Shown here in pieces: positions 1 through 64,000 of a stretch of 64,000 bases of DNA. The DNA lies in assembly GCF_022341425.1 (NCBI RefSeq), contig NZ_JABFUC010000009.1:1-64000 (forward strand), given 5' to 3'. The position numbers were made by a program, and so were the translations under genes. How positions within the stretch are numbered: the stretch's first letter is position 1; each line of letters starts with the position of its first letter. Source of the DNA: Billgrantia campisalis. GTDB taxonomy: Bacteria > Pseudomonadota > Gammaproteobacteria > Pseudomonadales > Halomonadaceae. The notes beneath the pieces are model-generated. The model did no database searches, was not told the DNA's origin, and was given only the letters and a program-made list of their open reading frames with translations.

Positions 1-433
1 GCCCCATGCAGGGCGCCCGCAGCACCCGCACCTGGGCCGGATCGAGCCCCGCTTCCAGCGTCGCCTTGAGGGTCGAGGCGCCGGCCAGCTGACAGGAGAG
101 CGAATCGCAGACCCGCACCGTAACCGCCGGCGGCGGCGCCTGGTCGTCATGGATCACATCGAAGTGGGCATAGAAGGTGGCGGTCTCGTAGACCGCGGCC
201 ATGGGCAGGTTCATGTAGGTGGCCAGGGCGCGAAGCGTCGCCAGGGGTAGATGCCCGCGGCTATCCTGAATCGCATGACAATGCTCGATCAACAGGTCGC
301 GCCGGCGCAGCTCGGGGCGGTCTCGCTCATCGCCGATGAGCTGGCGCAGGGCCGCAAGCTCAGCGGTGTCGAGTGAACGGCCGCGTGGCTTGCCACGAAA
401 ACGGCGCTTGGGGGTCACGGTCTGGACGGTCAT
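1..433 (-). CDS. NuoE-like [2Fe-2S] subunit of an NAD-linked dehydrogenase (partial)
   Basis: The reading frame starts with ATG at 433 and leaves the window at base 1, so only about 144 N-terminal residues are visible. After a basic N-terminus comes a helical segment typical of the 24-kDa NuoE/FdsG family, then a thioredoxin-like part with CDSLSC (C-x4-C) and a second cysteine in APCMG right at the edge. Both are expected [2Fe-2S] ligands. Family members feed electrons between NAD and formate dehydrogenase, hydrogenase or complex I. Which complex this one serves cannot be decided, because the next gene lies outside. It may also be the N-terminal part of a NuoE-NuoF fusion. Confidence 0.75.
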   Translation of the reverse strand, partial: MTVQTVTPKRRFRGKPRGRSLDTAELAALRQLIGDERDRPELRRRDLLIEHCHAIQDSRGHLPLATLRALATYMNLPMAAVYETATFYAHFDVIHDDQAPPPAVTVRVCDSLSCQLAGASTLKATLEAGLDPAQVRVLRAPCMG

Positions 434-503
434 GTGCGGGCTCGTTGTTTGTTGTTGGTTGGCGCTTCCCTACCTTGTGTATTCACACCGGCTCTTGACC
501 AGC

Positions 504-2144
504 TCAAGCTACCGGGCCGGTCTCGAGCTGCTTGCGCAGCTGGAACTTCTGGACTTTCCCCGTCGAGGAAGTTGGCAGCGGGCCAAAGACGACCTTCTTG
601 GGAACCTTGAAGCGGCTGATATTCTCCTTACAGAAGCCGATCAACTCCCCTTCGCTCAGCTCGCTGCCGGAACGCAGTTGGACGAAGGCGGCGGGGACTT
701 CGCCCCACTTGGCATCCGCCATCGCCACCACCGCCACATATTCGACATCGGCGTGCCGCTGAATGATCTCCTCAACCTCCAGTGAGGAGATGTTTTCCCC
801 GCCCGAGATGATCACGTCCTTCAGCCGGTCGCGAATCTTTATGTAGCCGTCCGGCTCCACCACTGCCAGGTCACCGGAGTGAAACCAGCCGCCAGTGAAG
901 GCTTCCCTGGTAGCGGCTTCGTTTCGCAGGTAGCCCTTCATGACGATATTGCCTCGGAACATGATCTCGCCGACCGTCTGACCGTCGGCGGGGACGGGTT
1001 CCATCGTGACTGAATCGAGCACCGCGATGCCTTCTTGCAGTGGATAGGTCACGCCCTGGCGTCCATTGAGCCGGACCCGCTCCTCCAGGGGGAGTTGATC
1101 CCAGCCATCCTGTTTGACGCAAATCGAGGCGGGGCCGTAGGTCTCCGTCAGCCCGTAGACGTGCGTGAGTTCGAAACCCAGCGTCTCCATCCGCTTGAAC
1201 ACGGACGCAGGCGGCGCCGCACCAGCGATCAGTCCAGCGACCTTGTGCTCGATCGACGCCTGGGCAGCATCGGCAGCGTCGGCGATCATGGCGTGGACAA
1301 TGGGTGCCCCACAGTAATGGCTGACCCTGTGCTGCCTGATCAGCTTGAGGATTTGCTCGGGGTCCACGCGCCGAAGGCAGACGTTGGTACCGCCGATGGC
1401 CGCCAGTGTCCACGGGAAGCACCAGCCGTTGCAATGAAACATCGGCAGGGTCCACAGGTAAACCACTGTGGAAGGCAGGGTCCAGGCCAGGACGTTGCTG
1501 GTCGCGTTCAGGTAGGCGCCGCGATGGTGGGTGACGACTCCCTTGGGGTTGCCGGTGGTGCCCGACGTGTAACCCAGCGCAATCGCATCCCACTCGTCGG
1601 CGGGTAACTGCCAGTCGTCCAACTCCGTCTGTTCGGCCAGCAGCGCCTCGTACTCCAGTTCGCCGATAAAGCGCTCTACGCCCTGGCTCGGGTCCGATAC
1701 GTTGATCACCTTGGGCACCGGCCCTTCCAACCGGGCCAGGGCCTTTTCGACCACGTCAGCGTACTCGGGGTCAACCAACAGCAGGCGCGAGCGGCTATGG
1801 TCGAGAATAAAGGCGACTGCCTCGGGATCAAGGCGGATGTTGATCGCATTCAATACCGCTCCCACCATGGGCACGCCAAAGTGGGCTTCGTACATGGCCG
1901 GGACATTCGGCAGCATGACGGCCACCGTATCCCCCCTGGTGATGCCTAAATGCTTTAACAGGGATGCCAGTCGGCAACAACGGGAATAGGTCTGTTGCCA
2001 GCTGTAACGCCTATCGTTGTAGATCAGCGCCGTTCTGTCGGCGTAAACAGTGGCAGCCCGTTTGATGAAGCTCAAGGGTGACAGCGAAACGTAATTCGCC
2101 GCGGTTTTCTCGAGTGCCTCATTGACATGGCAGACATCACTCAT
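504..2144 (-). CDS. AMP-forming acyl-CoA synthetase
   Basis: The protein has 546 residues if started at MSDVCHVNE (ATG 2144). An in-frame upstream extension would run into the hydratase gene and is poorly protein-like. It carries the ANL-family P-loop YTSGTTGNPKG, the YGLTETYGP motif, the GWFHSGD motif and the C-terminal lysine region SSTGKVQK. Such enzymes activate a fatty or aryl acid to its CoA thioester through an acyl-AMP. The gene lies 49 bases downstream of the enoyl-CoA hydratase-like gene in the same direction, so the two probably act on the same acid. The acid itself cannot be named from sequence. Confidence 0.9.
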   Translation of the reverse strand: MSDVCHVNEALEKTAANYVSLSPLSFIKRAATVYADRTALIYNDRRYSWQQTYSRCCRLASLLKHLGITRGDTVAVMLPNVPAMYEAHFGVPMVGAVLNAINIRLDPEAVAFILDHSRSRLLLVDPEYADVVEKALARLEGPVPKVINVSDPSQGVERFIGELEYEALLAEQTELDDWQLPADEWDAIALGYTSGTTGNPKGVVTHHRGAYLNATSNVLAWTLPSTVVYLWTLPMFHCNGWCFPWTLAAIGGTNVCLRRVDPEQILKLIRQHRVSHYCGAPIVHAMIADAADAAQASIEHKVAGLIAGAAPPASVFKRMETLGFELTHVYGLTETYGPASICVKQDGWDQLPLEERVRLNGRQGVTYPLQEGIAVLDSVTMEPVPADGQTVGEIMFRGNIVMKGYLRNEAATREAFTGGWFHSGDLAVVEPDGYIKIRDRLKDVIISGGENISSLEVEEIIQRHADVEYVAVVAMADAKWGEVPAAFVQLRSGSELSEGELIGFCKENISRFKVPKKVVFGPLPTSSTGKVQKFQLRKQLETGPVA

Positions 2145-2193
2145 GGTCTTATCCCTGTTATTTTCTGACGGGTATCTGACGCACACAGTGCCG

Positions 2194-2994
2194 CTAGCGG
2201 CCCGGCTGCTCCCAGACGGGTTTACGCTTGGCAAGAAAGGCATCGATCCCTTCGCTTGCGTCAGGGCTCATCATGTTTTCGGCCATCACATTGCCGGCAA
2301 AGTCGTAGGCGTCGGCCAATGCCATCTGGCGCTGGGGCTGGAACATGGATTTTCCGACGCGCACTGCCGCCGGACTCTTGCTCAGAATCTGTTTCACCTT
2401 ATCGGCCACGGCAGCATCCAGGTCGGAATCAGCGGTGACACCACTCAACAGCCCCCACTCCAAGGCGGTATCCGCATCGATGAATTCGCCGGATACCAGC
2501 ATGTCGAACGCCCGCTTGGAAGAGATGTTGCGGGACAGCGCTACGGCGGGGGTCGAACAGAATAGCCCCACATTGATGCCCGACACCGCAAAGCTGGCCG
2601 ACTGAGCGGCGATGGCCAGGTCGCAACTGGCCACAAGCTGGCACCCTGCTGCCGTGGCCATGCCGTGGACTTTGGCGATCACGGGCACCGGCAGTGAGAC
2701 GACGCTCTGCATCACCTTGCTGCAACGGCGGAACAGGGTTTGGTAATAGGCATGGTCGGGATTCGCCCGCATTTCCTTCAGATCGTGGCCGGCGCAAAAT
2801 CCCCGACCGTTGCCACCGATTACCACACAGCGGACTGCAGGGTCGGCAGCGATCGCTTCCAACTCCTGCTGCAACGCGGTCAGCATCGCTTCGGAAAGGG
2901 TATTGAATTTATCCGGCCGATTCAGTGTGAGGAAGACTGCTCCGTCTTTATCTTCTCTGAGAAGAACATTTTCCGGAGAGTGACTTTGGTTCAT
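2194..2994 (-). CDS. enoyl-CoA hydratase/isomerase family protein
   Basis: This 266-residue crotonase-fold protein has the oxyanion-hole segments GRGFCAGHDLKEM (about residue 65) and HGMATAAGCQL (about 110). The C-terminal helix ends with the usual FLAKRKPVW. Glutamates usually found in the two catalytic positions of true hydratases are not obvious: the second position reads SGINVGLF. This resembles the mitochondrial ECHDC3-like branch, so a role other than classical beta-oxidation is possible. It precedes the acyl-CoA synthetase by 49 bases on the same strand and follows the OsmC gene by 26 bases. Confidence 0.85.
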   Translation of the reverse strand: MNQSHSPENVLLREDKDGAVFLTLNRPDKFNTLSEAMLTALQQELEAIAADPAVRCVVIGGNGRGFCAGHDLKEMRANPDHAYYQTLFRRCSKVMQSVVSLPVPVIAKVHGMATAAGCQLVASCDLAIAAQSASFAVSGINVGLFCSTPAVALSRNISSKRAFDMLVSGEFIDADTALEWGLLSGVTADSDLDAAVADKVKQILSKSPAAVRVGKSMFQPQRQMALADAYDFAGNVMAENMMSPDASEGIDAFLAKRKPVWEQPGR

Positions 2995-3020
2995 AAATGA
3001 CTCCCGCCAGAGGTGGCTGG

Positions 3021-3470
3021 CTAAAGATGATTGATCGTCACCTCGGCGGTGATCGAGTTACGGATAAAGCAATTTTTATGAGCATTAGTGTGGATTCTGG
3101 ATATCGCCTTATGATCCGGTACTTTATCGCCCCCGAAGGTGATACGCGGCGAGAGCACAATACGCGTTATCTCCATCCCTTTTTTGTCATTGCTCTCCAG
3201 GTGGCCGACAGGGTTATCTTCATAGGATTCGACCTGATAGCCCTGAAAATCTGCAATGGCCAGGAAGAACAGCATATGGCAGCTGGACACCGAGCTGATC
3301 AGCATTTGTTCCGGGTCGGCGCAGCTCGAATCGCCCTTGAATTCGACCGACGCGGACACGTTGACCTTTTGATCGCCATTCAACGTAACGCGATGATTTC
3401 GCGAGTAGGTGTTTGCATCGGTTTCGTGGGGAGCGCGCTGCCAACTGATGGCTGCCTCATGGGCTGACAT
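3021..3470 (-). CDS. OsmC family protein
   Basis: At 149 residues it has the standard OsmC length. The family's two redox cysteines are visible: one in SSVSSCHML (about residue 64) on the central helix and one in HKNCFI (about residue 130). OsmC proteins reduce organic hydroperoxides or bind acyl-CoA-like ligands. It is the first gene of a leftward run with the hydratase-like and acyl-CoA synthetase genes, and it is divergent from the flavoprotein at 3837. The promoter region between them contains the paired dyads described separately. A general thiol-stress or acyl-CoA linked role is an inference. Confidence 0.88.
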   Translation of the reverse strand: MSAHEAAISWQRAPHETDANTYSRNHRVTLNGDQKVNVSASVEFKGDSSCADPEQMLISSVSSCHMLFFLAIADFQGYQVESYEDNPVGHLESNDKKGMEITRIVLSPRITFGGDKVPDHKAISRIHTNAHKNCFIRNSITAEVTINHL

Positions 3471-3539
3471 GGATAAACCTCCTGTCTAAGATTTTCCTCA
3501 TCGTAAGTGATCCTGGGAACGACTGAAAAGCGACGATTT

Positions 3540-3556
3540 CTAAGCAGTTGGCTTAG
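3540..3556. promoter_or_regulatory. dyad CTAAGC-N5-GCTTAG, operator candidate
   Basis: A perfect 6-bp inverted repeat with a 5-base spacer sits 70 bases upstream of the OsmC start codon, in the 366-base space (3471-3836) between divergent genes. A related dyad lies at 3668-3682. The surrounding 28 bases reappear there in inverted orientation with 24 of 28 matches. Repeated dyads in a divergent promoter region are typical of regulator sites. The cognate regulator is not identified. Confidence 0.45.
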
Positions 3557-3667
3557 CCTGGCTAACGTGAAGCCTGACCGCTCGTCCCGCTGATGGACTG
3601 GAGAACCATCAGTATCTTCCAAAAGGGGACGCGGCCTGCCAAGTCGCAACCTATGGATTACGAAAAG

Positions 3668-3682
3668 TAAGCCAAATGCTTA
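3668..3682. promoter_or_regulatory. second dyad TAAGC-N5-GCTTA
   Basis: This is a perfect 5-bp-arm repeat of the same design as the one at 3540, placed about 155 bases upstream of the flavoprotein start. The two sites are about 128 bases apart, so one would control each divergent transcript, or both could be bridged by a looping regulator. Nothing else coding-like was seen between 3471 and 3836. Confidence 0.42.
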
Positions 3683-3836
3683 GAAACTATCGCTTTACCC
3701 CTTGCAAGGCCATGGGTAGCCTTCATGGTGTCTGGCGGCATTGATTCGTAGTGATTACTCCCTCTCCTCGTCATTTTTGAACAGGGATCGGGGACACGTT
3801 AGGCAATGCCCAGCCACCTAGAATGCGAGGAGCCCC

Positions 3837-5285
3837 ATGAGCGAGTCTAGTATGAAAACCGTGGATGTTGAGTACGCGATCATCGGCGCTGGCACCTCCG
3901 GGCTGGGCGCTTACTCGAGGATCAGCCGCAAGACCGATAGTGTGGTGATGATCCAGGACGGACCCTACGGCACCACCTGCGCACGGGTCGGCTGCATGCC
4001 CAGCAAACTGCTCATCACCGCTGCCGATTACGCGCACCACTTGGTCACCAGCGACTTTTTCGGCGTGACAGCTTCGGGGTGCGTGGATGGACAAAGAGTG
4101 CTCCAACGGTTGCGCCGAGAGCGAGATGAGCGTTTTGTCGCCAACAATCTCCGCTACATCGACAAGATTCCGGCCCATCACAAGCTTGAGGGGCGTGCCA
4201 GGTTTATCGGCCCGGGCCACCTCAGGGTGGGCGAATCCGTCGAGGTCAAAGCGGAAAAAATCATCCTCGCCTGCGGCTCCAGGCCTGCGGTCAGCGACGT
4301 ATTCGAGCCAGTAATGGGCCGCGTCCTCACCAGCGATACGGTATTCGAGCTGAAGGACCTGCCCCACTCGATAGCAGTGATCGGTATGGGAGTTATCGCA
4401 CTGGAACTGGGGCAGGCTCTCCATCGACTGGGCGTCGAAACGACGATTTATGGCCGCTCCGGAAGGATCAACGCCCTCACCCACCCGGACATGCAGCAGG
4501 AAGCACTCGATATCCTCGGCACCGAACTGGATATCTATCCTAGCGGTCAGGTGGTGAGCACCTGGGAAGACGTTGAAGGTGCCTGGATCGAGTTTGAGCA
4601 GTCGAACGGCCAGCGGGTCACGAAGGTGTTCGACAGGGTGCTGGTCGCCACAGGAAGAGTCTCCAATGTCGACCGATTGGGTATGGAGCATACAGGCGCG
4701 GAATTCACTGAAGCTGGCAAGGTGATATTCGATCCGCAGACGATGCTCTGCTCTGACACTCCCATTTTCATTGCCGGCGATGCGGCGGAATACCTGCCGG
4801 TGTGGCACGAAGCCTTCGATGAGGGGCGTATCGCCGCCGATAACGCGTTGAACTATCCAGACCCGGTGCCTGCAGATCGTAGACCGCCGTTAATGGTGTT
4901 CTTCACCGATCCTCAGATCGCCATCATCGGACAGAGCTTTCGGGAGCTTCAAGGCCAGGAGATCATCATTGGCGATCTGCCGTTCACCAGCCCTCGCCAT
5001 GTGGTTTGGAACAAGGTCGAAGGGCGTATTCAAGTCTACCTGGATGCGCGAACTGGCGTAATCCTAGGAGCCGAACTACTTGGACACAAGGCCGAACACC
5101 TGGCACACCTGCTGGCTCTCGCCATCACACACAGCATGACGGCAGAGCAGGTACTGTTGATGCCGGTCTATCACCCCAGTGCTGAAGAACTGTTAAGGGA
5201 TGTTTTGATCGACGCCAGGGAAAAGCGTAGGATCTACGCAGCAGAAACCATGATCCATTCAAACTCAGTGCCGGCATATTCATAA
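3837..5285 (+). CDS. dihydrolipoamide-dehydrogenase-like pyridine nucleotide-disulfide oxidoreductase
   Basis: This 482-residue class I flavoprotein opens with the FAD motif GAGTSGLG. The redox pair C48-x4-C53 follows in GTTCARVGCMPSK, then a second Rossmann segment IGMGVIALELG, the FAD motif FIAGDAAE and a C-terminal dimer domain with HPSAEE, the usual His-Glu pair. It therefore has the parts needed to oxidise a dithiol with NAD(P). Unlike E1/E2/E3 operons it stands alone, divergent from OsmC, so its partner may be a small thiol rather than a dehydrogenase complex. An RBS-like GAGGAG precedes the ATG; a second ATG at 3852 is possible. Confidence 0.85.
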   Translation: MSESSMKTVDVEYAIIGAGTSGLGAYSRISRKTDSVVMIQDGPYGTTCARVGCMPSKLLITAADYAHHLVTSDFFGVTASGCVDGQRVLQRLRRERDERFVANNLRYIDKIPAHHKLEGRARFIGPGHLRVGESVEVKAEKIILACGSRPAVSDVFEPVMGRVLTSDTVFELKDLPHSIAVIGMGVIALELGQALHRLGVETTIYGRSGRINALTHPDMQQEALDILGTELDIYPSGQVVSTWEDVEGAWIEFEQSNGQRVTKVFDRVLVATGRVSNVDRLGMEHTGAEFTEAGKVIFDPQTMLCSDTPIFIAGDAAEYLPVWHEAFDEGRIAADNALNYPDPVPADRRPPLMVFFTDPQIAIIGQSFRELQGQEIIIGDLPFTSPRHVVWNKVEGRIQVYLDARTGVILGAELLGHKAEHLAHLLALAITHSMTAEQVLLMPVYHPSAEELLRDVLIDAREKRRIYAAETMIHSNSVPAYS

Positions 5286-5729
5286 ATCAGCCCTGAAAAC
5301 CAAGACAGTGGATGGCATCCTTCCTGGAAGTTGGCAAGTTACGTAAACAACTTGATCCCAGAGGGCCATCCGCTATGATCGTCACGAATGACGGTCACCT
5401 AGGAGCCTGTCCACCACTCCCTGGGCGACCGGCACCCATCGCCACACCCAATATAAATCATATACTTACAAAATATCTGGATAGCTAGTCTCACGAACCC
5501 AAGCATGATATAGTCGATTTTGCATCATCTGCTGGCAACGTCCAGCATGGTTGTTTACCACCGACTCTCTGACCTACCCTAACGTGTTGCACTTTCATAT
5601 ATTATATCTTCTCAGCGCAACACCTCCTTCGGATTGATCTCCAGGCGCCATCTCTAGTGCCGGCAAGCTTTTCGCCTCACTCTGAACCAGCTCTGACTTT
5701 TGGGGGGTCACAATGGTGGATGAAAACAA
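5286..5729. other. 444-base gene-free spacer with low GC
   Basis: No convincing gene was found here. The segment is clearly more AT-rich than its neighbours, especially 5450-5600. Small dyads are present: CAAGTT-N8-AACTTG at 5335-5354, nested inside AGTGGATGGC (5307-5316) and GCCATCCGCT (5365-5374), and CGTCA-CGAA-TGACG at 5380-5393. The nested structure could end the flavoprotein transcript but lacks a T-tract. The promoter of the Lrp-type gene must lie at the right end. Confidence 0.4.
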
Positions 5730-6221
5730 ATGAAAAAAATCGCTATTGATGCCGCGGACATGCGCATCCTTCACGCAGTGCAGCAGCACGGCCAGCTCAG
5801 CAAGACAAAGCTGTCAGAGCTTGTCAATCTTTCTCCGACGCCATGCTGGGTGCGTTTCAACCGATTAAAAGAAGCTGGACTGATACGTGGATATCATGCG
5901 GACATCGCGATCGATAAAATCGTCGCTGTCACGAAGGTGGTTGTTACCGTTTCGCTCAAGGAGCATCGAAAATCGGATTTTAATCGCTTTGAGTCTTACA
6001 TCAACCAAGTGGATGAGATAGTCGAATGCATAGCGACGGGTGGAGGAATGGATTACATTTTGAAAGTCGTCACTCACAGCCTTTCCGATTTTCAGAACGT
6101 GATGGAAGAGCTTCTTTCAGCAGAGCTGGGGATCGATCGCTACATGACTTACATCACCACCAGAGAGATCAAATCGACTCAGCCAAATCTCACCCAGCTG
6201 ATTGCGGGCCCAGGAAGCTGA
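5730..6221 (+). CDS. Lrp/AsnC family transcriptional regulator
   Basis: The 163-residue protein has an N-terminal winged helix (residues 5-60, including LSELVNLSPTPCWVRFNRLKEAGLI) followed by the RAM ligand-binding domain (about 65-150) with the typical GGGMDYIL loop. Regulators of this family form octamers and respond to amino acids or related small molecules. In halophiles a relative (DoeX) is linked to ectoine breakdown, but no ectoine genes are visible here, so the ligand is unknown. The gene stands alone, with 444 free bases before it and 240 after. Confidence 0.88.
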   Translation: MKKIAIDAADMRILHAVQQHGQLSKTKLSELVNLSPTPCWVRFNRLKEAGLIRGYHADIAIDKIVAVTKVVVTVSLKEHRKSDFNRFESYINQVDEIVECIATGGGMDYILKVVTHSLSDFQNVMEELLSAELGIDRYMTYITTREIKSTQPNLTQLIAGPGS

Positions 6222-6461
6222 ACCGGAAAGAGCGCGCCATGCTCGGACAAGAAGGGGCTGAAGGTAGAGATACCGCCCTAGCCCAGCGTCTGCCGGAAAG
6301 GCGGGTGCTGGGTAGCAGCGTGCCTCCGGCGCTGCCGAACCAAATGCGAATCGCACACGAAAGCAATATCAAATAACTGAATTTAAAGGAAAATTGACCA
6401 ACAACACGATTCATCCTAGGATGTACGACTTCCTACGACCCGCGCCAAGGAAAGGAACCGC

Positions 6462-6929
6462 ATGAAAGGCAATCAAAGCATCATCGACGCCCTGAACGGC
6501 CTGCTGGCGGCGGAGCTCGCCGCCATGGATCAGTACTTTCTCCACTCCGAGATGTATGCCGACTGGGGGCTCACCAAGCTTTACGAGCGCATCGCCCACG
6601 AGTTCGATGACGAAAAGGGCCATGCCAAGCAGCTGATCGAGCGGATCCTGTTCCTGGAAGGCCAACCCGACATCAAGACCCGCACCCCGGTGCGCATCGG
6701 CCGCGACGTGGAGGAGATGCTCGCCAACGATCTCCAACTGGAATACGAAGTGGGCGATGCCCTGAAGGAGGCCATCGCCCTGTGCGAGCGGGAGCGTGAT
6801 TTCCAGACCCGCGCCGTGCTGCTGGGGCTGCTGGCCGACACCGAGGAGGATCACGCCTACTGGCTGGAGCAGCAGCTGCGACTGATCAAGATGCTGGGCA
6901 AACCGAACTACCTGCTCTCTCAGATGTAG
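6462..6929 (+). CDS. bfr: bacterioferritin, non-heme (FtnA-like) type
   Basis: This is a 155-residue four-helix ferritin. The ferroxidase ligands are all present: E18, E51, H54, E94, E128 and H131. The position of the heme-ligand methionine (M52 in E. coli Bfr, segment DEMKH) is a lysine here (DEKGH). That is the pattern of Pseudomonas FtnA-type subunits, which store iron without binding heme. It should form 24-mer cages in the cytoplasm, alone or mixed with a heme-binding Bfr encoded elsewhere. An AAGGAA sequence precedes the ATG. It has its own transcription unit. Confidence 0.92.
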   Translation: MKGNQSIIDALNGLLAAELAAMDQYFLHSEMYADWGLTKLYERIAHEFDDEKGHAKQLIERILFLEGQPDIKTRTPVRIGRDVEEMLANDLQLEYEVGDALKEAIALCERERDFQTRAVLLGLLADTEEDHAYWLEQQLRLIKMLGKPNYLLSQM

Positions 6930-7028
6930 GCCCAGGGCGCCCGGCGGGCACCCTCTGCCCGACTCCTGCGCGGATTGTCATCTGGACCGCGCGACCGGGC
7001 CAGCCCTCCCCTCTGGTTCACTTCGTGA

Positions 7029-7153
7029 TCAGGATGCCGGCTGTTGCCTGAGCCGGTAGAGCACCTTTTCCGGCTGTCCTTCGTCGTCGGTGTAGACCGC
7101 GAAGGCCTTGTAGTCATCGAAGAAGGTGCCGGTGAAGAAGATCCAGGCGTCAT
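7029..7153 (-). pseudogene. possible small gene broken by a frameshift
   Basis: An ATG (7153-7151) overlaps the stop of the preceding gene as ATGA, the local coupling pattern, but its frame gives a Ser/Pro-rich non-protein-like sequence. Another frame directly after it reads DAWIFFTGTFFDDYKAFAVY and continues sensibly for about 40 residues to TGA at 7029. Adding one base after the ATG would join the two. Either a one-base deletion destroyed a small protein, or the sequence has an error. No family was recognised. Confidence 0.35.
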
Positions 7154-7494
7154 GCGCGCTCCTCCATGACGCGGGTCAGCTCGGCCCGATAGGCCGCCGC
7201 GTGGTGGGCCGGGTCGGCGGGTAAGCGGCCGAGCTCGACCGCCAGGTCGAAGAAGCCCTGCCGGGGCAGGTCGCCGCGGCGGCTGACCACCAGGGCGGCG
7301 ATCAGCGGCCGGCCGGCGGCGGCGTCTTCGCGCATCAGCGCTTCCAGCGCCAGGGCCACGCGCTGGATGGTCCGCGGCGGGGTGAGGCCCAGCGCCTCGG
7401 CGGCCTGCTGGTAGGTGATCGGCACGGCCTCGTCGGGCAGGCCTTCGAGCAGCTCGCGCAGCCGCAACGCCATTTCGGCTTCCGGGAGCGTCAT
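7150..7494 (-). CDS. uncharacterised 114-residue protein with a helical DNA-binding-like segment
   Basis: The start overlaps the deaminase stop as ATGA, so the two are translationally coupled. The middle part, ITYQQAAEALGLTPPRTIQ, resembles the helix-turn-helix of winged-helix proteins. A conserved-looking block PLIAALVVSRRGDLPRQGF then precedes a helical end. No enzyme motif was seen. Because it is coupled to a deaminase it may regulate or accompany that activity, but this is context only. Confidence 0.7.
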   Translation of the reverse strand: MTLPEAEMALRLRELLEGLPDEAVPITYQQAAEALGLTPPRTIQRVALALEALMREDAAAGRPLIAALVVSRRGDLPRQGFFDLAVELGRLPADPAHHAAAYRAELTRVMEERA

Positions 7495-8057
7495 AGCGCC
7501 CGCCTGCCTTTCCAGTCTTCGAGGTCCAGCTGCGGCTTCTCCGCGCGGAAGTGGGCATAGAGTTCGATGCCGCGCGGGTCTTCGAGGATATCGACCTGCA
7601 CTCCCTTGCTCTCGAGCAGCGCTTCGGTACCCGAGGCGTTGGTGACGTCACCCACCACCACCCGCGAGACGCCACGCATGTAAAGCAGCGTGGCGCAGAC
7701 CTCACAGGGGCTCAGGGAGGTGAAAAGCGTCGTTCGGCTGAAGTCGAGGCGGCCGGCATCGCGCATGGCCGAGGTCTCCCCGTGGTTGTAGGGGTGCTCC
7801 TCCTGCACCAGGGTGTTGTGACCCTTGCCGACGATGCGCCGCGTGGCGTTGTCGATGATCACCGCACCGATGGGACAGCCGCCCTCGTCGTAGCTCTTCT
7901 GGGCCAGCAGCACTGCGATGCGCATCAGGTCGGCATCGCTCAGGCGCCGGGCGAAGGCGTCGTCCATCAACACCGGCAGGCTGGCCGTCGGCATATGGGC
8001 GATGGCGGCCAGCGCCGCCTCGGTCACATCGGTGCCTGCGTCGAGCAGCGTTTGCAT
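7491..8057 (-). CDS. cytosine-deaminase-like nucleoside/base deaminase
   Basis: The zinc deaminase signature is complete: NHGETSA (His ligand plus catalytic Glu, about residue 92) and SPCEVC (P-C-x2-C, about 116). The arrangement is that of the fungal-type cytosine deaminase/nucleoside deaminase group, which hydrolyses an amino group from a pyrimidine or related ring. The chosen start (MQTLLDAG, ATG 8057) has GGGAGA just upstream and gives 188 residues; an upstream ATG at 8099 is less likely. It heads a leftward coupled set with the 114-residue protein. Confidence 0.85.
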   Translation of the reverse strand: MQTLLDAGTDVTEAALAAIAHMPTASLPVLMDDAFARRLSDADLMRIAVLLAQKSYDEGGCPIGAVIIDNATRRIVGKGHNTLVQEEHPYNHGETSAMRDAGRLDFSRTTLFTSLSPCEVCATLLYMRGVSRVVVGDVTNASGTEALLESKGVQVDILEDPRGIELYAHFRAEKPQLDLEDWKGRRAL

Positions 8058-8242
8058 GGTGTCTCCCGTCACGAAGTGTGAAGCCTCATCATGCCTCATT
8101 CACCGCCCGTTTCGTGCGCCTGGGCGTCGCTGGGCAGCGATGACCAAAAGCGCGCCACTTGACCGACGATCCCACCAGGTAGTGTGATGAGTCCTGGCGC
8201 CGTTCGCGCCACTTCCCGCCCCGTGCCAGCCAAGAGGCCTCC

Positions 8243-9097
8243 ATGCGAAAGATCCTGCTCGTCGACAACGGCTCCCTGCGCCCCCAGGCCACGCTCAACC
8301 TGCGCCGCCTGGCCCAGGCACTCGGCCAGGCCACCGGCCAGGAGGTCGAGGCCACCTCCCTGCTGCACTCCTACAAGATCCCCGCGGAGAAGCTCGAGGG
8401 CCACAAGGCGGTATCGCTGGGGCCGCTGGCCGAGCAGCTGGCGGCGCAGGGGGTGACCGAGCTGGTCATCCTGCCCTTCTTCTTTGGCCCCAGCCAGGCG
8501 TTGACCCGCTACCTGCCCGAGCGCCTGGCCGAGGTGCAGGCCAACCATCCGCAGCTCTCCGTGAAGGTGGCGCTACCGCTGGTGGACAGCCAGGCGCCGG
8601 TGGATTTGCGCCTGGCGCGGCTGCTGGCCGACAACGTGCGTGAACGGATGGAAGGCCTGTCGCGACCCAAGGTGATACTGGTCGACCACGGCAGCCCGAT
8701 CCCCGAGGTCACGGCGGTGCGCAACTATCTGGCCGGCCAGCTCAGCGTGCTGCTGAGTGAGGAGGCCGGCTGCGTGACCTTCGCCTCCATGGAGCGTCGC
8801 GACGGCGAGGCCTACCGCTTCAACGAGCCGCTGCTGGTCGACCTGCTGGCCGCCAAGACCATGGCGGACAGCGAGGTCATCCTGGCCATGCTGTTCCTCT
8901 CCCCGGGGCGCCACGCCGGCGAAGGCGGCGATATCGCGGCAATCTGCGAGCAGGCGATGGCGGACTCCCCGGGGCTGCGCGTCACCACTACCCGGCTGGC
9001 GGGGGAGCACGACGCCATCCTGGAGATTCTCGCCAGCCGCCTGGCACAGGCCCTGACCGGCGCCCCGCTGCTGCTGGAAATGCCCGCGAGCGGCTGA
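8243..9097 (+). CDS. CbiX/sirohydrochlorin-chelatase-like protein, two-domain
   Basis: The 284-residue protein contains two chelatase-like half domains. The first has ILLVDNGSL at the N-terminus and LVILPFFFGPSQAL near residue 75; the second starts at ILVDHGSP (about 145) and has ILAMLFLSPGRHAGEGGD near 215. CbiX proteins insert cobalt or iron into sirohydrochlorin. In the first domain the usual histidine of the HGS motif is replaced (DNGS), while the second keeps DHGS, so metal chelation is uncertain. It is followed after 17 bases by the voltage-sensor-like protein. Confidence 0.75.
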   Translation: MRKILLVDNGSLRPQATLNLRRLAQALGQATGQEVEATSLLHSYKIPAEKLEGHKAVSLGPLAEQLAAQGVTELVILPFFFGPSQALTRYLPERLAEVQANHPQLSVKVALPLVDSQAPVDLRLARLLADNVRERMEGLSRPKVILVDHGSPIPEVTAVRNYLAGQLSVLLSEEAGCVTFASMERRDGEAYRFNEPLLVDLLAAKTMADSEVILAMLFLSPGRHAGEGGDIAAICEQAMADSPGLRVTTTRLAGEHDAILEILASRLAQALTGAPLLLEMPASG

Positions 9098-9114
9098 GAG
9101 CTCAAGGAGGCGCC

Positions 9115-10116
9115 ATGCCTGCTACCCGAGAGAGATCGCTGAGTCCGGCCCTGGAGCGCATCCACCTGGTGTGGGACCTGCTCATCATCCTGCTGGTGAT
9201 CGCCAACCTGACCCTGCTGCTGTTCGACAGCCTCTTCCTGCTCTCGCCGCTGAACGCCGCCTTCGAGGCCGCGGCCCCGGGGCTGCACAGCGCCTATGAC
9301 CGGCATATCCATGCCCGCTTCATCGCCATCGATCTGGCATTCGTGGCCGTCTTCGTGCTCGACGTGCTGCTGGGCTGGGCGGTGGCCATCGCCGAGCGGC
9401 GCTATCACCGCTGGTTCTTCTACCCCTTCGTGCACTGGTACGACGTGCTCGGCTGCATCCCGGTGGGCGGCTTCCGGCTGCTGCGCATCCTGCGCGTCGT
9501 CTCGCTGCTGCATCGCCTGCAGCGGCTGGGCCTGATCGACGTGCGCCGCTGGTACCTCTACGGGGTGGTCGCCAAGTATTACGACATCCTGCTCGAGGAG
9601 CTCACCGACCGCATCGCCATCCGCATGCTCGACAACGTCCAGGCCCAGATCCACTCCAGCGACTCGCTCTCCACCCGGGTGGTCGACCAGGTGGTGCGAC
9701 CCCGCCAGCGCGCGCTGATCCAGGAGATCAGCCAGCGACTGGAGGCCATGGCCGGCAACGCCTACGCCCACAACCGGGACGACACCCTGCGCTACGTGCG
9801 TGGCCTGGTCGGCCGTACCCTGGCGGAGAGTCCGGAGATTCGTCGACTGCAGCGCCTGCCGATGGGCAGCCAGCTGGCCCGGGGGCTAGAGGCCTCGTTC
9901 TCGGACCTGGCCTGCCGCCTGGTCAACGAGGCCCTGGAGGGGCTGCAGTCGCCGGAGTTCTCGGCCCTGGTGGAGCACTTGGCCGAGAGCGGCTTCGATG
10001 CCTGGCTGCGCACCGACCCCCATACCGAGCAGGTCACCGAGCAGGTACTGGTGGACATGCTGGAGCTGCTCAAGGAGCAGATCGCGGTCAAGCGCTGGCA
10101 CCGCAAGTACGAGTAG
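9115..10116 (+). CDS. voltage-sensor-like membrane protein without pore
   Basis: This 333-residue protein has hydrophobic segments at about 20-43, 70-98 and 105-120. A positively charged S4-like helix follows, FRLLRILRVVSLLHRLQR (about 122-139), with Arg at every third position. This matches ion-transport/voltage-sensor folds. No selectivity-filter or pore-loop pair follows. The remaining 190 residues are a soluble, charged helical region. An AAGGAGG RBS lies 6 bases before the ATG. It could be a proton channel-like or purely sensory protein. Confidence 0.65.
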   Translation: MPATRERSLSPALERIHLVWDLLIILLVIANLTLLLFDSLFLLSPLNAAFEAAAPGLHSAYDRHIHARFIAIDLAFVAVFVLDVLLGWAVAIAERRYHRWFFYPFVHWYDVLGCIPVGGFRLLRILRVVSLLHRLQRLGLIDVRRWYLYGVVAKYYDILLEELTDRIAIRMLDNVQAQIHSSDSLSTRVVDQVVRPRQRALIQEISQRLEAMAGNAYAHNRDDTLRYVRGLVGRTLAESPEIRRLQRLPMGSQLARGLEASFSDLACRLVNEALEGLQSPEFSALVEHLAESGFDAWLRTDPHTEQVTEQVLVDMLELLKEQIAVKRWHRKYE

Positions 10117-10226
10117 CACTGCCACCCTGGCCTGCCCCGCCATCACGGGCGTCGGCTTGCCTCTCCCGGAGCAAGGTGTCATCGTCGGCCGGATATGACC
10201 ATCCACCCGGCCAAGGAGAGTACGCC

Positions 10227-10559
10227 TTGTTCATCGCCATGAACCGTTTCCGGGTCAATCCCGAAAGAGTGGAAGAGTTCGAGCAGATTTGGCTGGAGCG
10301 GGAGACGCACCTGCAGGGCCTGCCCGGTTTCGTCGAGTTCCACATGCTGCGCGGCCCCGAGAAAGAGGATCATGTCCTCTACGCCTCCCACACCGTCTGG
10401 CGCTCACGGGAGGACTTCGAGGCCTGGACGCACTCCGAGGCGTTTCGCGCGGCACACGCCAATGCCGGCCAGAGCCGGCGCGAGGGGCTCTACCTGGGCC
10501 CGCCGACCTTCGAGGGATTCGAGGTCATCCAGACGATCGGTGACGCCGCCAAGGCCTAA
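10227..10559 (+). CDS. IsdG/HmoA-like heme-degrading monooxygenase family protein
   Basis: A TTG start at 10227 with AAGGAG upstream is chosen because it gives 110 residues and places N6, W67 and H77 at the positions of the catalytic triad known for IsdG/IsdI (N6/7, W66/67, H76/77). The ferredoxin-like ABM fold is evident from FIAMNRFRVNPERVEEFE, then GFVEF and SREDFEAW. It may open heme to release iron, which would fit a halophile's need for iron. It stands between the membrane protein and DUF3820. Confidence 0.82.
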   Translation: MFIAMNRFRVNPERVEEFEQIWLERETHLQGLPGFVEFHMLRGPEKEDHVLYASHTVWRSREDFEAWTHSEAFRAAHANAGQSRREGLYLGPPTFEGFEVIQTIGDAAKA

Positions 10560-10664
10560 GCCGGCAGGGGGATCCGCAAGGCCCACCCACCGCTCGCGGC
10601 CATGGGATCGCCGCGGGGTTCGCGGTAGAGTGGCGGCGGACCGCATCAGCGAGGAAACAACCTA

Positions 10665-10901
10665 GTGACATCCCCCGCCTTCGAGACAGCACATCTGGTC
10701 AAACTGGTCACCCGGCGCATGCCCTACGGCAAGCATGCCGGTTGGCTGATCGCCGACCTGCCCGGCCCCTACCTGGCCTGGTTCGCCCGGGAGGGCTTCC
10801 CGGAGGGCGAGCTGGGCACCCTGCTGGCACTGATGCACGAAATCGACCACAACGGCCTGGGTGAGCTGCTTACGCCGCTGCGCGGCAAGGTGACGCCGTA
10901 G
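10665..10901 (+). CDS. DUF3820 family small protein
   Basis: The 78-residue protein has the family pattern MPYGKHAGWLIADLPGPYL followed by WFAREGFPEGELG. It starts with GTG at 10665, with GAGGA upstream. Relatives are described as putative quorum-sensing-regulated virulence factors, but no biochemical role is established. It lies 8 bases before the MFS gene and is probably cotranscribed. Confidence 0.85.
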   Translation: MTSPAFETAHLVKLVTRRMPYGKHAGWLIADLPGPYLAWFAREGFPEGELGTLLALMHEIDHNGLGELLTPLRGKVTP

Positions 10902-10909
10902 GAGAGCAG

Positions 10910-12067
10910 ATGCCGGCCGACTCCTCATCCCAGGCCCGCCAGACGAGCTACCGCTACTTCCTGGCCTTCATCGCCATCGGCATGAGCGGCGGACTGCTGG
11001 GGCCGGCGCTGCCCCACCTGGCGGATGCGACCAACTCCAGCATGGGGCAGATCGCCGTGCTGTTCACCGCTCGGGCACTGGGCAACATGCTCGGCTCGGT
11101 GGTCTCGGGGGCGCTGGTGGACCGCCTGCCCGGCCATCGGGTGCTGGCCGCCATGTTGCTGCTGTTGGCGGCGGGACTGGCCGGCGTACCGCTCGCCCAT
11201 AGCCTGGCGCTGCTGACCGCGCTGGTGTTCGTGCTGGGCTTCGCCGAGGTGTCGATCAATGCCGGAGCCAACACCCTGCTGCTCTGGAACCACGGCGTGC
11301 GCTCTCCTCCCTGGATCAGCGCCCTGCACTTCTGCTTCGGCCTGGGCAACATGCTGGTGCCGCTGCTGCTGGTGGCGGTCCTGGCGCTGAGCGGCCAGGC
11401 GACCTGGACCTTCTGGCTGGTGGCACTCTGGGCCCTGCTGCTGATCGCGCCGCTATGGGGACGGACCAGCCCCCGCTCGGCGCCGGCCCGGGACGAGACG
11501 CGCCCACCGCCGCCCCCGCCAGACGCCTGGCGCCTGGGGCTCTTCCTGGGGCTCTTCGCCCTCTACGTGGGCATGGAAGTCACCTTCGCCGGCTGGATCA
11601 CCGCCTATGCCACCCTGGAGGGCCTGGCCGCCGGCGAGGCGGCGCTGCTGGTCACCCTGTTCTGGCTAACGCTCTCCGCCGGACGCCTGCTGGCGATCCC
11701 GCTGCTGCGCCGCCTGACACCCTGGATGGTGCTGCAGCTGTGCCTGGGGCTGGGGCTCGTCAGCGCCTTGGGACTCACCCTCGACTGGCTGCCGCTGACG
11801 GCGGTGGCGCTGCTGTTCGGTCTGGCCTGCTCGGCGATCTTTCCCACCCTCTTCGGCCTCAGCAATCAGCTGATGCGGATGAGCGGGCGCACCACCGGCT
11901 GGATCTTCCTGGCCGCCGGCAGCGGCGCCATGGCAGTGCCGACCCTGGCCGGGCCGCTGCTGGAGTGGGCCGGCACCCGGACCTTCCCGCTGCTGCTGCT
12001 GGGCCTGCTGGCGCTGATGGTCGCCGGTCTGGTGATCCTACGGCGACGCGTCAGCCGGGGCGAATGA
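10910..12067 (+). CDS. MFS transporter
   Basis: This 385-residue inner-membrane protein has about twelve hydrophobic segments in two halves joined by a Pro-rich loop (residues 190-205). The cytoplasmic loop SGALVDRLPGHRVL after TM2 is the MFS signature. The overall form recalls the FucP/MFSD4-like branch of sugar or small-molecule carriers. A GGAGAGCAG sequence precedes the ATG. The substrate cannot be predicted. Confidence 0.85.
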   Translation: MPADSSSQARQTSYRYFLAFIAIGMSGGLLGPALPHLADATNSSMGQIAVLFTARALGNMLGSVVSGALVDRLPGHRVLAAMLLLLAAGLAGVPLAHSLALLTALVFVLGFAEVSINAGANTLLLWNHGVRSPPWISALHFCFGLGNMLVPLLLVAVLALSGQATWTFWLVALWALLLIAPLWGRTSPRSAPARDETRPPPPPPDAWRLGLFLGLFALYVGMEVTFAGWITAYATLEGLAAGEAALLVTLFWLTLSAGRLLAIPLLRRLTPWMVLQLCLGLGLVSALGLTLDWLPLTAVALLFGLACSAIFPTLFGLSNQLMRMSGRTTGWIFLAAGSGAMAVPTLAGPLLEWAGTRTFPLLLLGLLALMVAGLVILRRRVSRGE

Positions 12068-12084
12068 GGCCGCCAGTAAGGGGG

Positions 12085-12720
12085 TCAGCCGCCGAGGGCG
12101 GCGTCGATCGGCCGCGTGCCGTCGAGCAGCACGAACTCGCGATCGACCAGCGCCCGCGCCTTGAGCAGGTGCAGCAAGGCGTGGGCGACATTGCCCCGCG
12201 AGATGCGGTTCTCGCCGCCGCTCTCCTCCAGCGAGGTGGCGAGCCGCTCGCTGGCCGTCTCATCGGTCAGCCGGCCCGGCTTGAGAATGACGTGGGGCAC
12301 CTGGGACGAGCGCAGGTAGGCGTCGGCCGCGAACTTGGCGGCCATGTAGGGGCGCAGCTTCTCGGGGGCCGCCTGGGGGTTCTCGGCACGCATGGCACTG
12401 ACCATCAACAAGCGGGATACCCCGCGCTCACTGGCCAGGTCGATGGTGCGTATGGCGCCGTAGAGATCGATTAACAGCGTCTTGTCGGGCCCGGTGTGCG
12501 GCCCCGAACCGGCAGTGAACACGACCTGGTCGCAGCCGTCGAAGGCATGCTGAAAATCACCCTCGAGGTCGGCGACCACCGTCTCGATACCGCGCTCACC
12601 GAACCACGCCTGCTGGCCGGGGTCGCGGATCATGGCTCGAATGGGCTCGCCCGCCCGATGCGCCAGCTCACAGAACTGGCGGCCGATCTGGCCGTTGGCG
12701 CCGATCACCAGCGTCTTCAT
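12085..12720 (-). CDS. NAD(P)H-binding atypical short-chain reductase-like protein
   Basis: The protein of 211 residues starts with the Rossmann motif GANGQIG (residues 8-14), followed by MIRDPGQ, ADLEGD and FTAGSG. These belong to the NmrA/SDR-a5 type NAD(P)-binding family. A YMAAKFAAD segment supplies a Tyr-x3-Lys pair. Such proteins act as reductases or redox sensors. It converges with the MFS gene (17 bases between stops) and is divergent from the KAS III cluster. Confidence 0.85.
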   Translation of the reverse strand: MKTLVIGANGQIGRQFCELAHRAGEPIRAMIRDPGQQAWFGERGIETVVADLEGDFQHAFDGCDQVVFTAGSGPHTGPDKTLLIDLYGAIRTIDLASERGVSRLLMVSAMRAENPQAAPEKLRPYMAAKFAADAYLRSSQVPHVILKPGRLTDETASERLATSLEESGGENRISRGNVAHALLHLLKARALVDREFVLLDGTRPIDAALGG

Positions 12721-12934
12721 GGGACCTCCTCTCGTCGATGTCCTGACTCTGCGTGCAGGGCCTGACCCAGTGGCCGATGATTCCCCAGCCAGGCAACTAC
12801 GAGCCTACACCAATGCCCCTTCGCCCGTGGACCCCGTGAGCCACTCGACGCGACTTCCCCGGCATTCACGCACTGCCTGCCCGGCCCAGCAACGCCGCTC
12901 ATGGCAATAAAACAAACGTATGAAATATTTTCCT

Positions 12935-12998
12935 TTGCCTTCGCCGGGGAGCGGGCTAGACTCATTTTCGAACACTGTTTCCAAACACCGTTTTCCAA
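12935..12998 (+). promoter_or_regulatory. promoter and tandem operator-like repeats of the KAS III cluster
   Basis: In the 303-base space 12721-13023, TTGCCT (12935-12940) and TAGACT (12957-12962) are separated by 16 bases, as in a sigma-70 promoter. Just downstream, AACACTGTTTCCAA (12971) is repeated as AACACCGTTTTCCAA (12984), a tandem pair over the likely start of transcription. That position would suit a repressor. AGGAGG of the first gene follows. No other gene was seen in the space. Confidence 0.45.
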
Positions 12999-13023
12999 CC
13001 CGCTCTCACTACAGGAGGCCGCC

Positions 13024-13593
13024 ATGGAGACCCAGACGCTGCTGATCCATGCGCTGCTCTATCTCTTCCTTCCCCTGTGGGGCATCGCCGGCTTCGCCGA
13101 CTGGTGCTGCCATCGCGCCACCCGGATCGAGACCACCTCGGGGCTCAAGGAGTCGCTGATGCACTCCCTGATGGGCCTGCAGGTGGGTATCCCCATCCTG
13201 CTCTGCCTGCTGTTTCGCATCAACGTGCTGGTGCTGCTGATCTGCCTGCTGGCCTGGGTGCTGCACGAGCTGGTGGCCCACTGGGACGTTCACTACACGG
13301 CGCCGCGTCGGCGTATTGGCATCTGGGAGATGCACGCCCACAGCTACCTGGCCAGCCTGCCCCTCTACATGCTGGCGATGATCCTGATACTCAACTGGCC
13401 GGTGGTGCTGGACCTGGTGCGCCTGGAGTGGGCCGGCCAGCTGCGCCTGGAGCGGCTGGCCGAGCCCCACGGCGGCGAACGCTACCTGCCCCTCTACCTC
13501 ACCTTCATGGCGGTGCTGTGTGTCTTCCCCTACCTGGAGGAGAACCTGCGCTGCCTGCGCCATTCCCTTAGCGAACGGAGTGATCGAGCATGA
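13024..13593 (+). CDS. histidine-rich integral membrane protein, first gene of the KAS III cluster
   Basis: Started at the ATG behind AGGAGG, the protein has 189 residues with four or five hydrophobic helices. Between them lie clustered histidines: DWCCHR (about 24-29), LMHS, HELVAHWDVHYT and IWEMHAHSY. The layout recalls membrane di-metal oxidases (fatty acid hydroxylase/desaturase type), but the exact HxxHH boxes are absent and no family is recognised. Its stop overlaps the KAS III start as ATGA. A membrane-bound lipid-modifying step is inferred. Confidence 0.7.
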   Translation: METQTLLIHALLYLFLPLWGIAGFADWCCHRATRIETTSGLKESLMHSLMGLQVGIPILLCLLFRINVLVLLICLLAWVLHELVAHWDVHYTAPRRRIGIWEMHAHSYLASLPLYMLAMILILNWPVVLDLVRLEWAGQLRLERLAEPHGGERYLPLYLTFMAVLCVFPYLEENLRCLRHSLSERSDRA

Positions 13594-14690
13594 GCGTCTA
13601 TATCACCAGCACCGGCCACCACCTGCCCGGCGCGCCCGTGGACAACGAACGCATCGAAGAGGTGCTCGGCCAGGTGCACGGCAGACCGAGCCGGCTGAAG
13701 CGGCGGATCCTCAAGTCCAACGGCATCCGCACCCGCCACTACGCCATCGACGCCGAGCACCGCACCACCGTCAGCAACGGCGAGATGGCCGCCCTGGCCG
13801 GCCGCGACTGCCTGGCCCGGGGCTACCTGGCACCCTCGCGGATCGACATGCTCAGCGTGGCCACCAGCCAGGGCGACCTGGTGCTGCCCGGCTTCGGCAG
13901 CATGGTCCAGGCCGACCTGGACCTGGCCGACGTGGAGCTGCACACCAGCCACGGCATCTGCTCGAGCAGCCTGATGGCCCTCAAGGCCGCCTACACCGCG
14001 CTCAAGGCCGAGGAGCACGACAGCGCCCTGGTGATCGCCAGCGAGCTGGCCTCGCGGCTGTTCAAGGCGAGCCGCTACGCGGCCGCCGGCGGCGGGCTGG
14101 ACTTCGATGCCGAGTTCCTGCGCTGGATGCTCTCCGACGGCGCCGGCGCCCTGCTGCTGGAGCGCCGGCCACGCGGACGCTGCTTTCGCATCGACTGGAT
14201 CCGCGGCTTCTCCCATGCCGACGCCTACCCGGTGTGCATGAGCGTGGGACAGGCCCGCGGCACGACCAAGAGCTGGCAGGACTATCCGACCTACGCCGAG
14301 GCGGAGGCCGCCGGTGCCCTGCTGCTGCGCCAGGACGTGCGCCTGCTGGACAACGTGGTCAAGCTGGGCGTCGACGGCCTGCTGCGTCTCGTCGACCAGG
14401 GCTGGCTCGAGGTGGCGCGCATCGACCACCTGCTCTGCCACTACTCGTCCCACTACTTCCGCGGCAAGATCTTCGACATGCTGACCCAGGCCGGCGCGGC
14501 CATTCCCGAGGAGCGGTGGTACACCAACCTCTACGAACGCGGGAATACCGGCTGCGCCTCGCTGTTCATCATGCTCGACGAGTTTTGCCGCACCCGCCCC
14601 CATCGCGAGGGCGAGCGGCTGCTCTGCGTGGTTCCCGAGAGCGGCCGCTTCAACACCCTGTACATGCAGCTCACCGTTGTGGAGGAGTGA
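13590..14690 (+). CDS. beta-ketoacyl-ACP synthase III-like enzyme
   Basis: This 366-residue thiolase-fold protein has the Cys of the KAS III triad at C124 (SHGICSSSLMALK), a His at 284 or 288 (CHYSSH) and N319 (YERGNTGCAS), so it should condense acyl units. It lies outside any fatty acid synthesis operon and differs from housekeeping FabH, where HQAN is usual. It may belong to specialised KAS III enzymes such as the StlD/DarB type, which make ketones or resorcinols. It is coupled by ATGA overlap to the membrane protein and followed after 2 bases by a diiron protein. Confidence 0.85.
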   Translation: MSVYITSTGHHLPGAPVDNERIEEVLGQVHGRPSRLKRRILKSNGIRTRHYAIDAEHRTTVSNGEMAALAGRDCLARGYLAPSRIDMLSVATSQGDLVLPGFGSMVQADLDLADVELHTSHGICSSSLMALKAAYTALKAEEHDSALVIASELASRLFKASRYAAAGGGLDFDAEFLRWMLSDGAGALLLERRPRGRCFRIDWIRGFSHADAYPVCMSVGQARGTTKSWQDYPTYAEAEAAGALLLRQDVRLLDNVVKLGVDGLLRLVDQGWLEVARIDHLLCHYSSHYFRGKIFDMLTQAGAAIPEERWYTNLYERGNTGCASLFIMLDEFCRTRPHREGERLLCVVPESGRFNTLYMQLTVVEE

Positions 14691-14692
14691 AC

Positions 14693-15388
14693 ATGAATGC
14701 CCCGATGAATCCCAAGGTCACCACCGCCCAGGGCCAGGCCTGCCTGCAGGACCTGATGCGCATCTGGTTCGACTTCGAACGCCAGCTGGGGCGGGTGCCA
14801 CTGCTCCGTCGCCTGACCCAGGGCCGCTTCACCCTGGCGGACTACCGCCTGCTGCTGCTGCACCTGCGCCAGCAGGTGATCGAGGGGGCACGCTGGATCA
14901 GCCGCGGCGCCTCGAGCTTCGACCGCGACTTCGCCGACGTGCGCTCCCGGGTGATCGGCCACGCCCGAGAGGAACACCGCGACTACGAGATGCTGGAGGC
15001 GGACTACGTGGCCGCCGGGGGGGAACTCGCCACGATCCAGCAGGGGCGGCGCAACGTCGGCAGCGAGGCGCTGCACGGCTTCATGATGCACCGCGCCGGC
15101 CAGCCCAACCCCGTGGACCTGATCGGCGCCATGTGGATCATCGAGGGGCTGGGCGAGAAGATGGCCGGCGACTGGGCCCAGCGCATCGACGCGGCCACCG
15201 GAGGCGACGGCCGCTACACCCGCTTCATGCGCTACCACGGCGAACACGACGAGGCCCACCTGGAGACGCTCTATGCGCTGATCGACCGGGTCTGCACCGG
15301 CGAGGCGGAGCGCCAGGCGATTGCCCGCACCGCCCGGGTGGTGGCCCGCCTCTACGCCCTGCAGCTGGAGGAGGTGGAGCATGGCTGA
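14693..15388 (+). CDS. heme-oxygenase-like diiron oxidase (iron-containing redox enzyme family)
   Basis: The 231-residue all-helical protein fits the heme-oxygenase-like diiron (HDO) superfamily. Candidate ligands are E and H in GHAREEHRDYE (about 88-97), E in AMWIIEGLGEK (about 148) and the signature H182-x3-D186-x2-H189 (HGEHDEAH). Members include UndA, which makes terminal olefins from fatty acids, and N-oxygenases. Next to a KAS III-like enzyme, an oxidation or decarboxylation of an acyl product is plausible. The RBS GGAGGAG lies in the end of the preceding gene. The stop overlaps the next gene by 8 bases. Confidence 0.8.
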   Translation: MNAPMNPKVTTAQGQACLQDLMRIWFDFERQLGRVPLLRRLTQGRFTLADYRLLLLHLRQQVIEGARWISRGASSFDRDFADVRSRVIGHAREEHRDYEMLEADYVAAGGELATIQQGRRNVGSEALHGFMMHRAGQPNPVDLIGAMWIIEGLGEKMAGDWAQRIDAATGGDGRYTRFMRYHGEHDEAHLETLYALIDRVCTGEAERQAIARTARVVARLYALQLEEVEHG

Positions 15389-16265
15389 TTCCCGCCACCC
15401 GACACGCAGCCCCTTTCTCCAGGCCCTGGCGGTGGACGAATCCCTGCCCCTCGACCCGGCGGCACGTCAGCTGTGGCTCGCCGACCTGGAGCGCCCCAGC
15501 CGCTGGTGGCTGCAGCCCCCGCTGCAGGCCCTGCTGGGCGTGCTGCTGCACCTGATCTGGTTCGTCAAGCGCCTGCCGCTGCCGCAGTTTCGCGCCCACG
15601 GCCTGCTGCAGCGATGGATCTGCGCCTTCTGCGCCCGCTTCGTGAGTCCCGAGGCCAACCTGCTGATCCTGCGCCACTTCGCCACCGAGTCCAATGTGCT
15701 CAACTTCCTGGTCGACAACGGCGGCGTCGAGGGGGTCGAGGCCGTGACCCTCTACCCTCGGCGACTGCCCGAGATGCTCGAGGCGAGCTTCGTCGAGCAC
15801 GACCAGGCGCTGTTTCGCGCCATGCGCGAGCTCGGCGGTGGGCGGCCTTCCGAAGCGGCCCTGGCGCCCGACGAACTGCGCTGGGAGCACTGGCGGCCGA
15901 TCGAGATGGCCGACTTCGCGGTGCCGCGCCGGCGCACCCAGGTGCTCGACTTCGAGAGCGCCCACGCCCTTTTCATGTGCCTGTTCTGCCTGCTGCTGAC
16001 CCGGGAGGAGTACCGCGACGCCATCAACGGCTTCAGCCTCGACCACGCCATCGCCATCCGCATCGGCCGGCTGATCGGCGACCCGACGCTTCCCGAGCTG
16101 GCCTACAACAAGTACCCGCACTATCTGGTAGGGCCCGGCAACCTCGGCCAGCGCTTCCTGATGCACGGCTTCTTCACCGAGTACCTCTACGCCCGGCTGG
16201 AGCGGCTGCGCAGCGGCGCCTGCCCGCCGTCGAACCTTGATGATGGACGGCCCCACTTTTCATGA
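15381..16265 (+). CDS. uncharacterised 294-residue protein of the KAS III cluster
   Basis: The ATG overlaps the diiron gene by 8 bases. The protein is rich in aromatic residues and amphipathic helices. It has one strongly hydrophobic stretch at residues 51-63 (LLGVLLHLIWFVK), another at about 195-207 (ALFMCLFCLLL), and conserved-looking blocks LLILRHFATESNVLNFL and AYNKYPHYLVGPGN. No catalytic motif is recognised. It is probably membrane-associated and part of the same pathway. The cluster ends here, followed by 446 gene-free bases. Confidence 0.7.
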   Translation: MADSRHPTRSPFLQALAVDESLPLDPAARQLWLADLERPSRWWLQPPLQALLGVLLHLIWFVKRLPLPQFRAHGLLQRWICAFCARFVSPEANLLILRHFATESNVLNFLVDNGGVEGVEAVTLYPRRLPEMLEASFVEHDQALFRAMRELGGGRPSEAALAPDELRWEHWRPIEMADFAVPRRRTQVLDFESAHALFMCLFCLLLTREEYRDAINGFSLDHAIAIRIGRLIGDPTLPELAYNKYPHYLVGPGNLGQRFLMHGFFTEYLYARLERLRSGACPPSNLDDGRPHFS

Positions 16266-16270
16266 ATCCA

Positions 16271-16296
16271 TAAAAAAGGACCCCCGAAGGGGCCCA
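16271..16296 (-). terminator. Rho-independent terminator-like hairpin reading leftward
   Basis: On the minus strand the stem GGGCCCC and GGGGTCC closes over a TTCG loop and is followed by six T. On the plus strand the A-run lies before the hairpin, so it would stop leftward transcription. Yet no leftward gene ends here. It sits directly behind the KAS III cluster and may guard that cluster against antisense transcription. Confidence 0.55.
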
Positions 16297-16440
16297 GGAG
16301 GAGCACGCCAGCTCACATCGGTTTACCGCCACCTGGTGGCGGTGTTGCGGGGCAAGGTCCAGAGCGTTACCGATAAGTGCCTGGCCTTGCCTGCAGAAAT
16401 TCGTCATCCACTACCACTAACACTGCGAATAGCGCGCCAA

Positions 16441-16483
16441 CATTCATTGAAAACAATAAAAAACAATTGCTTATCAATGAATG
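16441..16483. repeat. perfect 10-bp inverted repeat in an AT-rich patch
   Basis: CATTCATTGA (16441-16450) is repeated inverted as TCAATGAATG (16474-16483) around 23 AT-rich bases. The patch stands out against the GC-rich surroundings. It lies within the gene-free stretch 16266-16711, upstream of the DUF1499 gene. It could be a regulator site or an RNA hairpin. There is no coding evidence. Confidence 0.45.
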
Positions 16484-16591
16484 ACAGGAAATATCCGGGC
16501 CAATGTCGCAGTGCAGCCCGACCCGAGCCTGGCGTGGCGCACCACGCCGAGCCACAGGGGGGCGCCGATGCGTCGCTTTGATGCATCGCAA

Positions 16592-16609
16592 TATCAGGTG
16601 ACTCTGATA
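16592..16609. promoter_or_regulatory. dyad TATCAG-N6-CTGATA
   Basis: A perfect 6-bp inverted repeat with a 6-base spacer lies about 100 bases before the DUF1499 start. Its position suits an operator of the DUF1499-DUF1289 unit. No regulator can be assigned. Confidence 0.35.
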
Positions 16610-16711
16610 CCCTGACCGCGCTCCCCCACTCCTGGCGGCTACCCCACGCGGGCAACTCGGCGGCTCAGCCGATATGCTGGTGGCCAGGCACCCTTTCCCC
16701 GGAGGTTATCG

Positions 16712-17479
16712 ATGACACCCCATAGCGCCTCTCCCCGCCCGCGGGGCGGCAAATGGCCGCCGGCCCTGGCCTGGCTGGCGCTCCTCCTGTTGGCCGTGGC
16801 CGCGCTGATGGTGATCGGCGCCGGGCCGGCCTACCGGCAGGGGCTGCTGCCGCTGGGCGAGGCCTTCCATCTGCTGCGCAACGGCATCTTCGTCGCGCTG
16901 GGGGCCGGTGCCGTGGGGCTCGCTACCCTGATCACCGCCGCGGCCTGTCGGCGGCGCATCGCCGCCCTGACTGGGGTGGTGGTGATGGCCGCCAGCATCG
17001 GCATGATGGCGGTGCCCTGGCTGCACTGGCAGCAGGCCCAGCAGGCGCCGCCGATCCACGACATCACCACCGATACCGAAAACCCGCCCGCCTTCGAGGC
17101 CCTGGCCGAGGCCCGCGAGGCGGCCCCCAACGCCGTGGCCTATCCCGGCGAGGCCACCGCCCGTCAGCAGCGCGAAGCCTACCCGGAGATCCAGCCGCTG
17201 GTCCTGGACCTGCCCCTGGACAGCGTACTCAGCGCCGCCGAAGCGGCTGCCCTGGATCAGGGCTGGACGCTGGCCAGCGTCACCGACACCACCATCGAGG
17301 CCACCGCCACCACGACCTGGTTCGGCTTCCAGGACGATGTGGTCATCCGCCTGACGGAAACCGCTGAGGGAGTACGCGTGGATGTGCGCTCCGCTTCGCG
17401 GGTCGGGCGCAGCGACATGGGCGCCAATGCGGCGAGGATCGTCGCCTATCAGGATGCCCTGGCGGCAAGGGTCGAGTGA
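16712..17479 (+). CDS. DUF1499 family membrane protein
   Basis: The 255-residue protein has three hydrophobic segments (about 18-38, 55-80 and 85-105). The DUF1499 domain follows, marked by PPIHDITTDTENPPAF, YPEIQPL, WFGFQDDVVIRL and SRVGRSDMGANAARI. The soluble domain probably faces the periplasm. The function of this family is unknown. The last base of its stop codon is the first base of the next ATG (TGATG), so the two genes are coupled. A GGAGG RBS is present. Confidence 0.88.
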   Translation: MTPHSASPRPRGGKWPPALAWLALLLLAVAALMVIGAGPAYRQGLLPLGEAFHLLRNGIFVALGAGAVGLATLITAAACRRRIAALTGVVVMAASIGMMAVPWLHWQQAQQAPPIHDITTDTENPPAFEALAEAREAAPNAVAYPGEATARQQREAYPEIQPLVLDLPLDSVLSAAEAAALDQGWTLASVTDTTIEATATTTWFGFQDDVVIRLTETAEGVRVDVRSASRVGRSDMGANAARIVAYQDALAARVE

Positions 17480-17691
17480 TGCACCATGCCCCATCGCCGG
17501 CCTGCCGTCCGGCCTCGCCCTGTGTCCAGCGCTGCCGTCTCGAGCCGCAACGCCAGCATTGCACTGGCTGCGGGCGATCCCTGGACGAGATCGCCCGCTG
17601 GTCGGAGATGAGCGAGGCCGAACGGGAAAGGGTGTGGCAACGCCTGTCCGGAGCCGCTACTCGCCCCGCTCGGACGAGTGGGCGGTGCTGA
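17479..17691 (+). CDS. DUF1289 family Cys-rich small protein
   Basis: This 70-residue protein has SPCVQRCRLEPQRQHCTGCG, with four spaced cysteines that could bind a metal or Fe-S centre, and then the family hallmark SLDEIARWSEMSEAERERVW. It starts at the ATG overlapping the previous stop; an in-frame GTG one codon upstream is possible. It converges with the racemase-family gene and overlaps its end by 35 bases. Confidence 0.85.
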   Translation: MHHAPSPACRPASPCVQRCRLEPQRQHCTGCGRSLDEIARWSEMSEAERERVWQRLSGAATRPARTSGRC

Positions 17692-18712
17692 GGATATGGT
17701 GCAGCCCGGCGCACTCCACCAGGGGGTCCTCGCAGTTGACGAGGATCTCTGAGCGCGCCAGCACGTAGCTCTTGCCGGTGATGGTGTTCTCCACCACCTG
17801 GCCCTGGCCCTCGTGACGCACCCTGGTGCACTTGCCGATGAAGCCGGTCTCGCGCAGCGAGACGGTTTCCAGCTTGTCGCCGGGCCTGATGCGCCCCTCG
17901 TAGTTCATCAGCGCCAGCCGCGCCGAGGTCCCGGTACCGGTGGTGCTGCGACAGATCACGCCGGGGTGCACGTAGGTGGTGGAGCGCGAGCGATAGAAGT
18001 CGTCGGCGACCTGCTCCACCGGCCCCATGAAGTGCAGGAAGGGTAGCGGCCCCACGTCGCCCAGGGTGTAGTGAGAGAAGCCGCGCTCGGCCTGGATCGC
18101 CTCGACGATACGGTGGGCGCAGTCCGCGAGGGCCCGCTCCTCGTCCCGGGTCAGGTGGAAGCCCAGTTCGGCGGCGTCCACCAGGGCGTAGAAGCCGCCG
18201 CTGTAGGCCACGCTGTAGGTCACCACTCCGACCTCCGGCACATGGATCGAGGCCCGGTAGGTATCGATATAGCTGGGCAGCCCCTCGCAGGTGATGGCCT
18301 CGACCACCCCGTTCTCTACCAGCGCCTCGATCTGCACCAGCCCCGCCGGCGACTCCAGCGCGAAGCGCTGGCGCCCCTCCCGCTTGGGCACCAGGCCGCT
18401 CTCCAGCACCGCCGTGGCCGTACAAATGGTGTTGGAGCCCGAGTAGATGGGGTAGCCCATCACCTCCATGATGATGTAGCCCACCGCCGCCGCGGGGTCG
18501 GTGGCCGGCACCAGCAGGTCCACCGACATCTCGGGAATGCCGTAGGGCTCTTCCAGCAGCAGCTTGCGCAGGCCGTCGGCATCGTCGCGCAGGTAGTGCA
18601 TCTGCTCACGCACCGTGGCCCCGGGCAGCCGCTCGATACCGCCGGTGACGATACGGCTGACGTCGCCGCCGGCGTGGGTGTCCATCAGTTGCAGGACCAG
18701 CTCTCTGCTCAT
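17657..18712 (-). CDS. proline racemase/hydroxyproline epimerase-dehydratase family enzyme
   Basis: The 351-residue protein has the family fold, with LQLMDTHAGGD at the start. The first active-site position, Cys in MCGHG of racemases, is S91 here (IYSGSNT). The second, Cys in SPCGTG, is T258 (RSTTGTGTS). Racemases need two Cys and trans-3-hydroxyproline dehydratases use Cys/Thr, so this Ser/Thr pair predicts an elimination or another reaction rather than racemisation. The ATG overlaps the upstream oxidoreductase stop (ATGA), suggesting that both act on one substrate. Confidence 0.85.
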   Translation of the reverse strand: MSRELVLQLMDTHAGGDVSRIVTGGIERLPGATVREQMHYLRDDADGLRKLLLEEPYGIPEMSVDLLVPATDPAAAVGYIIMEVMGYPIYSGSNTICTATAVLESGLVPKREGRQRFALESPAGLVQIEALVENGVVEAITCEGLPSYIDTYRASIHVPEVGVVTYSVAYSGGFYALVDAAELGFHLTRDEERALADCAHRIVEAIQAERGFSHYTLGDVGPLPFLHFMGPVEQVADDFYRSRSTTYVHPGVICRSTTGTGTSARLALMNYEGRIRPGDKLETVSLRETGFIGKCTRVRHEGQGQVVENTITGKSYVLARSEILVNCEDPLVECAGLHHILSTAHSSERGE

Positions 18713-19884
18713 GGGGTGTTCTCCAGCGCGAAGGGGGCGCCGTGCTCGTCCCACTGGGAATCGGGGACGATGACGATCTTGCCCAGGTAGCCGCTGCCGC
18801 GGTTGACGAAATAGCGCTCGGCCTCGTGCAGCTCGGAGAGCTTGAAGGCGGCGTGCAGCACCGGTTTGAGCTGGCCGCCGCGAATCCACTCGACCAGCTG
18901 CTCGGCTTCCTCGCGGGTACCGTGGGAGACCCCGAAGATCTGCACCTGATAGAGGTAGATGCGCGTCCACATGATCTCGGAGAGGTTGCCGCCGCTGGCC
19001 CCGGCGATGGAGAGCCTCGGGTAGGTGGTGCGGCGCTTCATGTCGACGATCATGGTGTCGATGAAGCGGTCGGTCATCTCGCCGCCGACCAGGTCCATCA
19101 CCGCGTCGATGGGGGCACCGCCGGTGGCCTCGAGCACCCGCTCGACGAAGGTCGGAAGGTCGCCGCGGTCGATCACCGCCTCGGCCCCCAGCGCCAGCAG
19201 GGCAGCGCGCTTGTCGGGCTGGCTCACCGCATAGGGGATGGCACCGACGATGCGGCACAGCTGGATCAGCGCCGTGCCCACGCCGCCGCTGGCCCCGCTG
19301 ACCAGCACCCGCTCGCCCGCGGCTACCCGGGCGGAGGTCATCATATGGTAGGCGGTCTGGTAGGAGCACATGCCCATGGCGGCCACCTCGGCATCGGCCA
19401 GCTCCGGGTTGGGCACGTGGTGGAACTGCGCCGAGGGCACGACGACATACTCAGCGAAGCCACCGTCGGCGCCGTGGCCGTAGTAGTCCGGGGTCAGGTT
19501 GATATCGCGCCGGGCGTCGGCGTAGAGGTTGAAGTCGAGCAGGCCGCGCTCGCCGATCCGCTCGAGGTCGACCCCCTCGCCCACGGCGACCACCCGGCCG
19601 GCCACATCGGCACCCTGGATACGCGGGAAGGTCAGGGTCGGCTCGCCGCCCATGGCAAAGGAGGTCACCTCTCCCTTGTCCTTGGTGGGGTAGAGCCCCT
19701 CGCGGGCCTTGCGGTCGGTGTTGTTCTTGGCCGTGGCGGTGACCCGTACCAGCACCTCGCCGCGGCCGGGTCGCGGCGTCGGTACGTCCTGACGGTAGAC
19801 CAGTTTGTCGACGTCACCGTGGCCGGTCAGCAGCATGGCCGACATGCTGGCGGGGATCGTCTCCGGTAGGGAATCGTGGGCCAT
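18709..19884 (-). CDS. MDR-family quinone oxidoreductase/alcohol dehydrogenase-like enzyme
   Basis: Started at the ATG behind GAGGAGG (19884), it has 391 residues. The GroES-like half contains TPRPGRGEVLVRV and IQGADVAGRVVAVG. The Rossmann half contains VSGASGGVGTALIQL, the NADPH-binding motif of quinone reductase-type enzymes. Zinc-ligand cysteines of true alcohol dehydrogenases are missing, so it is probably a zinc-free reductase. It is the first gene of a two-gene unit with the racemase-family enzyme. Its substrate is unknown. Confidence 0.85.
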   Translation of the reverse strand: MAHDSLPETIPASMSAMLLTGHGDVDKLVYRQDVPTPRPGRGEVLVRVTATAKNNTDRKAREGLYPTKDKGEVTSFAMGGEPTLTFPRIQGADVAGRVVAVGEGVDLERIGERGLLDFNLYADARRDINLTPDYYGHGADGGFAEYVVVPSAQFHHVPNPELADAEVAAMGMCSYQTAYHMMTSARVAAGERVLVSGASGGVGTALIQLCRIVGAIPYAVSQPDKRAALLALGAEAVIDRGDLPTFVERVLEATGGAPIDAVMDLVGGEMTDRFIDTMIVDMKRRTTYPRLSIAGASGGNLSEIMWTRIYLYQVQIFGVSHGTREEAEQLVEWIRGGQLKPVLHAAFKLSELHEAERYFVNRGSGYLGKIVIVPDSQWDEHGAPFALENTP

Positions 19885-20075
19885 CGGCTGCCTCCTCAGA
19901 TTGCTGAATGTCGCATGGCGCGACGATAACAAAGTCGTCGCCACTGCCAACAGCAGGATAGGCCCCGACCGAACGCCCCCGCCAGCGGGCCAGCCGGGCC
20001 GCGTCGAAAAGCTTGCCGCTTTCTTTGCCACGCTCTTTGCCTTTGCCCGCCCCCTCGAGGGTGTACGGCCCACTA

Positions 20076-20117
20076 TGTTGCGCTGCACAAAAAATCCTGT
20101 TATTGTGCATTGCAGCA
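20076..20117. promoter_or_regulatory. paired TGC-rich motifs upstream of phasin, PhaR-like operator candidate
   Basis: TGTTGCGCTGCACAA (20076-20090) and TTGTGCATTGCAGCA (20103-20117) are inverted copies with 12 of 15 matches and a 12-base gap. They lie 70-110 bases before the phasin start. PhaR repressors of PHA-producing bacteria bind TGC/GCA-rich sites at phasin promoters, so autoregulated phasin control is a reasonable inference. The regulator gene is not in the window. Confidence 0.42.
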
Positions 20118-20186
20118 AAGACGCAGAAGGCATCGGTCGACCACCAAGGCCTTCGATCAATCAAGCACCCTAAGGAGGGTCCAGCG

Positions 20187-20594
20187 ATGCAAACCGTCGA
20201 CACCAAGCAGTACACCGAGCAACTCGAATCCCTGTTCATCGGCCCGGCCCGCGCCTATGCGGCACTGACCGTGGACTACAGCGAGAAGCTGATCAATGCC
20301 CAACTGGAGGCCGGCAAGTCCTGGGCCGATGCCAATCTGGCGCAGCTGCGCAGCCTGCTCACCGTCAAGAGCGCAGAAGATCTGCGGATCTACATGGAAG
20401 GCCAGCAGAATGTCGCCAAGGAGCTCGCCGAGCGCCTGAAGCGCGACGCCGACAAGGTGGTGGCCCTGCAGCAGGACTTCGTCCAGCAGAGCCAGAAGCT
20501 CACCGAAGAGAGCGTCCAGAAGGGCCAGAAGCTGGCCGAGAGCGGCGTCAAGCAGGTGACCGAGTCGGCCAGCAAGGCCGCCAAGCGCGCCTGA
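20187..20594 (+). CDS. phaP: phasin family protein
   Basis: This 135-residue helical protein begins MQTVDTKQYTEQLESLFIGPARAYAAL behind AAGGAGGG, has a central amphipathic helix and ends in a Gln/Lys/Ser-rich coiled coil. These are features of PhaP-type granule-associated proteins. Phasins coat polyhydroxyalkanoate granules and control their size. PHA synthase genes are not in this window. The gene has its own upstream control motifs and a strong terminator, so it is monocistronic. Confidence 0.85.
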   Translation: MQTVDTKQYTEQLESLFIGPARAYAALTVDYSEKLINAQLEAGKSWADANLAQLRSLLTVKSAEDLRIYMEGQQNVAKELAERLKRDADKVVALQQDFVQQSQKLTEESVQKGQKLAESGVKQVTESASKAAKRA

Positions 20595-20635
20595 CCCGAC
20601 TGCCGGCCTCGCCGGCAGCCGAGACCTGACAGTAA

Positions 20636-20666
20636 GGGCCGTCGATCGCTGATCGACGGCCCTTTT
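20636..20666 (+). terminator. Rho-independent terminator of the phasin gene
   Basis: A perfect 12-bp stem (GGGCCGTCGATC with GATCGACGGCCC), a 3-base loop and TTTT follow 42 bases after the phasin stop. A second 8-bp hairpin, CTGCCGGC-CTC-GCCGGCAG, lies just before it at 20600-20618. Confidence 0.85.
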
Positions 20667-20773
20667 ACGCCTGGACGTAAAGCGCGCCCATGGCAGGCTT
20701 GCGAGAGCCGCCGCGGCTGGTCATTCTTAGCTTCAACGCCCCCTCGGGGGTATGCTGACTGCAGGGACCGGCA

Positions 20774-22582
20774 ATGGGGCAAGCCGGCACCACAGGGAGC
20801 ACAGAGGTGAATCGACCAGAGGGCAGGGCTAACCACAGCGGGCAGGCACAGAGCTTTAGCACGGCGCTGATTCGCCGGCTTGGCCCGGTCATGCTGTGGC
20901 TGTTCCTCCTGGCCGGCGCGGCCGGCGCCGAGCCTCGCCCCTTCCAGGGCGAATCGCTGCCGCTGCTGCCCCACGCCCACTATGTCGTCGAGCCGGAGTC
21001 CGGCTGGCGGGTCGAACAGGCGGTTCGCGCCTTCGCTTCCGGGGCCTTCTGGCCGGCCGAAGCCGAGGCCCTGAACCTGGGCCGGGTGGAGACGGCCGTG
21101 TGGCTGCACCTCGAACTGCCCGCCCCGGTGGTACCGACAGGTCCCTGGCTGCTGCACCTGGACCGGCACCGCTTCCAGGAGGTCTCGCTCTACCACCGCG
21201 GCGAGGAGGGCTGGCAGCGGCTGGCACCCAGTGTCCGGGACCCCGCGGCCGGTGCCGAGCGGCCGCTCTTCGAACTGCCCCTGGAAGCCGAGACGCCGCA
21301 GCGCTTCATGCTGCGCCTGGCATCCCAGGCCCCCATGCTGGTCGCCCCCCGGCTGCAGACCCCCGCCGCCTACCTGGCCGACGCGCGGCAGCACGACTTC
21401 GCCAGCGGCCTCTACTATGGGCTGATCGCCGCCCTGGCGTTCTTCGCGGTGGTGCTGTCGCTGACGCTGCGCGTTCGCAGCCCGCTCTGGTATGCGCTGC
21501 TGATCATCCTGGGGGCCCTCTACCTCGGCATCTCTCGCGGCCAGCTCATCGTCTGGTGGCCGGCGATGACGCCGCGCCTCGAGCTGCTGGCGGGAAGCGC
21601 CACCCTGTCCGCCATGGCAATCGCGGCCCTGCTGCTGAGCCGCGACTTCCTGCTGACCGCCAGCCGCGACGCCGACGGCGAGCGTCTCACCCGCCTGGGC
21701 CTGCTGGTGGCGGTCAGCACGCCCCTGGCGGTGCTGCTGTTCGGCGAGCGCATCAGCCTCCCCTACCACACCCTGATGGGAGTGGTGTGCAGCATCGTCC
21801 TGGTGATCGTCGCCGTGCGCGCCTTGCGCCGGCACTTCCGGCCGGCCTGGGGCCTGCTGCCCGCCTGGCTGCTGCTGATCGGCGGCCTGGGGCTCTCGGC
21901 CGGCCTGCACCTCGGGGTCCTGCCCTATCGGCCCTGGAGCCTCCACGGTTATCAGGCCGGCTCGCTGCTGGCCGCCCTGCTGCTGCCCCTGGCGCTGGGC
22001 TGGCGAATCCGCTGGCTACTTCAGGAGCCCGCCGCCCGGGATCGCCAGCACGGCCGGGGGCAGGACAGCGCCATGACCGACCCCTTGACCGGGCTCTACA
22101 ACCGGCAGCGCCTGCCCGGCGCCCTGCAGGAGGGAGTGAAGCACTGCCGACGCACCGGCGAGACGATGAGCCTGATCCTGCTCGACGTGGATCACTTCAA
22201 GGCCTGGCACGACAGCTGGGGCCAGGAGGCCGGCGACCAGGTGCTGGAGGCGCTGGGCAAGCAGATCCGCCAGCATGTGCGTCAGCACGACATCGCCTGC
22301 CGCTACGGCGGCTCGGAATTTGCCATCATCCTGCCGGGCACCCACGCCCACGCGGCAGTGGAGATCGCCGAGCGGCTGCGGCGCACCATCGAGGACCAGC
22401 CGTTCACGCCGCTGCCCAACCAGCTCGCCCGGGTGACCCTCAGCCTGGGCATCGCCCAGCTGGCGCCGGAGGATACCGCCGAGAACCTGATGCGGCGCAG
22501 CGACCGCGCGCTCTACTCGGCCAAGCGCCTGGGCTGCAACCGCAGCGTGGTGGATGGTGCCTCGTCGCGCGCCACCAGCTAG
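20774..22582 (+). CDS. 7TMR-DISM receptor with C-terminal GGDEF domain (degenerate GGSEF)
   Basis: The protein has about 602 residues. A signal-anchor (about 35-52) is followed by a periplasmic 7TMR-DISMED2-like beta domain (about 60-195), seven transmembrane helices (about 205-415) and a GGDEF domain (about 435-595). The diguanylate cyclase motif reads YGGSEF at 510-515, so the metal-binding acidic residue is Ser. Other signature parts (DPLTGLYNR, LLDVDHFK) are intact. It may be a weak or inactive cyclase, or a c-di-GMP/GTP sensor. The start is uncertain: GTG at 20807 is an alternative to ATG 20774. Confidence 0.85.
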   Translation: MGQAGTTGSTEVNRPEGRANHSGQAQSFSTALIRRLGPVMLWLFLLAGAAGAEPRPFQGESLPLLPHAHYVVEPESGWRVEQAVRAFASGAFWPAEAEALNLGRVETAVWLHLELPAPVVPTGPWLLHLDRHRFQEVSLYHRGEEGWQRLAPSVRDPAAGAERPLFELPLEAETPQRFMLRLASQAPMLVAPRLQTPAAYLADARQHDFASGLYYGLIAALAFFAVVLSLTLRVRSPLWYALLIILGALYLGISRGQLIVWWPAMTPRLELLAGSATLSAMAIAALLLSRDFLLTASRDADGERLTRLGLLVAVSTPLAVLLFGERISLPYHTLMGVVCSIVLVIVAVRALRRHFRPAWGLLPAWLLLIGGLGLSAGLHLGVLPYRPWSLHGYQAGSLLAALLLPLALGWRIRWLLQEPAARDRQHGRGQDSAMTDPLTGLYNRQRLPGALQEGVKHCRRTGETMSLILLDVDHFKAWHDSWGQEAGDQVLEALGKQIRQHVRQHDIACRYGGSEFAIILPGTHAHAAVEIAERLRRTIEDQPFTPLPNQLARVTLSLGIAQLAPEDTAENLMRRSDRALYSAKRLGCNRSVVDGASSRATS

Positions 22583-22598
22583 GAGCCGTTAGGAGCCG

Positions 22599-23831
22599 TC
22601 AGTGGCTCTTGACTCGCCAGATCCGCCAGGCTAGCAGGCCGATGATCAGCGCCCCCAGCGGCCCCAGCACGGCGGCCGCGGTATAGGGGGGAATGACGAT
22701 GCCCAGGGCGGCGAGGCTCTGCAGCCCCAGCTTGAACAGGCTGAAGAGGTAGTAGCTGATGACGATGATCGACAGCCCCTCCACCGCCTTCTGGATCTTG
22801 AGCTGGCTGCTGGCGCGCTCGTTGAGGCTGTGCAGGATGCTGGAGTTCTGCTCCTCGATCTCCACCTGGGCCCGGGTCCTGAGCAGGTCGTTGAGCCGGG
22901 CCACGCTCCTGGCAAGGTTCTCCTGGCGCTGGTCGATCGCCGCGCAGAAGTGCACCGTGGGGCGAAAGCGGCGCAGGATGAAGGTGCCCAGCCGCGGGCG
23001 GTCGCCGACCCGCTCCTCGCGCAGCTCCTCGATACGGGTGTAGACGATGCGGGCATAGGCCTCGGTGGCACTGAAGCGCTGCCGCGAGCGGGCACCGCTG
23101 CGCTCCAGCCGTGCCGACAGCGAGGAGATCGCCGCCAGCAGGGGGCGCGGCGTGGTCTCCTCGCTCTCGGCGTTGCGCTCGGAGAGCTCGCCGAGCTCGC
23201 GCTCGTAGCCCTGCAGCTCACCGCCCAGCTGCTTGGCCAGCGGCAGCGACAGCGAGGCCATCATCCGATAGGTCTCGATCTCCAGCAGGCGCCGAACCAT
23301 GCGCCCCAAGCGGAAGGCGTTGAGCCGGTGATTGACCAGCAGCAGGCGGTTAACCCCCGCTTCGCTGAGGCGAAAGTCGCTCCACACCGTGGCGTCGCCG
23401 CCGCCCACCTGGGAGCCGGCCGGGTCGTTGAAGCCATAGGCATCGGTCTTGCCCGCCCATGAGGCCTCCGACTCCACCAGCACCAGGCTGGCGTTGATCA
23501 GCGCCTCGCGGTGGGCCTCGATGATGGTCGCCAGCACCGCGGGTGGCGCCGGCCAGGGGGGCGCCTCCTCCCCCTTGGGCACCAGCAGGGTGAGGGTGAA
23601 AAACTCGGTGTGCCGCTCCCATTTGAGGGTCTGGCCATCGAGGGCCACCGTGCCCTGGACCGCCTCGATGTCGGGAGAGGCGTCGGCCATTTCGCCAAGG
23701 CGGGCGAGGATGGCATCGCACACCTCGCCGTCGTCGAGAAAGGCGACGTGGTGAAGGTGGGCCGGCTCCGAAAAGTAGATCGAGGGTCGGGCATGCAGTT
23801 CGTTGTGCAGGCGTTCTCGCTGGGGGTGCAT
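22599..23831 (-). CDS. DUF3422 family membrane-anchored protein
   Basis: With the start at MHPQRERLHNELHARP the protein has 410 residues; HNELHARP is the family's N-terminal hallmark. The large soluble part has WERHTEFFT and a long helical region. Two hydrophobic C-terminal helices (about 345-365 and 375-400) anchor it, in a layout recalling CorA-like or tail-anchored proteins. No biochemical role is known. It is convergent with the GGDEF gene (16 bases between stops) and divergent from the stress protein. Confidence 0.85.
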   Translation of the reverse strand: MHPQRERLHNELHARPSIYFSEPAHLHHVAFLDDGEVCDAILARLGEMADASPDIEAVQGTVALDGQTLKWERHTEFFTLTLLVPKGEEAPPWPAPPAVLATIIEAHREALINASLVLVESEASWAGKTDAYGFNDPAGSQVGGGDATVWSDFRLSEAGVNRLLLVNHRLNAFRLGRMVRRLLEIETYRMMASLSLPLAKQLGGELQGYERELGELSERNAESEETTPRPLLAAISSLSARLERSGARSRQRFSATEAYARIVYTRIEELREERVGDRPRLGTFILRRFRPTVHFCAAIDQRQENLARSVARLNDLLRTRAQVEIEEQNSSILHSLNERASSQLKIQKAVEGLSIIVISYYLFSLFKLGLQSLAALGIVIPPYTAAAVLGPLGALIIGLLAWRIWRVKSH

Positions 23832-23992
23832 GGTCGGGTCCTGGAAATGGTTGAGCCCCGAGACTACGGCCTGAACGCCCGGCGGCCAAGCCCCCAAATG
23901 TCGGCAAGGCACAGGGGGTCGGAAGAGGACGTCGCCCGGCGAAGTGCGCTAGGCTAGTGCTGTCGCCTTCTGCCGCCAAGGGAGATAACTCC

Positions 23993-24886
23993 ATGAGTGA
24001 GCGCATTTCGCTCGTGATCGTACCCGTGGATGGGTCGCCCACCGCCGCCGCGGCCACGCGGCATGCCGCCCTGCTCGCGCGCCTGCTCAAGGCCGAGCTG
24101 CAGCTGCTCCACGTGATGCCGCTCAACCCGCCGGAGTTCAGCGACATGCCGGCCAACCGCCAGGCCGAGGCCGATCGCGACCGCTCGCTGCGCCTGCAGG
24201 CCGCCAGCGATGCCTTCGCCAGCGCCCGCGAGGCCATCGACCCGCCGCTGGAGCCGAGCCCCCGCGAGGTCACCCTGGAGGACGACACCTTCGTTCGCCA
24301 CCCGGCCCGCACCATCGTCGAGCATGCCCGCCGACATGACCGCTGCCTGCTGGTGATCGGCGCCCGCCACCTCACCGACATGGGCAAGTTCGTGGAAGGC
24401 AGCGTCAGCAACGAGGTGGTCCACCGGGCGCGCGGCCCGGTCACGGTGGTGCACGCCGAGGCGGCGCCGGGGGATATCCAGCGGATCGGCCGCGTGCTGC
24501 TGCCGGTGGACGGCTCACGGCACAGCGACCAGGCCGCCGCCCTGGCCGGGGATCTGGCGCGCAGCGCCGAGGCCGGCGTGGAGCTGCTGTTCTGCCGCCC
24601 CAGCGGCAAGCCGGTCGATCAGGAAGCCGACCAGCAGGACGAGGCCGAGCGCATCTTCGCCCACGCCCGCCAGGTCCTCGGCGAGGTGCCGGCCGGCGTC
24701 ACCGAGCAGCTGCTGGCCGGCGAACGCTTCGCCGAGGCGATCACCGAACATGCCGCGCGCTACGAGGATTACCCGGTGATCATCATGGGACGGCGCGGGC
24801 TGGGCACCTGGCGCGAGAAGCTGCTAGGCAGTGTCAGTCACCGGGTGATCGATCTGGCCTCATGCCCGGTCACCGTGGTGGTGTAG
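23993..24886 (+). CDS. tandem universal stress protein (two UspA domains)
   Basis: Two UspA domains fill the 297 residues: residues 1-150 (VIVPVDGSPTAAAATRHAALL) and 160-297 (VLLPVDGSRHSDQAAALAGDL). The second ends with the nucleotide-binding loop GRRGLGTWREKLLGSVSHRV; in the first the corresponding loop is GARHLTDMGKFVEGSVS. Such tandem proteins resemble E. coli UspE. The ATP-binding glycine pattern is clearer in the second domain. AAGGGAGAT precedes the ATG. It appears monocistronic. Confidence 0.9.
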   Translation: MSERISLVIVPVDGSPTAAAATRHAALLARLLKAELQLLHVMPLNPPEFSDMPANRQAEADRDRSLRLQAASDAFASAREAIDPPLEPSPREVTLEDDTFVRHPARTIVEHARRHDRCLLVIGARHLTDMGKFVEGSVSNEVVHRARGPVTVVHAEAAPGDIQRIGRVLLPVDGSRHSDQAAALAGDLARSAEAGVELLFCRPSGKPVDQEADQQDEAERIFAHARQVLGEVPAGVTEQLLAGERFAEAITEHAARYEDYPVIIMGRRGLGTWREKLLGSVSHRVIDLASCPVTVVV

Positions 24887-24910
24887 CCGCGCCGACAAGG
24901 CCCGCCCCCC

Positions 24911-25624
24911 TCAGTGGCCGGCTTCGTAGGCAGCCTTTAGCCGGTAGAACTCGGCGACGATGGCCTCCATGGCCGCGGCATCGTAGTCGCACAGCCCGCT
25001 GACCACCAGCTTCTTGGAGCCGCTGCCGACCACCTCACCGGCGTCGAGGATGGAGAACTCCAGGCGCACGTCGCCGCGCTTGCCGTTCACCTCCAGGGTG
25101 GAATCGACCAGCTGCAGCTCCGGTGCGCGCAGATCCAGGCGCTCCAGCGAGAAGCCCATGCTGTCGTAGATCACCAGCGGGCGGCGCGGGTTGAACATCA
25201 CCCCCTGCGCCTCGAGCAGCGGCTTGAGCACGTGGGGGAAGTTCTTACCCGAGAAGGCCACGTAGCCGCGGGTGAAGGCCTCCACCGCCGCGGCATCGCG
25301 GGTCGTCTCGCCGCGATGGCTGACCTCCAGGTAGCGCTTGCCCTCGTCGTCGCTGACCGCCAGCAGGCCGTCGTCATGGGCCTGAAGGGTGAGCGGCGTG
25401 CCCTCTCCCACCATGCTCTTGAAGTGGAAGTCCATGTGCCGCGAGAGGCCAAAATGGTCCAGCACAAGGGCGAACAGCAGGTCTCCCGGCACGCAGAAGC
25501 GCCGCGCCCCCGCATCGTGGATGGGGTTGAAATCGCCGGCAACGCGCTTGGCGAAGTCGCTGGCCTGCTGCGCAGAAATGCAGATGTGCGAGCCCGTGCG
25601 CGTATGATAAGGATCGAGAAACAT
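24911..25624 (-). CDS. DUF3581 family hotdog-like protein
   Basis: This 237-residue protein contains AKRVAGDFNPIHD near residue 30. It resembles the GDxNPIH active-site loop of MaoC-type hydratases, including the Asp and His. A second hotdog-like half may follow (PLVIYDSMGFSLERLDL onward). DUF3581 proteins are common in marine Gammaproteobacteria and have no assigned function. An acyl-thioester-binding role is an inference from the fold. It is divergent from the AsmA-like giant gene. Confidence 0.8.
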   Translation of the reverse strand: MFLDPYHTRTGSHICISAQQASDFAKRVAGDFNPIHDAGARRFCVPGDLLFALVLDHFGLSRHMDFHFKSMVGEGTPLTLQAHDDGLLAVSDDEGKRYLEVSHRGETTRDAAAVEAFTRGYVAFSGKNFPHVLKPLLEAQGVMFNPRRPLVIYDSMGFSLERLDLRAPELQLVDSTLEVNGKRGDVRLEFSILDAGEVVGSGSKKLVVSGLCDYDAAAMEAIVAEFYRLKAAYEAGH

Positions 25625-25770
25625 ACGTGGTCTTGTCTGCCCTGGGTGATGAGGCGGTCACCGATGCGAATCGGTGGCATGCTGCAACGCGTCGATGATG
25701 CCACAAATCGGCCCGGGGCGAAGCCACTGCACTCGCGGCAATCAGCCAACAAGGAGGCCTGCGGCACGCG

Positions 25771-28700
25771 ATGGCGCCCACCAACGGACCCCCACCGCGC
25801 CGACTCCGGCGCTGGCCGCTGAGGCTGGCGGCAAGCCTGGCGCTGCTGGCACTGCTCTATCTGGCCGGCCTCAACCTGCTGCTGAACAGCGCCTGGACCC
25901 AGGCCTGGCTCGACCGCCACCTGCCCCAGGTATCGGTCTCCTGGCACAGCGGCTGGAGCCTCTGGCCCGGCCGGCTGCGGCTCGAAGGGCTGGTGATCGA
26001 GCGCCACGACGAGGCGCTGCCGCTGACCCTGGCCGTGGACGAGGCCGAACTGCGCCTGGCGACGGCCGGGCTGTTCAGCCGCCGCCTGCGGGTCCAGCGA
26101 CTCGAGGCCAGCGGCCTTCGGCGACTGGCGGTGGGCGAGCACCGCCTGCAGGGCGACGGCGAGCTGCGCCTGGACGCCCTGAGCCTGGCCGAAGCACGCA
26201 TCAGCGTCGACTCGCTGGCGCTGACGCTGAGCGAGGGCAGCCTGTGGCGCGATGACACCCTGCTGGCCGAGGCGCTGTCACTGACCGCCGATCTCAGCGT
26301 GGCCCCCTTCGCCCCCGCCCAGGGCCTCCACCGGGAGCAGCTCGCCCCGCTCTCCGGCGAGCTGCGCCTGGCCGGTCGGGCCGATGCCTGGGATGTCTTC
26401 ACCCCCTACCTGGCGGCCACGCCCTGGCTGGCACTGGCGGGCAGCGGCGCCCTCAGTGGCGAGCTGACGCTGCGGCAGGGCGTACTGGCCGAGGGCAGCC
26501 ACCTGGGCCTGGACGCCCCGGCCCTGGCGGTGACCCTCGACGAGAGCGCCCTGCTGGGCGACGAGGCCGAGGCCGTCCCCCGGGGGCGCCACCGGCTCGC
26601 CGGCCGTGGCCGGGCCAGCCTGCAGGTGAGCGCCGAAGGCGACGCCCCCCCCGCCCCCCGCCTGGACGTCCACCTCGACGACGTCACCATGCAGCCGCTC
26701 CACGAGGACGATCCCGCGCCGCTGCTCACCAGCCGCCGCTTCGCCCTCTCGGCCCACCTGCCCAGCGCCGACCTGACCGCGCCCCCGCAGCCGCCCGACA
26801 GCGCCCGGCTGAGCTGGCAGGCGGCCGAGGTCGCCGACGTGGGCCGCCTGGCCCGCTACCTGCCGCCGGGCTCGCCATTGCGGCTGCATGGCGGCAGCGC
26901 CCGCCTGGACGCCGAGCTCAATTATCGCCACGGCCGATTCGACGGCCGGGTCGACCTGAGTGGCGAAACGGTGGCGCTGACCCTGCTCGAGCAGCGCCTG
27001 CAGGGGGAGCTGACGCTGGGACTCAACCTCGCCGAACTGGACCCGCAGGCCCGCCGCCTCGATCTCTCGGGAACGCAGCTGCGGGTGGCGGCGACGCCGG
27101 CGGGCGAGAGCACGCCGATGGTTACCGACCTGAGGCTGCCGACGGCACACTTCAGCACCCGGCGCCCGCTGGACGAGCTGGCCGACCGGGAGGGCCCGCC
27201 GCCGCTGGACGGCGAGCTGACGGTGACGGGGCGAGTCACCCATCTGGCCTTCCTGAACGCCTTCCTCGAGGAGGCGCTGGACGGCCGCGGCATGACCCTG
27301 GACGGGGAAGGCGAGCTCGACGCCCGACTGGTGCTCGACAACGGCCGCCCGAGCCCCGAGAGCCGCCTGACCCTGAGTGCACCGAGGCTCGAGGCCCGCT
27401 TCCTGGGCTTTCACGCCCACGGCCGCGGCACGCTCAGCTCGCAGCTGCGGGAGACCCGGGCGGGAGCGCCGGGCGCCGAGCTGGAGGTGCGTCTGGAAGC
27501 GGCCCAGCTGAGCCACGGCCAGGACCCGCGCCCGTTGCTGGTCGCCCCGACCCTGACCCTGGCGGCCCAGCTCGCCTCCCTCGATACGCCCGAGGCCACG
27601 ACCCTGCGGCTGGCCTGGCCGGATGCCAGCATCCCCGACGTAGCGGTGCTGGGCCAGCACCTGCCCCCTTCGGCGCCGCTGGCGCTGCTGGGCGGCCGCG
27701 CCGAGAGCCGCGGCGAGCTGCTGCTGGAGGCCGACGGCCTGAGCGGCGAGCTCGCGCTGAGCGGGCGCGCCCTGCGAGCCCGGCTGCTCGATACCGAGAT
27801 CGAAGGCGAACTGAGCCTGGCGCTGCCGGTTCGCCATGCCCACCTGGACGGCAGCCGCCTCGACCTCTCCGGCGCCCGCCCGACGCTGCTTGCCGACAGC
27901 CCAGACAGCGCCCAGCCGCTGAGCACCCTGCTGGTGGCCCGCCAGGCCCGTTTCGACCACCCCTTCGGCGGGGCACAGCCCCCGCACACCCGACTGGTAC
28001 TGGACGGACTGGTCGAGCGCCTGGGCTTTCTCGACCGCTTCCTGCCCGCCGCCCACGGCGTGACACTGCGCGGCAGCGGCCAGCTGCAGGCCGATCTCGA
28101 CCTGCTGGGCCAGGCACCCCGGCCGGGCAGCCGCCTGCAGGTGGATGCCGAGCGGCTGACCGCCACCTTCCTCGACTACCGCGTTGTCGGCGGCGGCCGG
28201 CTCGAGGCGCACCTCGAAGGCGACCCGGAAGCCCCCGCCGGGCGGCTGAGCCTGAGCCTGCCGCGGCTGTCGCTGGGACGCCGGGACGGCTCGACCACCT
28301 ACCTCAGCGGCCGCCATTTCCACCTGGAGACCACCACACCCCACTTCGCGCTGGCCCCCGGGGCGATCCCGCTGGACGCGCTGACCACCCGCATCGAGCT
28401 GCCGGTGGCCGAGGTCGAGGACCTCGCCGACTACCAGGCCTACCTGCCGGCGGGGGCCGGACTGGCCCTGCTCGGCGGACGCGCCAGCCTCACCGCCGAG
28501 CTCGAGCTGGTGGGCGCCCAGGCGCGGGGCGATCTGACCCTGCAGGCCTTCGATGCCAGCCTGCGCATCGGCGAACAGCAGCTCGTCGGCAACCTGCGCC
28601 TGGAGGCCCGGCTGCGCGAGGGCAACCTGAACACCCTGCGCTTCGATGCCGCCGGCAGCCGCCTGCGGCTGGACAACGTCAGCCGCCGGGGTCTCGACGG

Positions 28701-29199
28701 CCAGCGGGAGCGTGGCTGGTGGGCCCAGCTCGACCTCGAGGCGGGCCAGCTCACCTGGCAGCAGCCGCTGAGCCTGGAGGCCCGCCTGGCGCTGTCCATG
28801 CGTGACAGCGGGCTGCTGGCCAACCTGGTGCTGGCCGGAAGCGGGGAACGGCCGCGACTGGGCCGGCTGCTCACCGTGCCCGATATCCGGGGCCATACCC
28901 GGCTGCGCCTGAGCGACGACGGCCTGCATCTCGACGAGCTGACCCTGACCGGACGCGGCCTGGAGCTGCTGGCCAATCTGCGGCTCGTCGACGAATCGCT
29001 GCAGGGCGTGCTCTACGCCCGCTACGGCGCAGGGCGGCTGGGGCTTGCCCTTGAGGATGGCGGCCGAGAGCTGCAGCTGTTCCGCCCCCGACGCTGGTAC
29101 GACAGCGCCGCCGAGGCCCAGGCACGCGACCCCCGCCAGCCGCTGCCGAGCGACTGGCGACAGGCCATCGATACCGTCATCTCCGGCACGGACGACTAA
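25771..29199 (+). CDS. giant AsmA-like protein with three internal repeats
   Basis: One N-terminal membrane anchor (about 17-38) is followed by about 1,100 residues of beta-rich periplasmic sequence. The family look is clear from LEGLVIERHDEALPLTLAVDEAEL. A unit of about 265 residues occurs three times: LPPGSPLRLHGGSARL (363), LPPSAPLALLGGRAES (630) and LPAGAGLALLGGRASL (891), each followed by a similar strand series. AsmA/TamB/YdbH proteins are thought to form bridges that move phospholipid to the outer membrane. AAGGAGG lies 13 bases before the ATG. Confidence 0.8.
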   Translation: MAPTNGPPPRRLRRWPLRLAASLALLALLYLAGLNLLLNSAWTQAWLDRHLPQVSVSWHSGWSLWPGRLRLEGLVIERHDEALPLTLAVDEAELRLATAGLFSRRLRVQRLEASGLRRLAVGEHRLQGDGELRLDALSLAEARISVDSLALTLSEGSLWRDDTLLAEALSLTADLSVAPFAPAQGLHREQLAPLSGELRLAGRADAWDVFTPYLAATPWLALAGSGALSGELTLRQGVLAEGSHLGLDAPALAVTLDESALLGDEAEAVPRGRHRLAGRGRASLQVSAEGDAPPAPRLDVHLDDVTMQPLHEDDPAPLLTSRRFALSAHLPSADLTAPPQPPDSARLSWQAAEVADVGRLARYLPPGSPLRLHGGSARLDAELNYRHGRFDGRVDLSGETVALTLLEQRLQGELTLGLNLAELDPQARRLDLSGTQLRVAATPAGESTPMVTDLRLPTAHFSTRRPLDELADREGPPPLDGELTVTGRVTHLAFLNAFLEEALDGRGMTLDGEGELDARLVLDNGRPSPESRLTLSAPRLEARFLGFHAHGRGTLSSQLRETRAGAPGAELEVRLEAAQLSHGQDPRPLLVAPTLTLAAQLASLDTPEATTLRLAWPDASIPDVAVLGQHLPPSAPLALLGGRAESRGELLLEADGLSGELALSGRALRARLLDTEIEGELSLALPVRHAHLDGSRLDLSGARPTLLADSPDSAQPLSTLLVARQARFDHPFGGAQPPHTRLVLDGLVERLGFLDRFLPAAHGVTLRGSGQLQADLDLLGQAPRPGSRLQVDAERLTATFLDYRVVGGGRLEAHLEGDPEAPAGRLSLSLPRLSLGRRDGSTTYLSGRHFHLETTTPHFALAPGAIPLDALTTRIELPVAEVEDLADYQAYLPAGAGLALLGGRASLTAELELVGAQARGDLTLQAFDASLRIGEQQLVGNLRLEARLREGNLNTLRFDAAGSRLRLDNVSRRGLDGQRERGWWAQLDLEAGQLTWQQPLSLEARLALSMRDSGLLANLVLAGSGERPRLGRLLTVPDIRGHTRLRLSDDGLHLDELTLTGRGLELLANLRLVDESLQGVLYARYGAGRLGLALEDGGRELQLFRPRRWYDSAAEAQARDPRQPLPSDWRQAIDTVISGTDD

Positions 29200-29536
29200 C
29201 CCTCGGGATGGCTAACGTTTACACTGGCTTTATCGGTTTGCGTTGATTGACCATGACCGCTCATCGTCTCGCCATGGAGGCCCCTTGCCTATATTGTGCA
29301 ATGACGAAAGAGCCGTGGCGCAACCGACACGAGCACAGGGAGCACGGCGCTGTCCACGGCGGCGCCCGGCAAGCCCAGGAATCGGGAGACCACGCTATTA
29401 CTTCGAGCATGCCGATCATCACCCCCCTGACACACGGACGGCCGCCGCCCCCCGCGCCGGCTTCGCCGCACAACGGTGTATCTCAGGGCACGGGCATCAC
29501 TGTCGCTATCGAACCGGGCATTAGGGAAGGTGGAAC
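29200..29536. other. 337-base spacer before the PBP-like/porin/GGDEF-EAL unit
   Basis: No gene is supported. Short open frames here have unlike codon use. The space must hold the promoter of the rightward unit: TTTACA near 29217 and TATATT near 29290 are promoter-like, but no pair with good spacing was found. No terminator was seen behind the AsmA-like gene. Confidence 0.35.
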
Positions 29537-29971
29537 GTGGTCAGGCTGATGCAACACCTGCTCACCTCACTGGCCCTGCTGCTGCTCGCGCAGATCGCCA
29601 GTGGCGATAGCGGCCGGGTAGAGCTGATCGCCCATCCCGAGGTCGGCGCCCAGCTGCTGACCCGCGACACCACCCGGGCAATCTTCGCCATGCGTCAGCG
29701 AACCTGGCCCGACGGCCAGGCGGTCCGGGTCTTCGTGCTCGCCAACGAACACGAAGACCATGTTCGCTTCGTCAAGGAGCGTCTCGCCGTCTACCCTCAC
29801 CAGTTGCAGCTGGCCTGGGACCGGGTGGTATTCTCCGGCACCGGCCAGGCCCCTACCCGCGTCACATCACCGACCGAGATGCGGGAACGGGTGGCCACCA
29901 CACCCGGCAGCCTCGGCTATCTCGCAACGGAGCACCTGGATGAGCGTGTCCAAGTCATCACCATGGAATAA
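29537..29971 (+). CDS. small periplasmic PBP-like (PstS-like) protein
   Basis: The start is GTG at 29537 with AAGG upstream; an ATG at 29549 is possible. A signal peptide (to about residue 22, ASGDS) is followed by about 120 residues resembling one lobe of phosphate-binding-type proteins: VELIAHPEVGAQLLTRDTTRAIFAM at the start and the C-terminal TPGSLGYLATEHLD. At 144 residues it is only half a normal binding protein. It overlaps the barrel gene by 32 bases and is the first gene of a unit ending in a c-di-GMP enzyme. Confidence 0.75.
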   Translation: MVRLMQHLLTSLALLLLAQIASGDSGRVELIAHPEVGAQLLTRDTTRAIFAMRQRTWPDGQAVRVFVLANEHEDHVRFVKERLAVYPHQLQLAWDRVVFSGTGQAPTRVTSPTEMRERVATTPGSLGYLATEHLDERVQVITME

Positions 29972-31154
29972 CGCGCCGCGGCGCCTGACCCTGGCGGCCC
30001 TGGCCGTCCTCGGCGCCGCGCCGGCAGCGGCGGACAGCATGCTGGATACCCTGCAGGTGCACGGCTTTCTCAGCCAGGCACTGGTGATCACCGATGACAA
30101 CGACTTCTTCGGCCCCAGCAGCGACGGCGGCGGCAGCCTCAAGTTCACCGAGATCGGCGCCAACGCCTCGCTTCGCCCCCATCAGGACGTGCTGCTGGCC
30201 GCTCAGGTGCTCAGCCGGCGCGCCGGCGGCGACGGCCGCGACGCCCGCCCGGTGCTGGACTACGGCGTGGTCGACTACCAGATGCTGTCCAGCCAGCGGC
30301 GCACCCTGGGCATCCAGGCCGGCCGTTTCAAGAACCCCTTCGGCTTCTATAACCAGACCCGCGACGTAGCCTTCACCCGGCCGAGCATCCTGCTGCCACA
30401 GTCGATCTACTTCGACCGCACCCGCTCACTGGGGCTGTCGGCCGACGGCGTGAGTCTCTACCTCGACGAACGCCTGTCCACCGGCTCGCTGCGCGCACAG
30501 CTTGGTGTCGGCCGGGCCCAGACCGGCGATGATCTGCGCCGCACGCTGCGTCTGGACGGGGTTCCCGGCGGCTTCGAATCGCGTAACTCGGCCATCGGCC
30601 AGCTGCGCTACGAGCACGACGGCGGGCGAATTGCGGCGGCCATCAGCGCCGCCACGGTCAAGACCCGCTTCGAGTCGGGCGAGCCCTGGCTCGGCGACGG
30701 CGAATTCCGCTTCGAACCCTGGATCCTGTCGCTACAGTACAATGCCGAGCACTGGAGCCTGACCGGCGAGTTCGCGCTGCGCGGCTCCAGCATGTCCGGC
30801 TTCGACGATCCGCGTTTCAACTTCGATATCACCGGCGAGAGCTGGTACGTGCAGTACACGCGCCGCTTCCATGACCAGTGGCAGTGGCTGGTGCGCTACG
30901 ACAGCTTGACCAGTAACCGCGACGATCGCTCCGGGCGCGCCTTCGCGGCCAGCGGCGCGGGGCCCGCCCACTCACAGTTCGCCGACGACCTGACCCTCGG
31001 CCTGCAGTGGACCCCCCACCCCAAGCTGCTGCTGGCAGCGGAGTATCACCATGTCGATGGCACCGGCTGGCTGCCCAGCCAGGACAACCCCGATCCCGAC
31101 GAGACGCGGCGGCGCTGGAACATGGTGCTGTTCCAGCTCTCCCTGCGATTCTGA
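29940..31154 (+). CDS. outer-membrane beta-barrel/porin-like protein
   Basis: From ATG 29940 the protein has 404 residues, with a signal peptide ending near APAAADS (about residue 32). Alternating hydrophobic strands and Gly/Arg-rich turns follow, and it ends in LSLRF, the C-terminal Phe recognised by the BAM machinery. GIQAGRFKNPFGFYNQTRD is typical of porins such as the OprP/OprO-like group. It lies between a PBP-like protein and a GGDEF-EAL sensor, so ligand uptake or sensing is likely linked to c-di-GMP. Confidence 0.8.
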   Translation: MSVSKSSPWNNAPRRLTLAALAVLGAAPAAADSMLDTLQVHGFLSQALVITDDNDFFGPSSDGGGSLKFTEIGANASLRPHQDVLLAAQVLSRRAGGDGRDARPVLDYGVVDYQMLSSQRRTLGIQAGRFKNPFGFYNQTRDVAFTRPSILLPQSIYFDRTRSLGLSADGVSLYLDERLSTGSLRAQLGVGRAQTGDDLRRTLRLDGVPGGFESRNSAIGQLRYEHDGGRIAAAISAATVKTRFESGEPWLGDGEFRFEPWILSLQYNAEHWSLTGEFALRGSSMSGFDDPRFNFDITGESWYVQYTRRFHDQWQWLVRYDSLTSNRDDRSGRAFAASGAGPAHSQFADDLTLGLQWTPHPKLLLAAEYHHVDGTGWLPSQDNPDPDETRRRWNMVLFQLSLRF

Positions 31155-31196
31155 TCGCTGCGGCTGTCCGCCCCGGATGATGGAAGGTCCCTGCCG

Positions 31197-34025
31197 ATGA
31201 CCCACGACACCTCCGCCGCCAAGCGCCGACGACTCAGCCTGACGTGGCGCGTCATCGCCCTGAGTTCACTGCTGCTGCTTGGGGTCGCCGGGCTCTTCAC
31301 CTACCTGGGCCATGACAATCTGACCCGCCAGTTCCAACAGAGCCGCGACGACCATCACGCCCGCCAGATCCGCGAGATTCGCCTGGCCCTGTCCCGCTCG
31401 GAAGAGTCCCTGCGTCAGCTGGCCGGGGTGGTGGCCTCCTCCCCCGGCCTGGGGCCGGCCATGGTGGAGCGTGACCGGGACGCCATTCTGGCGGCGCTGG
31501 CCTCCCAATGGCCGACGCTGCAGCTGGAGGCCGGCATCGACGAGATCCTGACCTTCGACGCCCAGGGCCACCAGTTGGCCGGCCGGGGCGAGCGCCACCC
31601 CGGCAACGACCGCCCGATGGAAGACTGGCTGAACCGGGTGATGACCTCGGACATGCCGCTCACCGCCCTGCGCTGCATCGACACCTGTCGTCAGTATGCG
31701 GCGGTGCCGGTGCTGGGCGAGGGCGAGAGCCTGGGCATGGTCAGCCTGTCACGCTCGCTGGCCGATGTGACCCGCCAGCTGCATCAGGTCTCCGACGGCA
31801 TGGTGGCGCTGCTGATCACCGGCCCCCGGGCCGCCAGCCCGTCCCAGCAGCGCCACCTCGCCGCCTGGAACGGCGACCTGGTGGCGCTGACCCACGAGGA
31901 GGAAAGCCTGCCCATCCTGCAGCGGGCAGCCCGCCTCTCGTCACTAGCCCCGCTCGAGGAGCGCCCCCTGCAGCTGAGCCACGCCGAGCGCCACTTCGAG
32001 CTCAGCGCCGTGCGCCTGGCGGAGGACAGCGAGCACCTCCACACCGGCCACTTCCTGCTGGTCTCGGATATCACCGCCCAGATCCAGGCCATCGAGCGGG
32101 ACACGCGCACCCTGCTGCTGGCCGGCCTCGGCGGCTGGCTGGCCGCCGAGCTGATGCTGCTGGCCATCCTGCTTGGGCCCATGGCACGGCTGCGCCGCCT
32201 GGCCGCCGCGCTGCCCTCGCTGGCCCTGGGCGGCTTCGCCGACACCCGCGCCCGGATCCCCCACCCGCGGCACCGCCTGGCCGACGAGATCGACGTGCTG
32301 GAGGGCACCACCCTGGAGCTGGCCGACCGCCTGGAGGCGCTGGACCGGGAGGTCCACCACCGGGGCGAGCTGCTGGCGAGCCGGGTGCGCGAGCTGGGCC
32401 AGGAGCGCGACTTCGTCAGCAGCCTGCTGGATACCGCCCGGGTCTTCATCCTCGCCCAGGACGAGCGCGGACGGCTGGCACTGGTCAACGAACACACCCT
32501 CGGCGTGCTGGGCGTGCGCGAGGAGGCCCTGCTGGGGCGCCACTTCGACGATGTCTTCCCCCTGGAGCCGCGTCAGGCACGCCTGCCGGGCCAGCAGCAC
32601 GAGGAGCGCACCCTGGAGCTGGGGCCGGGCTGCGCCCGCACCATCGTCTGGTACCACGCCCCACTGAGTACCGCCAGCGACGCCTCCCTGGCGCGCATCT
32701 CGGTAGGTCTGGACATCACCGAGCGCAAGGCGGCGGAAACCCGCCTCACCTGGCTGGCCCAGCGCGACCCGCTGACCGAGCTCTACAATCGCCGCTATTT
32801 CCAGGAGGCGCTGGACAAGGCGCTGGTGCGGGAGGGCGGCGGCGCCCTGCTGTTTCTCGACCTCGACCAGTTCAAGGACGTCAACGAGCTCAGCGGCCAC
32901 AATGCCGGCGACCGCCTGCTGCGCATGGTGGCCGACGCCCTGCACCAGGAGCTCGGCCACCGCGGGGTCATCGCCCGACTCGGCGGCGACGAGTTCGCCA
33001 TGCTCATCGAAGGCGCCGACGAGCGGCGCGCCGTGCGCACCGCCCAGCATATCGAGCACCTGCTGGATACCCTGGAGTTCCGCAGCAACGGGCGCCGTCA
33101 CCGGGCCAACGCCAGCATCGGCATTGCCCTCTACCCGATCCATGGCGAAACGCCCACCGAGCTGATGGCCAGCGTCGATGTCGCCATGTACAAGGCCAAG
33201 GCCAGCAGCGTGCAGCGCTGGCACCTGCTCTCCACCGTGGAGCAGGCCCGCGTCGAGCTCAAGGAGCGGGTCTACTGGGTGGAACGCATCCGCAAGGCGC
33301 TGCGCGAGGACGCCTTCGAGCTGATGGTTCAGCCCATCGTGCGCCTGGCCGATCGCGATATTCGCCACTATGAGGTGCTGCTGCGCATGCGCGAGGACGA
33401 TGGCACCCTGCTCTCACCGGGGCGCTTCATTCCCATCGCCGAGCGCAACGGCCAGATCCTGCAGCTCGACCGCTGGGTGATTCGCCACAGCCTGCGCCTG
33501 CTGGCCGCGGTCCAGCAGCGCGGCATCAGCCTGGCCGTCAATCTCTCGGGCCAGTCGCTTCACGACGCCGGGCTGAACCGGTTCCTTGCCGACGAGCTGG
33601 CCGCCAGCGGCGCCGACCCCCGCCAGTTGATCCTCGAGGTCACCGAAACCGCGGCAGTCACCGACTTCTCCACTGCCAGGGGGGTGCTGCAGGGCATGCG
33701 CGAGCTGGGCTGTCGCACCGCCATCGACGACTTCGGGGTCGGCTTCAGCAGCTTCCACTACCTGGGCCAGCTGCCGGTGGACTACATCAAGATCGACGGC
33801 TCCTTTATCCGCACCCTGACCACCAGCGCCGACAGCCGCGTGATCGTCAAGGCCATGGCCGATATCGCCGCCGGCTTCGGCAAACAGGCCATCGCCGAGT
33901 TCGTCGACCAGAAAGCGTTGATACCCTTACTCGAATCATACGGTATTGCTTATGGCCAGGGGTTTCACCTGGGCAAACCGATTCCCCATAGCGAGGCCTT
34001 CGGCATGATCTCGCTTGGCAGCTAA
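31197..34025 (+). CDS. membrane sensor with PAS, GGDEF and EAL domains
   Basis: The 942-residue protein has TM1 (about 17-37), a periplasmic sensor domain (about 40-295), TM2 (about 304-326), a HAMP-like/coiled segment, PAS (about 405-520), GGDEF (G596-F600 in RLGGDEF) and EAL (E726 in HYEVLLRM). The further EAL residues are all present: NLSGQS, EVTET, DDFGVGFSS, KIDGSF and the final GQGFHLGKP. Synthesis and breakdown of c-di-GMP are therefore both possible. It follows the porin by 42 bases. Confidence 0.92.
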   Translation: MTHDTSAAKRRRLSLTWRVIALSSLLLLGVAGLFTYLGHDNLTRQFQQSRDDHHARQIREIRLALSRSEESLRQLAGVVASSPGLGPAMVERDRDAILAALASQWPTLQLEAGIDEILTFDAQGHQLAGRGERHPGNDRPMEDWLNRVMTSDMPLTALRCIDTCRQYAAVPVLGEGESLGMVSLSRSLADVTRQLHQVSDGMVALLITGPRAASPSQQRHLAAWNGDLVALTHEEESLPILQRAARLSSLAPLEERPLQLSHAERHFELSAVRLAEDSEHLHTGHFLLVSDITAQIQAIERDTRTLLLAGLGGWLAAELMLLAILLGPMARLRRLAAALPSLALGGFADTRARIPHPRHRLADEIDVLEGTTLELADRLEALDREVHHRGELLASRVRELGQERDFVSSLLDTARVFILAQDERGRLALVNEHTLGVLGVREEALLGRHFDDVFPLEPRQARLPGQQHEERTLELGPGCARTIVWYHAPLSTASDASLARISVGLDITERKAAETRLTWLAQRDPLTELYNRRYFQEALDKALVREGGGALLFLDLDQFKDVNELSGHNAGDRLLRMVADALHQELGHRGVIARLGGDEFAMLIEGADERRAVRTAQHIEHLLDTLEFRSNGRRHRANASIGIALYPIHGETPTELMASVDVAMYKAKASSVQRWHLLSTVEQARVELKERVYWVERIRKALREDAFELMVQPIVRLADRDIRHYEVLLRMREDDGTLLSPGRFIPIAERNGQILQLDRWVIRHSLRLLAAVQQRGISLAVNLSGQSLHDAGLNRFLADELAASGADPRQLILEVTETAAVTDFSTARGVLQGMRELGCRTAIDDFGVGFSSFHYLGQLPVDYIKIDGSFIRTLTTSADSRVIVKAMADIAAGFGKQAIAEFVDQKALIPLLESYGIAYGQGFHLGKPIPHSEAFGMISLGS

Positions 34026-34067
34026 GCCGGCCGGCGGCCCCCCATGACCAGTCAAGGAACTCCGTAG

Positions 34068-34886
34068 ATGACCGCTCGCGAAACCTTCGGTGCCCGGCCC
34101 GAGCCCACTCAGCTCTTCGACCGCTTCCAGGACGAGTTCCACTTCCAGCTCACCGCCACCCAGGCCGAACACGAGCGCGTCTTTCGCCTGCGCCACGCCG
34201 TCTACTGTCGCGAGCTCGGCTATGAGCAGGCCGCCGACCCCGCCAACAGGCTGGAGTACGACGCCCATGACCGGCAGGCCATCCACTGCCTGGTGACCCA
34301 CCGCGCCAGCGGCCTCGCCGCCGGCTGCCTGCGCCTGGTGCTGCCCAGCCCCCTCGAAACGCCCGGAGGGGCGAGGCTGCCGCTGCAGGGCTACGCCGGA
34401 CAGAGCCTGACCCACCCCACCTGGCACCCGGAGCGCCTCGATCGCAATCGGATCTGCGAAGTCTCGCGGCTGGCCACCTCGCCACACTTCCGCAACCGCC
34501 CGGCCAACGCCGCTCTTGTCGACCCGGCCGAGCCGCCGCCGCGGTTCAGCGAGGCGGCGCGGCGCACCTTCCCGGTGATCATCATCGGGCTGTTCCTGGC
34601 CAGCACCGCCCTGGTCGGGCTGGCCGGTCGCCGGCATGTCTTCGCCATGATGGAGGCGCGGCTGCCGCGGCTGCTGGCCATGTCGGGGCTGACTTTCACC
34701 CGGGTCGGCGAGACCATCGACTTCCACGGCCGGCGCAGCGCCTATTACATCGACCAAGGACAGGCGGAAAGCGAGATGCACCCCCACCTGCTGCCCCTCT
34801 ACGCACACATTCGGCAAAGCCTGTCTCCGCAGCTACCCCGGGCCATGCCCGGCGGTCACGACGCCCAGACGACCCGCCCCGGCTGA
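34068..34886 (+). CDS. PEP-CTERM/exosortase system-associated acyltransferase-like protein
   Basis: The 272-residue protein has a GNAT/autoinducer-synthase-like fold: VFRLRHAVYCRELGYE at about 37, LEYDAHDRQAIHCLVTHR at about 62 and GCLRLVLP at about 87. This is the pattern of the TIGR03694 family, normally encoded with exosortase/PEP-CTERM genes. No exosortase is in the window, so it is an orphan or works with a distant locus. It follows the c-di-GMP gene by 42 bases and may be cotranscribed. N-acylamino-acid synthesis is known for relatives. Confidence 0.8.
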   Translation: MTARETFGARPEPTQLFDRFQDEFHFQLTATQAEHERVFRLRHAVYCRELGYEQAADPANRLEYDAHDRQAIHCLVTHRASGLAAGCLRLVLPSPLETPGGARLPLQGYAGQSLTHPTWHPERLDRNRICEVSRLATSPHFRNRPANAALVDPAEPPPRFSEAARRTFPVIIIGLFLASTALVGLAGRRHVFAMMEARLPRLLAMSGLTFTRVGETIDFHGRRSAYYIDQGQAESEMHPHLLPLYAHIRQSLSPQLPRAMPGGHDAQTTRPG

Positions 34887-34891
34887 GCCGA

Positions 34892-35650
34892 TCAGGAGTC
34901 CCGCGGTCCGTGGCGATCGCGCTGGCGGCTCGGCGGAATCAGCTTGACCCGCGTCTTGGGGCGCGTCGGGGGAGGCGTCGAGGCCTCGTGGCCGTCTTCC
35001 GGCGGGACCTGGTGCGACCCTGTCGGGGGCTGGATCGTCACCCAGGCGAAGGTGGGCAGCGCCAGCCGCCAGTGGATGGCGGACAGCCGCAGCCCCAGCG
35101 TCATCAGCAGCGCCACGGCGATGGTCAGGGCCGGCGGCGCCCCCAGCGCCTCCAGCGTCACATAGGCGATGCCCCCGACGATGGAGGCCGTGGCATAGAC
35201 CTCACGGCGCAGCACCATGGGCACCCGACGCGCCAGCACATCGCGCACCATGCCACCGGCCACGCCGGTTAGCAGCCCCATCAGCACCGCCACCACCCCC
35301 GGCGCCTCGAGCAGCAGCGCCTTGTGGGTGCCGATCACCGTGAACAGCGCCAGGCCGAAGGCATCGGCCACCGGCAGGAAGACCCGCGACAGGCGATGGA
35401 TGTAGTGGAAGCCGATCATCGACAGCCCCACGGTGCCCAGGATCACCCACAGGTAGGTCGGGTCGCTGACCCAGAAAACCGGCCGCACGCCCAGCACCAG
35501 GTCGCGCAGGGTGCCGCCGCCGATGCCGGTCACCGCCGCCAGCACCAGCATGCCGAAGGGGTCCATGCGCGAGCGGCAGGCGAGTATCACCCCCGACAGG
35601 GCAAAGACGATCACCCCCACCATGTCCAGCCAGTAGATCAACCCCGTCAC
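34892..35650 (-). CDS. TRIC-type (UPF0126) cation channel family protein
   Basis: This 252-residue inner-membrane protein has seven hydrophobic helices in two related halves, each with the family motif: GIGGGTLRD (about 43) and GVAGGMVRD (about 129). Prokaryotic TRIC homologues form trimeric K+-permeable channels. A Pro/Arg-rich soluble tail (residues 208-252) is longer than usual. The start overlaps the regulator's stop (ATGA), so channel and regulator are translated together. Confidence 0.88.
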   Translation of the reverse strand: MTGLIYWLDMVGVIVFALSGVILACRSRMDPFGMLVLAAVTGIGGGTLRDLVLGVRPVFWVSDPTYLWVILGTVGLSMIGFHYIHRLSRVFLPVADAFGLALFTVIGTHKALLLEAPGVVAVLMGLLTGVAGGMVRDVLARRVPMVLRREVYATASIVGGIAYVTLEALGAPPALTIAVALLMTLGLRLSAIHWRLALPTFAWVTIQPPTGSHQVPPEDGHEASTPPPTRPKTRVKLIPPSRQRDRHGPRDS

Positions 35651-36237
35651 TGGTAGGTCACCACCAGAAAGCCCACCAGCTCCTCATCGCCGCAGTTCTC
35701 GATGGTGTGCTCCAGGTCGGCATGGTAGTGGGCGGAGTCGCCGGGGCCGAGCGCGCAGCGATTGTCGCCGGCCTGGATCCGGGCACTGCCCCGGGTCACG
35801 GTCAGCAGCTCGCGGGTGCCCTCGAAGTGGGGGGCACTGTGCAGGCTGGCCCGCGGGGCGAGGCGCACCTCATAGAACTCCACGTTCTTCTCCAGGTGCA
35901 GCGGGGAAAGGGTGCGAATTCGACACTCCTGATCGTCGCGAAACAGCTGGCTGGCATCGTCGCTGCGCACCACCTCGATGCGCGAGGCGGCCCAGGGCTG
36001 ATCCACCAGCTCACCGATGTTGAGGCCGAAGGCCTGGGCAATGCGCAGGGTCACCGCCAGGGTCGGATTGGCCCGGCCGCGCTCGATCTGGCTGAGCATC
36101 GAGCGGCTGACCCCCGAGGCGGCGGCCAGCTGTTCCAGGGTGAGGTTGCGCTTCTTGCGCAGCTCGATCACCCGGCTGGCCAGACCCTGGCTACCCACGT
36201 CGACGGCCCCGCCGCTGGCGGAAGCACTATCGTTCAC
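35647..36237 (-). CDS. XRE-family regulator with cupin domain
   Basis: GTG start at 36237 behind GAGGAG; 196 residues. The N-terminal HTH (about 20-75: LTLEQLAAASGVSRSMLSQIE) is followed by a cupin sensor domain (about 115-195: SLHSAPHFEGTREL and GPGDSAHYHADLEHTI). Such regulators often control the adjacent amino-acid genes. It is divergent from tdh-kbl, so threonine/glycine catabolism is the likely target. A perfect palindrome lies between them. Confidence 0.88.
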   Translation of the reverse strand: MNDSASASGGAVDVGSQGLASRVIELRKKRNLTLEQLAAASGVSRSMLSQIERGRANPTLAVTLRIAQAFGLNIGELVDQPWAASRIEVVRSDDASQLFRDDQECRIRTLSPLHLEKNVEFYEVRLAPRASLHSAPHFEGTRELLTVTRGSARIQAGDNRCALGPGDSAHYHADLEHTIENCGDEELVGFLVVTYQ

Positions 36238-36329
36238 ATCGACTCTCCTCTATACCGATAGGTACCGACGGTCAGGGCAAGCGATGGCCACCGACCGATT
36301 TCCACTATAAGGGAAATTAATCTTGCATA

Positions 36330-36344
36330 GCAGAATAATTCTGC
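36330..36344. promoter_or_regulatory. perfect 15-bp palindrome GCAGAATAATTCTGC, operator candidate
   Basis: The site sits midway between the divergent XRE-cupin gene and tdh, in an AT-rich patch with TTGCA/TGCAA flanks. A symmetric site in this position is what an XRE dimer would bind, so control of itself and of tdh-kbl is likely. No biochemical proof exists here. Confidence 0.5.
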
Positions 36345-36453
36345 AATACTGGAAACTGTTCTTCTATAGTAAACATGACGACATCGAATGCCAACGGCTA
36401 GCCGCCGTCCTCATCGGTCACCACCCCGGCGCCACAAGCGCAGCCACAAACTG

Positions 36454-36505
36454 GTACCACGACGAACGCTCGTACCCCGACAACGTTCGTACCACGACAA
36501 ACAAT
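36454..36505 (+). repeat. three imperfect direct repeats in the tdh leader
   Basis: The unit GTACCaCGACaAaCG begins at 36454, 36472 and 36489, so the spacing is 18 and 17 bases. The last copy ends just before AGGTGAAAC and the tdh ATG at 36515. The repeats are close to the start codon and could bind a protein or form RNA structure. Confidence 0.4.
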
Positions 36506-36514
36506 AGGTGAAAC

Positions 36515-37543
36515 ATGAAAGCACTGGTCAAGAAGGAAGCCGCTCCCGGCCTCTGGCTCGAAGACGTACCCGCCCCCGAGGTCGGCATCAACGACGTGCT
36601 GATCCGCGTCAAGCGCACCGCCATCTGCGGTACCGACGTGCATATTTACAAATGGGACAGCTGGGCGCAGAAGACCATTCCCACCCCCATGGTAGTAGGC
36701 CACGAGTTCGTCGGTGAGATCGTCGAGGTGGGCTCCAACGTCAACGACTTCACGCCCGGCCAGATCGTCTCCGGCGAGGGCCACGTGGTCTGCGGCCGCT
36801 GCCGCAACTGCCTGGCGGGGCGCCGCCACCTGTGCGCCCATACCAGCGGGGTGGGGGTCAACCGCCCGGGGGCCTTCGCCGAGTATGTGGCGCTGCCCAT
36901 GTCCAATGTCTGGGAGCACCGGCCGGGCATCGACCTGGACGTGGCCGCCCTGTTCGACCCGCTGGGCAACGCCGTGCATACCGCCCTGCAATATGACCTG
37001 CTGGGCGAGGACGTGCTGATCACCGGTGCCGGCCCCATCGGCGCCATGGCCGCGGCGGTGTGCCGCCACGCCGGCGCTCGCCACGTGGTGATCACCGACC
37101 TCAACCCCGAGCGCCTGGCGCTGGCCAAGCGCCTGGGGGCGACCCGCACCGTGGACGTGCGCCACGAGAGTCTGGCCGAGGTACAGCGCGACCTGGGGCT
37201 CAGCGAAGGTTTCGACGTCGGCCTGGAGATGTCCGGCAGCCCCGCCGCCTTTCGCGACATGCTGGCCAACATGTGCCACGGTGGCAAGGTAGCGATGCTC
37301 GGCATTCCCACCGAGGACATCGCCATCGACTGGAACACGGTGATCTTCAACATGCTGACGCTCAAGGGCATCTACGGGCGCGAGATGTACGAGACCTGGT
37401 ACAAGATGTCGGTGATGATCGATTCGGGGCTGGATATCGCGCCGGTGATCACCCATCGCCTGCCCTATACCGAATTCCAGCGCGGCTTCGATGCCATGCT
37501 GTCCGGTGAAGCCAGCAAGGTCGTTCTGAACTGGGAGCAATAA
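36515..37543 (+). CDS. tdh: L-threonine 3-dehydrogenase
   Basis: The 342 residues match E. coli Tdh in length and motifs. The catalytic zinc region has C38 (TAICGTD) and GHEFVG, and the structural zinc lobe has four Cys in [15 protein letters not shown]. The NAD-binding motif is GAGPIGAMA. It oxidises threonine to 2-amino-3-ketobutyrate with NAD+, which the next gene's product cleaves. The two genes are separated by one base. A role in supplying glycine, for growth on threonine or for betaine synthesis, is plausible. Confidence 0.97.
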
Positions 37544-37544
37544 G

Positions 37545-38735
37545 ATGTACGGGGACTTTCAACACCACCTGCGCCGCGAACTCGAGGCCATCGAATCGGC
37601 CGGGCTGACCAAGCACGAGCGCCTGCTGAGTTCACCGCAAGGCGCCCATGTGGCGATCGAGCAGGGCCGCGAGGTACTCAACCTCTGCGCCAACAACTAC
37701 CTGGGCCTGGCCCAGCACCCGGAGGTGAATGCCGCCGCCAAGGCAGGGCTTGAGGAGTGGGGCTACGGCCTGGCCTCGGTGCGCTTCATCTGCGGCACCC
37801 AGAGCCTGCACAAGCAGCTGGAGGCGAAGCTCAGCGAGTTTCTCGGCACCGAGGACACCATCCTCTACCCCTCCTGCTTCGACGCCAACGGCGGGCTGTT
37901 CGAGACCCTGCTGGGCGCCGAGGACGCGGTGATCTCCGACGAGCTCAATCACGCCAGCATCATCGACGGGGTGCGGCTCTCCAAGGCACGCCGCTACCGC
38001 TACCGCAACCGCGACATGGCCGACCTGGAGGACCAGCTCAAGGCGGCCGACCGCGACGGCGCGCGCTTCAAGCTGATCACCACCGACGGCGTCTTCTCCA
38101 TGGACGGCTATATCGCCCCCCTCGATGAGATCTGCGACCTGGCCGAACGCTATGGGGCGCTGGTCCACTTCGACGACTGCCACGCCACCGGCTTCGTGGG
38201 CGCCGGCGGGCGCGGCACCCACGAGCACCTCGGCTGCATGGACCGCATCGATATCACCACCGGCACCCTGGGCAAAGCGCTGGGGGGAGCCAGCGGCGGC
38301 TACACCAGCGGCAAGCGCGAAGTCGTCGAGCTGCTGCGCCAGCGCTCGCGGCCCTATCTGTTCTCCAACACCGTGGCGCCGCCGGTGGTGGCCGGTGCCC
38401 TGAAGGCCCTGGAACTGGCCGCCGAGTCGGGTGAGCTGCGCACCCGGCTCAAGGAGAACACCGCCTTCTTCCGGGACGGCCTCGAGACGCTGGGCTTCGA
38501 GCTGCTGCCCGGCGAGCACCCCATCGTGCCGGTGATGCTCCACGACGCGGCGACCGCCGGCCGCTTCGCCGACGCCATGCTGGAGGAGGGCATCTACGTG
38601 ATCGCCTTCTCCTACCCGGTGGTGCCCCAGGGCAAGGCGCGCATCCGCACCCAGATGTCGGCGGCGCTCAGCCGCGAGGATCTGGAGTACGCCCTGGCCG
38701 CCTTCGGCCGGGTGAAGGAGCGGCTGGGGATCTAA
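37545..38735 (+). CDS. kbl: 2-amino-3-ketobutyrate coenzyme A ligase (glycine C-acetyltransferase)
   Basis: This 396-residue alpha-oxoamine synthase has the PLP lysine at K244 ([10 protein letters not shown]), the same number as in E. coli Kbl, and [11 protein letters not shown] for the cofactor aspartate. It splits 2-amino-3-ketobutyrate with CoA into glycine and acetyl-CoA. Its last 229 bases (38509-38737, including two bases past the stop) occur again at 51977. The gene is complete and forms an operon with tdh. Confidence 0.97.
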
Positions 38736-38737
38736 CC
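38509..38737 (+). repeat. kbl 3'-end direct repeat, left copy
   Basis: These 229 bases, lying inside kbl and ending two bases after its stop, match 51977-52205 with only two differences seen (a G/C in the middle and A/C in the last sense codon). The two copies are in the same orientation and enclose about 13.2 kb that hold only the mal genes and a group II intron. Confidence 0.93.
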
Positions 38738-38853
38738 AGGCAGGGTCTCTAACCAAGCGGGGGCGACTACCACCTTGGTCGTAATCGCCCCGCAACCCGC
38801 CTCCCGGCAGGCATACTGAGTCGACTATAACGATTCAGCTCCCCGTGTGCGCC

Positions 38854-41550
38854 ATGTCCCTGATCCCCAGCAAGCTCTCGCCGCCACCGCTGCCGCCCTG
38901 GGTGGTGGCCCGGGAACGCCTCAATGTCCACTTCGTGCTCGACGAGCGGGTGCGCCTGCAGGTGGTGCAAGCCCCGGCGGGCTACGGCAAGAGCACCCTG
39001 CTGGCGGAGCGCCTGCCGGCCCTGGAGCAGGACGCGGCCTGGCTGCGCCTGGACGCCCAGGACGATGCCCCGGCGCGCTTCGCCGCCTACTTCCGCGCCG
39101 CCCTGGCCGGCCTGCTGCCCGAGGCGGTGCTGGCCGCGCCCCAAGACTCCTTCGGCGATAGCGTGGCCACCTGGCTGGCGGCCCTGCCGGCCAGTCACCC
39201 GCCCTGCCGCCTGGTGCTGGACGAGTTCGAGCATATCCGCGCCCCCGAGCTCCTCGAAGGGCTCGGCCTGTGGCTGCGCCACCAGCCCCCCTGGCTGACC
39301 CTGAGCCTGATCGGCCGCGTCGCCCCGCCCCTGGGCCTGGCCGCCCTGCGCCTGCGCGGCGAGCTGGAGGAGGTGGATGCCGCCGCCCTCGCCTTCGACC
39401 TGGAGGAGGCCCAGACCCTGTGCGCCGAGCAGCTCAGTTTCCCGCCCACCCGGGTCAGCCTGGAGCGCGCCCTGCGGCGCACCGAGGGCTGGGCCATGGC
39501 CCTCAACTGGCTGGTGGAGCGCACCACCACCCGGGCCGGCTTCGACGCCCTGGTGGATCGCCTGCAGGGCAGCCACCCGGACTTCGTGGCCTGGTTCGAC
39601 GACCTGCTGGCGGAGACCCTCGACGAGGCGGATCGCCAGTTGCTGCTGCAGTTGGGGGTCCTGGAGCGCTTCTCGCCGCCGCTGGTGGCGCGCCTGCTGG
39701 AGGGGCGCCGCCTGCCCCAGCGCCTCGACGACCTGATCCGCGCCGGCCTGTTTATCCAGCGCCTGACCCCCCACGAGCAGTGGTGCCGCTTCCATCCGCT
39801 GTTCGCCGGTTACCTGCACCATCGCCGCCACGAGCTGAGCCTCGACACCCAACGCCAGCTGCACCGCCGCGCCAGCCAGGCCTGGCTGGCCCTGGGCGAC
39901 CCGGCCCTGGCCCTGGCCCAGGCCATTGAGGCGGAGGAGCCGGGCCCACTGGCCGAGCTGATCGAGGCCCAGGGCCCGACGCTGCTGGCCAATGGTCACT
40001 TCGCCCTGCTGGCCCGCGGCCTGGCGACGCTGGGCGATACCCGCCTGGTGACCTCGCCGCGGCTGACCCTGATTCACGGTTGGGTCAGCCATGCCCAGTA
40101 CCAGTTCGCCCGCACCCGCCAGGCCATCGACTGGATCGAGGCCCAGTTGGAGGCCCCCGAATGGCAGGCCCTGGCCGCCGAGTTCGCCACCCTGCGCGCC
40201 CAGCTGGCCATCAACCAGGGCGACGCCGAGCGGGCCGCGCCCCTGGCCGAAGCGGCCCTGGCTCTGCCGGCCCGCTACCTGGCCGCCACCCCGGTCTCGG
40301 CAGGGGCGATCCTCGCCGAGTCGCGTTTCGTGCTGGGGCACCTGGAGGAGTCGCTGAGCCGCGTCCAGGAAGTGGAACAGGAGGCCGCCCGCATCCATGA
40401 CGATCAGTTGCTGCTGTGGGCCCACTGTCACCACTCCGAGACCCTGGTGGCCCAGGGCCGCCTGCAGGCCGCCTACGATGTCCAGGAGCGGGCCCTAGCC
40501 CTGGTGGAGCGCGGCAACCTGGAGCGGCAGCCGATCAGCGAGTTCCTCTACCGCATCCGCAGCCAGCTGCTGTGGGAGTGGCACCGCCTGGAGGAGTCGG
40601 AGCAGGCGGCGCTGGCGGGTATCGCCGTACTCGACAGCCAGGGCGAGCGCTGGAGCCTGCAATGTCATATCGGCCTGGCCAAGGTGGCCCTCTCCCGGGG
40701 CGATCAGGCCCAGGCCGCCGACCATATTCGCCGCCTGCGCAAGGTCCTCGCCGAGGGCGACTACCATATCGACTGGCTGGCCAATGCCCACGCCACCCTG
40801 CTCGGCTGGTGGCAGGCCAACGACGACCGCGACGCCGTGGCGCGCTGGCTGCAGGAGGCGCCACCGCCCCAGCCCGAGGCGGCCAGCAACCACTTCGTGC
40901 AATGCAATGTGCGCAACCATGCCAGGGCCCTGACCCTGCTGGAACGCTTCGACGAGGCCGAGGCGCTGCTCGACACCCTGGAGGAGCACACCGCCCGCCT
41001 CGGCCTGGTCACCGACGCCAACCGCAACCGCCTCTGCCTGGCGGCCCTGGCCTGGCAGCGGGGCCGCCAGGACGCGGCCCTGGCGCACCTGCGCCAGGCT
41101 CTGGCGCTGGCCGGTCGCACCGGCCTCACCGGCAGCTTCCTGCGCCTGGGCCGGGCGCTGCCAGAGATGCTCCAGGCACTGCTCGACGCCGGTGGGCTGG
41201 AGCGCCTCGACCGGGATCGCGCCGAGCGGCTATTGAGCCTGGCCGGCCGCCAGCGGGAGTTCGGCCAGGCGGTGCGACTGATGCTCGACGACGCCGTGAT
41301 CGAGGACATCGTCAATCGCCCCGACGTGCCGGAGCTGATCCGCACCTCGCCGCTGACTCGCCGCGAATGGCAGATCCTCGGCCTGATCCATGCCGGCCTC
41401 TCCAACGAGCAGATCGCCGAACAGCTCGGCGTGGCCCCCACCACCGTCAAGACCCATATCCGCAGCCTCTACCAGAAGCAGGACATCCGCCGCCGCGAGG
41501 AGGCCATCGCCCTGGCCGCCGACCTCCTGGCGCGGATCCAGGGGGAGTAG
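38854..41550 (+). CDS. malT: MalT-type maltose regulon activator
   Basis: The 898-residue protein starts MSLIPSKL, as in E. coli MalT (GTG at 38845 is an alternative). It has the Walker A motif APAGYGKST (about 40) of STAND-type ATPases, a winged-helix and TPR-like middle region, and a C-terminal LuxR-type HTH (about 835-890: LTRREWQILGLIHAGLSNEQIAEQLG). MalT is switched on by ATP plus maltotriose and drives mal promoters. It heads the rightward arm of the mal island. Confidence 0.93.
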   Translation: MSLIPSKLSPPPLPPWVVARERLNVHFVLDERVRLQVVQAPAGYGKSTLLAERLPALEQDAAWLRLDAQDDAPARFAAYFRAALAGLLPEAVLAAPQDSFGDSVATWLAALPASHPPCRLVLDEFEHIRAPELLEGLGLWLRHQPPWLTLSLIGRVAPPLGLAALRLRGELEEVDAAALAFDLEEAQTLCAEQLSFPPTRVSLERALRRTEGWAMALNWLVERTTTRAGFDALVDRLQGSHPDFVAWFDDLLAETLDEADRQLLLQLGVLERFSPPLVARLLEGRRLPQRLDDLIRAGLFIQRLTPHEQWCRFHPLFAGYLHHRRHELSLDTQRQLHRRASQAWLALGDPALALAQAIEAEEPGPLAELIEAQGPTLLANGHFALLARGLATLGDTRLVTSPRLTLIHGWVSHAQYQFARTRQAIDWIEAQLEAPEWQALAAEFATLRAQLAINQGDAERAAPLAEAALALPARYLAATPVSAGAILAESRFVLGHLEESLSRVQEVEQEAARIHDDQLLLWAHCHHSETLVAQGRLQAAYDVQERALALVERGNLERQPISEFLYRIRSQLLWEWHRLEESEQAALAGIAVLDSQGERWSLQCHIGLAKVALSRGDQAQAADHIRRLRKVLAEGDYHIDWLANAHATLLGWWQANDDRDAVARWLQEAPPPQPEAASNHFVQCNVRNHARALTLLERFDEAEALLDTLEEHTARLGLVTDANRNRLCLAALAWQRGRQDAALAHLRQALALAGRTGLTGSFLRLGRALPEMLQALLDAGGLERLDRDRAERLLSLAGRQREFGQAVRLMLDDAVIEDIVNRPDVPELIRTSPLTRREWQILGLIHAGLSNEQIAEQLGVAPTTVKTHIRSLYQKQDIRRREEAIALAADLLARIQGE

Positions 41551-41593
41551 GCCCCAGGCCGCGGGAGTTCAAGTCTCCCCATCCGCCCCTTGC

Positions 41594-41637
41594 CTACGCC
41601 CCCCGCCTACGCCGTGCGCCCCGGCCCCGGGAGGATC
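41594..41637 (+). promoter_or_regulatory. mal control element before the alpha-glucosidase gene
   Basis: The 155-base gap has CTACGCCCCCCG (41594-41605) followed by CCCCGGGAGG (41625-41634). The same elements in the same order relative to the gene occur before lamB and malE, about 110-140 bases before each start. The GGGAGGA part resembles a MalT box. A role as MalT-responsive promoter is inferred. Confidence 0.45.
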
Positions 41638-41705
41638 CCCGCCGCCCCGGGCGGGGCCACCATAGCCTTGACCCCTTCTCGATCAACAAGGCTAAGGAAT
41701 CGACC

Positions 41706-43364
41706 ATGACGACCCAGCTCGGCAAGCAAGGCAGCGACTGGTGGCGCGGGGCGGTGATCTACCAGATTTACCCGCGCAGCTTTCAGGACACCAACGGCGA
41801 TGGCATCGGCGACCTCAAGGGCGTCATCGAGCGCCTCGACTACATCGCCTCCCTGAATGTCGACGCCATCTGGCTGTCGCCCTTCTTCACCTCGCCGATG
41901 AAGGACTTCGGCTACGACATCAGCGACTACCGCGGCGTCGACCCCATGTTCGGCAGCCTCGAGGACTTCGACCGCCTGGTGGAGGCGGCCCATGCCCGGG
42001 GCCTGCGCGTCACCATCGACCAGGTGCTCTCCCACACCTCGGACCAGCACCCCTGGTTCGCCGAGAGCCGCGCCAGCCGCGACAATCCCAAGGCCGACTG
42101 GTACGTCTGGGCCGACGCCCGGCCCGACGGCGCGCCGCCCACCAACTGGCAGTCGGTGTTCGGCGGCAGCGCCTGGCAGTGGGACACCCGCCGCTGCCAG
42201 TACTACCTGCACAACTTCCTGAGCAGCCAGCCGGACCTCAACTTCCGCAACCCGGAGGTGGTGGAGGCGATCCTCGGCGAGGTGCGCTTCTGGCTGGAGC
42301 GCGGCGTCGACGGTTTCCGCCTCGACGCGGTGAACTTCTGCACCCATGGCGAGCTCAGGGACAACCCGCCCCGAGAGAGCAGCGCCGAGGGCTTCCTGGG
42401 GGTGCGCCCGGACAACCCCTACGGCTTCCAGCTCCATCACCACGACAAGACCCAGCCCGAGAACCTGGCCTTCCTGGAGCGGCTACGCGCCCTGCTCGAC
42501 GAGTACCCGGGCACCACCAGCGTCGGCGAGGTGGGCGACGACGATTCCCTAGGGGTGATGGCCGAGTACACCCAGGGCGGCAAGCGCCTGCACATGGCCT
42601 ACTCCTTCGACCTGCTCGGCGAGCGTCACGACCCGGCCTTCCTGCGCGACACCCTCACCGAGATGGAGGCGCGCATCGGCGACGGCTGGCCCTGCTGGGC
42701 GCTGGGCAACCACGACGTGACCCGCCTGGCGAGCCGCTGGAACGCCGAGGGGGAGGCGGCGAACCTGCGCCTCTACCTGGCCTTCCTGCTCACCCAGCGC
42801 GGCAGCGTCTGCCTCTACCAGGGCGAGGAGTTGGGCCTGCCGGAGGCGGCGCTGACCTTCGAGCAGCTCGTCGACCCCGCCGGCATCACCTTCTGGCCCG
42901 CCTACAAGGGCCGCGACGGCTGCCGCACCCCCCTGCCCTGGGCATCCCGGGCCGAGCAGGCCGGCTTCTCCGGCGGCGCGCCCTGGCTGCCGATTCCCGA
43001 GGCCCACCGGGCCCTGGCGGTGGATCGCCAGGAGGCGGACCCCGAGGCCCTGCTCCACGCCACCCGCGCCTTGCTGGCTTTCCGCCGCAATCAACCGGCG
43101 CTGGTCAAGGGCGAGGTGCGCTATCACCCGATTCGTGACGAGGTGCTCTGCCTGGAACGCCACTACCAGGGCCAGCGTCTGCTGGTGGCCCTCAACTTCA
43201 GTGACCAGGCCCGCGAGCTGCCGGCGCCCCGGGCGGCCCAGGCGCTGGACGCCGCTCCCAAGCTGGTCAACGGCACCTGGACCAACGGGCGGCTGCGCCT
43301 GCCCCCCTACGGCATCGCCATCGCCAGTTGTTCGACAGAGGAGGATCAGGCATGGGACGTTTGA
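41706..43364 (+). CDS. GH13 alpha-glucosidase
   Basis: This 552-residue protein is a (beta/alpha)8 glycoside hydrolase very similar in motifs to HaG of Halomonas sp. H11. It has YQIYPRSF at about 20, nucleophile D207 (FRLDAVNF), acid/base E275 (VGEVGDD) and D337 (GNHDVTR), spaced as in HaG (D202, E271, D333). It has no signal peptide, so it would cut maltose and short maltodextrins in the cytoplasm after uptake by MalEFGK. Its stop overlaps malK by 13 bases, so the two are coupled. Confidence 0.95.
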   Translation: MTTQLGKQGSDWWRGAVIYQIYPRSFQDTNGDGIGDLKGVIERLDYIASLNVDAIWLSPFFTSPMKDFGYDISDYRGVDPMFGSLEDFDRLVEAAHARGLRVTIDQVLSHTSDQHPWFAESRASRDNPKADWYVWADARPDGAPPTNWQSVFGGSAWQWDTRRCQYYLHNFLSSQPDLNFRNPEVVEAILGEVRFWLERGVDGFRLDAVNFCTHGELRDNPPRESSAEGFLGVRPDNPYGFQLHHHDKTQPENLAFLERLRALLDEYPGTTSVGEVGDDDSLGVMAEYTQGGKRLHMAYSFDLLGERHDPAFLRDTLTEMEARIGDGWPCWALGNHDVTRLASRWNAEGEAANLRLYLAFLLTQRGSVCLYQGEELGLPEAALTFEQLVDPAGITFWPAYKGRDGCRTPLPWASRAEQAGFSGGAPWLPIPEAHRALAVDRQEADPEALLHATRALLAFRRNQPALVKGEVRYHPIRDEVLCLERHYQGQRLLVALNFSDQARELPAPRAAQALDAAPKLVNGTWTNGRLRLPPYGIAIASCSTEEDQAWDV

Positions 43365-44467
43365 CGCTTAGCGGTATCGGCAAATCCTACGACGGGGTCG
43401 AGATCTCCCGGGACATCGACCTGACCATCGGGGATGGCGAGTTCGTGGTCTTCGTCGGCCCCTCCGGCTGCGGCAAGTCGACCCTGCTGCGCATGATCGC
43501 CGGGCTCGAGGAGATCACCCAAGGGGAGATGTGCCTGGACGGGGAGCGCATCAACGAGGTGCCGCCCCAGGAGCGGGACATCGGCATGGTCTTCCAGTCC
43601 TATGCCCTCTACCCGCATATGACGGTGGCCGAGAACATGGCCTTCGGCCTCAAGCTGGCGCGCACCGACAAGGCGGAGATCCGTCGCCGGGTAGCGCACG
43701 CCGCCGAGATGCTGCACCTCACCGAGCTGTTGCAGCGCAAGCCCAAGGACCTCTCCGGGGGCCAGCGCCAGCGGGTGGCCATCGGCCGCACCCTGGTCAA
43801 GGAGCCGGCGGTGTTCCTCTTCGACGAGCCCCTCTCCAACCTGGACGCCGCCCTGCGGGTCGATATGCGGGTGCAGATCGCCGAGCTCCACGAGCGCCTG
43901 GGCGCCACCATGATCTATGTGACCCACGATCAGGTGGAGGCCATGACGCTCGCCGATCGCATCGTGCTGCTCTCCGGCGGGCGCATCGCCCAGGTGGGGG
44001 CGCCGCTCTCCCTCTACCACTTCCCCCGGACCCTGGAGGTGGCGGAGTTCATCGGCTCGCCGCGCATCAATACCCTGCCGGTGACGGTGCTCGACCCGGG
44101 CCCGCGCCATACCACGGTGCGCCTGCCCGGCGGCGAGAGCCTGGCGGTGGCGGTGGATGGCAGCGGCCTGAGCGCCGGCGACACCGCCACCCTGGGGGTC
44201 CGCGCCGAGGCCTTCGTTGACGAACCCCGGGCCGAGGCCCGCCTGCCGGCCCGCCTGCTGGTGGCCGAGCAGTTGGGCTACGAGACCCTGGCCCACCTGG
44301 CAGTGGAAGGCGTCGAGGGCGCCCTGGTGCAGCGCCTGGACGGCCTGACCCACCTGGAACCCCACCAGCCGGTGACCCTGGGCCTGGCCGGGGAGCACTG
44401 TCACCTCTTCGACGCCAGCGGTCGCGCCTGCCCGCGCCAGACCACGGTGCCCGGGGTTAGCCACTAA
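43352..44467 (+). CDS. malK: maltose/maltodextrin ABC transporter ATP-binding protein
   Basis: The 371-residue protein contains Walker A GPSGCGKST (about 36), the signature LSGGQRQR (about 135), Walker B VFLFDEPLSNLDA and a C-terminal OB-fold regulatory domain of the MalK/UgpC type. It energises the MalF-MalG pore. In enteric MalK the C-terminal domain also binds MalT and inhibits it. GAGGAGG precedes the ATG. It ends the rightward arm and is followed by a strong hairpin. Confidence 0.95.
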   Translation: MGRLTLSGIGKSYDGVEISRDIDLTIGDGEFVVFVGPSGCGKSTLLRMIAGLEEITQGEMCLDGERINEVPPQERDIGMVFQSYALYPHMTVAENMAFGLKLARTDKAEIRRRVAHAAEMLHLTELLQRKPKDLSGGQRQRVAIGRTLVKEPAVFLFDEPLSNLDAALRVDMRVQIAELHERLGATMIYVTHDQVEAMTLADRIVLLSGGRIAQVGAPLSLYHFPRTLEVAEFIGSPRINTLPVTVLDPGPRHTTVRLPGGESLAVAVDGSGLSAGDTATLGVRAEAFVDEPRAEARLPARLLVAEQLGYETLAHLAVEGVEGALVQRLDGLTHLEPHQPVTLGLAGEHCHLFDASGRACPRQTTVPGVSH

Positions 44468-44503
44468 CGCCTTACCCCTCGCTCCTTACCCCTTACGCTC
44501 CCA

Positions 44504-44540
44504 CGACTAGGCCCCGGCAGGTTGCCGGGGCCTAGTCGTT
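44504..44540 (+). terminator. hairpin terminator after malK
   Basis: CGACTAGGCCCCGGCA (44504-44519) pairs perfectly with the inverted copy at 44523-44538 over a 3-base loop. Only two T follow, so it may also act for leftward transcription from the intron side. Confidence 0.65.
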
Positions 44541-44579
44541 GATGGCGCGCCCACGAAACAGTTGTCGCTGGCGTGGGCA

Positions 44580-46504
44580 ATCGGGTAGGGTCCGGGGTCG
44601 CCCCCGGAGCCCTCCCACACCACCGGGCATACGGTTCCGTACCACGGCGGTTCATGAAGAACGATTGAGCCATCTTACTGTATCGAGTACCGAGGTCAGG
44701 CCCCGCTGATCGAACCATTTATTCGGCAGGGCTTGATTCATGTGCGAGGCGCCGGCGTTCCACCAGGGGCCTCGCCCATTTCCCGCTGACTTCCACGCCC
44801 GGTATTCGTCCAAACCCAGTGCCAAGAGCTTCCGTCGCCGAGTCCGCGGGCGTTTCCACTGCCGCCAAATCAGACCGCGCAGCCGGCGACGTATCCATCG
44901 ATCCAACGCTTCCAGCGGGCGTTTCACATCGACGAGACTAAAGTAACTGGCCCAGCCCCGCAGGACGGGGGCCAGCTCTCTGGTGATGCGCCGAATATTG
45001 CGCCCCCTGCCGCGCTTGAGAATCTCACGGACACGCTGCATCAGGCGCTGCAGACTGGCCTTGGCCAGCGTCAGTCTTGGCAGCTTGTGCCGCGTCAGCG
45101 TGTAGCCCAGATACCCGCGGTTCCAAGGCCGGTCCACCGCACTCTTGTCGCAATTGACCGTCAGCCGGAGCGAGTTCTCGAGAAAGTCACTCAGGCTAGC
45201 CATGACACGCTCGCCCGCACGCCGACTTCGCACATAGATCTGTACATCGTCAGCGTAGCGGCAGAAGCGGTGACCGCGTCGTTCCAGTTCCTTGTCCACG
45301 TCGTCCAGCAGGATATTCGCCAGCAGCGGACTCAGCGGCCCGCCCTGGGGCGTTCCCTGCCGGCGTGGCGCGGTCAGACCGTCCTGGAACATCCCGGCTT
45401 CCAGATAGCGGCGGATCAGGCGCAGTGCCCGCTTGTCGTGGACGCGGCGCGCGACCCGTGCCATCAGCAGGTCATGGTTCACTCGATCGAAGAAGGCTTT
45501 CAGGTCGAGGTCGACCACCCAGCGGTGGCCGGCGGTGACGTGAGCCTTCATCGCCGAGACGGCCTGCTGGGCACTGCGTTTCGGGCGATAGCCGTAGCTT
45601 GACTCGGAGAAGTCCGGGTCGAAGATCGGCGTCAACACCTGAAGCAGCGCCTGCTGGATCAACCGGTCGGTGACCGTGGGGATGCCGAGCTGCCGCGTCC
45701 CGCCCTTGGGCTTGGGAATCTCGACGGCTCGGATTGGGCTGGGGTGGTACTCGCCGGCCAGCAGCCGCTCGCGCAGCGTCGGCCAGTGTTGTTTCAGGTG
45801 ATCCGCCAATTGTTGCGCCGTCATGCCGTCGGCACCCGGCGCCCCTTTGTTGGCGACCACCCTACGGTAAGCCTGTTCCATGTTGTCGGTGGCGACCACC
45901 GCTTCCATGAGCAGGGTTGGCTCCGCTTTCGTCCACGATGACGACGCCGGGACCGTCTCGACGCCCACCGGCCGGAACTCGGGGGGCTGCCCCTGCCCCT
46001 CTGGGTGGGTGACGGTATCAGCGCCAGTTTCTGTCTTCATGATCGATCCTCGAGACGTCATCGCCTACTCGCGGTTCTTCATGTTCGGCCCTTGGTGCCG
46101 GGGTGAATACGGCACTTACTATGGCCTCTGCTGACGTCTGGTGGCCCATCCCGTCGCCTCTCGACGCCGGTAGCACCGTGGCAGACCACCAGACCTCCCA
46201 GGGTAAGACGCGCGACCTTCCCGCTTATGCCTGTCGGATTTACGCCATGGCGTTCCGTGCAAGCACCGGGCTTCGATGATTTCAGCCATCTCACCCCGCC
46301 ATGTCGCCTCGTATCCGCTTCCTGTTCGTCAGGCCAGCGTTTTGCCTCGGGCTGCCTTCAGATTCCCCCTCGCGGGAAACACCCTTGCCGTCGGCTAGCA
46401 CTTCCCCTTGCCGGGCGTGCAGGGGACTTTCACCCCCAAGTCATCCCGAGGCACCACCCTCGGGAACAGCGCCAGTCAGGCGCTGCGCGCCATGCCTGGC
46501 GCAC
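44580..46504 (-). mobile_element. group II intron, about 1.9 kb, IIC-like insertion
   Basis: Read leftward, the element begins GTGCGCCAGGCATG at 46504, the group II 5' consensus GTGYG, and ends in ...CCCTACCCGAT at 44580. A domain V-like GAACCGCCGTGGTACGGAAC hairpin follows the maturase gene. Total length is about 1,925 bases. It lies just behind a T-rich terminator hairpin of lamB, the preferred site of class C introns. The RNA secondary structure was judged only from these landmarks. Confidence 0.8.
44652..46040 (-). CDS. ltrA: group II intron reverse transcriptase/maturase
   Basis: With ATG 46040 the protein has 462 residues. RT blocks are clear: IPKPKGGTRQLGIPTVTDRL, the finger and palm, VVDLDLKAFFDRVNHD, GTPQGGPLSPLLANI and the active site CRYADDVQIY. 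A maturase (X) domain follows. The C-terminus is short (ending LDTVRWLNRSS) and has no HNH endonuclease motif, as in class C-type introns that use a DNA hairpin and other priming. It aids splicing and retrotransposition of the intron. Confidence 0.93.
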   Translation of the reverse strand: MKTETGADTVTHPEGQGQPPEFRPVGVETVPASSSWTKAEPTLLMEAVVATDNMEQAYRRVVANKGAPGADGMTAQQLADHLKQHWPTLRERLLAGEYHPSPIRAVEIPKPKGGTRQLGIPTVTDRLIQQALLQVLTPIFDPDFSESSYGYRPKRSAQQAVSAMKAHVTAGHRWVVDLDLKAFFDRVNHDLLMARVARRVHDKRALRLIRRYLEAGMFQDGLTAPRRQGTPQGGPLSPLLANILLDDVDKELERRGHRFCRYADDVQIYVRSRRAGERVMASLSDFLENSLRLTVNCDKSAVDRPWNRGYLGYTLTRHKLPRLTLAKASLQRLMQRVREILKRGRGRNIRRITRELAPVLRGWASYFSLVDVKRPLEALDRWIRRRLRGLIWRQWKRPRTRRRKLLALGLDEYRAWKSAGNGRGPWWNAGASHMNQALPNKWFDQRGLTSVLDTVRWLNRSS

Positions 46505-46530
46505 TAAAAAAGCCGGCGCAGGGCGCCGGC
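46505..46530 (-). terminator. Rho-independent terminator of lamB, intron insertion site
   Basis: On the minus strand GCCGGCGC-CCT-GCGCCGGC forms an 8-bp stem followed by TTTTTT. It starts about 38 bases after the lamB stop. The intron 5' end (46504) comes two bases behind the T-run. Confidence 0.85.
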
Positions 46531-46567
46531 AAACGAGGAAACAGTAGCGCGAGCGGGACGGGGTCGC

Positions 46568-48951
<2,384 letters not shown>

Positions 48952-48977
48952 GGCGATAGCTCCTTTGACCGTGTGAA

Positions 48978-50567
48978 TCAGACCTTGACCTTGGAGAGCC
49001 GCAGATTGAGCCAGGAGAGGCCCGCGACCAGCAGGAAGATCAGGGTGGCAATGGCCGCCGCCAGGCCGAAGTTCTGGCCGGCATCCTGGAAGGCGATGCG
49101 GTAGGTGTAGCTGACCAGCAAGTCGGTGGTGCCCGCCGGGGTGCTGGCGCCGAGGATGTCCGGGTTGCCGCCGGTAAGCAGGGCAATCAGCACGAAGTTA
49201 TTGAAGTTGAAGGCGAAGGCGGCGATCAGCAGGGGCGTCAGCGGCTTGAGGATCAGCGGCAGGGTGATGCGCCACAGGTTGGTGATGGGGCCACCGCCAT
49301 CCACCGCCGAGGCTTCAAAGAGGTCGCGGGGAATCGACTGGATCAGCCCCATGCAGAGCAGCAGCATATAGGGGTAGCCGAGCCAAGTATTGACGATCAG
49401 CAGCATGGTGCGCGCCAGCCAGGGATCGGTGAACCACTCGGGACGGATGCCAAACAGCGTCTCGAGGATCATGTTCACCTCACCGAAGTGCTGGTTGAAC
49501 ATGCCCTTGAAGATCAGGATCGAGATAAAGGCCGGTACCGCATAGGGCAGGATCAGCAGCGTCCGGTAGATCGCCTTGCCGCGCAGCTGATCCCACTGCA
49601 GCAGGGAGGCGAGCACGAAGCCGACGACCAGGGTAAAGAGCACGGTGAGGCCGGCGAAGGCGAAGGTCCAGACGAAGATCTGCAGGAAGGGCCCGCGGAT
49701 ATCGGGGTCGGTTAAGATCTGGGTGTAGTTGTCCAGGCCCACGGCGACGGGCCATCCCGGGGTGATGCGCTCGCCGTCGTCGGTGACGAAGAAGCCGATC
49801 TCCGGGTCCGGCGTCAACACCCGGTCGTCGCGGCGATCATAGAGGCTGCCGTCCGCGCGGGCCTCATAGCGGTCGAGGATGGGGGCGAAGTGGCGCAGGC
49901 CCGCCATGCGCAGCTCCGGCCCCTCGGGGGCCAGCAGGGTCAGGCCCTGGAGCAGGCCGCGGGCGGCGATCACCTCGCGCATCGGCAGCGGCTCCCCAAC
50001 GGGGGGCCGGTCCGCCGCCTGCAGGCCCACCCGACGCGGCTCGGGGTTCTCCAGGTTGAGGGGCGCGGTGACGAAGCCCTGGCTCGCCTCGGGGAGGTCA
50101 TCCTCGGGGGTCAGGTCGCCGCCGTGCAGGTAGAGGCGCACCCGTTCGCCATCGTGATAGAGGGCGAAGTCGAAGGCCGCCCCCTCGGCCTGATAGGTCC
50201 GCGAGAGCAACTGGGCGCGCACCCGCTCCTCGCTGAGCAGGTTGCTGGAGCTGTAGTTGCTGAAGCTGATGCCGATGGTATAGAGCAGCGGGAAGATCAC
50301 GAAGACCCCGAGCCCCGCCACCGCGGGAAAGATGTAACGGTGGCTCATCAGGCTGCGTTTGGTGAAGACCACCGCCAGCGAGCTACCAAGCACCAGGAAC
50401 AGCAGGGCGAACATCCACTGACCGTTGAGGTGGAAGGCCAGCACCAGCCACATCAGGGCGATGACCAGGGTGGCGATCAGGGCGCGGCCGGCCCAGCGGC
50501 CGTAGCGTTCGGTGAGGTGGCGCGAGCGGTGCCGGGGCAGGCCGCGGGAGGCGTTGGTGGTGTACAT
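48978..50567 (-). CDS. malF: maltose ABC transporter permease MalF
   Basis: This 529-residue permease has the long periplasmic loop between TM3 and TM4 (about 115-300) that is characteristic of MalF, and the EAA loop [20 protein letters not shown] near 425. The start at ATG 50567 is favoured over 50573 because AGG lies 8 bases before it. It pairs with MalG. It is the second gene of the malEFG transcript. Confidence 0.93.
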
Positions 50568-50644
50568 GGGCATGACCTGTGAAACGAGCCGGCGAGGCCA
50601 CCGGCGGATCGCCGCCGGCGGCAAGTGGCGTGGGGATGGCGTGC

Positions 50645-51838
50645 TTACTGGCGCATGCGGCGGGCCGCGGCGTCCAGGGCCTCCTGGGGCGTCTGGCGGC
50701 CACTGCCGATGTTCTGCAGCGCCGGCTCCATGGCGGCCCAGAAGGCGCCCATCTCGGGGATATTGGGCATCGGCAGGCCGATCTCGGCATTGGCCAGGGT
50801 GGCGGCGATATTGGGGTTCTCCGCCAGCTCCCGCTGATAGGCCATATGGGCCACGGCGCCCAGGGAACCGTCGCTGTTGAAGGTGCGCAGCCCCTCCTCG
50901 GAGAGCAGGTAGTTCTCCAGGAACTCGGTGGCCAGGAAGTCGTTGGGGGAGGCGGAGTTGATCATCGCCGACATCACCCCGAACAGCGGCCGGGCGCGCT
51001 CGTCACCCACCCGGGGCAACAGGGCTACGCCGAAGTCGATGCCGCTCTGGCGCAGGTTATTCCAGGCCCAGGGACCGCTGATCATGGTGGCCACCTCGCC
51101 GCGATTGAAGCGGGTATCCATGACCCCATAGTCGGTGCCCCGGGGCAGCACCCCGCTATCGATAAGCTCGAGGAGCAGCTCGGCCCCCTGGATGGCCCCG
51201 GCGTTGTTGACGCCGATATCTTCGACGTCGAAGCCCTCGGCGGTGAGGCGGAAGGGATAGCCGCCGTTGGCGGCCAGCAACGGCCAGCCATAGTAGGGCT
51301 CACCGTAGTCGAAGAGGATCGCCTTCTTGCCCTCGGCGGCAAGCTCGGCGTCGAGCGCCATCAGCTCGGCAAAGCTCTCCGGTGGGGTCTCCACCAACGC
51401 CTTGTTGTAGATCAGCCCCAGCGACTCCACGGAGATGGGGTAGCCGTAAGTCTCGCCGTTCCACTGGGTGGCCTGCCAGGTGAAGTCGAAGTAGCGTTCG
51501 CGGAAGCCGTTGGCGGGGGTGATCGGCGTAAGCAGGCCGCTCTGGGCCCACTCGCCCATACGGTCGTGGGCCCAGATCACGATATCGGGGCCCTGGCCAC
51601 TGCCGGCGGCCTGTTGGAAACGGTCAGTGAGGTTATCGGGGTGGACGATCTCCACCGCGATACCGGTCTCCTCGGTGAAGCGTTCGGCCACCTGGCGCAC
51701 CCCCTCGGGGCCCTTGTTGTCGCCCATCCAGATGGTCAGGCGGTCGTCCTGGAAGGCCAGGGCCTGGGCGCTCAGCCCCAGGGTGCCGGCGGCGAGCAGC
51801 GGGAGCAGGGTTCGGCGGGTGATGCTCATGGGTGTCAT
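50645..51838 (-). CDS. malE: maltose-binding periplasmic protein MalE
   Basis: The 397-residue binding protein has a signal peptide ending near ALAFQ (about residue 29). MalE hallmarks include [43 protein letters not shown]-like [14 protein letters not shown] and GPWAWNNL. It binds maltose or maltodextrin and hands it to MalFGK. It is first in the leftward arm. The two start codons at 51838 and 51829 are both possible. Confidence 0.94.
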
Positions 51839-51928
51839 GCCCCTTGGTTGTTATGGGTGAGTTGTCAGGGATCGCGGCAACGCAGGGCGCCGCGACCTTG
51901 CTAGCCTCGCCGCTGGGCGGCAAGCCCG

Positions 51929-51973
51929 CCTCCTCCCCCCGGGAGGAGGACAAGGCGTATGCCGGGGGCGTAG
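51929..51973 (-). promoter_or_regulatory. MalT-box-like site and mal element upstream of malE
   Basis: Read toward malE there is CTACGCCCCCGG (51973-51962), then a CCTCCCGG element and GGGGAGGAGG (51938-51929), an exact match to the MalT consensus. The order and distance to the gene (about 90-135 bases) equal those at lamB. The rest of 51839-51976 shows no gene. Confidence 0.5.
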
Positions 51974-51976
51974 GGG

Positions 51977-52205
51977 CCGGCGAGCACCCCATCGTGCCGG
52001 TGATGCTCCACGACGCCGCGACCGCCGGCCGCTTCGCCGACGCCATGCTGGAGGAGGGCATCTACGTGATCGCCTTCTCCTACCCGGTGGTGCCCCAGGG
52101 CAAGGCGCGCATCCGCACCCAGATGTCGGCGGCGCTCAGCCGCGAGGATCTGGAGTACGCCCTGGCCGCCTTCGGCCGGGTGAAGGAGCGGCTGGGGCTC
52201 TAACC
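51977..52205 (+). pseudogene. headless kbl 3' fragment, right copy of the direct repeat
   Basis: These 229 bases encode the last 75 residues of Kbl ([15 protein letters not shown] to the end) plus the stop, with 227 of 229 bases identical to the end of kbl at 38509-38737. There is no start of its own, and a joined upstream frame is formed from malE leader DNA. It is best read as a duplicate made when the mal island entered or was mobilised, not a gene. Confidence 0.92.
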
Positions 52206-52223
52206 GGCTTGTGGTACTTGGTG

Positions 52224-52251
52224 CTGACACGCATCATGCAGACAGCATAAA
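52224..52251 (+). promoter_or_regulatory. sigma-70-like promoter of proVWX
   Basis: CTGACA (52224-52229) and CATAAA (52246-52251) are 16 bases apart, immediately right of the kbl fragment. The region is AT-rich for this genome. It is the only promoter-like pair seen before proV; a stress-sigma promoter cannot be excluded. Confidence 0.35.
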
Positions 52252-52308
52252 TTAAGCTACTCTTTAACATGGAATCTTAAACAACCCACCACACCCCCTT
52301 GAACACTA

Positions 52309-52340
52309 CGGCACTGTTCCAGTCAAACGGGACAGTGCCG
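52309..52340 (+). promoter_or_regulatory. stable hairpin in the proV leader
   Basis: CGGCACTGTTCC (52309-52320) and GGGACAGTGCCG (52329-52340) pair 11 of 12 (G-U wobble completes it) over an 8-base loop, ending 9 bases before the AGGAGG of proV. An RNA structure so close to the RBS may influence translation or act as operator DNA. Confidence 0.5.
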
Positions 52341-52360
52341 AAAGCGCAGGAGGTACTGGT

Positions 52361-53617
52361 TTGATACGCGCAGAAGGCGTCACCAAGATCTTCGGCCCGG
52401 CCCCGGAAACGGCGCTGCCGCTTCTGGAGGCGGGCAAGGGCAAGAGCGAGATTCAGGCCGAGACGGGGCAGGTGGTGGGGGTCCACGATGTCAGTTTTTC
52501 CGTCGAGCCCGGCGAGGTGTTCGTCATCATGGGCCTCTCGGGCAGCGGCAAGTCGACCCTGATTCGCTGCATCAACCGGCTATTCGAACCCACCGCAGGC
52601 CACATCTTCTTCCAGCATCCCGACGAGGGCGAGGTCGAGATTACCGGGCTCTCGGACGAGCGTCTGCGCATGCTGCGCAAGCACCATATGAGCATGGTCT
52701 TCCAGAATTTCGCGCTGTTTCCCCACCGCAGCGTGCTCGACAATGTGGCCTACGGACTGGAGGTCCAGGGCAAGGCCCGCGACGAACGCCATCGCCACGC
52801 CCGGGAGATGCTGGAGATGGTCGGGCTTGGCGACTGGGGCAATGCCTACCCATCCGAGCTCTCCGGCGGTATGCAGCAGCGGGTCGGGCTGGCCCGGGGG
52901 CTGGCCACCGACGCCAGCGTGCTGCTGATGGACGAGCCCTTCTCGGCCCTGGACCCGCTGATCAAGGTCAACATGCAGCAGGAGCTGAAGAAGATCCAGC
53001 AGCAGCTGGGCCGCACCATCCTGTTCATCACCCACGACCTGGACGAGGCCATGCGCATCGGCGATCACATCGCCATCATGGAGGAGGGGGAAATCATTCA
53101 GCTCGGCACCCCCGAGGAGATCCTGGTCAACCCGCGTACCGAGTACGTGGCCCGCTTCGTCGAGCACGCCGACCCCACGGCGGTGATCACCGCCGGCACC
53201 ATCGCCCAGCCCTTGGACAGCCAGACCTTCAGGACGGTAAGCGAGGCCGACGGCCTGCGTTTCGTCGCCGCGGACGACCTGCCGGCACTGCACTATGGCC
53301 TGGACGACCAGGGCCGGCTCCAGGAGGCGCGGCTGAACGGGCAGCGCCTCGAGATCCGCTCGCTCGACGAGGCGCTCGAACGCGAGGCCCGCGGCGCCCG
53401 CCGCGAGGACCTGCTAATGCTCTGCCCACACCAGACGGTGCTGCGTCAGGTGCTGCGCGGCCGTACCCGCACCGCCCTGCCCACGCTGGTGACCGACGCC
53501 GAGGGCCGCGTCACCGGGCTGATCGACGAGCTCCAGCTGATCCGCGGCATCCTCGAAAAGCGCGGGCCAAGCGCCGACAGTGAGTCGCTGCCGGTAGCGG
53601 AGGAGGCATCCTCATGA
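52361..53617 (+). CDS. proV: glycine betaine/proline ABC transporter ATP-binding protein
   Basis: The start is TTG at 52361, 7 bases behind AGGAGG, giving 418 residues. The N-terminal extension before the ABC domain is typical of ProV. Motifs are GLSGSGKST (Walker A, about 65), LSGGMQQRVGLARGL and VLLMDEPFSALDP. The C-terminal half carries CBS-like sequences, which sense ionic strength in relatives. It drives compatible-solute import with ProW and ProX, a central need of halophiles. The ATG of proW overlaps the end. Confidence 0.93.
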   Translation: MIRAEGVTKIFGPAPETALPLLEAGKGKSEIQAETGQVVGVHDVSFSVEPGEVFVIMGLSGSGKSTLIRCINRLFEPTAGHIFFQHPDEGEVEITGLSDERLRMLRKHHMSMVFQNFALFPHRSVLDNVAYGLEVQGKARDERHRHAREMLEMVGLGDWGNAYPSELSGGMQQRVGLARGLATDASVLLMDEPFSALDPLIKVNMQQELKKIQQQLGRTILFITHDLDEAMRIGDHIAIMEEGEIIQLGTPEEILVNPRTEYVARFVEHADPTAVITAGTIAQPLDSQTFRTVSEADGLRFVAADDLPALHYGLDDQGRLQEARLNGQRLEIRSLDEALEREARGARREDLLMLCPHQTVLRQVLRGRTRTALPTLVTDAEGRVTGLIDELQLIRGILEKRGPSADSESLPVAEEASS

Positions 53618-54507
53618 GCGAGATTCTCGAGCTGTTGCGCCAGCTGATCACCGACCCCTTCGGGCTGCTCGAGGCCCTGCCGGTGCGCCAGTGGATCACC
53701 GATGCGGTCAACTGGGTGGTCAGCAACTTCCGCGACTTCTTCCGTAGCTATCTCAGCCCCCCGGTGCGCGGCGCAATGGAGCTGATCCAGACAGCGCTGG
53801 AAGCCATCCCGCCGGGGCTGTTCCTGGTCGGCATCTTCCTGATCGGCTGGCGAGCCGCCTCCTGGCGGGTCGGGCTGTTCAGCTTCATCGCCCTCGCCCT
53901 GGTGGGCTTCATGGGCGTCTGGAACGCCCTGGTGGTGACCCTCTCGCTGGTGATCACGGCAGTGCTGTTCTGCATGCTGATCGGCCTGCCGCTGGGCATT
54001 CTCTGTTCGCGCAGCGATCGCTTCGCCAACGCCATGCGGCCGATTCTCGACATCATGCAGACCACCCCGCCCTTCGTCTACCTGGTCCCCGCCGTGATGC
54101 TGTTCGGCATCGGTAACGTGCCGGGGCTGATCGCCACCATCATCTTCGCCATGCCGCCGATGATCCGCCTGACCAACCTGGGCATCCGCCAGGTGTCGAC
54201 GGAGTACATCGAAGCGGCCGAGGCCTTCGGCTCCACCCCGCGCCAGATCCTCTGGAAGGTGCAGTTCCCGCTGGCCCTGCCGACGGTAATGGCGGGGCTC
54301 AACCAGACCATCATGCTGGCACTCTCGATGGTGGTGATCGCCGCCATCATCGGCGCCGGGGGCCTCGGCCTGGAGGTCTACGCCGGGCTCGAACGGCTCA
54401 ACATCGGCCAGGCCTTCGTCGGCGGCATCGGCATCGTGCTGCTGGCCATGGTGCTGGACCGGATCACCCAGGGACTGGGCGAGAAAGCGCCCGGCAAGAG
54501 CAAGTAG
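53614..54507 (+). CDS. proW: glycine betaine/proline ABC transporter permease
   Basis: The 297-residue membrane protein has an N-terminal amphipathic stretch, then six to seven hydrophobic helices and the permease loop EAAEAFGSTPRQILWKV (about 205-222). MQTTPPFVYLVPAVMLFGIG is a ProW/OpuAB hallmark. The ATGA overlap with proV shows translational coupling. It forms the inner-membrane channel. Confidence 0.94.
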   Translation: MSEILELLRQLITDPFGLLEALPVRQWITDAVNWVVSNFRDFFRSYLSPPVRGAMELIQTALEAIPPGLFLVGIFLIGWRAASWRVGLFSFIALALVGFMGVWNALVVTLSLVITAVLFCMLIGLPLGILCSRSDRFANAMRPILDIMQTTPPFVYLVPAVMLFGIGNVPGLIATIIFAMPPMIRLTNLGIRQVSTEYIEAAEAFGSTPRQILWKVQFPLALPTVMAGLNQTIMLALSMVVIAAIIGAGGLGLEVYAGLERLNIGQAFVGGIGIVLLAMVLDRITQGLGEKAPGKSK

Positions 54508-54541
54508 TCTCAATTGCAACCTGTGATATAGGAGGCATGAC

Positions 54542-55579
54542 ATGCACACCACAGCGACACATCGTCATCCGCTGAAGCACGCCACCCTGGCGCTGTCCGC
54601 GGCCTGCCTGCTGGGTCTGGGCAGCCAGGCCGCGGCAGACGAGCAGCGTCCCGGCGAGGGCGTCAGGGTGCAGCCCGCCGTGGCCACCTGGACCTCGGCG
54701 GTGCCGGTCAGTTGGGCCTTCGTCGAACTGCTCGAGGAGCTCGGCTACGACGTCCAGACTCCCATTTCACTCTCCAACCCGGTGGCCTACCTGGCGGTCT
54801 CGGAAGGTGACGCCGACTACTGGCCCAACGGCTGGTTCCCGCTGCACAACCCGCAGCTGCCGGACAACTTCGACGAGGTTGCCACCCTCTTCGACCCGCA
54901 CTGCCCGGCCTGCGGCATCCAGGGCTATCTGGTGGATATCCCTTCCATCGAGGAGTACGGCATCACCGGTATCGACGACTTCACCCGCGACGAGGTGAAG
55001 GCGGCCTTCGATGCCACCGGCGACGGCAAGGCCGACCTGTTCGGCTGCCCGCCGGGCTGGGGCTGCCACGAGGGCATCAACGCCATGCTCGACACCTTCG
55101 AGTTGCGCGACCACATCAACCACGTGGATGCGGGCTACGCCGCCAACTTCGCCGAGGCGCTGTCGCGCATCCAGGCCGGTGAGCCGGCGCTCTACTACAC
55201 CTGGGGGCCCAGCGCCTGGCTGCTCTCCCTGGTACCCGGCGAGGATGTGATGTGGATCAACGCACCGGGCATCGTCGAGGACGAGGCCGAGCGCGCCGAG
55301 GGCGTCGAGGGCGCGGTCAGCGACCCCGTCGAGATGGGCTTCGTCGCCGCCGATATCCAGGTGGCGGCCAACAACGCCTTCCTCGAAGCCAACCCGGCCG
55401 CCGCCGAGCTGTTCCGCCAGGTGCGTCTGCCGCTGGAGTGGATCAGCGAGGTGGACGGTACCATGGACGAGCAGGACCTCACCGATGCCCAGGTTCGGCC
55501 GCTGGTCGCCGAATGGATCGCCGAGAACCGCGATACCGTCGACGAGTGGCTGGCAGCGGCACGCGCCGCGGCCGAATAA
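54542..55579 (+). CDS. proX: glycine betaine-binding periplasmic protein
   Basis: The 345-residue OpuAC-type binding protein has a signal peptide cut near QAAADEQ (about residue 32). Trp-rich segments GDADYWPNGWFPLHNP, FGCPPGWGCHEG and YYTWGPSAW supply the aromatic cage that binds quaternary amines. GGAGG precedes the ATG, 34 bases after proW. It captures betaine or related solutes in the periplasm. Confidence 0.94.
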   Translation: MHTTATHRHPLKHATLALSAACLLGLGSQAAADEQRPGEGVRVQPAVATWTSAVPVSWAFVELLEELGYDVQTPISLSNPVAYLAVSEGDADYWPNGWFPLHNPQLPDNFDEVATLFDPHCPACGIQGYLVDIPSIEEYGITGIDDFTRDEVKAAFDATGDGKADLFGCPPGWGCHEGINAMLDTFELRDHINHVDAGYAANFAEALSRIQAGEPALYYTWGPSAWLLSLVPGEDVMWINAPGIVEDEAERAEGVEGAVSDPVEMGFVAADIQVAANNAFLEANPAAAELFRQVRLPLEWISEVDGTMDEQDLTDAQVRPLVAEWIAENRDTVDEWLAAARAAAE

Positions 55580-55590
55580 CGCTGGCCCCA

Positions 55591-55662
55591 CGTCCGCGCT
55601 AGGCGGACGCTGCGGCATCAGATGACCCGCAACGCCCCTGCCCTATCGGCGGGGGCGTTGCG
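55591..55662 (+). terminator. double hairpin behind proX
   Basis: CGTCCGC-N5-GCGGACG (55591-55609) is followed by CGCAACGCCCC (55628) paired with GGGGCGTTGCG (ending 55662). Neither has a T-tract, so termination is likely but not certain; they may stabilise the proX RNA end. Confidence 0.45.
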
Positions 55663-55717
55663 CGATGTCCTCGGCAGCCGGCCCGGCTGATGCGGATCGC
55701 ACTGGCGCCGATGGCGG

Positions 55718-56203
55718 TCAGTCCACGGCGTGGCCGCGCGCCTCGAGCCAGTCACGCAGGAAGGCGATCTCCTCCTCCTGAGCGGCGATGATCTCCTCCG
55801 CCAGCTGGCGGATTTCCTCGTCCTCGCCGTGCTCGAGCACGATATTGGCCATATCGATGGCCCCTTGGTGATGAGGGATCATGCCGCGGGCGAAGTCCAC
55901 GTCGGCATCGCCGGTGAAGCCGACCATCATGCCCTCATGCATGCGGTCATTGGCCTCCCGGTAGGCCTGCACCGCGGGATTGTCGGCATGCTCATCGCCG
56001 TTATGGGCGTGGCCATGGTCGCCGTGGCCATGGTCATCACCGTGGCTGCCGGCGGTGGCCGGCTGGGCCAGCAGCGCGGCCCCGGCCAGGGCGACCGCGC
56101 CCAGCACCGCTGTCCACCCACCGAGCCCGGTCTGGGGGCGGCCGGCGGCGATGGCGCGAATCTCATCCTTGTGCTTCGGCGTGCGGGTCTGTCGATGGGT
56201 CAT
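55718..56203 (-). CDS. DUF305 family periplasmic His-rich protein
   Basis: The 161-residue protein has an N-terminal hydrophobic export segment (about 28-52, ending ATAGSHG). A His/Asp-rich stretch (GDDHGHGDHGHAHNGDEH) could bind metal. The DUF305 domain has the hallmark ARGMIPHHQGAIDMA. Relatives are often encoded with copper handling genes, so binding of copper or another metal is plausible. The gene is alone, convergent with proX. Confidence 0.85.
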   Translation of the reverse strand: MTHRQTRTPKHKDEIRAIAAGRPQTGLGGWTAVLGAVALAGAALLAQPATAGSHGDDHGHGDHGHAHNGDEHADNPAVQAYREANDRMHEGMMVGFTGDADVDFARGMIPHHQGAIDMANIVLEHGEDEEIRQLAEEIIAAQEEEIAFLRDWLEARGHAVD

Positions 56204-56506
56204 CTCGGGACTCCTTGCAGGTGGGTCGACATGTTGGCGCTCTCCTCATTCTCGTCCATGTGGGCCGCACAAGGGTCAAGCGGATCGCCAGCCCTGCTTG
56301 GAGCCCCAAGGTCGGAATGGGTTCCCGTGCACCAGCCCCTCCGTGCGGCTTGAAGTCAGTTGGGGCAAGCCTGGGGAGTGTGACAGACGGCACAGGGCAG
56401 TATTGCCCAAGACAGCCATAGCCCACCGCCCCATAACCGGCTACCCTCGTTGATAATTGCCCTTATGTAAGCCCTGTCTCACCCTGCCCCGCTCAACGGA
56501 ATGCCC
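56204..56506. other. 303-base spacer between DUF305 and NfeD
   Basis: No gene is supported. It must contain the divergent promoters. A near-palindrome GGGCAGTATTGCCC lies at 56395-56408. No other structure stands out. Confidence 0.35.
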
Positions 56507-57004
56507 ATGGACTGGAACCCCGCCGTCATCTGGCTGATCATCGCCCTGTTGCTGGGCCTTGCCGAGCTGTCCACCGGCGGCCTGGTGCTGCTGGCGTTGG
56601 CCGTCGCCGCCGCCCTGACCGCCACGCTGGCCGGCCTGGGGCTGTCACTGCCCTGGCAGCTGCTGGGCATGGGCGTGTTTTCCGGCGTGCTGGTCCCGCT
56701 CGCCGTGTGGAAAATCCGCCCCTGGTTCTCACCCCGCGGGGTGGCCTACGGCACCACCGGCACGGGAGTGGAGAAGGGCCGCACCTACACCACCCTCAAG
56801 CGCGACTTCGACGGCGCCAGTGGCATCAAGATCAACGGCGACTTCTATCGGCTGCGCGTCGCCGCCGACGCTGATGAAAAAAGCGGTGAGACCGAGCTGC
56901 CACCTGGCACTCGAGTGGTTTTCCTGGCCTTCGACGGCACCACTGCCATCGTCCGCCTAGCCCAAACGGCGCCATCCCAGCGCGCCACCCAAGACACGGA
57001 GTAA
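56507..57004 (+). CDS. NfeD family membrane protein
   Basis: Starting at MDWNPAVIW (56507; ATG 56501 is possible), the 165-residue protein has three hydrophobic helices (about 5-70) and a C-terminal OB-fold domain (about 85-155: YTTLKRDFDGASGIKINGDFYRL). It is the short NfeD1b type that pairs with SPFH proteins. The SPFH gene follows after 6 bases. The pair is thought to organise membrane microdomains and protein quality control. Confidence 0.88.
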   Translation: MDWNPAVIWLIIALLLGLAELSTGGLVLLALAVAAALTATLAGLGLSLPWQLLGMGVFSGVLVPLAVWKIRPWFSPRGVAYGTTGTGVEKGRTYTTLKRDFDGASGIKINGDFYRLRVAADADEKSGETELPPGTRVVFLAFDGTTAIVRLAQTAPSQRATQDTE

Positions 57005-57010
57005 CCCAGC

Positions 57011-58066
57011 ATGGATATGGACCTTCCCATCAGCCCGGGGCTGATCATCGCCCTGATCATCGTCATCATCGGCATTCTGACCATAGCCAAGGGGCTGGTG
57101 ATCGTTCGCCAGTCCGAGGTGATGGTGATCGAGCGCCTGGGCTCCTTCAACCGGGTGCTGGAGAGCGGCATCAACATCATCGTGCCCTTCATCGATCAGC
57201 CCCGCGCCATCACCATGATTCGCTACCGCAAGATGGGTGAGGATTACCACGCCATCACCAGCAACGAGACGCGTATCGACCGCCGTGAAACGGTAATGGA
57301 CTTCCCGGGCCAGCCGGTGGTGACCACCGACAACGTCACGGTGAACATCAACGGCGCGCTCTACTACCAGATCATCGACCCCAAGCGCGCCGTCTATGAA
57401 GTGGAGAACATGAGCCAGGCGGTGGAGGTGCTGGCCAAGACCACCCTGCGCTCGGTGGTGGGCAAGATGGAGCTCGACAAGCTGTTCGAGTCCCGGGCCG
57501 AGGTCAACAACGAGATCCAGGCCGCCATGGAAGAGGCCGCCTCCAAGTGGGGGGTGAAGATCTCGCGGGTCGAGGTGCAGGACATCGCCATGCCCGAGGA
57601 GGTGGAGTCGGCGATGCGCCTGCAGATGGCCGCCGAGCGCAAGCGCCGCGCCACCGTCACCGAAGCCGAGGGCGAGAAGTCCGCCGCCATCGCCATGGCC
57701 CAGGGCCAGCGGGAATCGGCGATCCTCAACGCCCAGGGCGACAAGGAATCCGCCATCCTGCGCGCCCAGGGCGAGCAGGAGTCGATCAAGCTGGTCCTCA
57801 ACGCCATCGGCGACAGCGAGGAGAACAAGCGCACCGTGGTGGGCTACCTGCTGGGACAGAGCTATATCAAGGTGCTGCCGACAATGGCCAAGGACGGCGA
57901 GCGGGTCTTCGTGCCCTACGAGTCCTCCGCCCTGCTCGGCTCCATGGGCATGTTCCGCGAGATGGCCGGCTCGCCGGAAGATACCGTCGCCAGCCACCTG
58001 AAGAGCGGCGGCAACCACGGCGGCCTGCGCGGCGGTGTGGTGGGCGGCGCCGCCAGCGGCGGCTGA
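57011..58066 (+). CDS. SPFH/band-7 (QmcA/paraslipin-like) protein
   Basis: The 351-residue protein has an N-terminal membrane anchor (about 10-30), the SPFH domain (about 35-190: GLVIVRQSEVMVIERLGSFN, MDFPGQPVVTTDNV, DPKRAVYEVENM) and a long Ala/Glu coiled coil (about 200-275, repeats of AQGQRESAILNAQGDKESAI). It ends with a Gly-rich tail. Such proteins form large ring-like cages in the membrane. It is the partner of NfeD. Confidence 0.93.
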   Translation: MDMDLPISPGLIIALIIVIIGILTIAKGLVIVRQSEVMVIERLGSFNRVLESGINIIVPFIDQPRAITMIRYRKMGEDYHAITSNETRIDRRETVMDFPGQPVVTTDNVTVNINGALYYQIIDPKRAVYEVENMSQAVEVLAKTTLRSVVGKMELDKLFESRAEVNNEIQAAMEEAASKWGVKISRVEVQDIAMPEEVESAMRLQMAAERKRRATVTEAEGEKSAAIAMAQGQRESAILNAQGDKESAILRAQGEQESIKLVLNAIGDSEENKRTVVGYLLGQSYIKVLPTMAKDGERVFVPYESSALLGSMGMFREMAGSPEDTVASHLKSGGNHGGLRGGVVGGAASGG

Positions 58067-58139
58067 GCACTTGCCAGCGCCGGCTAAACGGCCGGTAGTG
58101 CTATCCTGATCAAAGGTGCCGTACCAAGGGGCTCAAACG

Positions 58140-58226
58140 ATGTCGCAGCCACTGGAATCACTGATAGCGCAAGGCCATGCTCCCCAGGAGCGCGGGCCAC
58201 GGAAGCATCCGCCGGCAATCCGTTAA
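58140..58226 (+). CDS. possible 28-residue upstream peptide
   Basis: ATG 58140 opens a frame reading MSQPLESLIAQGHAPQERG and stops at TAA 58226. That TAA overlaps the AAGGAGG RBS of the sensor-channel gene at 58238. No RBS is clear before the ATG. The placement would let its translation affect the next gene. It may be chance. Confidence 0.2.
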   Translation: MSQPLESLIAQGHAPQERGPRKHPPAIR

Positions 58227-58237
58227 GGAGGCACAGG

Positions 58238-60382
58238 ATGCTGCCTCCCCCCGGCCCAGCCCGTGCGGTCTTCGGCCTCGCCCTGCTCGTGGCGATGCTC
58301 GGCTTTTCCATCGCTGCCGGGCTGGGCTGGGTGGACCGCAACGAGCGGCAGCAGACTACCGATGCGTGGCTGGACCGAATCCAGTTTGAAGCCGTGGAGG
58401 CCGCCGAGTCACTGAATACCGATCTGCGCCTCCTCTCCGACCTGGCCTACGGAATCGCCTCCGATCTGGCCCGCGGCGAGTTGCCGGTCGAGCAGATCGA
58501 GGCTCGACTCGAGGCCCTGGTGGAGCGCCACCCCGAGGTGTTCGGCGTGGGCGTGATGTTTCGACCCTATGCCTACGCCCCGGACCAGCGGCTCTATGCG
58601 CCCTATATCGTCAAGCGCAATGGCGTTCACGAGATGTTGCGGGTCGATGACGTCTACGACTACACCCAGCCCGAGCACGAATGGTTCCGCCAAGGGATCA
58701 CCTATGCGCGCTGGCACGAGCCCTTCTTCGGCGAGGCCAGCCAGGCGATGCTCGCCCTCTACTGCATCCCCTTTCGACTCCCCGAGGAGCAGCGGGTGCT
58801 CGATGGTCCCGGGGCCGACGGCACCGTCTGCATCGACTACTCGATCGAGGATATCTGGGGCCTGGTCGGCGCCCTGGACCTGGGCCAGACCGGCTATGCC
58901 TTTGTCATCACCGACCAAAGCACTTTCGTGGCGCACCCGCGGCGGGACTACGTGCGCCAGGGGCGGTCCCTGTACGATATCGCCGCGCAGCTCTACGACC
59001 CGGTACTGATGTGGCTGGCGGAGCAGGCTACCGACCAGCGCAGCGGCGTGATCGACCACTCCAACGAGCTCACCGGACAGGACTCCCGTATCTACTATGG
59101 CCCGATCACGGCGACGAACTGGTCCCTGGCCGTGGTCGCCTTCACCGACGAGATACCGCTCGATATCGCTGCCCACAAGCAGCGTCAAATCGCCATCACC
59201 ATCGTGTTGATCATCGGTGCCATCGGCCTGATCGTCATGGTGGCCTCCTATCGGCTGGGCTCCAAACCGATGCTGTGGAGCGGGAGCTTTGCCATCGCCC
59301 TGCTGTTCCTGGTCGGTGTGGCCAATATCTGGCTGCAGGAGTTCGCCGAGGCCGGCCGCGACCCGCCGGAGGCGGTCATGCTGGTCGACCTTGCCGGCGT
59401 CCAAAGCTACCTCGACGATTATGAGGAAACGGCACAGCACCAGCCCTATGCACCAACGGCCAAGATTCCCACCGGCGTGTTCGTTCAGGCCATCCGGTTC
59501 GAGTCGCCCCACGACTTCGTGGTGACCGGGTTCGCCTGGCAACGCTATACCGTACCCGACCATGATGACGTGCAACGCGGCATCTTCTTTCCCGATGCGA
59601 TTCCCACGCTGGACCGCCGCGAGGAGCTGTTCCGCTTCCGCGAGGGGGATGCCGAGGTGGTCGGCTGGTTTTTCAAGTCCAGCGTGCATCAGCCCATGGA
59701 CTATTCCCGCTTCCCCATCGACGTCAAGACCCTGAAGCTGCGCGTCTGGCATCCCGACATGGCACGCAACGTCGTGCTGGTACCGGAACTGGGAGCATAC
59801 CGCCTGATCCACCCGACATCGCTGCCGGGAGTCGAGACCGGGTTCAGGCTGCCAGGCTGGCAGCTACAGCGCAGCTTCTTTGCCTACCGTTTCCACGACT
59901 ACCGCAGCGACCTGGGGATACGCAACAGTGCCAAGGTGGGCGACTTCCCGGAGCTGACCTACAATCTCACCCTGCGGCGCAATATCACCGATGCCTTCAT
60001 CTCCAACCTGATCCCCCTGTTTGTCGCGGCGCTCATGCTGTTCGCGATGCTGGCGATCGACACCCGGGACAAGGTCCGCGCCGACCTGTACGGCTTCAAC
60101 ACCATCAAGGTGCTGGCGACCACCACCGCCATCTTCTTTGTCATCCTGCTCGCTCATATCGACGTCCGTCGCCGCTACGTTGCCGAACAGATCATGTACC
60201 TGGAATTCTTCTTCTTCATCACCTACTTCACCATCGTCGCCGTCTCCTTCAACGCCTTTATGCTGGCGACGACCAACGAGAATCGCTTCTTCCATTACCG
60301 CGACAACCTGATCCCCAAGCTGCTGTTCTGGCCGCTGCTGCACGGGGCCTTCTTCGTGGTCACGGTGTATGTCTTCCTTTAG
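58238..60382 (+). CDS. Cache-domain sensor fused to a pentameric ligand-gated channel-like C-terminus
   Basis: The 714-residue protein has TM1 (about 12-31), a periplasmic dCache-like domain (about 38-315: VFGVGVMFRP, TGYAFVITDQSTFVAHP), and TM helices at about 317-336 and 346-368. A beta-rich domain follows (about 375-580), then four more TM helices (about 585-605, 622-640, 646-672 and 690-712). The beta domain plus four helices show pLGIC-like features: SRFPIDVKTLKLRVWHPD resembles the channel loop, followed by FPELTYNLTLRR and ISNLIPLF. No kinase or GGDEF part is present. A ligand-gated channel or receptor is inferred. RBS AAGGAGG. Confidence 0.7.
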   Translation: MLPPPGPARAVFGLALLVAMLGFSIAAGLGWVDRNERQQTTDAWLDRIQFEAVEAAESLNTDLRLLSDLAYGIASDLARGELPVEQIEARLEALVERHPEVFGVGVMFRPYAYAPDQRLYAPYIVKRNGVHEMLRVDDVYDYTQPEHEWFRQGITYARWHEPFFGEASQAMLALYCIPFRLPEEQRVLDGPGADGTVCIDYSIEDIWGLVGALDLGQTGYAFVITDQSTFVAHPRRDYVRQGRSLYDIAAQLYDPVLMWLAEQATDQRSGVIDHSNELTGQDSRIYYGPITATNWSLAVVAFTDEIPLDIAAHKQRQIAITIVLIIGAIGLIVMVASYRLGSKPMLWSGSFAIALLFLVGVANIWLQEFAEAGRDPPEAVMLVDLAGVQSYLDDYEETAQHQPYAPTAKIPTGVFVQAIRFESPHDFVVTGFAWQRYTVPDHDDVQRGIFFPDAIPTLDRREELFRFREGDAEVVGWFFKSSVHQPMDYSRFPIDVKTLKLRVWHPDMARNVVLVPELGAYRLIHPTSLPGVETGFRLPGWQLQRSFFAYRFHDYRSDLGIRNSAKVGDFPELTYNLTLRRNITDAFISNLIPLFVAALMLFAMLAIDTRDKVRADLYGFNTIKVLATTTAIFFVILLAHIDVRRRYVAEQIMYLEFFFFITYFTIVAVSFNAFMLATTNENRFFHYRDNLIPKLLFWPLLHGAFFVVTVYVFL

Positions 60383-60414
60383 GGAAGCGCTGAACAAATA
60401 GTGCCGCTGCTGGG

Positions 60415-64000
<3,586 letters not shown>

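Follow-up and report, generated by a model that had tools for sequence, protein, structure and literature searches.

To our knowledge, few natural functions are known for the bacterial relatives of nerve receptors, and why these proteins have been kept is a long-standing question. In 2004, Tasneem and colleagues described bacterial channel cores that are fused to Cache and MCP-N domains, from Methanosarcina, Cytophaga, and Microbulbifer, and proposed that they act in chemosensing (PMC549065). Like the protein described here, these prokaryotic ART-LGIC fusions carry a Cache-type sensor N-terminal to the ligand-binding domain and four helices, and the group also has Cache or binding-protein partners with a proposed sensory role, as is the case here (PMC549065). 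In the passages of that paper that set out their architecture, they consist of a signal peptide, extra domains, a ligand-binding domain, and four helices, with no mention of an extra helix pair; our comparison with the Microbulbifer, Cytophaga, and Methanosarcina proteins of 2004 is by description alone (PMC549065). By their own account, Jaiteh and colleagues left out the parts that flank the two core domains (PMC4795631). A search of the open-access literature for bacterial pentameric ligand-gated channels together with the Cache domain gave a sole match, which concerned neuronal calcium-channel subunits.

The best solved relative by profile is GLIC, the proton-gated channel of Gloeobacter, whose Pro-loop, pre-M1 Arg, and M1 Pro align with those of our protein. 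GLIC, however, has neither a Cache domain nor TM1–TM3, its M1–M2 linker is shorter, and it is reached by the family profile only and not by a single-sequence search. DeCLIC, another bacterial pentameric ligand-gated ion channel (pLGIC), can also be compared, because its gating is modulated by a large periplasmic domain at the N-terminus; this domain is described as two periplasmic jelly-roll lobes, and not as a Cache domain (PMC12664993).

Here, we describe a gene from a 64,000-nucleotide stretch of Billgrantia campisalis DNA (the window), whose product joins a dCache sensor to a pLGIC-like C-terminal half. An earlier reading, made from the sequence only, had called this architecture unusual. 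Because Cache fusions were already described in PMC549065, the idea of a Cache-channel fusion is old, in print since 2004, and it is the membrane-spanning linker that is unusual. Three things are apparently new: Pfam misses the family, two helices are conserved between the Cache and channel parts, and the family is linked to extracellular contractile injection systems (eCIS); neither the hairpin, the Pfam-missed family, the tandem of fused and canonical channel genes, nor the eCIS linkage was found in the open-access literature, in which the last of these was the one sought by name. Since Pfam misses the family, its members are probably undercounted. A channel with an identifiable sensor domain offers a direct handle on the ligand, and a seven-helix subunit poses the question of how a sensor might gate a pentamer across an extra membrane hairpin.

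The gene, its sensor domain, and its membrane segments

The open reading frame that had been proposed was found at its place in the window, behind a strong ribosome-binding site (Table 1); the gene is confirmed as real, and the first reading of it is supported. Its product starts with Met-Leu-Pro-Pro, as do the full-length orthologues in Halomonas beimenensis (L002) and in one more genome of the same genus (L003). The genome to which the window belongs (G000; 4.27 Mb, 47 contigs) has one copy. When the full protein was compared with 121 genomes of the bacterial family, matches were obtained in 22, and in 19 of these 22 they were restricted to the dCache part. Because the C-terminal core was matched in just three of the 121 genomes (G000, G092, and G078), the gene is sporadic in this group.

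Table 1. Features of the Cache-channel fusion gene and its product in the window
Feature	Position	Strand	Remarks
Shine-Dalgarno-like AAGGAGG	58225..58231	+	six bases to ATG; read from sequence
Cache-channel fusion gene	58238..60382	+	714 aa, ATG start; full-length orthologues L002 (72% identity) and L003 (70% identity)
TM1, N-terminal membrane anchor (residues 11-29)	58268..58324	+	hydropathy
dCache periplasmic sensor (~residues 35-306, limits approximate)	58340..59155	+	PF22673 at 87-179, PF02743 at 195-300
TM2 (residues 318-336)	59189..59245	+	hydropathy; peak in 12/12 aligned fused members
TM3 (residues 346-364)	59273..59329	+	hydropathy; aligns with N-terminal helix of stand-alone family members
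Beta-rich ligand-binding-domain-like module (~residues 407-580)	59456..59977	+	hhalign of residues 402-582: 93.4%, E 2.6e-7
Pro-loop FPIDVKTLKL (residues 492-501)	59711..59740	+	P493 invariant; aligned with GLIC loop
M1 (residues 587-605)	59996..60052	+	R580-R581 before, invariant P593 inside; hydropathy, family and GLIC alignment
M2, candidate pore helix (residues 625-643)	60110..60166	+	conserved H640; invariant R644 after; pore numbering inferred
M3 (residues 658-676)	60209..60265	+	invariant E656 before; hydropathy, family alignment
M4 (residues 695-713)	60320..60376	+	hydropathy; C-terminus expected periplasmic

The dCache sensor of the sequence-only reading is borne out by a double PDC module flanked by TM1 and TM2, with a conserved YDYT at residues 140–143: PF22673 (MCP-like_PDC_1) matched with 32.8 bits against a cut-off of 27, and PF02743 (dCache_1) with 32.0 bits (E 1.2e-7), which is below its cut-off of 45. 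Pfam shows no other domain above any cut-off, in agreement with the earlier statement that an output enzyme domain is absent. The nearest solved relatives of the dCache part by sequence are 3lic (E 2.4e-9) and 3lib (E 6e-4), both sensor domains of kinases or chemoreceptors. These domains, and those of PctA and PctB, are the same kind of periplasmic double-PDC sensor, but they signal through a kinase or methyl-accepting domain, which is not so in the window protein.

In the dCache amino-acid sensors, as described for PctA in PMC10104139, an Arg (R126) stands two residues before W128-Y129, and an Asp (D173) belongs to the same motif. With the positions placed by eye in the 12 aligned fused members, W-[YF] is present in 12/12 and the Asp in 8/12, with Asn in 4/12, but the motif Arg is found in 0/12, and the window protein, which lacks it, does not fit the motif of the dCache_1AA group. 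An amino-acid ligand is therefore unsupported by the motif, and binding of an amino acid in the standard dCache_1AA manner appears unlikely. 3lib, the second-best PDB match of the dCache part, serves as an amine sensor in PMC10104139; the match is too weak for a ligand assignment.

The membrane segments in Table 1 were derived from hydropathy, and they include two extra helices, TM2 and TM3, which had rightly been placed between the dCache and beta domains. The numbers of Lys and Arg in the short loops are broadly those expected of an N-in, C-out protein whose dCache and beta domains are both periplasmic, and yet the M2–M3 loop, which lies outside in this topology, also has three Lys/Arg. An N-in, C-out arrangement is the topology that we infer for the window protein.

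Relationship of the C-terminal half to pentameric channels

Homologues were gathered with residues 318–714 as the query. Of 369 genomes of the class, 12 matched at E<=0.001, 10 of these strongly and two weakly; of 398 genomes in the phylum sample, nine matched, seven strongly and two weakly. The core alignment of the family, A1, has 18 rows; it omits L027 (internal stop), L040 (a fragment), and the proteins from Vibrio and Acaryochloris, which were found later, and the L031 and L032 sequences break off where their contigs end. A second profile, A2, represents five bacterial channel-like proteins, four of which lie above the PF02931 cut-off; the fifth, L034, was recruited because it weakly resembles the window, and the Neur_chan models do not match it.

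All three motifs that had been called channel-like, FPIDVKTLKL, LTLRR (577–581), and IPLF (592–595), are present in the protein. The last of these had been described as conserved-looking, and this holds for Pro593, which is invariant in the 18 rows of A1, but not for the other residues of IPLF. G413, W434, W477, W541, R644, and E656 (window numbering) are among the other invariant positions, and R581 is at least 90% conserved. P493, identical in 18/18 rows, lies in register with the corresponding loop of GLIC, and the Pro-loop can be assigned to the protein on this basis.

A single-sequence PDB search with residues 356–714 returned one chance match (E 0.66), and the Pfam Neur_chan models matched none of the 18 A1 members at E<=1. 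The window protein does not reach the Neur_chan cut-offs, which serve as a yardstick of detection and not as a definition; because the canonical channel gene of L053, which matches solved channels directly, also falls below both cut-offs, this result is not decisive. The profile check that the sequence-only reading had proposed thus gave a divided answer, in which Pfam was silent but the family profile reached GLIC. In the search of A1 against the PDB, the best match was a GLIC–glycine receptor chimera (E 4.2e-6), GLIC chains followed at E 2e-4 to 3e-3, and the best 60 of 84 matches were all pLGIC chains. The alignment with GLIC is collinear, with the Pro-loop, the pre-M1 Arg, and the M1 Pro in register.

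In hhalign comparisons, A1 matched the five-protein profile A2 at 96.8% (E 2.4e-10, 252 columns; 0.2% when reversed) and the four channels recognised by PF02931 at 94.1% (E 1.3e-7, 169 columns; 0.3% when reversed). The beta domain alone gave the values listed in Table 1 (0.2% when reversed), which is good evidence, at the level of sequence profiles, that it is homologous to the pLGIC ligand-binding domain. The four-helix part alone was weak (11.4%, E 0.0026; 0.3% when reversed), and its homology to the pLGIC helices is probable. In the reverse direction, A2 was searched against 1371 six-frame ORFs from 19 loci, and the 15 ORFs found at E<0.01 were 11 of the 20 family ORFs and four ORFs of three partner channel genes, with no others outside these two groups; nine of the 20 family ORFs were missed. 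The four-protein profile found six ORFs, namely the same four partner ORFs and 2 of the 20 family ORFs. Without L034, our view of the core holds, a little weaker. From these comparisons, we conclude that the C-terminal half is best described as a divergent core of the pLGIC superfamily; the PDB profile and hhalign results, with their reversed controls, support the beta domain that had been claimed, and the four helices claimed after it are present by hydropathy.

Structure prediction was uninformative. AlphaFold gave a pLDDT of 34 and a pTM of 0.22 for the full-length window and L002 proteins, and 42.6 and 0.28 for the core alone. The core model shows strands followed by four long helices, which agrees with our reading but carries no weight at that confidence, and Foldseek found nothing for it at E<=0.001; GLIC and ELIC appeared from rank 8 amid unrelated structures, with TM values of 0.16–0.17. 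In the alignment of M2 with GLIC, whose register is uncertain, H640 would lie near the outer end and F633 would face the pore. No conserved acidic selectivity ring was recognised by eye at the start of M2 in A1.

Family forms, candidate partner channels, and a proposed mechanism

The family comprises Cache-fused proteins of ~690–830 aa and stand-alone proteins of ~380–400 aa, the stand-alone form of Acaryochloris reaching 486 aa with a C-terminal tail. A survey of homologues for the same architecture had been suggested, and the order TM1-dCache-TM2-TM3-core is indeed shared by the 12 aligned fused members, one of which (L041) is cut before TM1 because its sequence stretch ends there; this full-length alignment omits L002, L031, L032, and L039, the last being replaced by its longer form L061. 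Two hydrophobic peaks separate the dCache and beta domains in 12/12 of these proteins. In A1, the second of them, TM3, falls on the helix at the N-terminus of the five stand-alone proteins, which suggests that the fusion may consist of a whole two-helix dCache receptor and a whole channel subunit that has kept its own anchor. In the family tree, the window protein, L002, and L003 form one clade (99/100) and six stand-alone proteins form another (96/95); with several long branches and no resolved root, the tree gives no direction of fusion or loss. No viral relatives were found in alignment scans of IMG/VR or in a phage search with the L026 protein. L043 (1357–3552) has a Peripla_BP_6 domain fused to a channel-like core, like the fusions described in 2004.

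Two loci have a more canonical pLGIC-like gene immediately after the fused one (L053, 7194–8291; L055, 5400–6506), and the one in L053 matches solved chains directly (GLIC-chimera, E 3e-6; GABA-A receptor, E 5e-4). Three genomes, G191, G321, and G362, have a canonical-type channel gene adjoining the fused one, and profile A8, which represents such channels, has matches in 15 of the 369 class genomes. In L054 (5894–9168, from G362), the fused gene (TAG) and its canonical partner (TAA) have one internal stop each, and their frames are otherwise full. These downstream genes are candidates for heteromeric partners of the fused subunit.

Starting from the computed features, that is, the gene, the dCache domain, the seven hydrophobic segments, the homology of the beta domain to pLGICs, and the conserved Pro-loop, pre-M1 Arg, and M1 Pro, we propose that the window protein is the subunit of a Cache-regulated pentameric channel, and give this reading a probability of about 0.7. 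The pentamer, the pore, gating by the Cache domain, the ligand, and the ion are all putative. After the dCache domain, the chain would pass through TM2, a short cytoplasmic turn, and TM3, which would be the channel subunit's own anchor helix, into a periplasmic beta-sandwich and then the four channel helices, and five copies would probably be arranged around one pore. A small molecule may bind at the dCache domain, and the interface of the beta-sandwich may take up another. Binding would shift the TM2–TM3 hairpin and the Pro-loop relative to the M2–M3 loop, and the pore would open or close. Ion conduction under Cache control is the likely, putative function; because neither a kinase nor a cyclase nor a methyl-accepting domain was found as output, the output signal would be the ion flux or the change in membrane potential itself.

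A different view of the subunit composition is that the Cache-fused proteins work in heteropentamers only, where they would regulate stand-alone channel subunits. The gene arrangements of other members speak for this: a canonical channel gene comes after the fused gene in L053 and L055, closely spaced on one strand, L053 has a stand-alone member as well, and G326 has fused and stand-alone copies on different contigs. The window's own genome, on the other hand, has one family gene, and neither PF02931 nor profile A8 finds any other channel gene there; the window protein would therefore have to be homomeric in this organism. We regard an obligate heteropentamer as possible, although somewhat doubtful. 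It is rather improbable that the protein is a pLGIC-derived sensor that no longer conducts and whose core acts as a scaffold or conformational relay from the Cache sensor to partner proteins. The helix region is strongly divergent, the M1–M2 linker of many members is longer than that of GLIC, and the selectivity ring escaped recognition by eye, as would be expected of such a protein, but the M1 Pro, the Arg between M2 and M3, and the Glu of M3 are invariant in the 18 members, which suggests that coupling has been kept, and no cytoplasmic domain was found that could receive the signal.

On a third reading, the C-terminal half would be a beta domain with four helices from another kind of transporter or receptor, unrelated to pLGICs and like them only by coincidence. 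The silence of the Neur_chan models and the weakness of the helix part by itself are what such a protein would give; the profile matches to both PDB chains and bacterial channels, set against reversed controls, make this explanation highly improbable. The Cache-regulated channel subunit is the reading that we retain.

Contractile injection system genes and other neighbours

An unexpected observation, which offers a concrete candidate for a cellular role, is the linkage of the family to eCIS genes. eCIS_core (PF13699) is found beside family members in L052, L053, L055, and L056, the CIS tape-measure (PF19268) in L052 and L057, and AAA ATPases in L052 and L053; the stretches concerned are L053 26–10884, L055 4462–8695, L057 2–8149, L052 2–8115, and L056 5787–8016. 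In L053, an AAA ATPase, an unknown gene, a TPR gene, and the Cache-fused channel lie on one strand and are followed on the same strand by the canonical channel, a methyltransferase, a stand-alone channel, and eCIS_core. In other words, three channel-like genes are close together. The order in L055 is the fused gene, the second channel gene, and the eCIS_core gene.

CIS_TMP is present in 8 of the 17 genomes that hold the family. In six of the eight (G326, G362, G191, G248, G321, and G078), the tape-measure and channel genes are on one contig, ~5 to 10 kb apart; in G442, the tape-measure is 183 kb from the channel gene, but an eCIS_core gene stands beside the latter, and in G583 the two are on different contigs. 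CIS_TMP was not matched in the remaining nine, which include G092 and the window's own genome as well as three that are incomplete (G462, G590, and G641). In the class, 9 of 369 genomes have CIS_TMP, and six of these nine are among the 10 strong family-positive genomes (Fisher p 5e-9, a value that ignores kinship and assumes the same 369 genomes in both samples); G191 and G321 are of the same genus, and G248 and G362 of the same family. The other three CIS-positive genomes (G189, G369, and G485) gave no member of the channel family even by profile search, and G189 has a canonical-kind channel-like match (E 1e-7) on another contig. Of the 121 genomes in the window's bacterial family, G078 alone has CIS_TMP, and it is itself one of the three with the core. 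CIS_TMP was likewise not matched in the genome of H. beimenensis or in the plasmid records of Vibrio and Acaryochloris, in a search that gave no positive match at all. A contractile injection system in the same genome is thus a property of other family members; the link belongs to the family and not to the window's own genome. It is apparently new: among the matches listed in a search of the open-access literature, nothing joined contractile injection systems, extracellular or other, with ligand-gated ion channels.

It is tempting to speculate that this pLGIC branch is a trigger of the eCIS, in which Cache-fused and stand-alone subunits would form a ligand-gated channel in the membrane of the producing cell, whose opening, by ion flux or depolarisation, would start the release or firing of the particle; the window gene would then be a copy that works without an eCIS. 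We offer this as a tentative suggestion, and an unlikely one. In Streptomyces coelicolor, the membrane protein CisA is required for firing of the contractile injection system (PMC12237407). As portrayed there, CisA resembles the eCIS-linked members, and those only, in being a membrane protein that is encoded with the injection system and has a possible sensor domain, but it is bitopic, has a solute-binding-like domain, and in that portrayal is not called a channel (PMC12237407).

In the window itself, an NfeD-like gene (PF01957, E 0.006, below cut-off) and an SPFH (stomatin-like) gene occupy 56501–58066, upstream of the channel gene, and 171 bases separate the end of the SPFH gene from the channel start codon. 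The two were considered as operon or channel partners and rejected for the window, since neither adjoins it in L002 or L063. Seven neighbours from the window were compared in all (OpuA-like ABC genes, DUF305, NfeD, SPFH, astB, and astD); 0/7 are beside the channel gene in these two loci, and for this reason no operon partner is assigned. Other neighbour matches are weak (AstD-like in L063 and L064; SPFH, 26%, in L052).

It should be mentioned that several family members have genes for solute binding or transport in their vicinity: a Peripla_BP_6 periplasmic binding protein in L051 (9677–10840), an ABC_sub_bind protein and a sodium:sulfate symporter with a cNMP domain in L066 (2562–5662), and a sodium:dicarboxylate symporter in L060 (8061–8987). 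On the plasmid of Vibrio sp. THAF64, for which the gene table has three features for the whole record and none that overlaps L050 702–6693, the fused gene in this stretch comes after an SBP_bac_3 gene and a gene for a membrane-like protein of 207 aa, the gene ends abutting, with a muramidase and a methyltransferase nearby.
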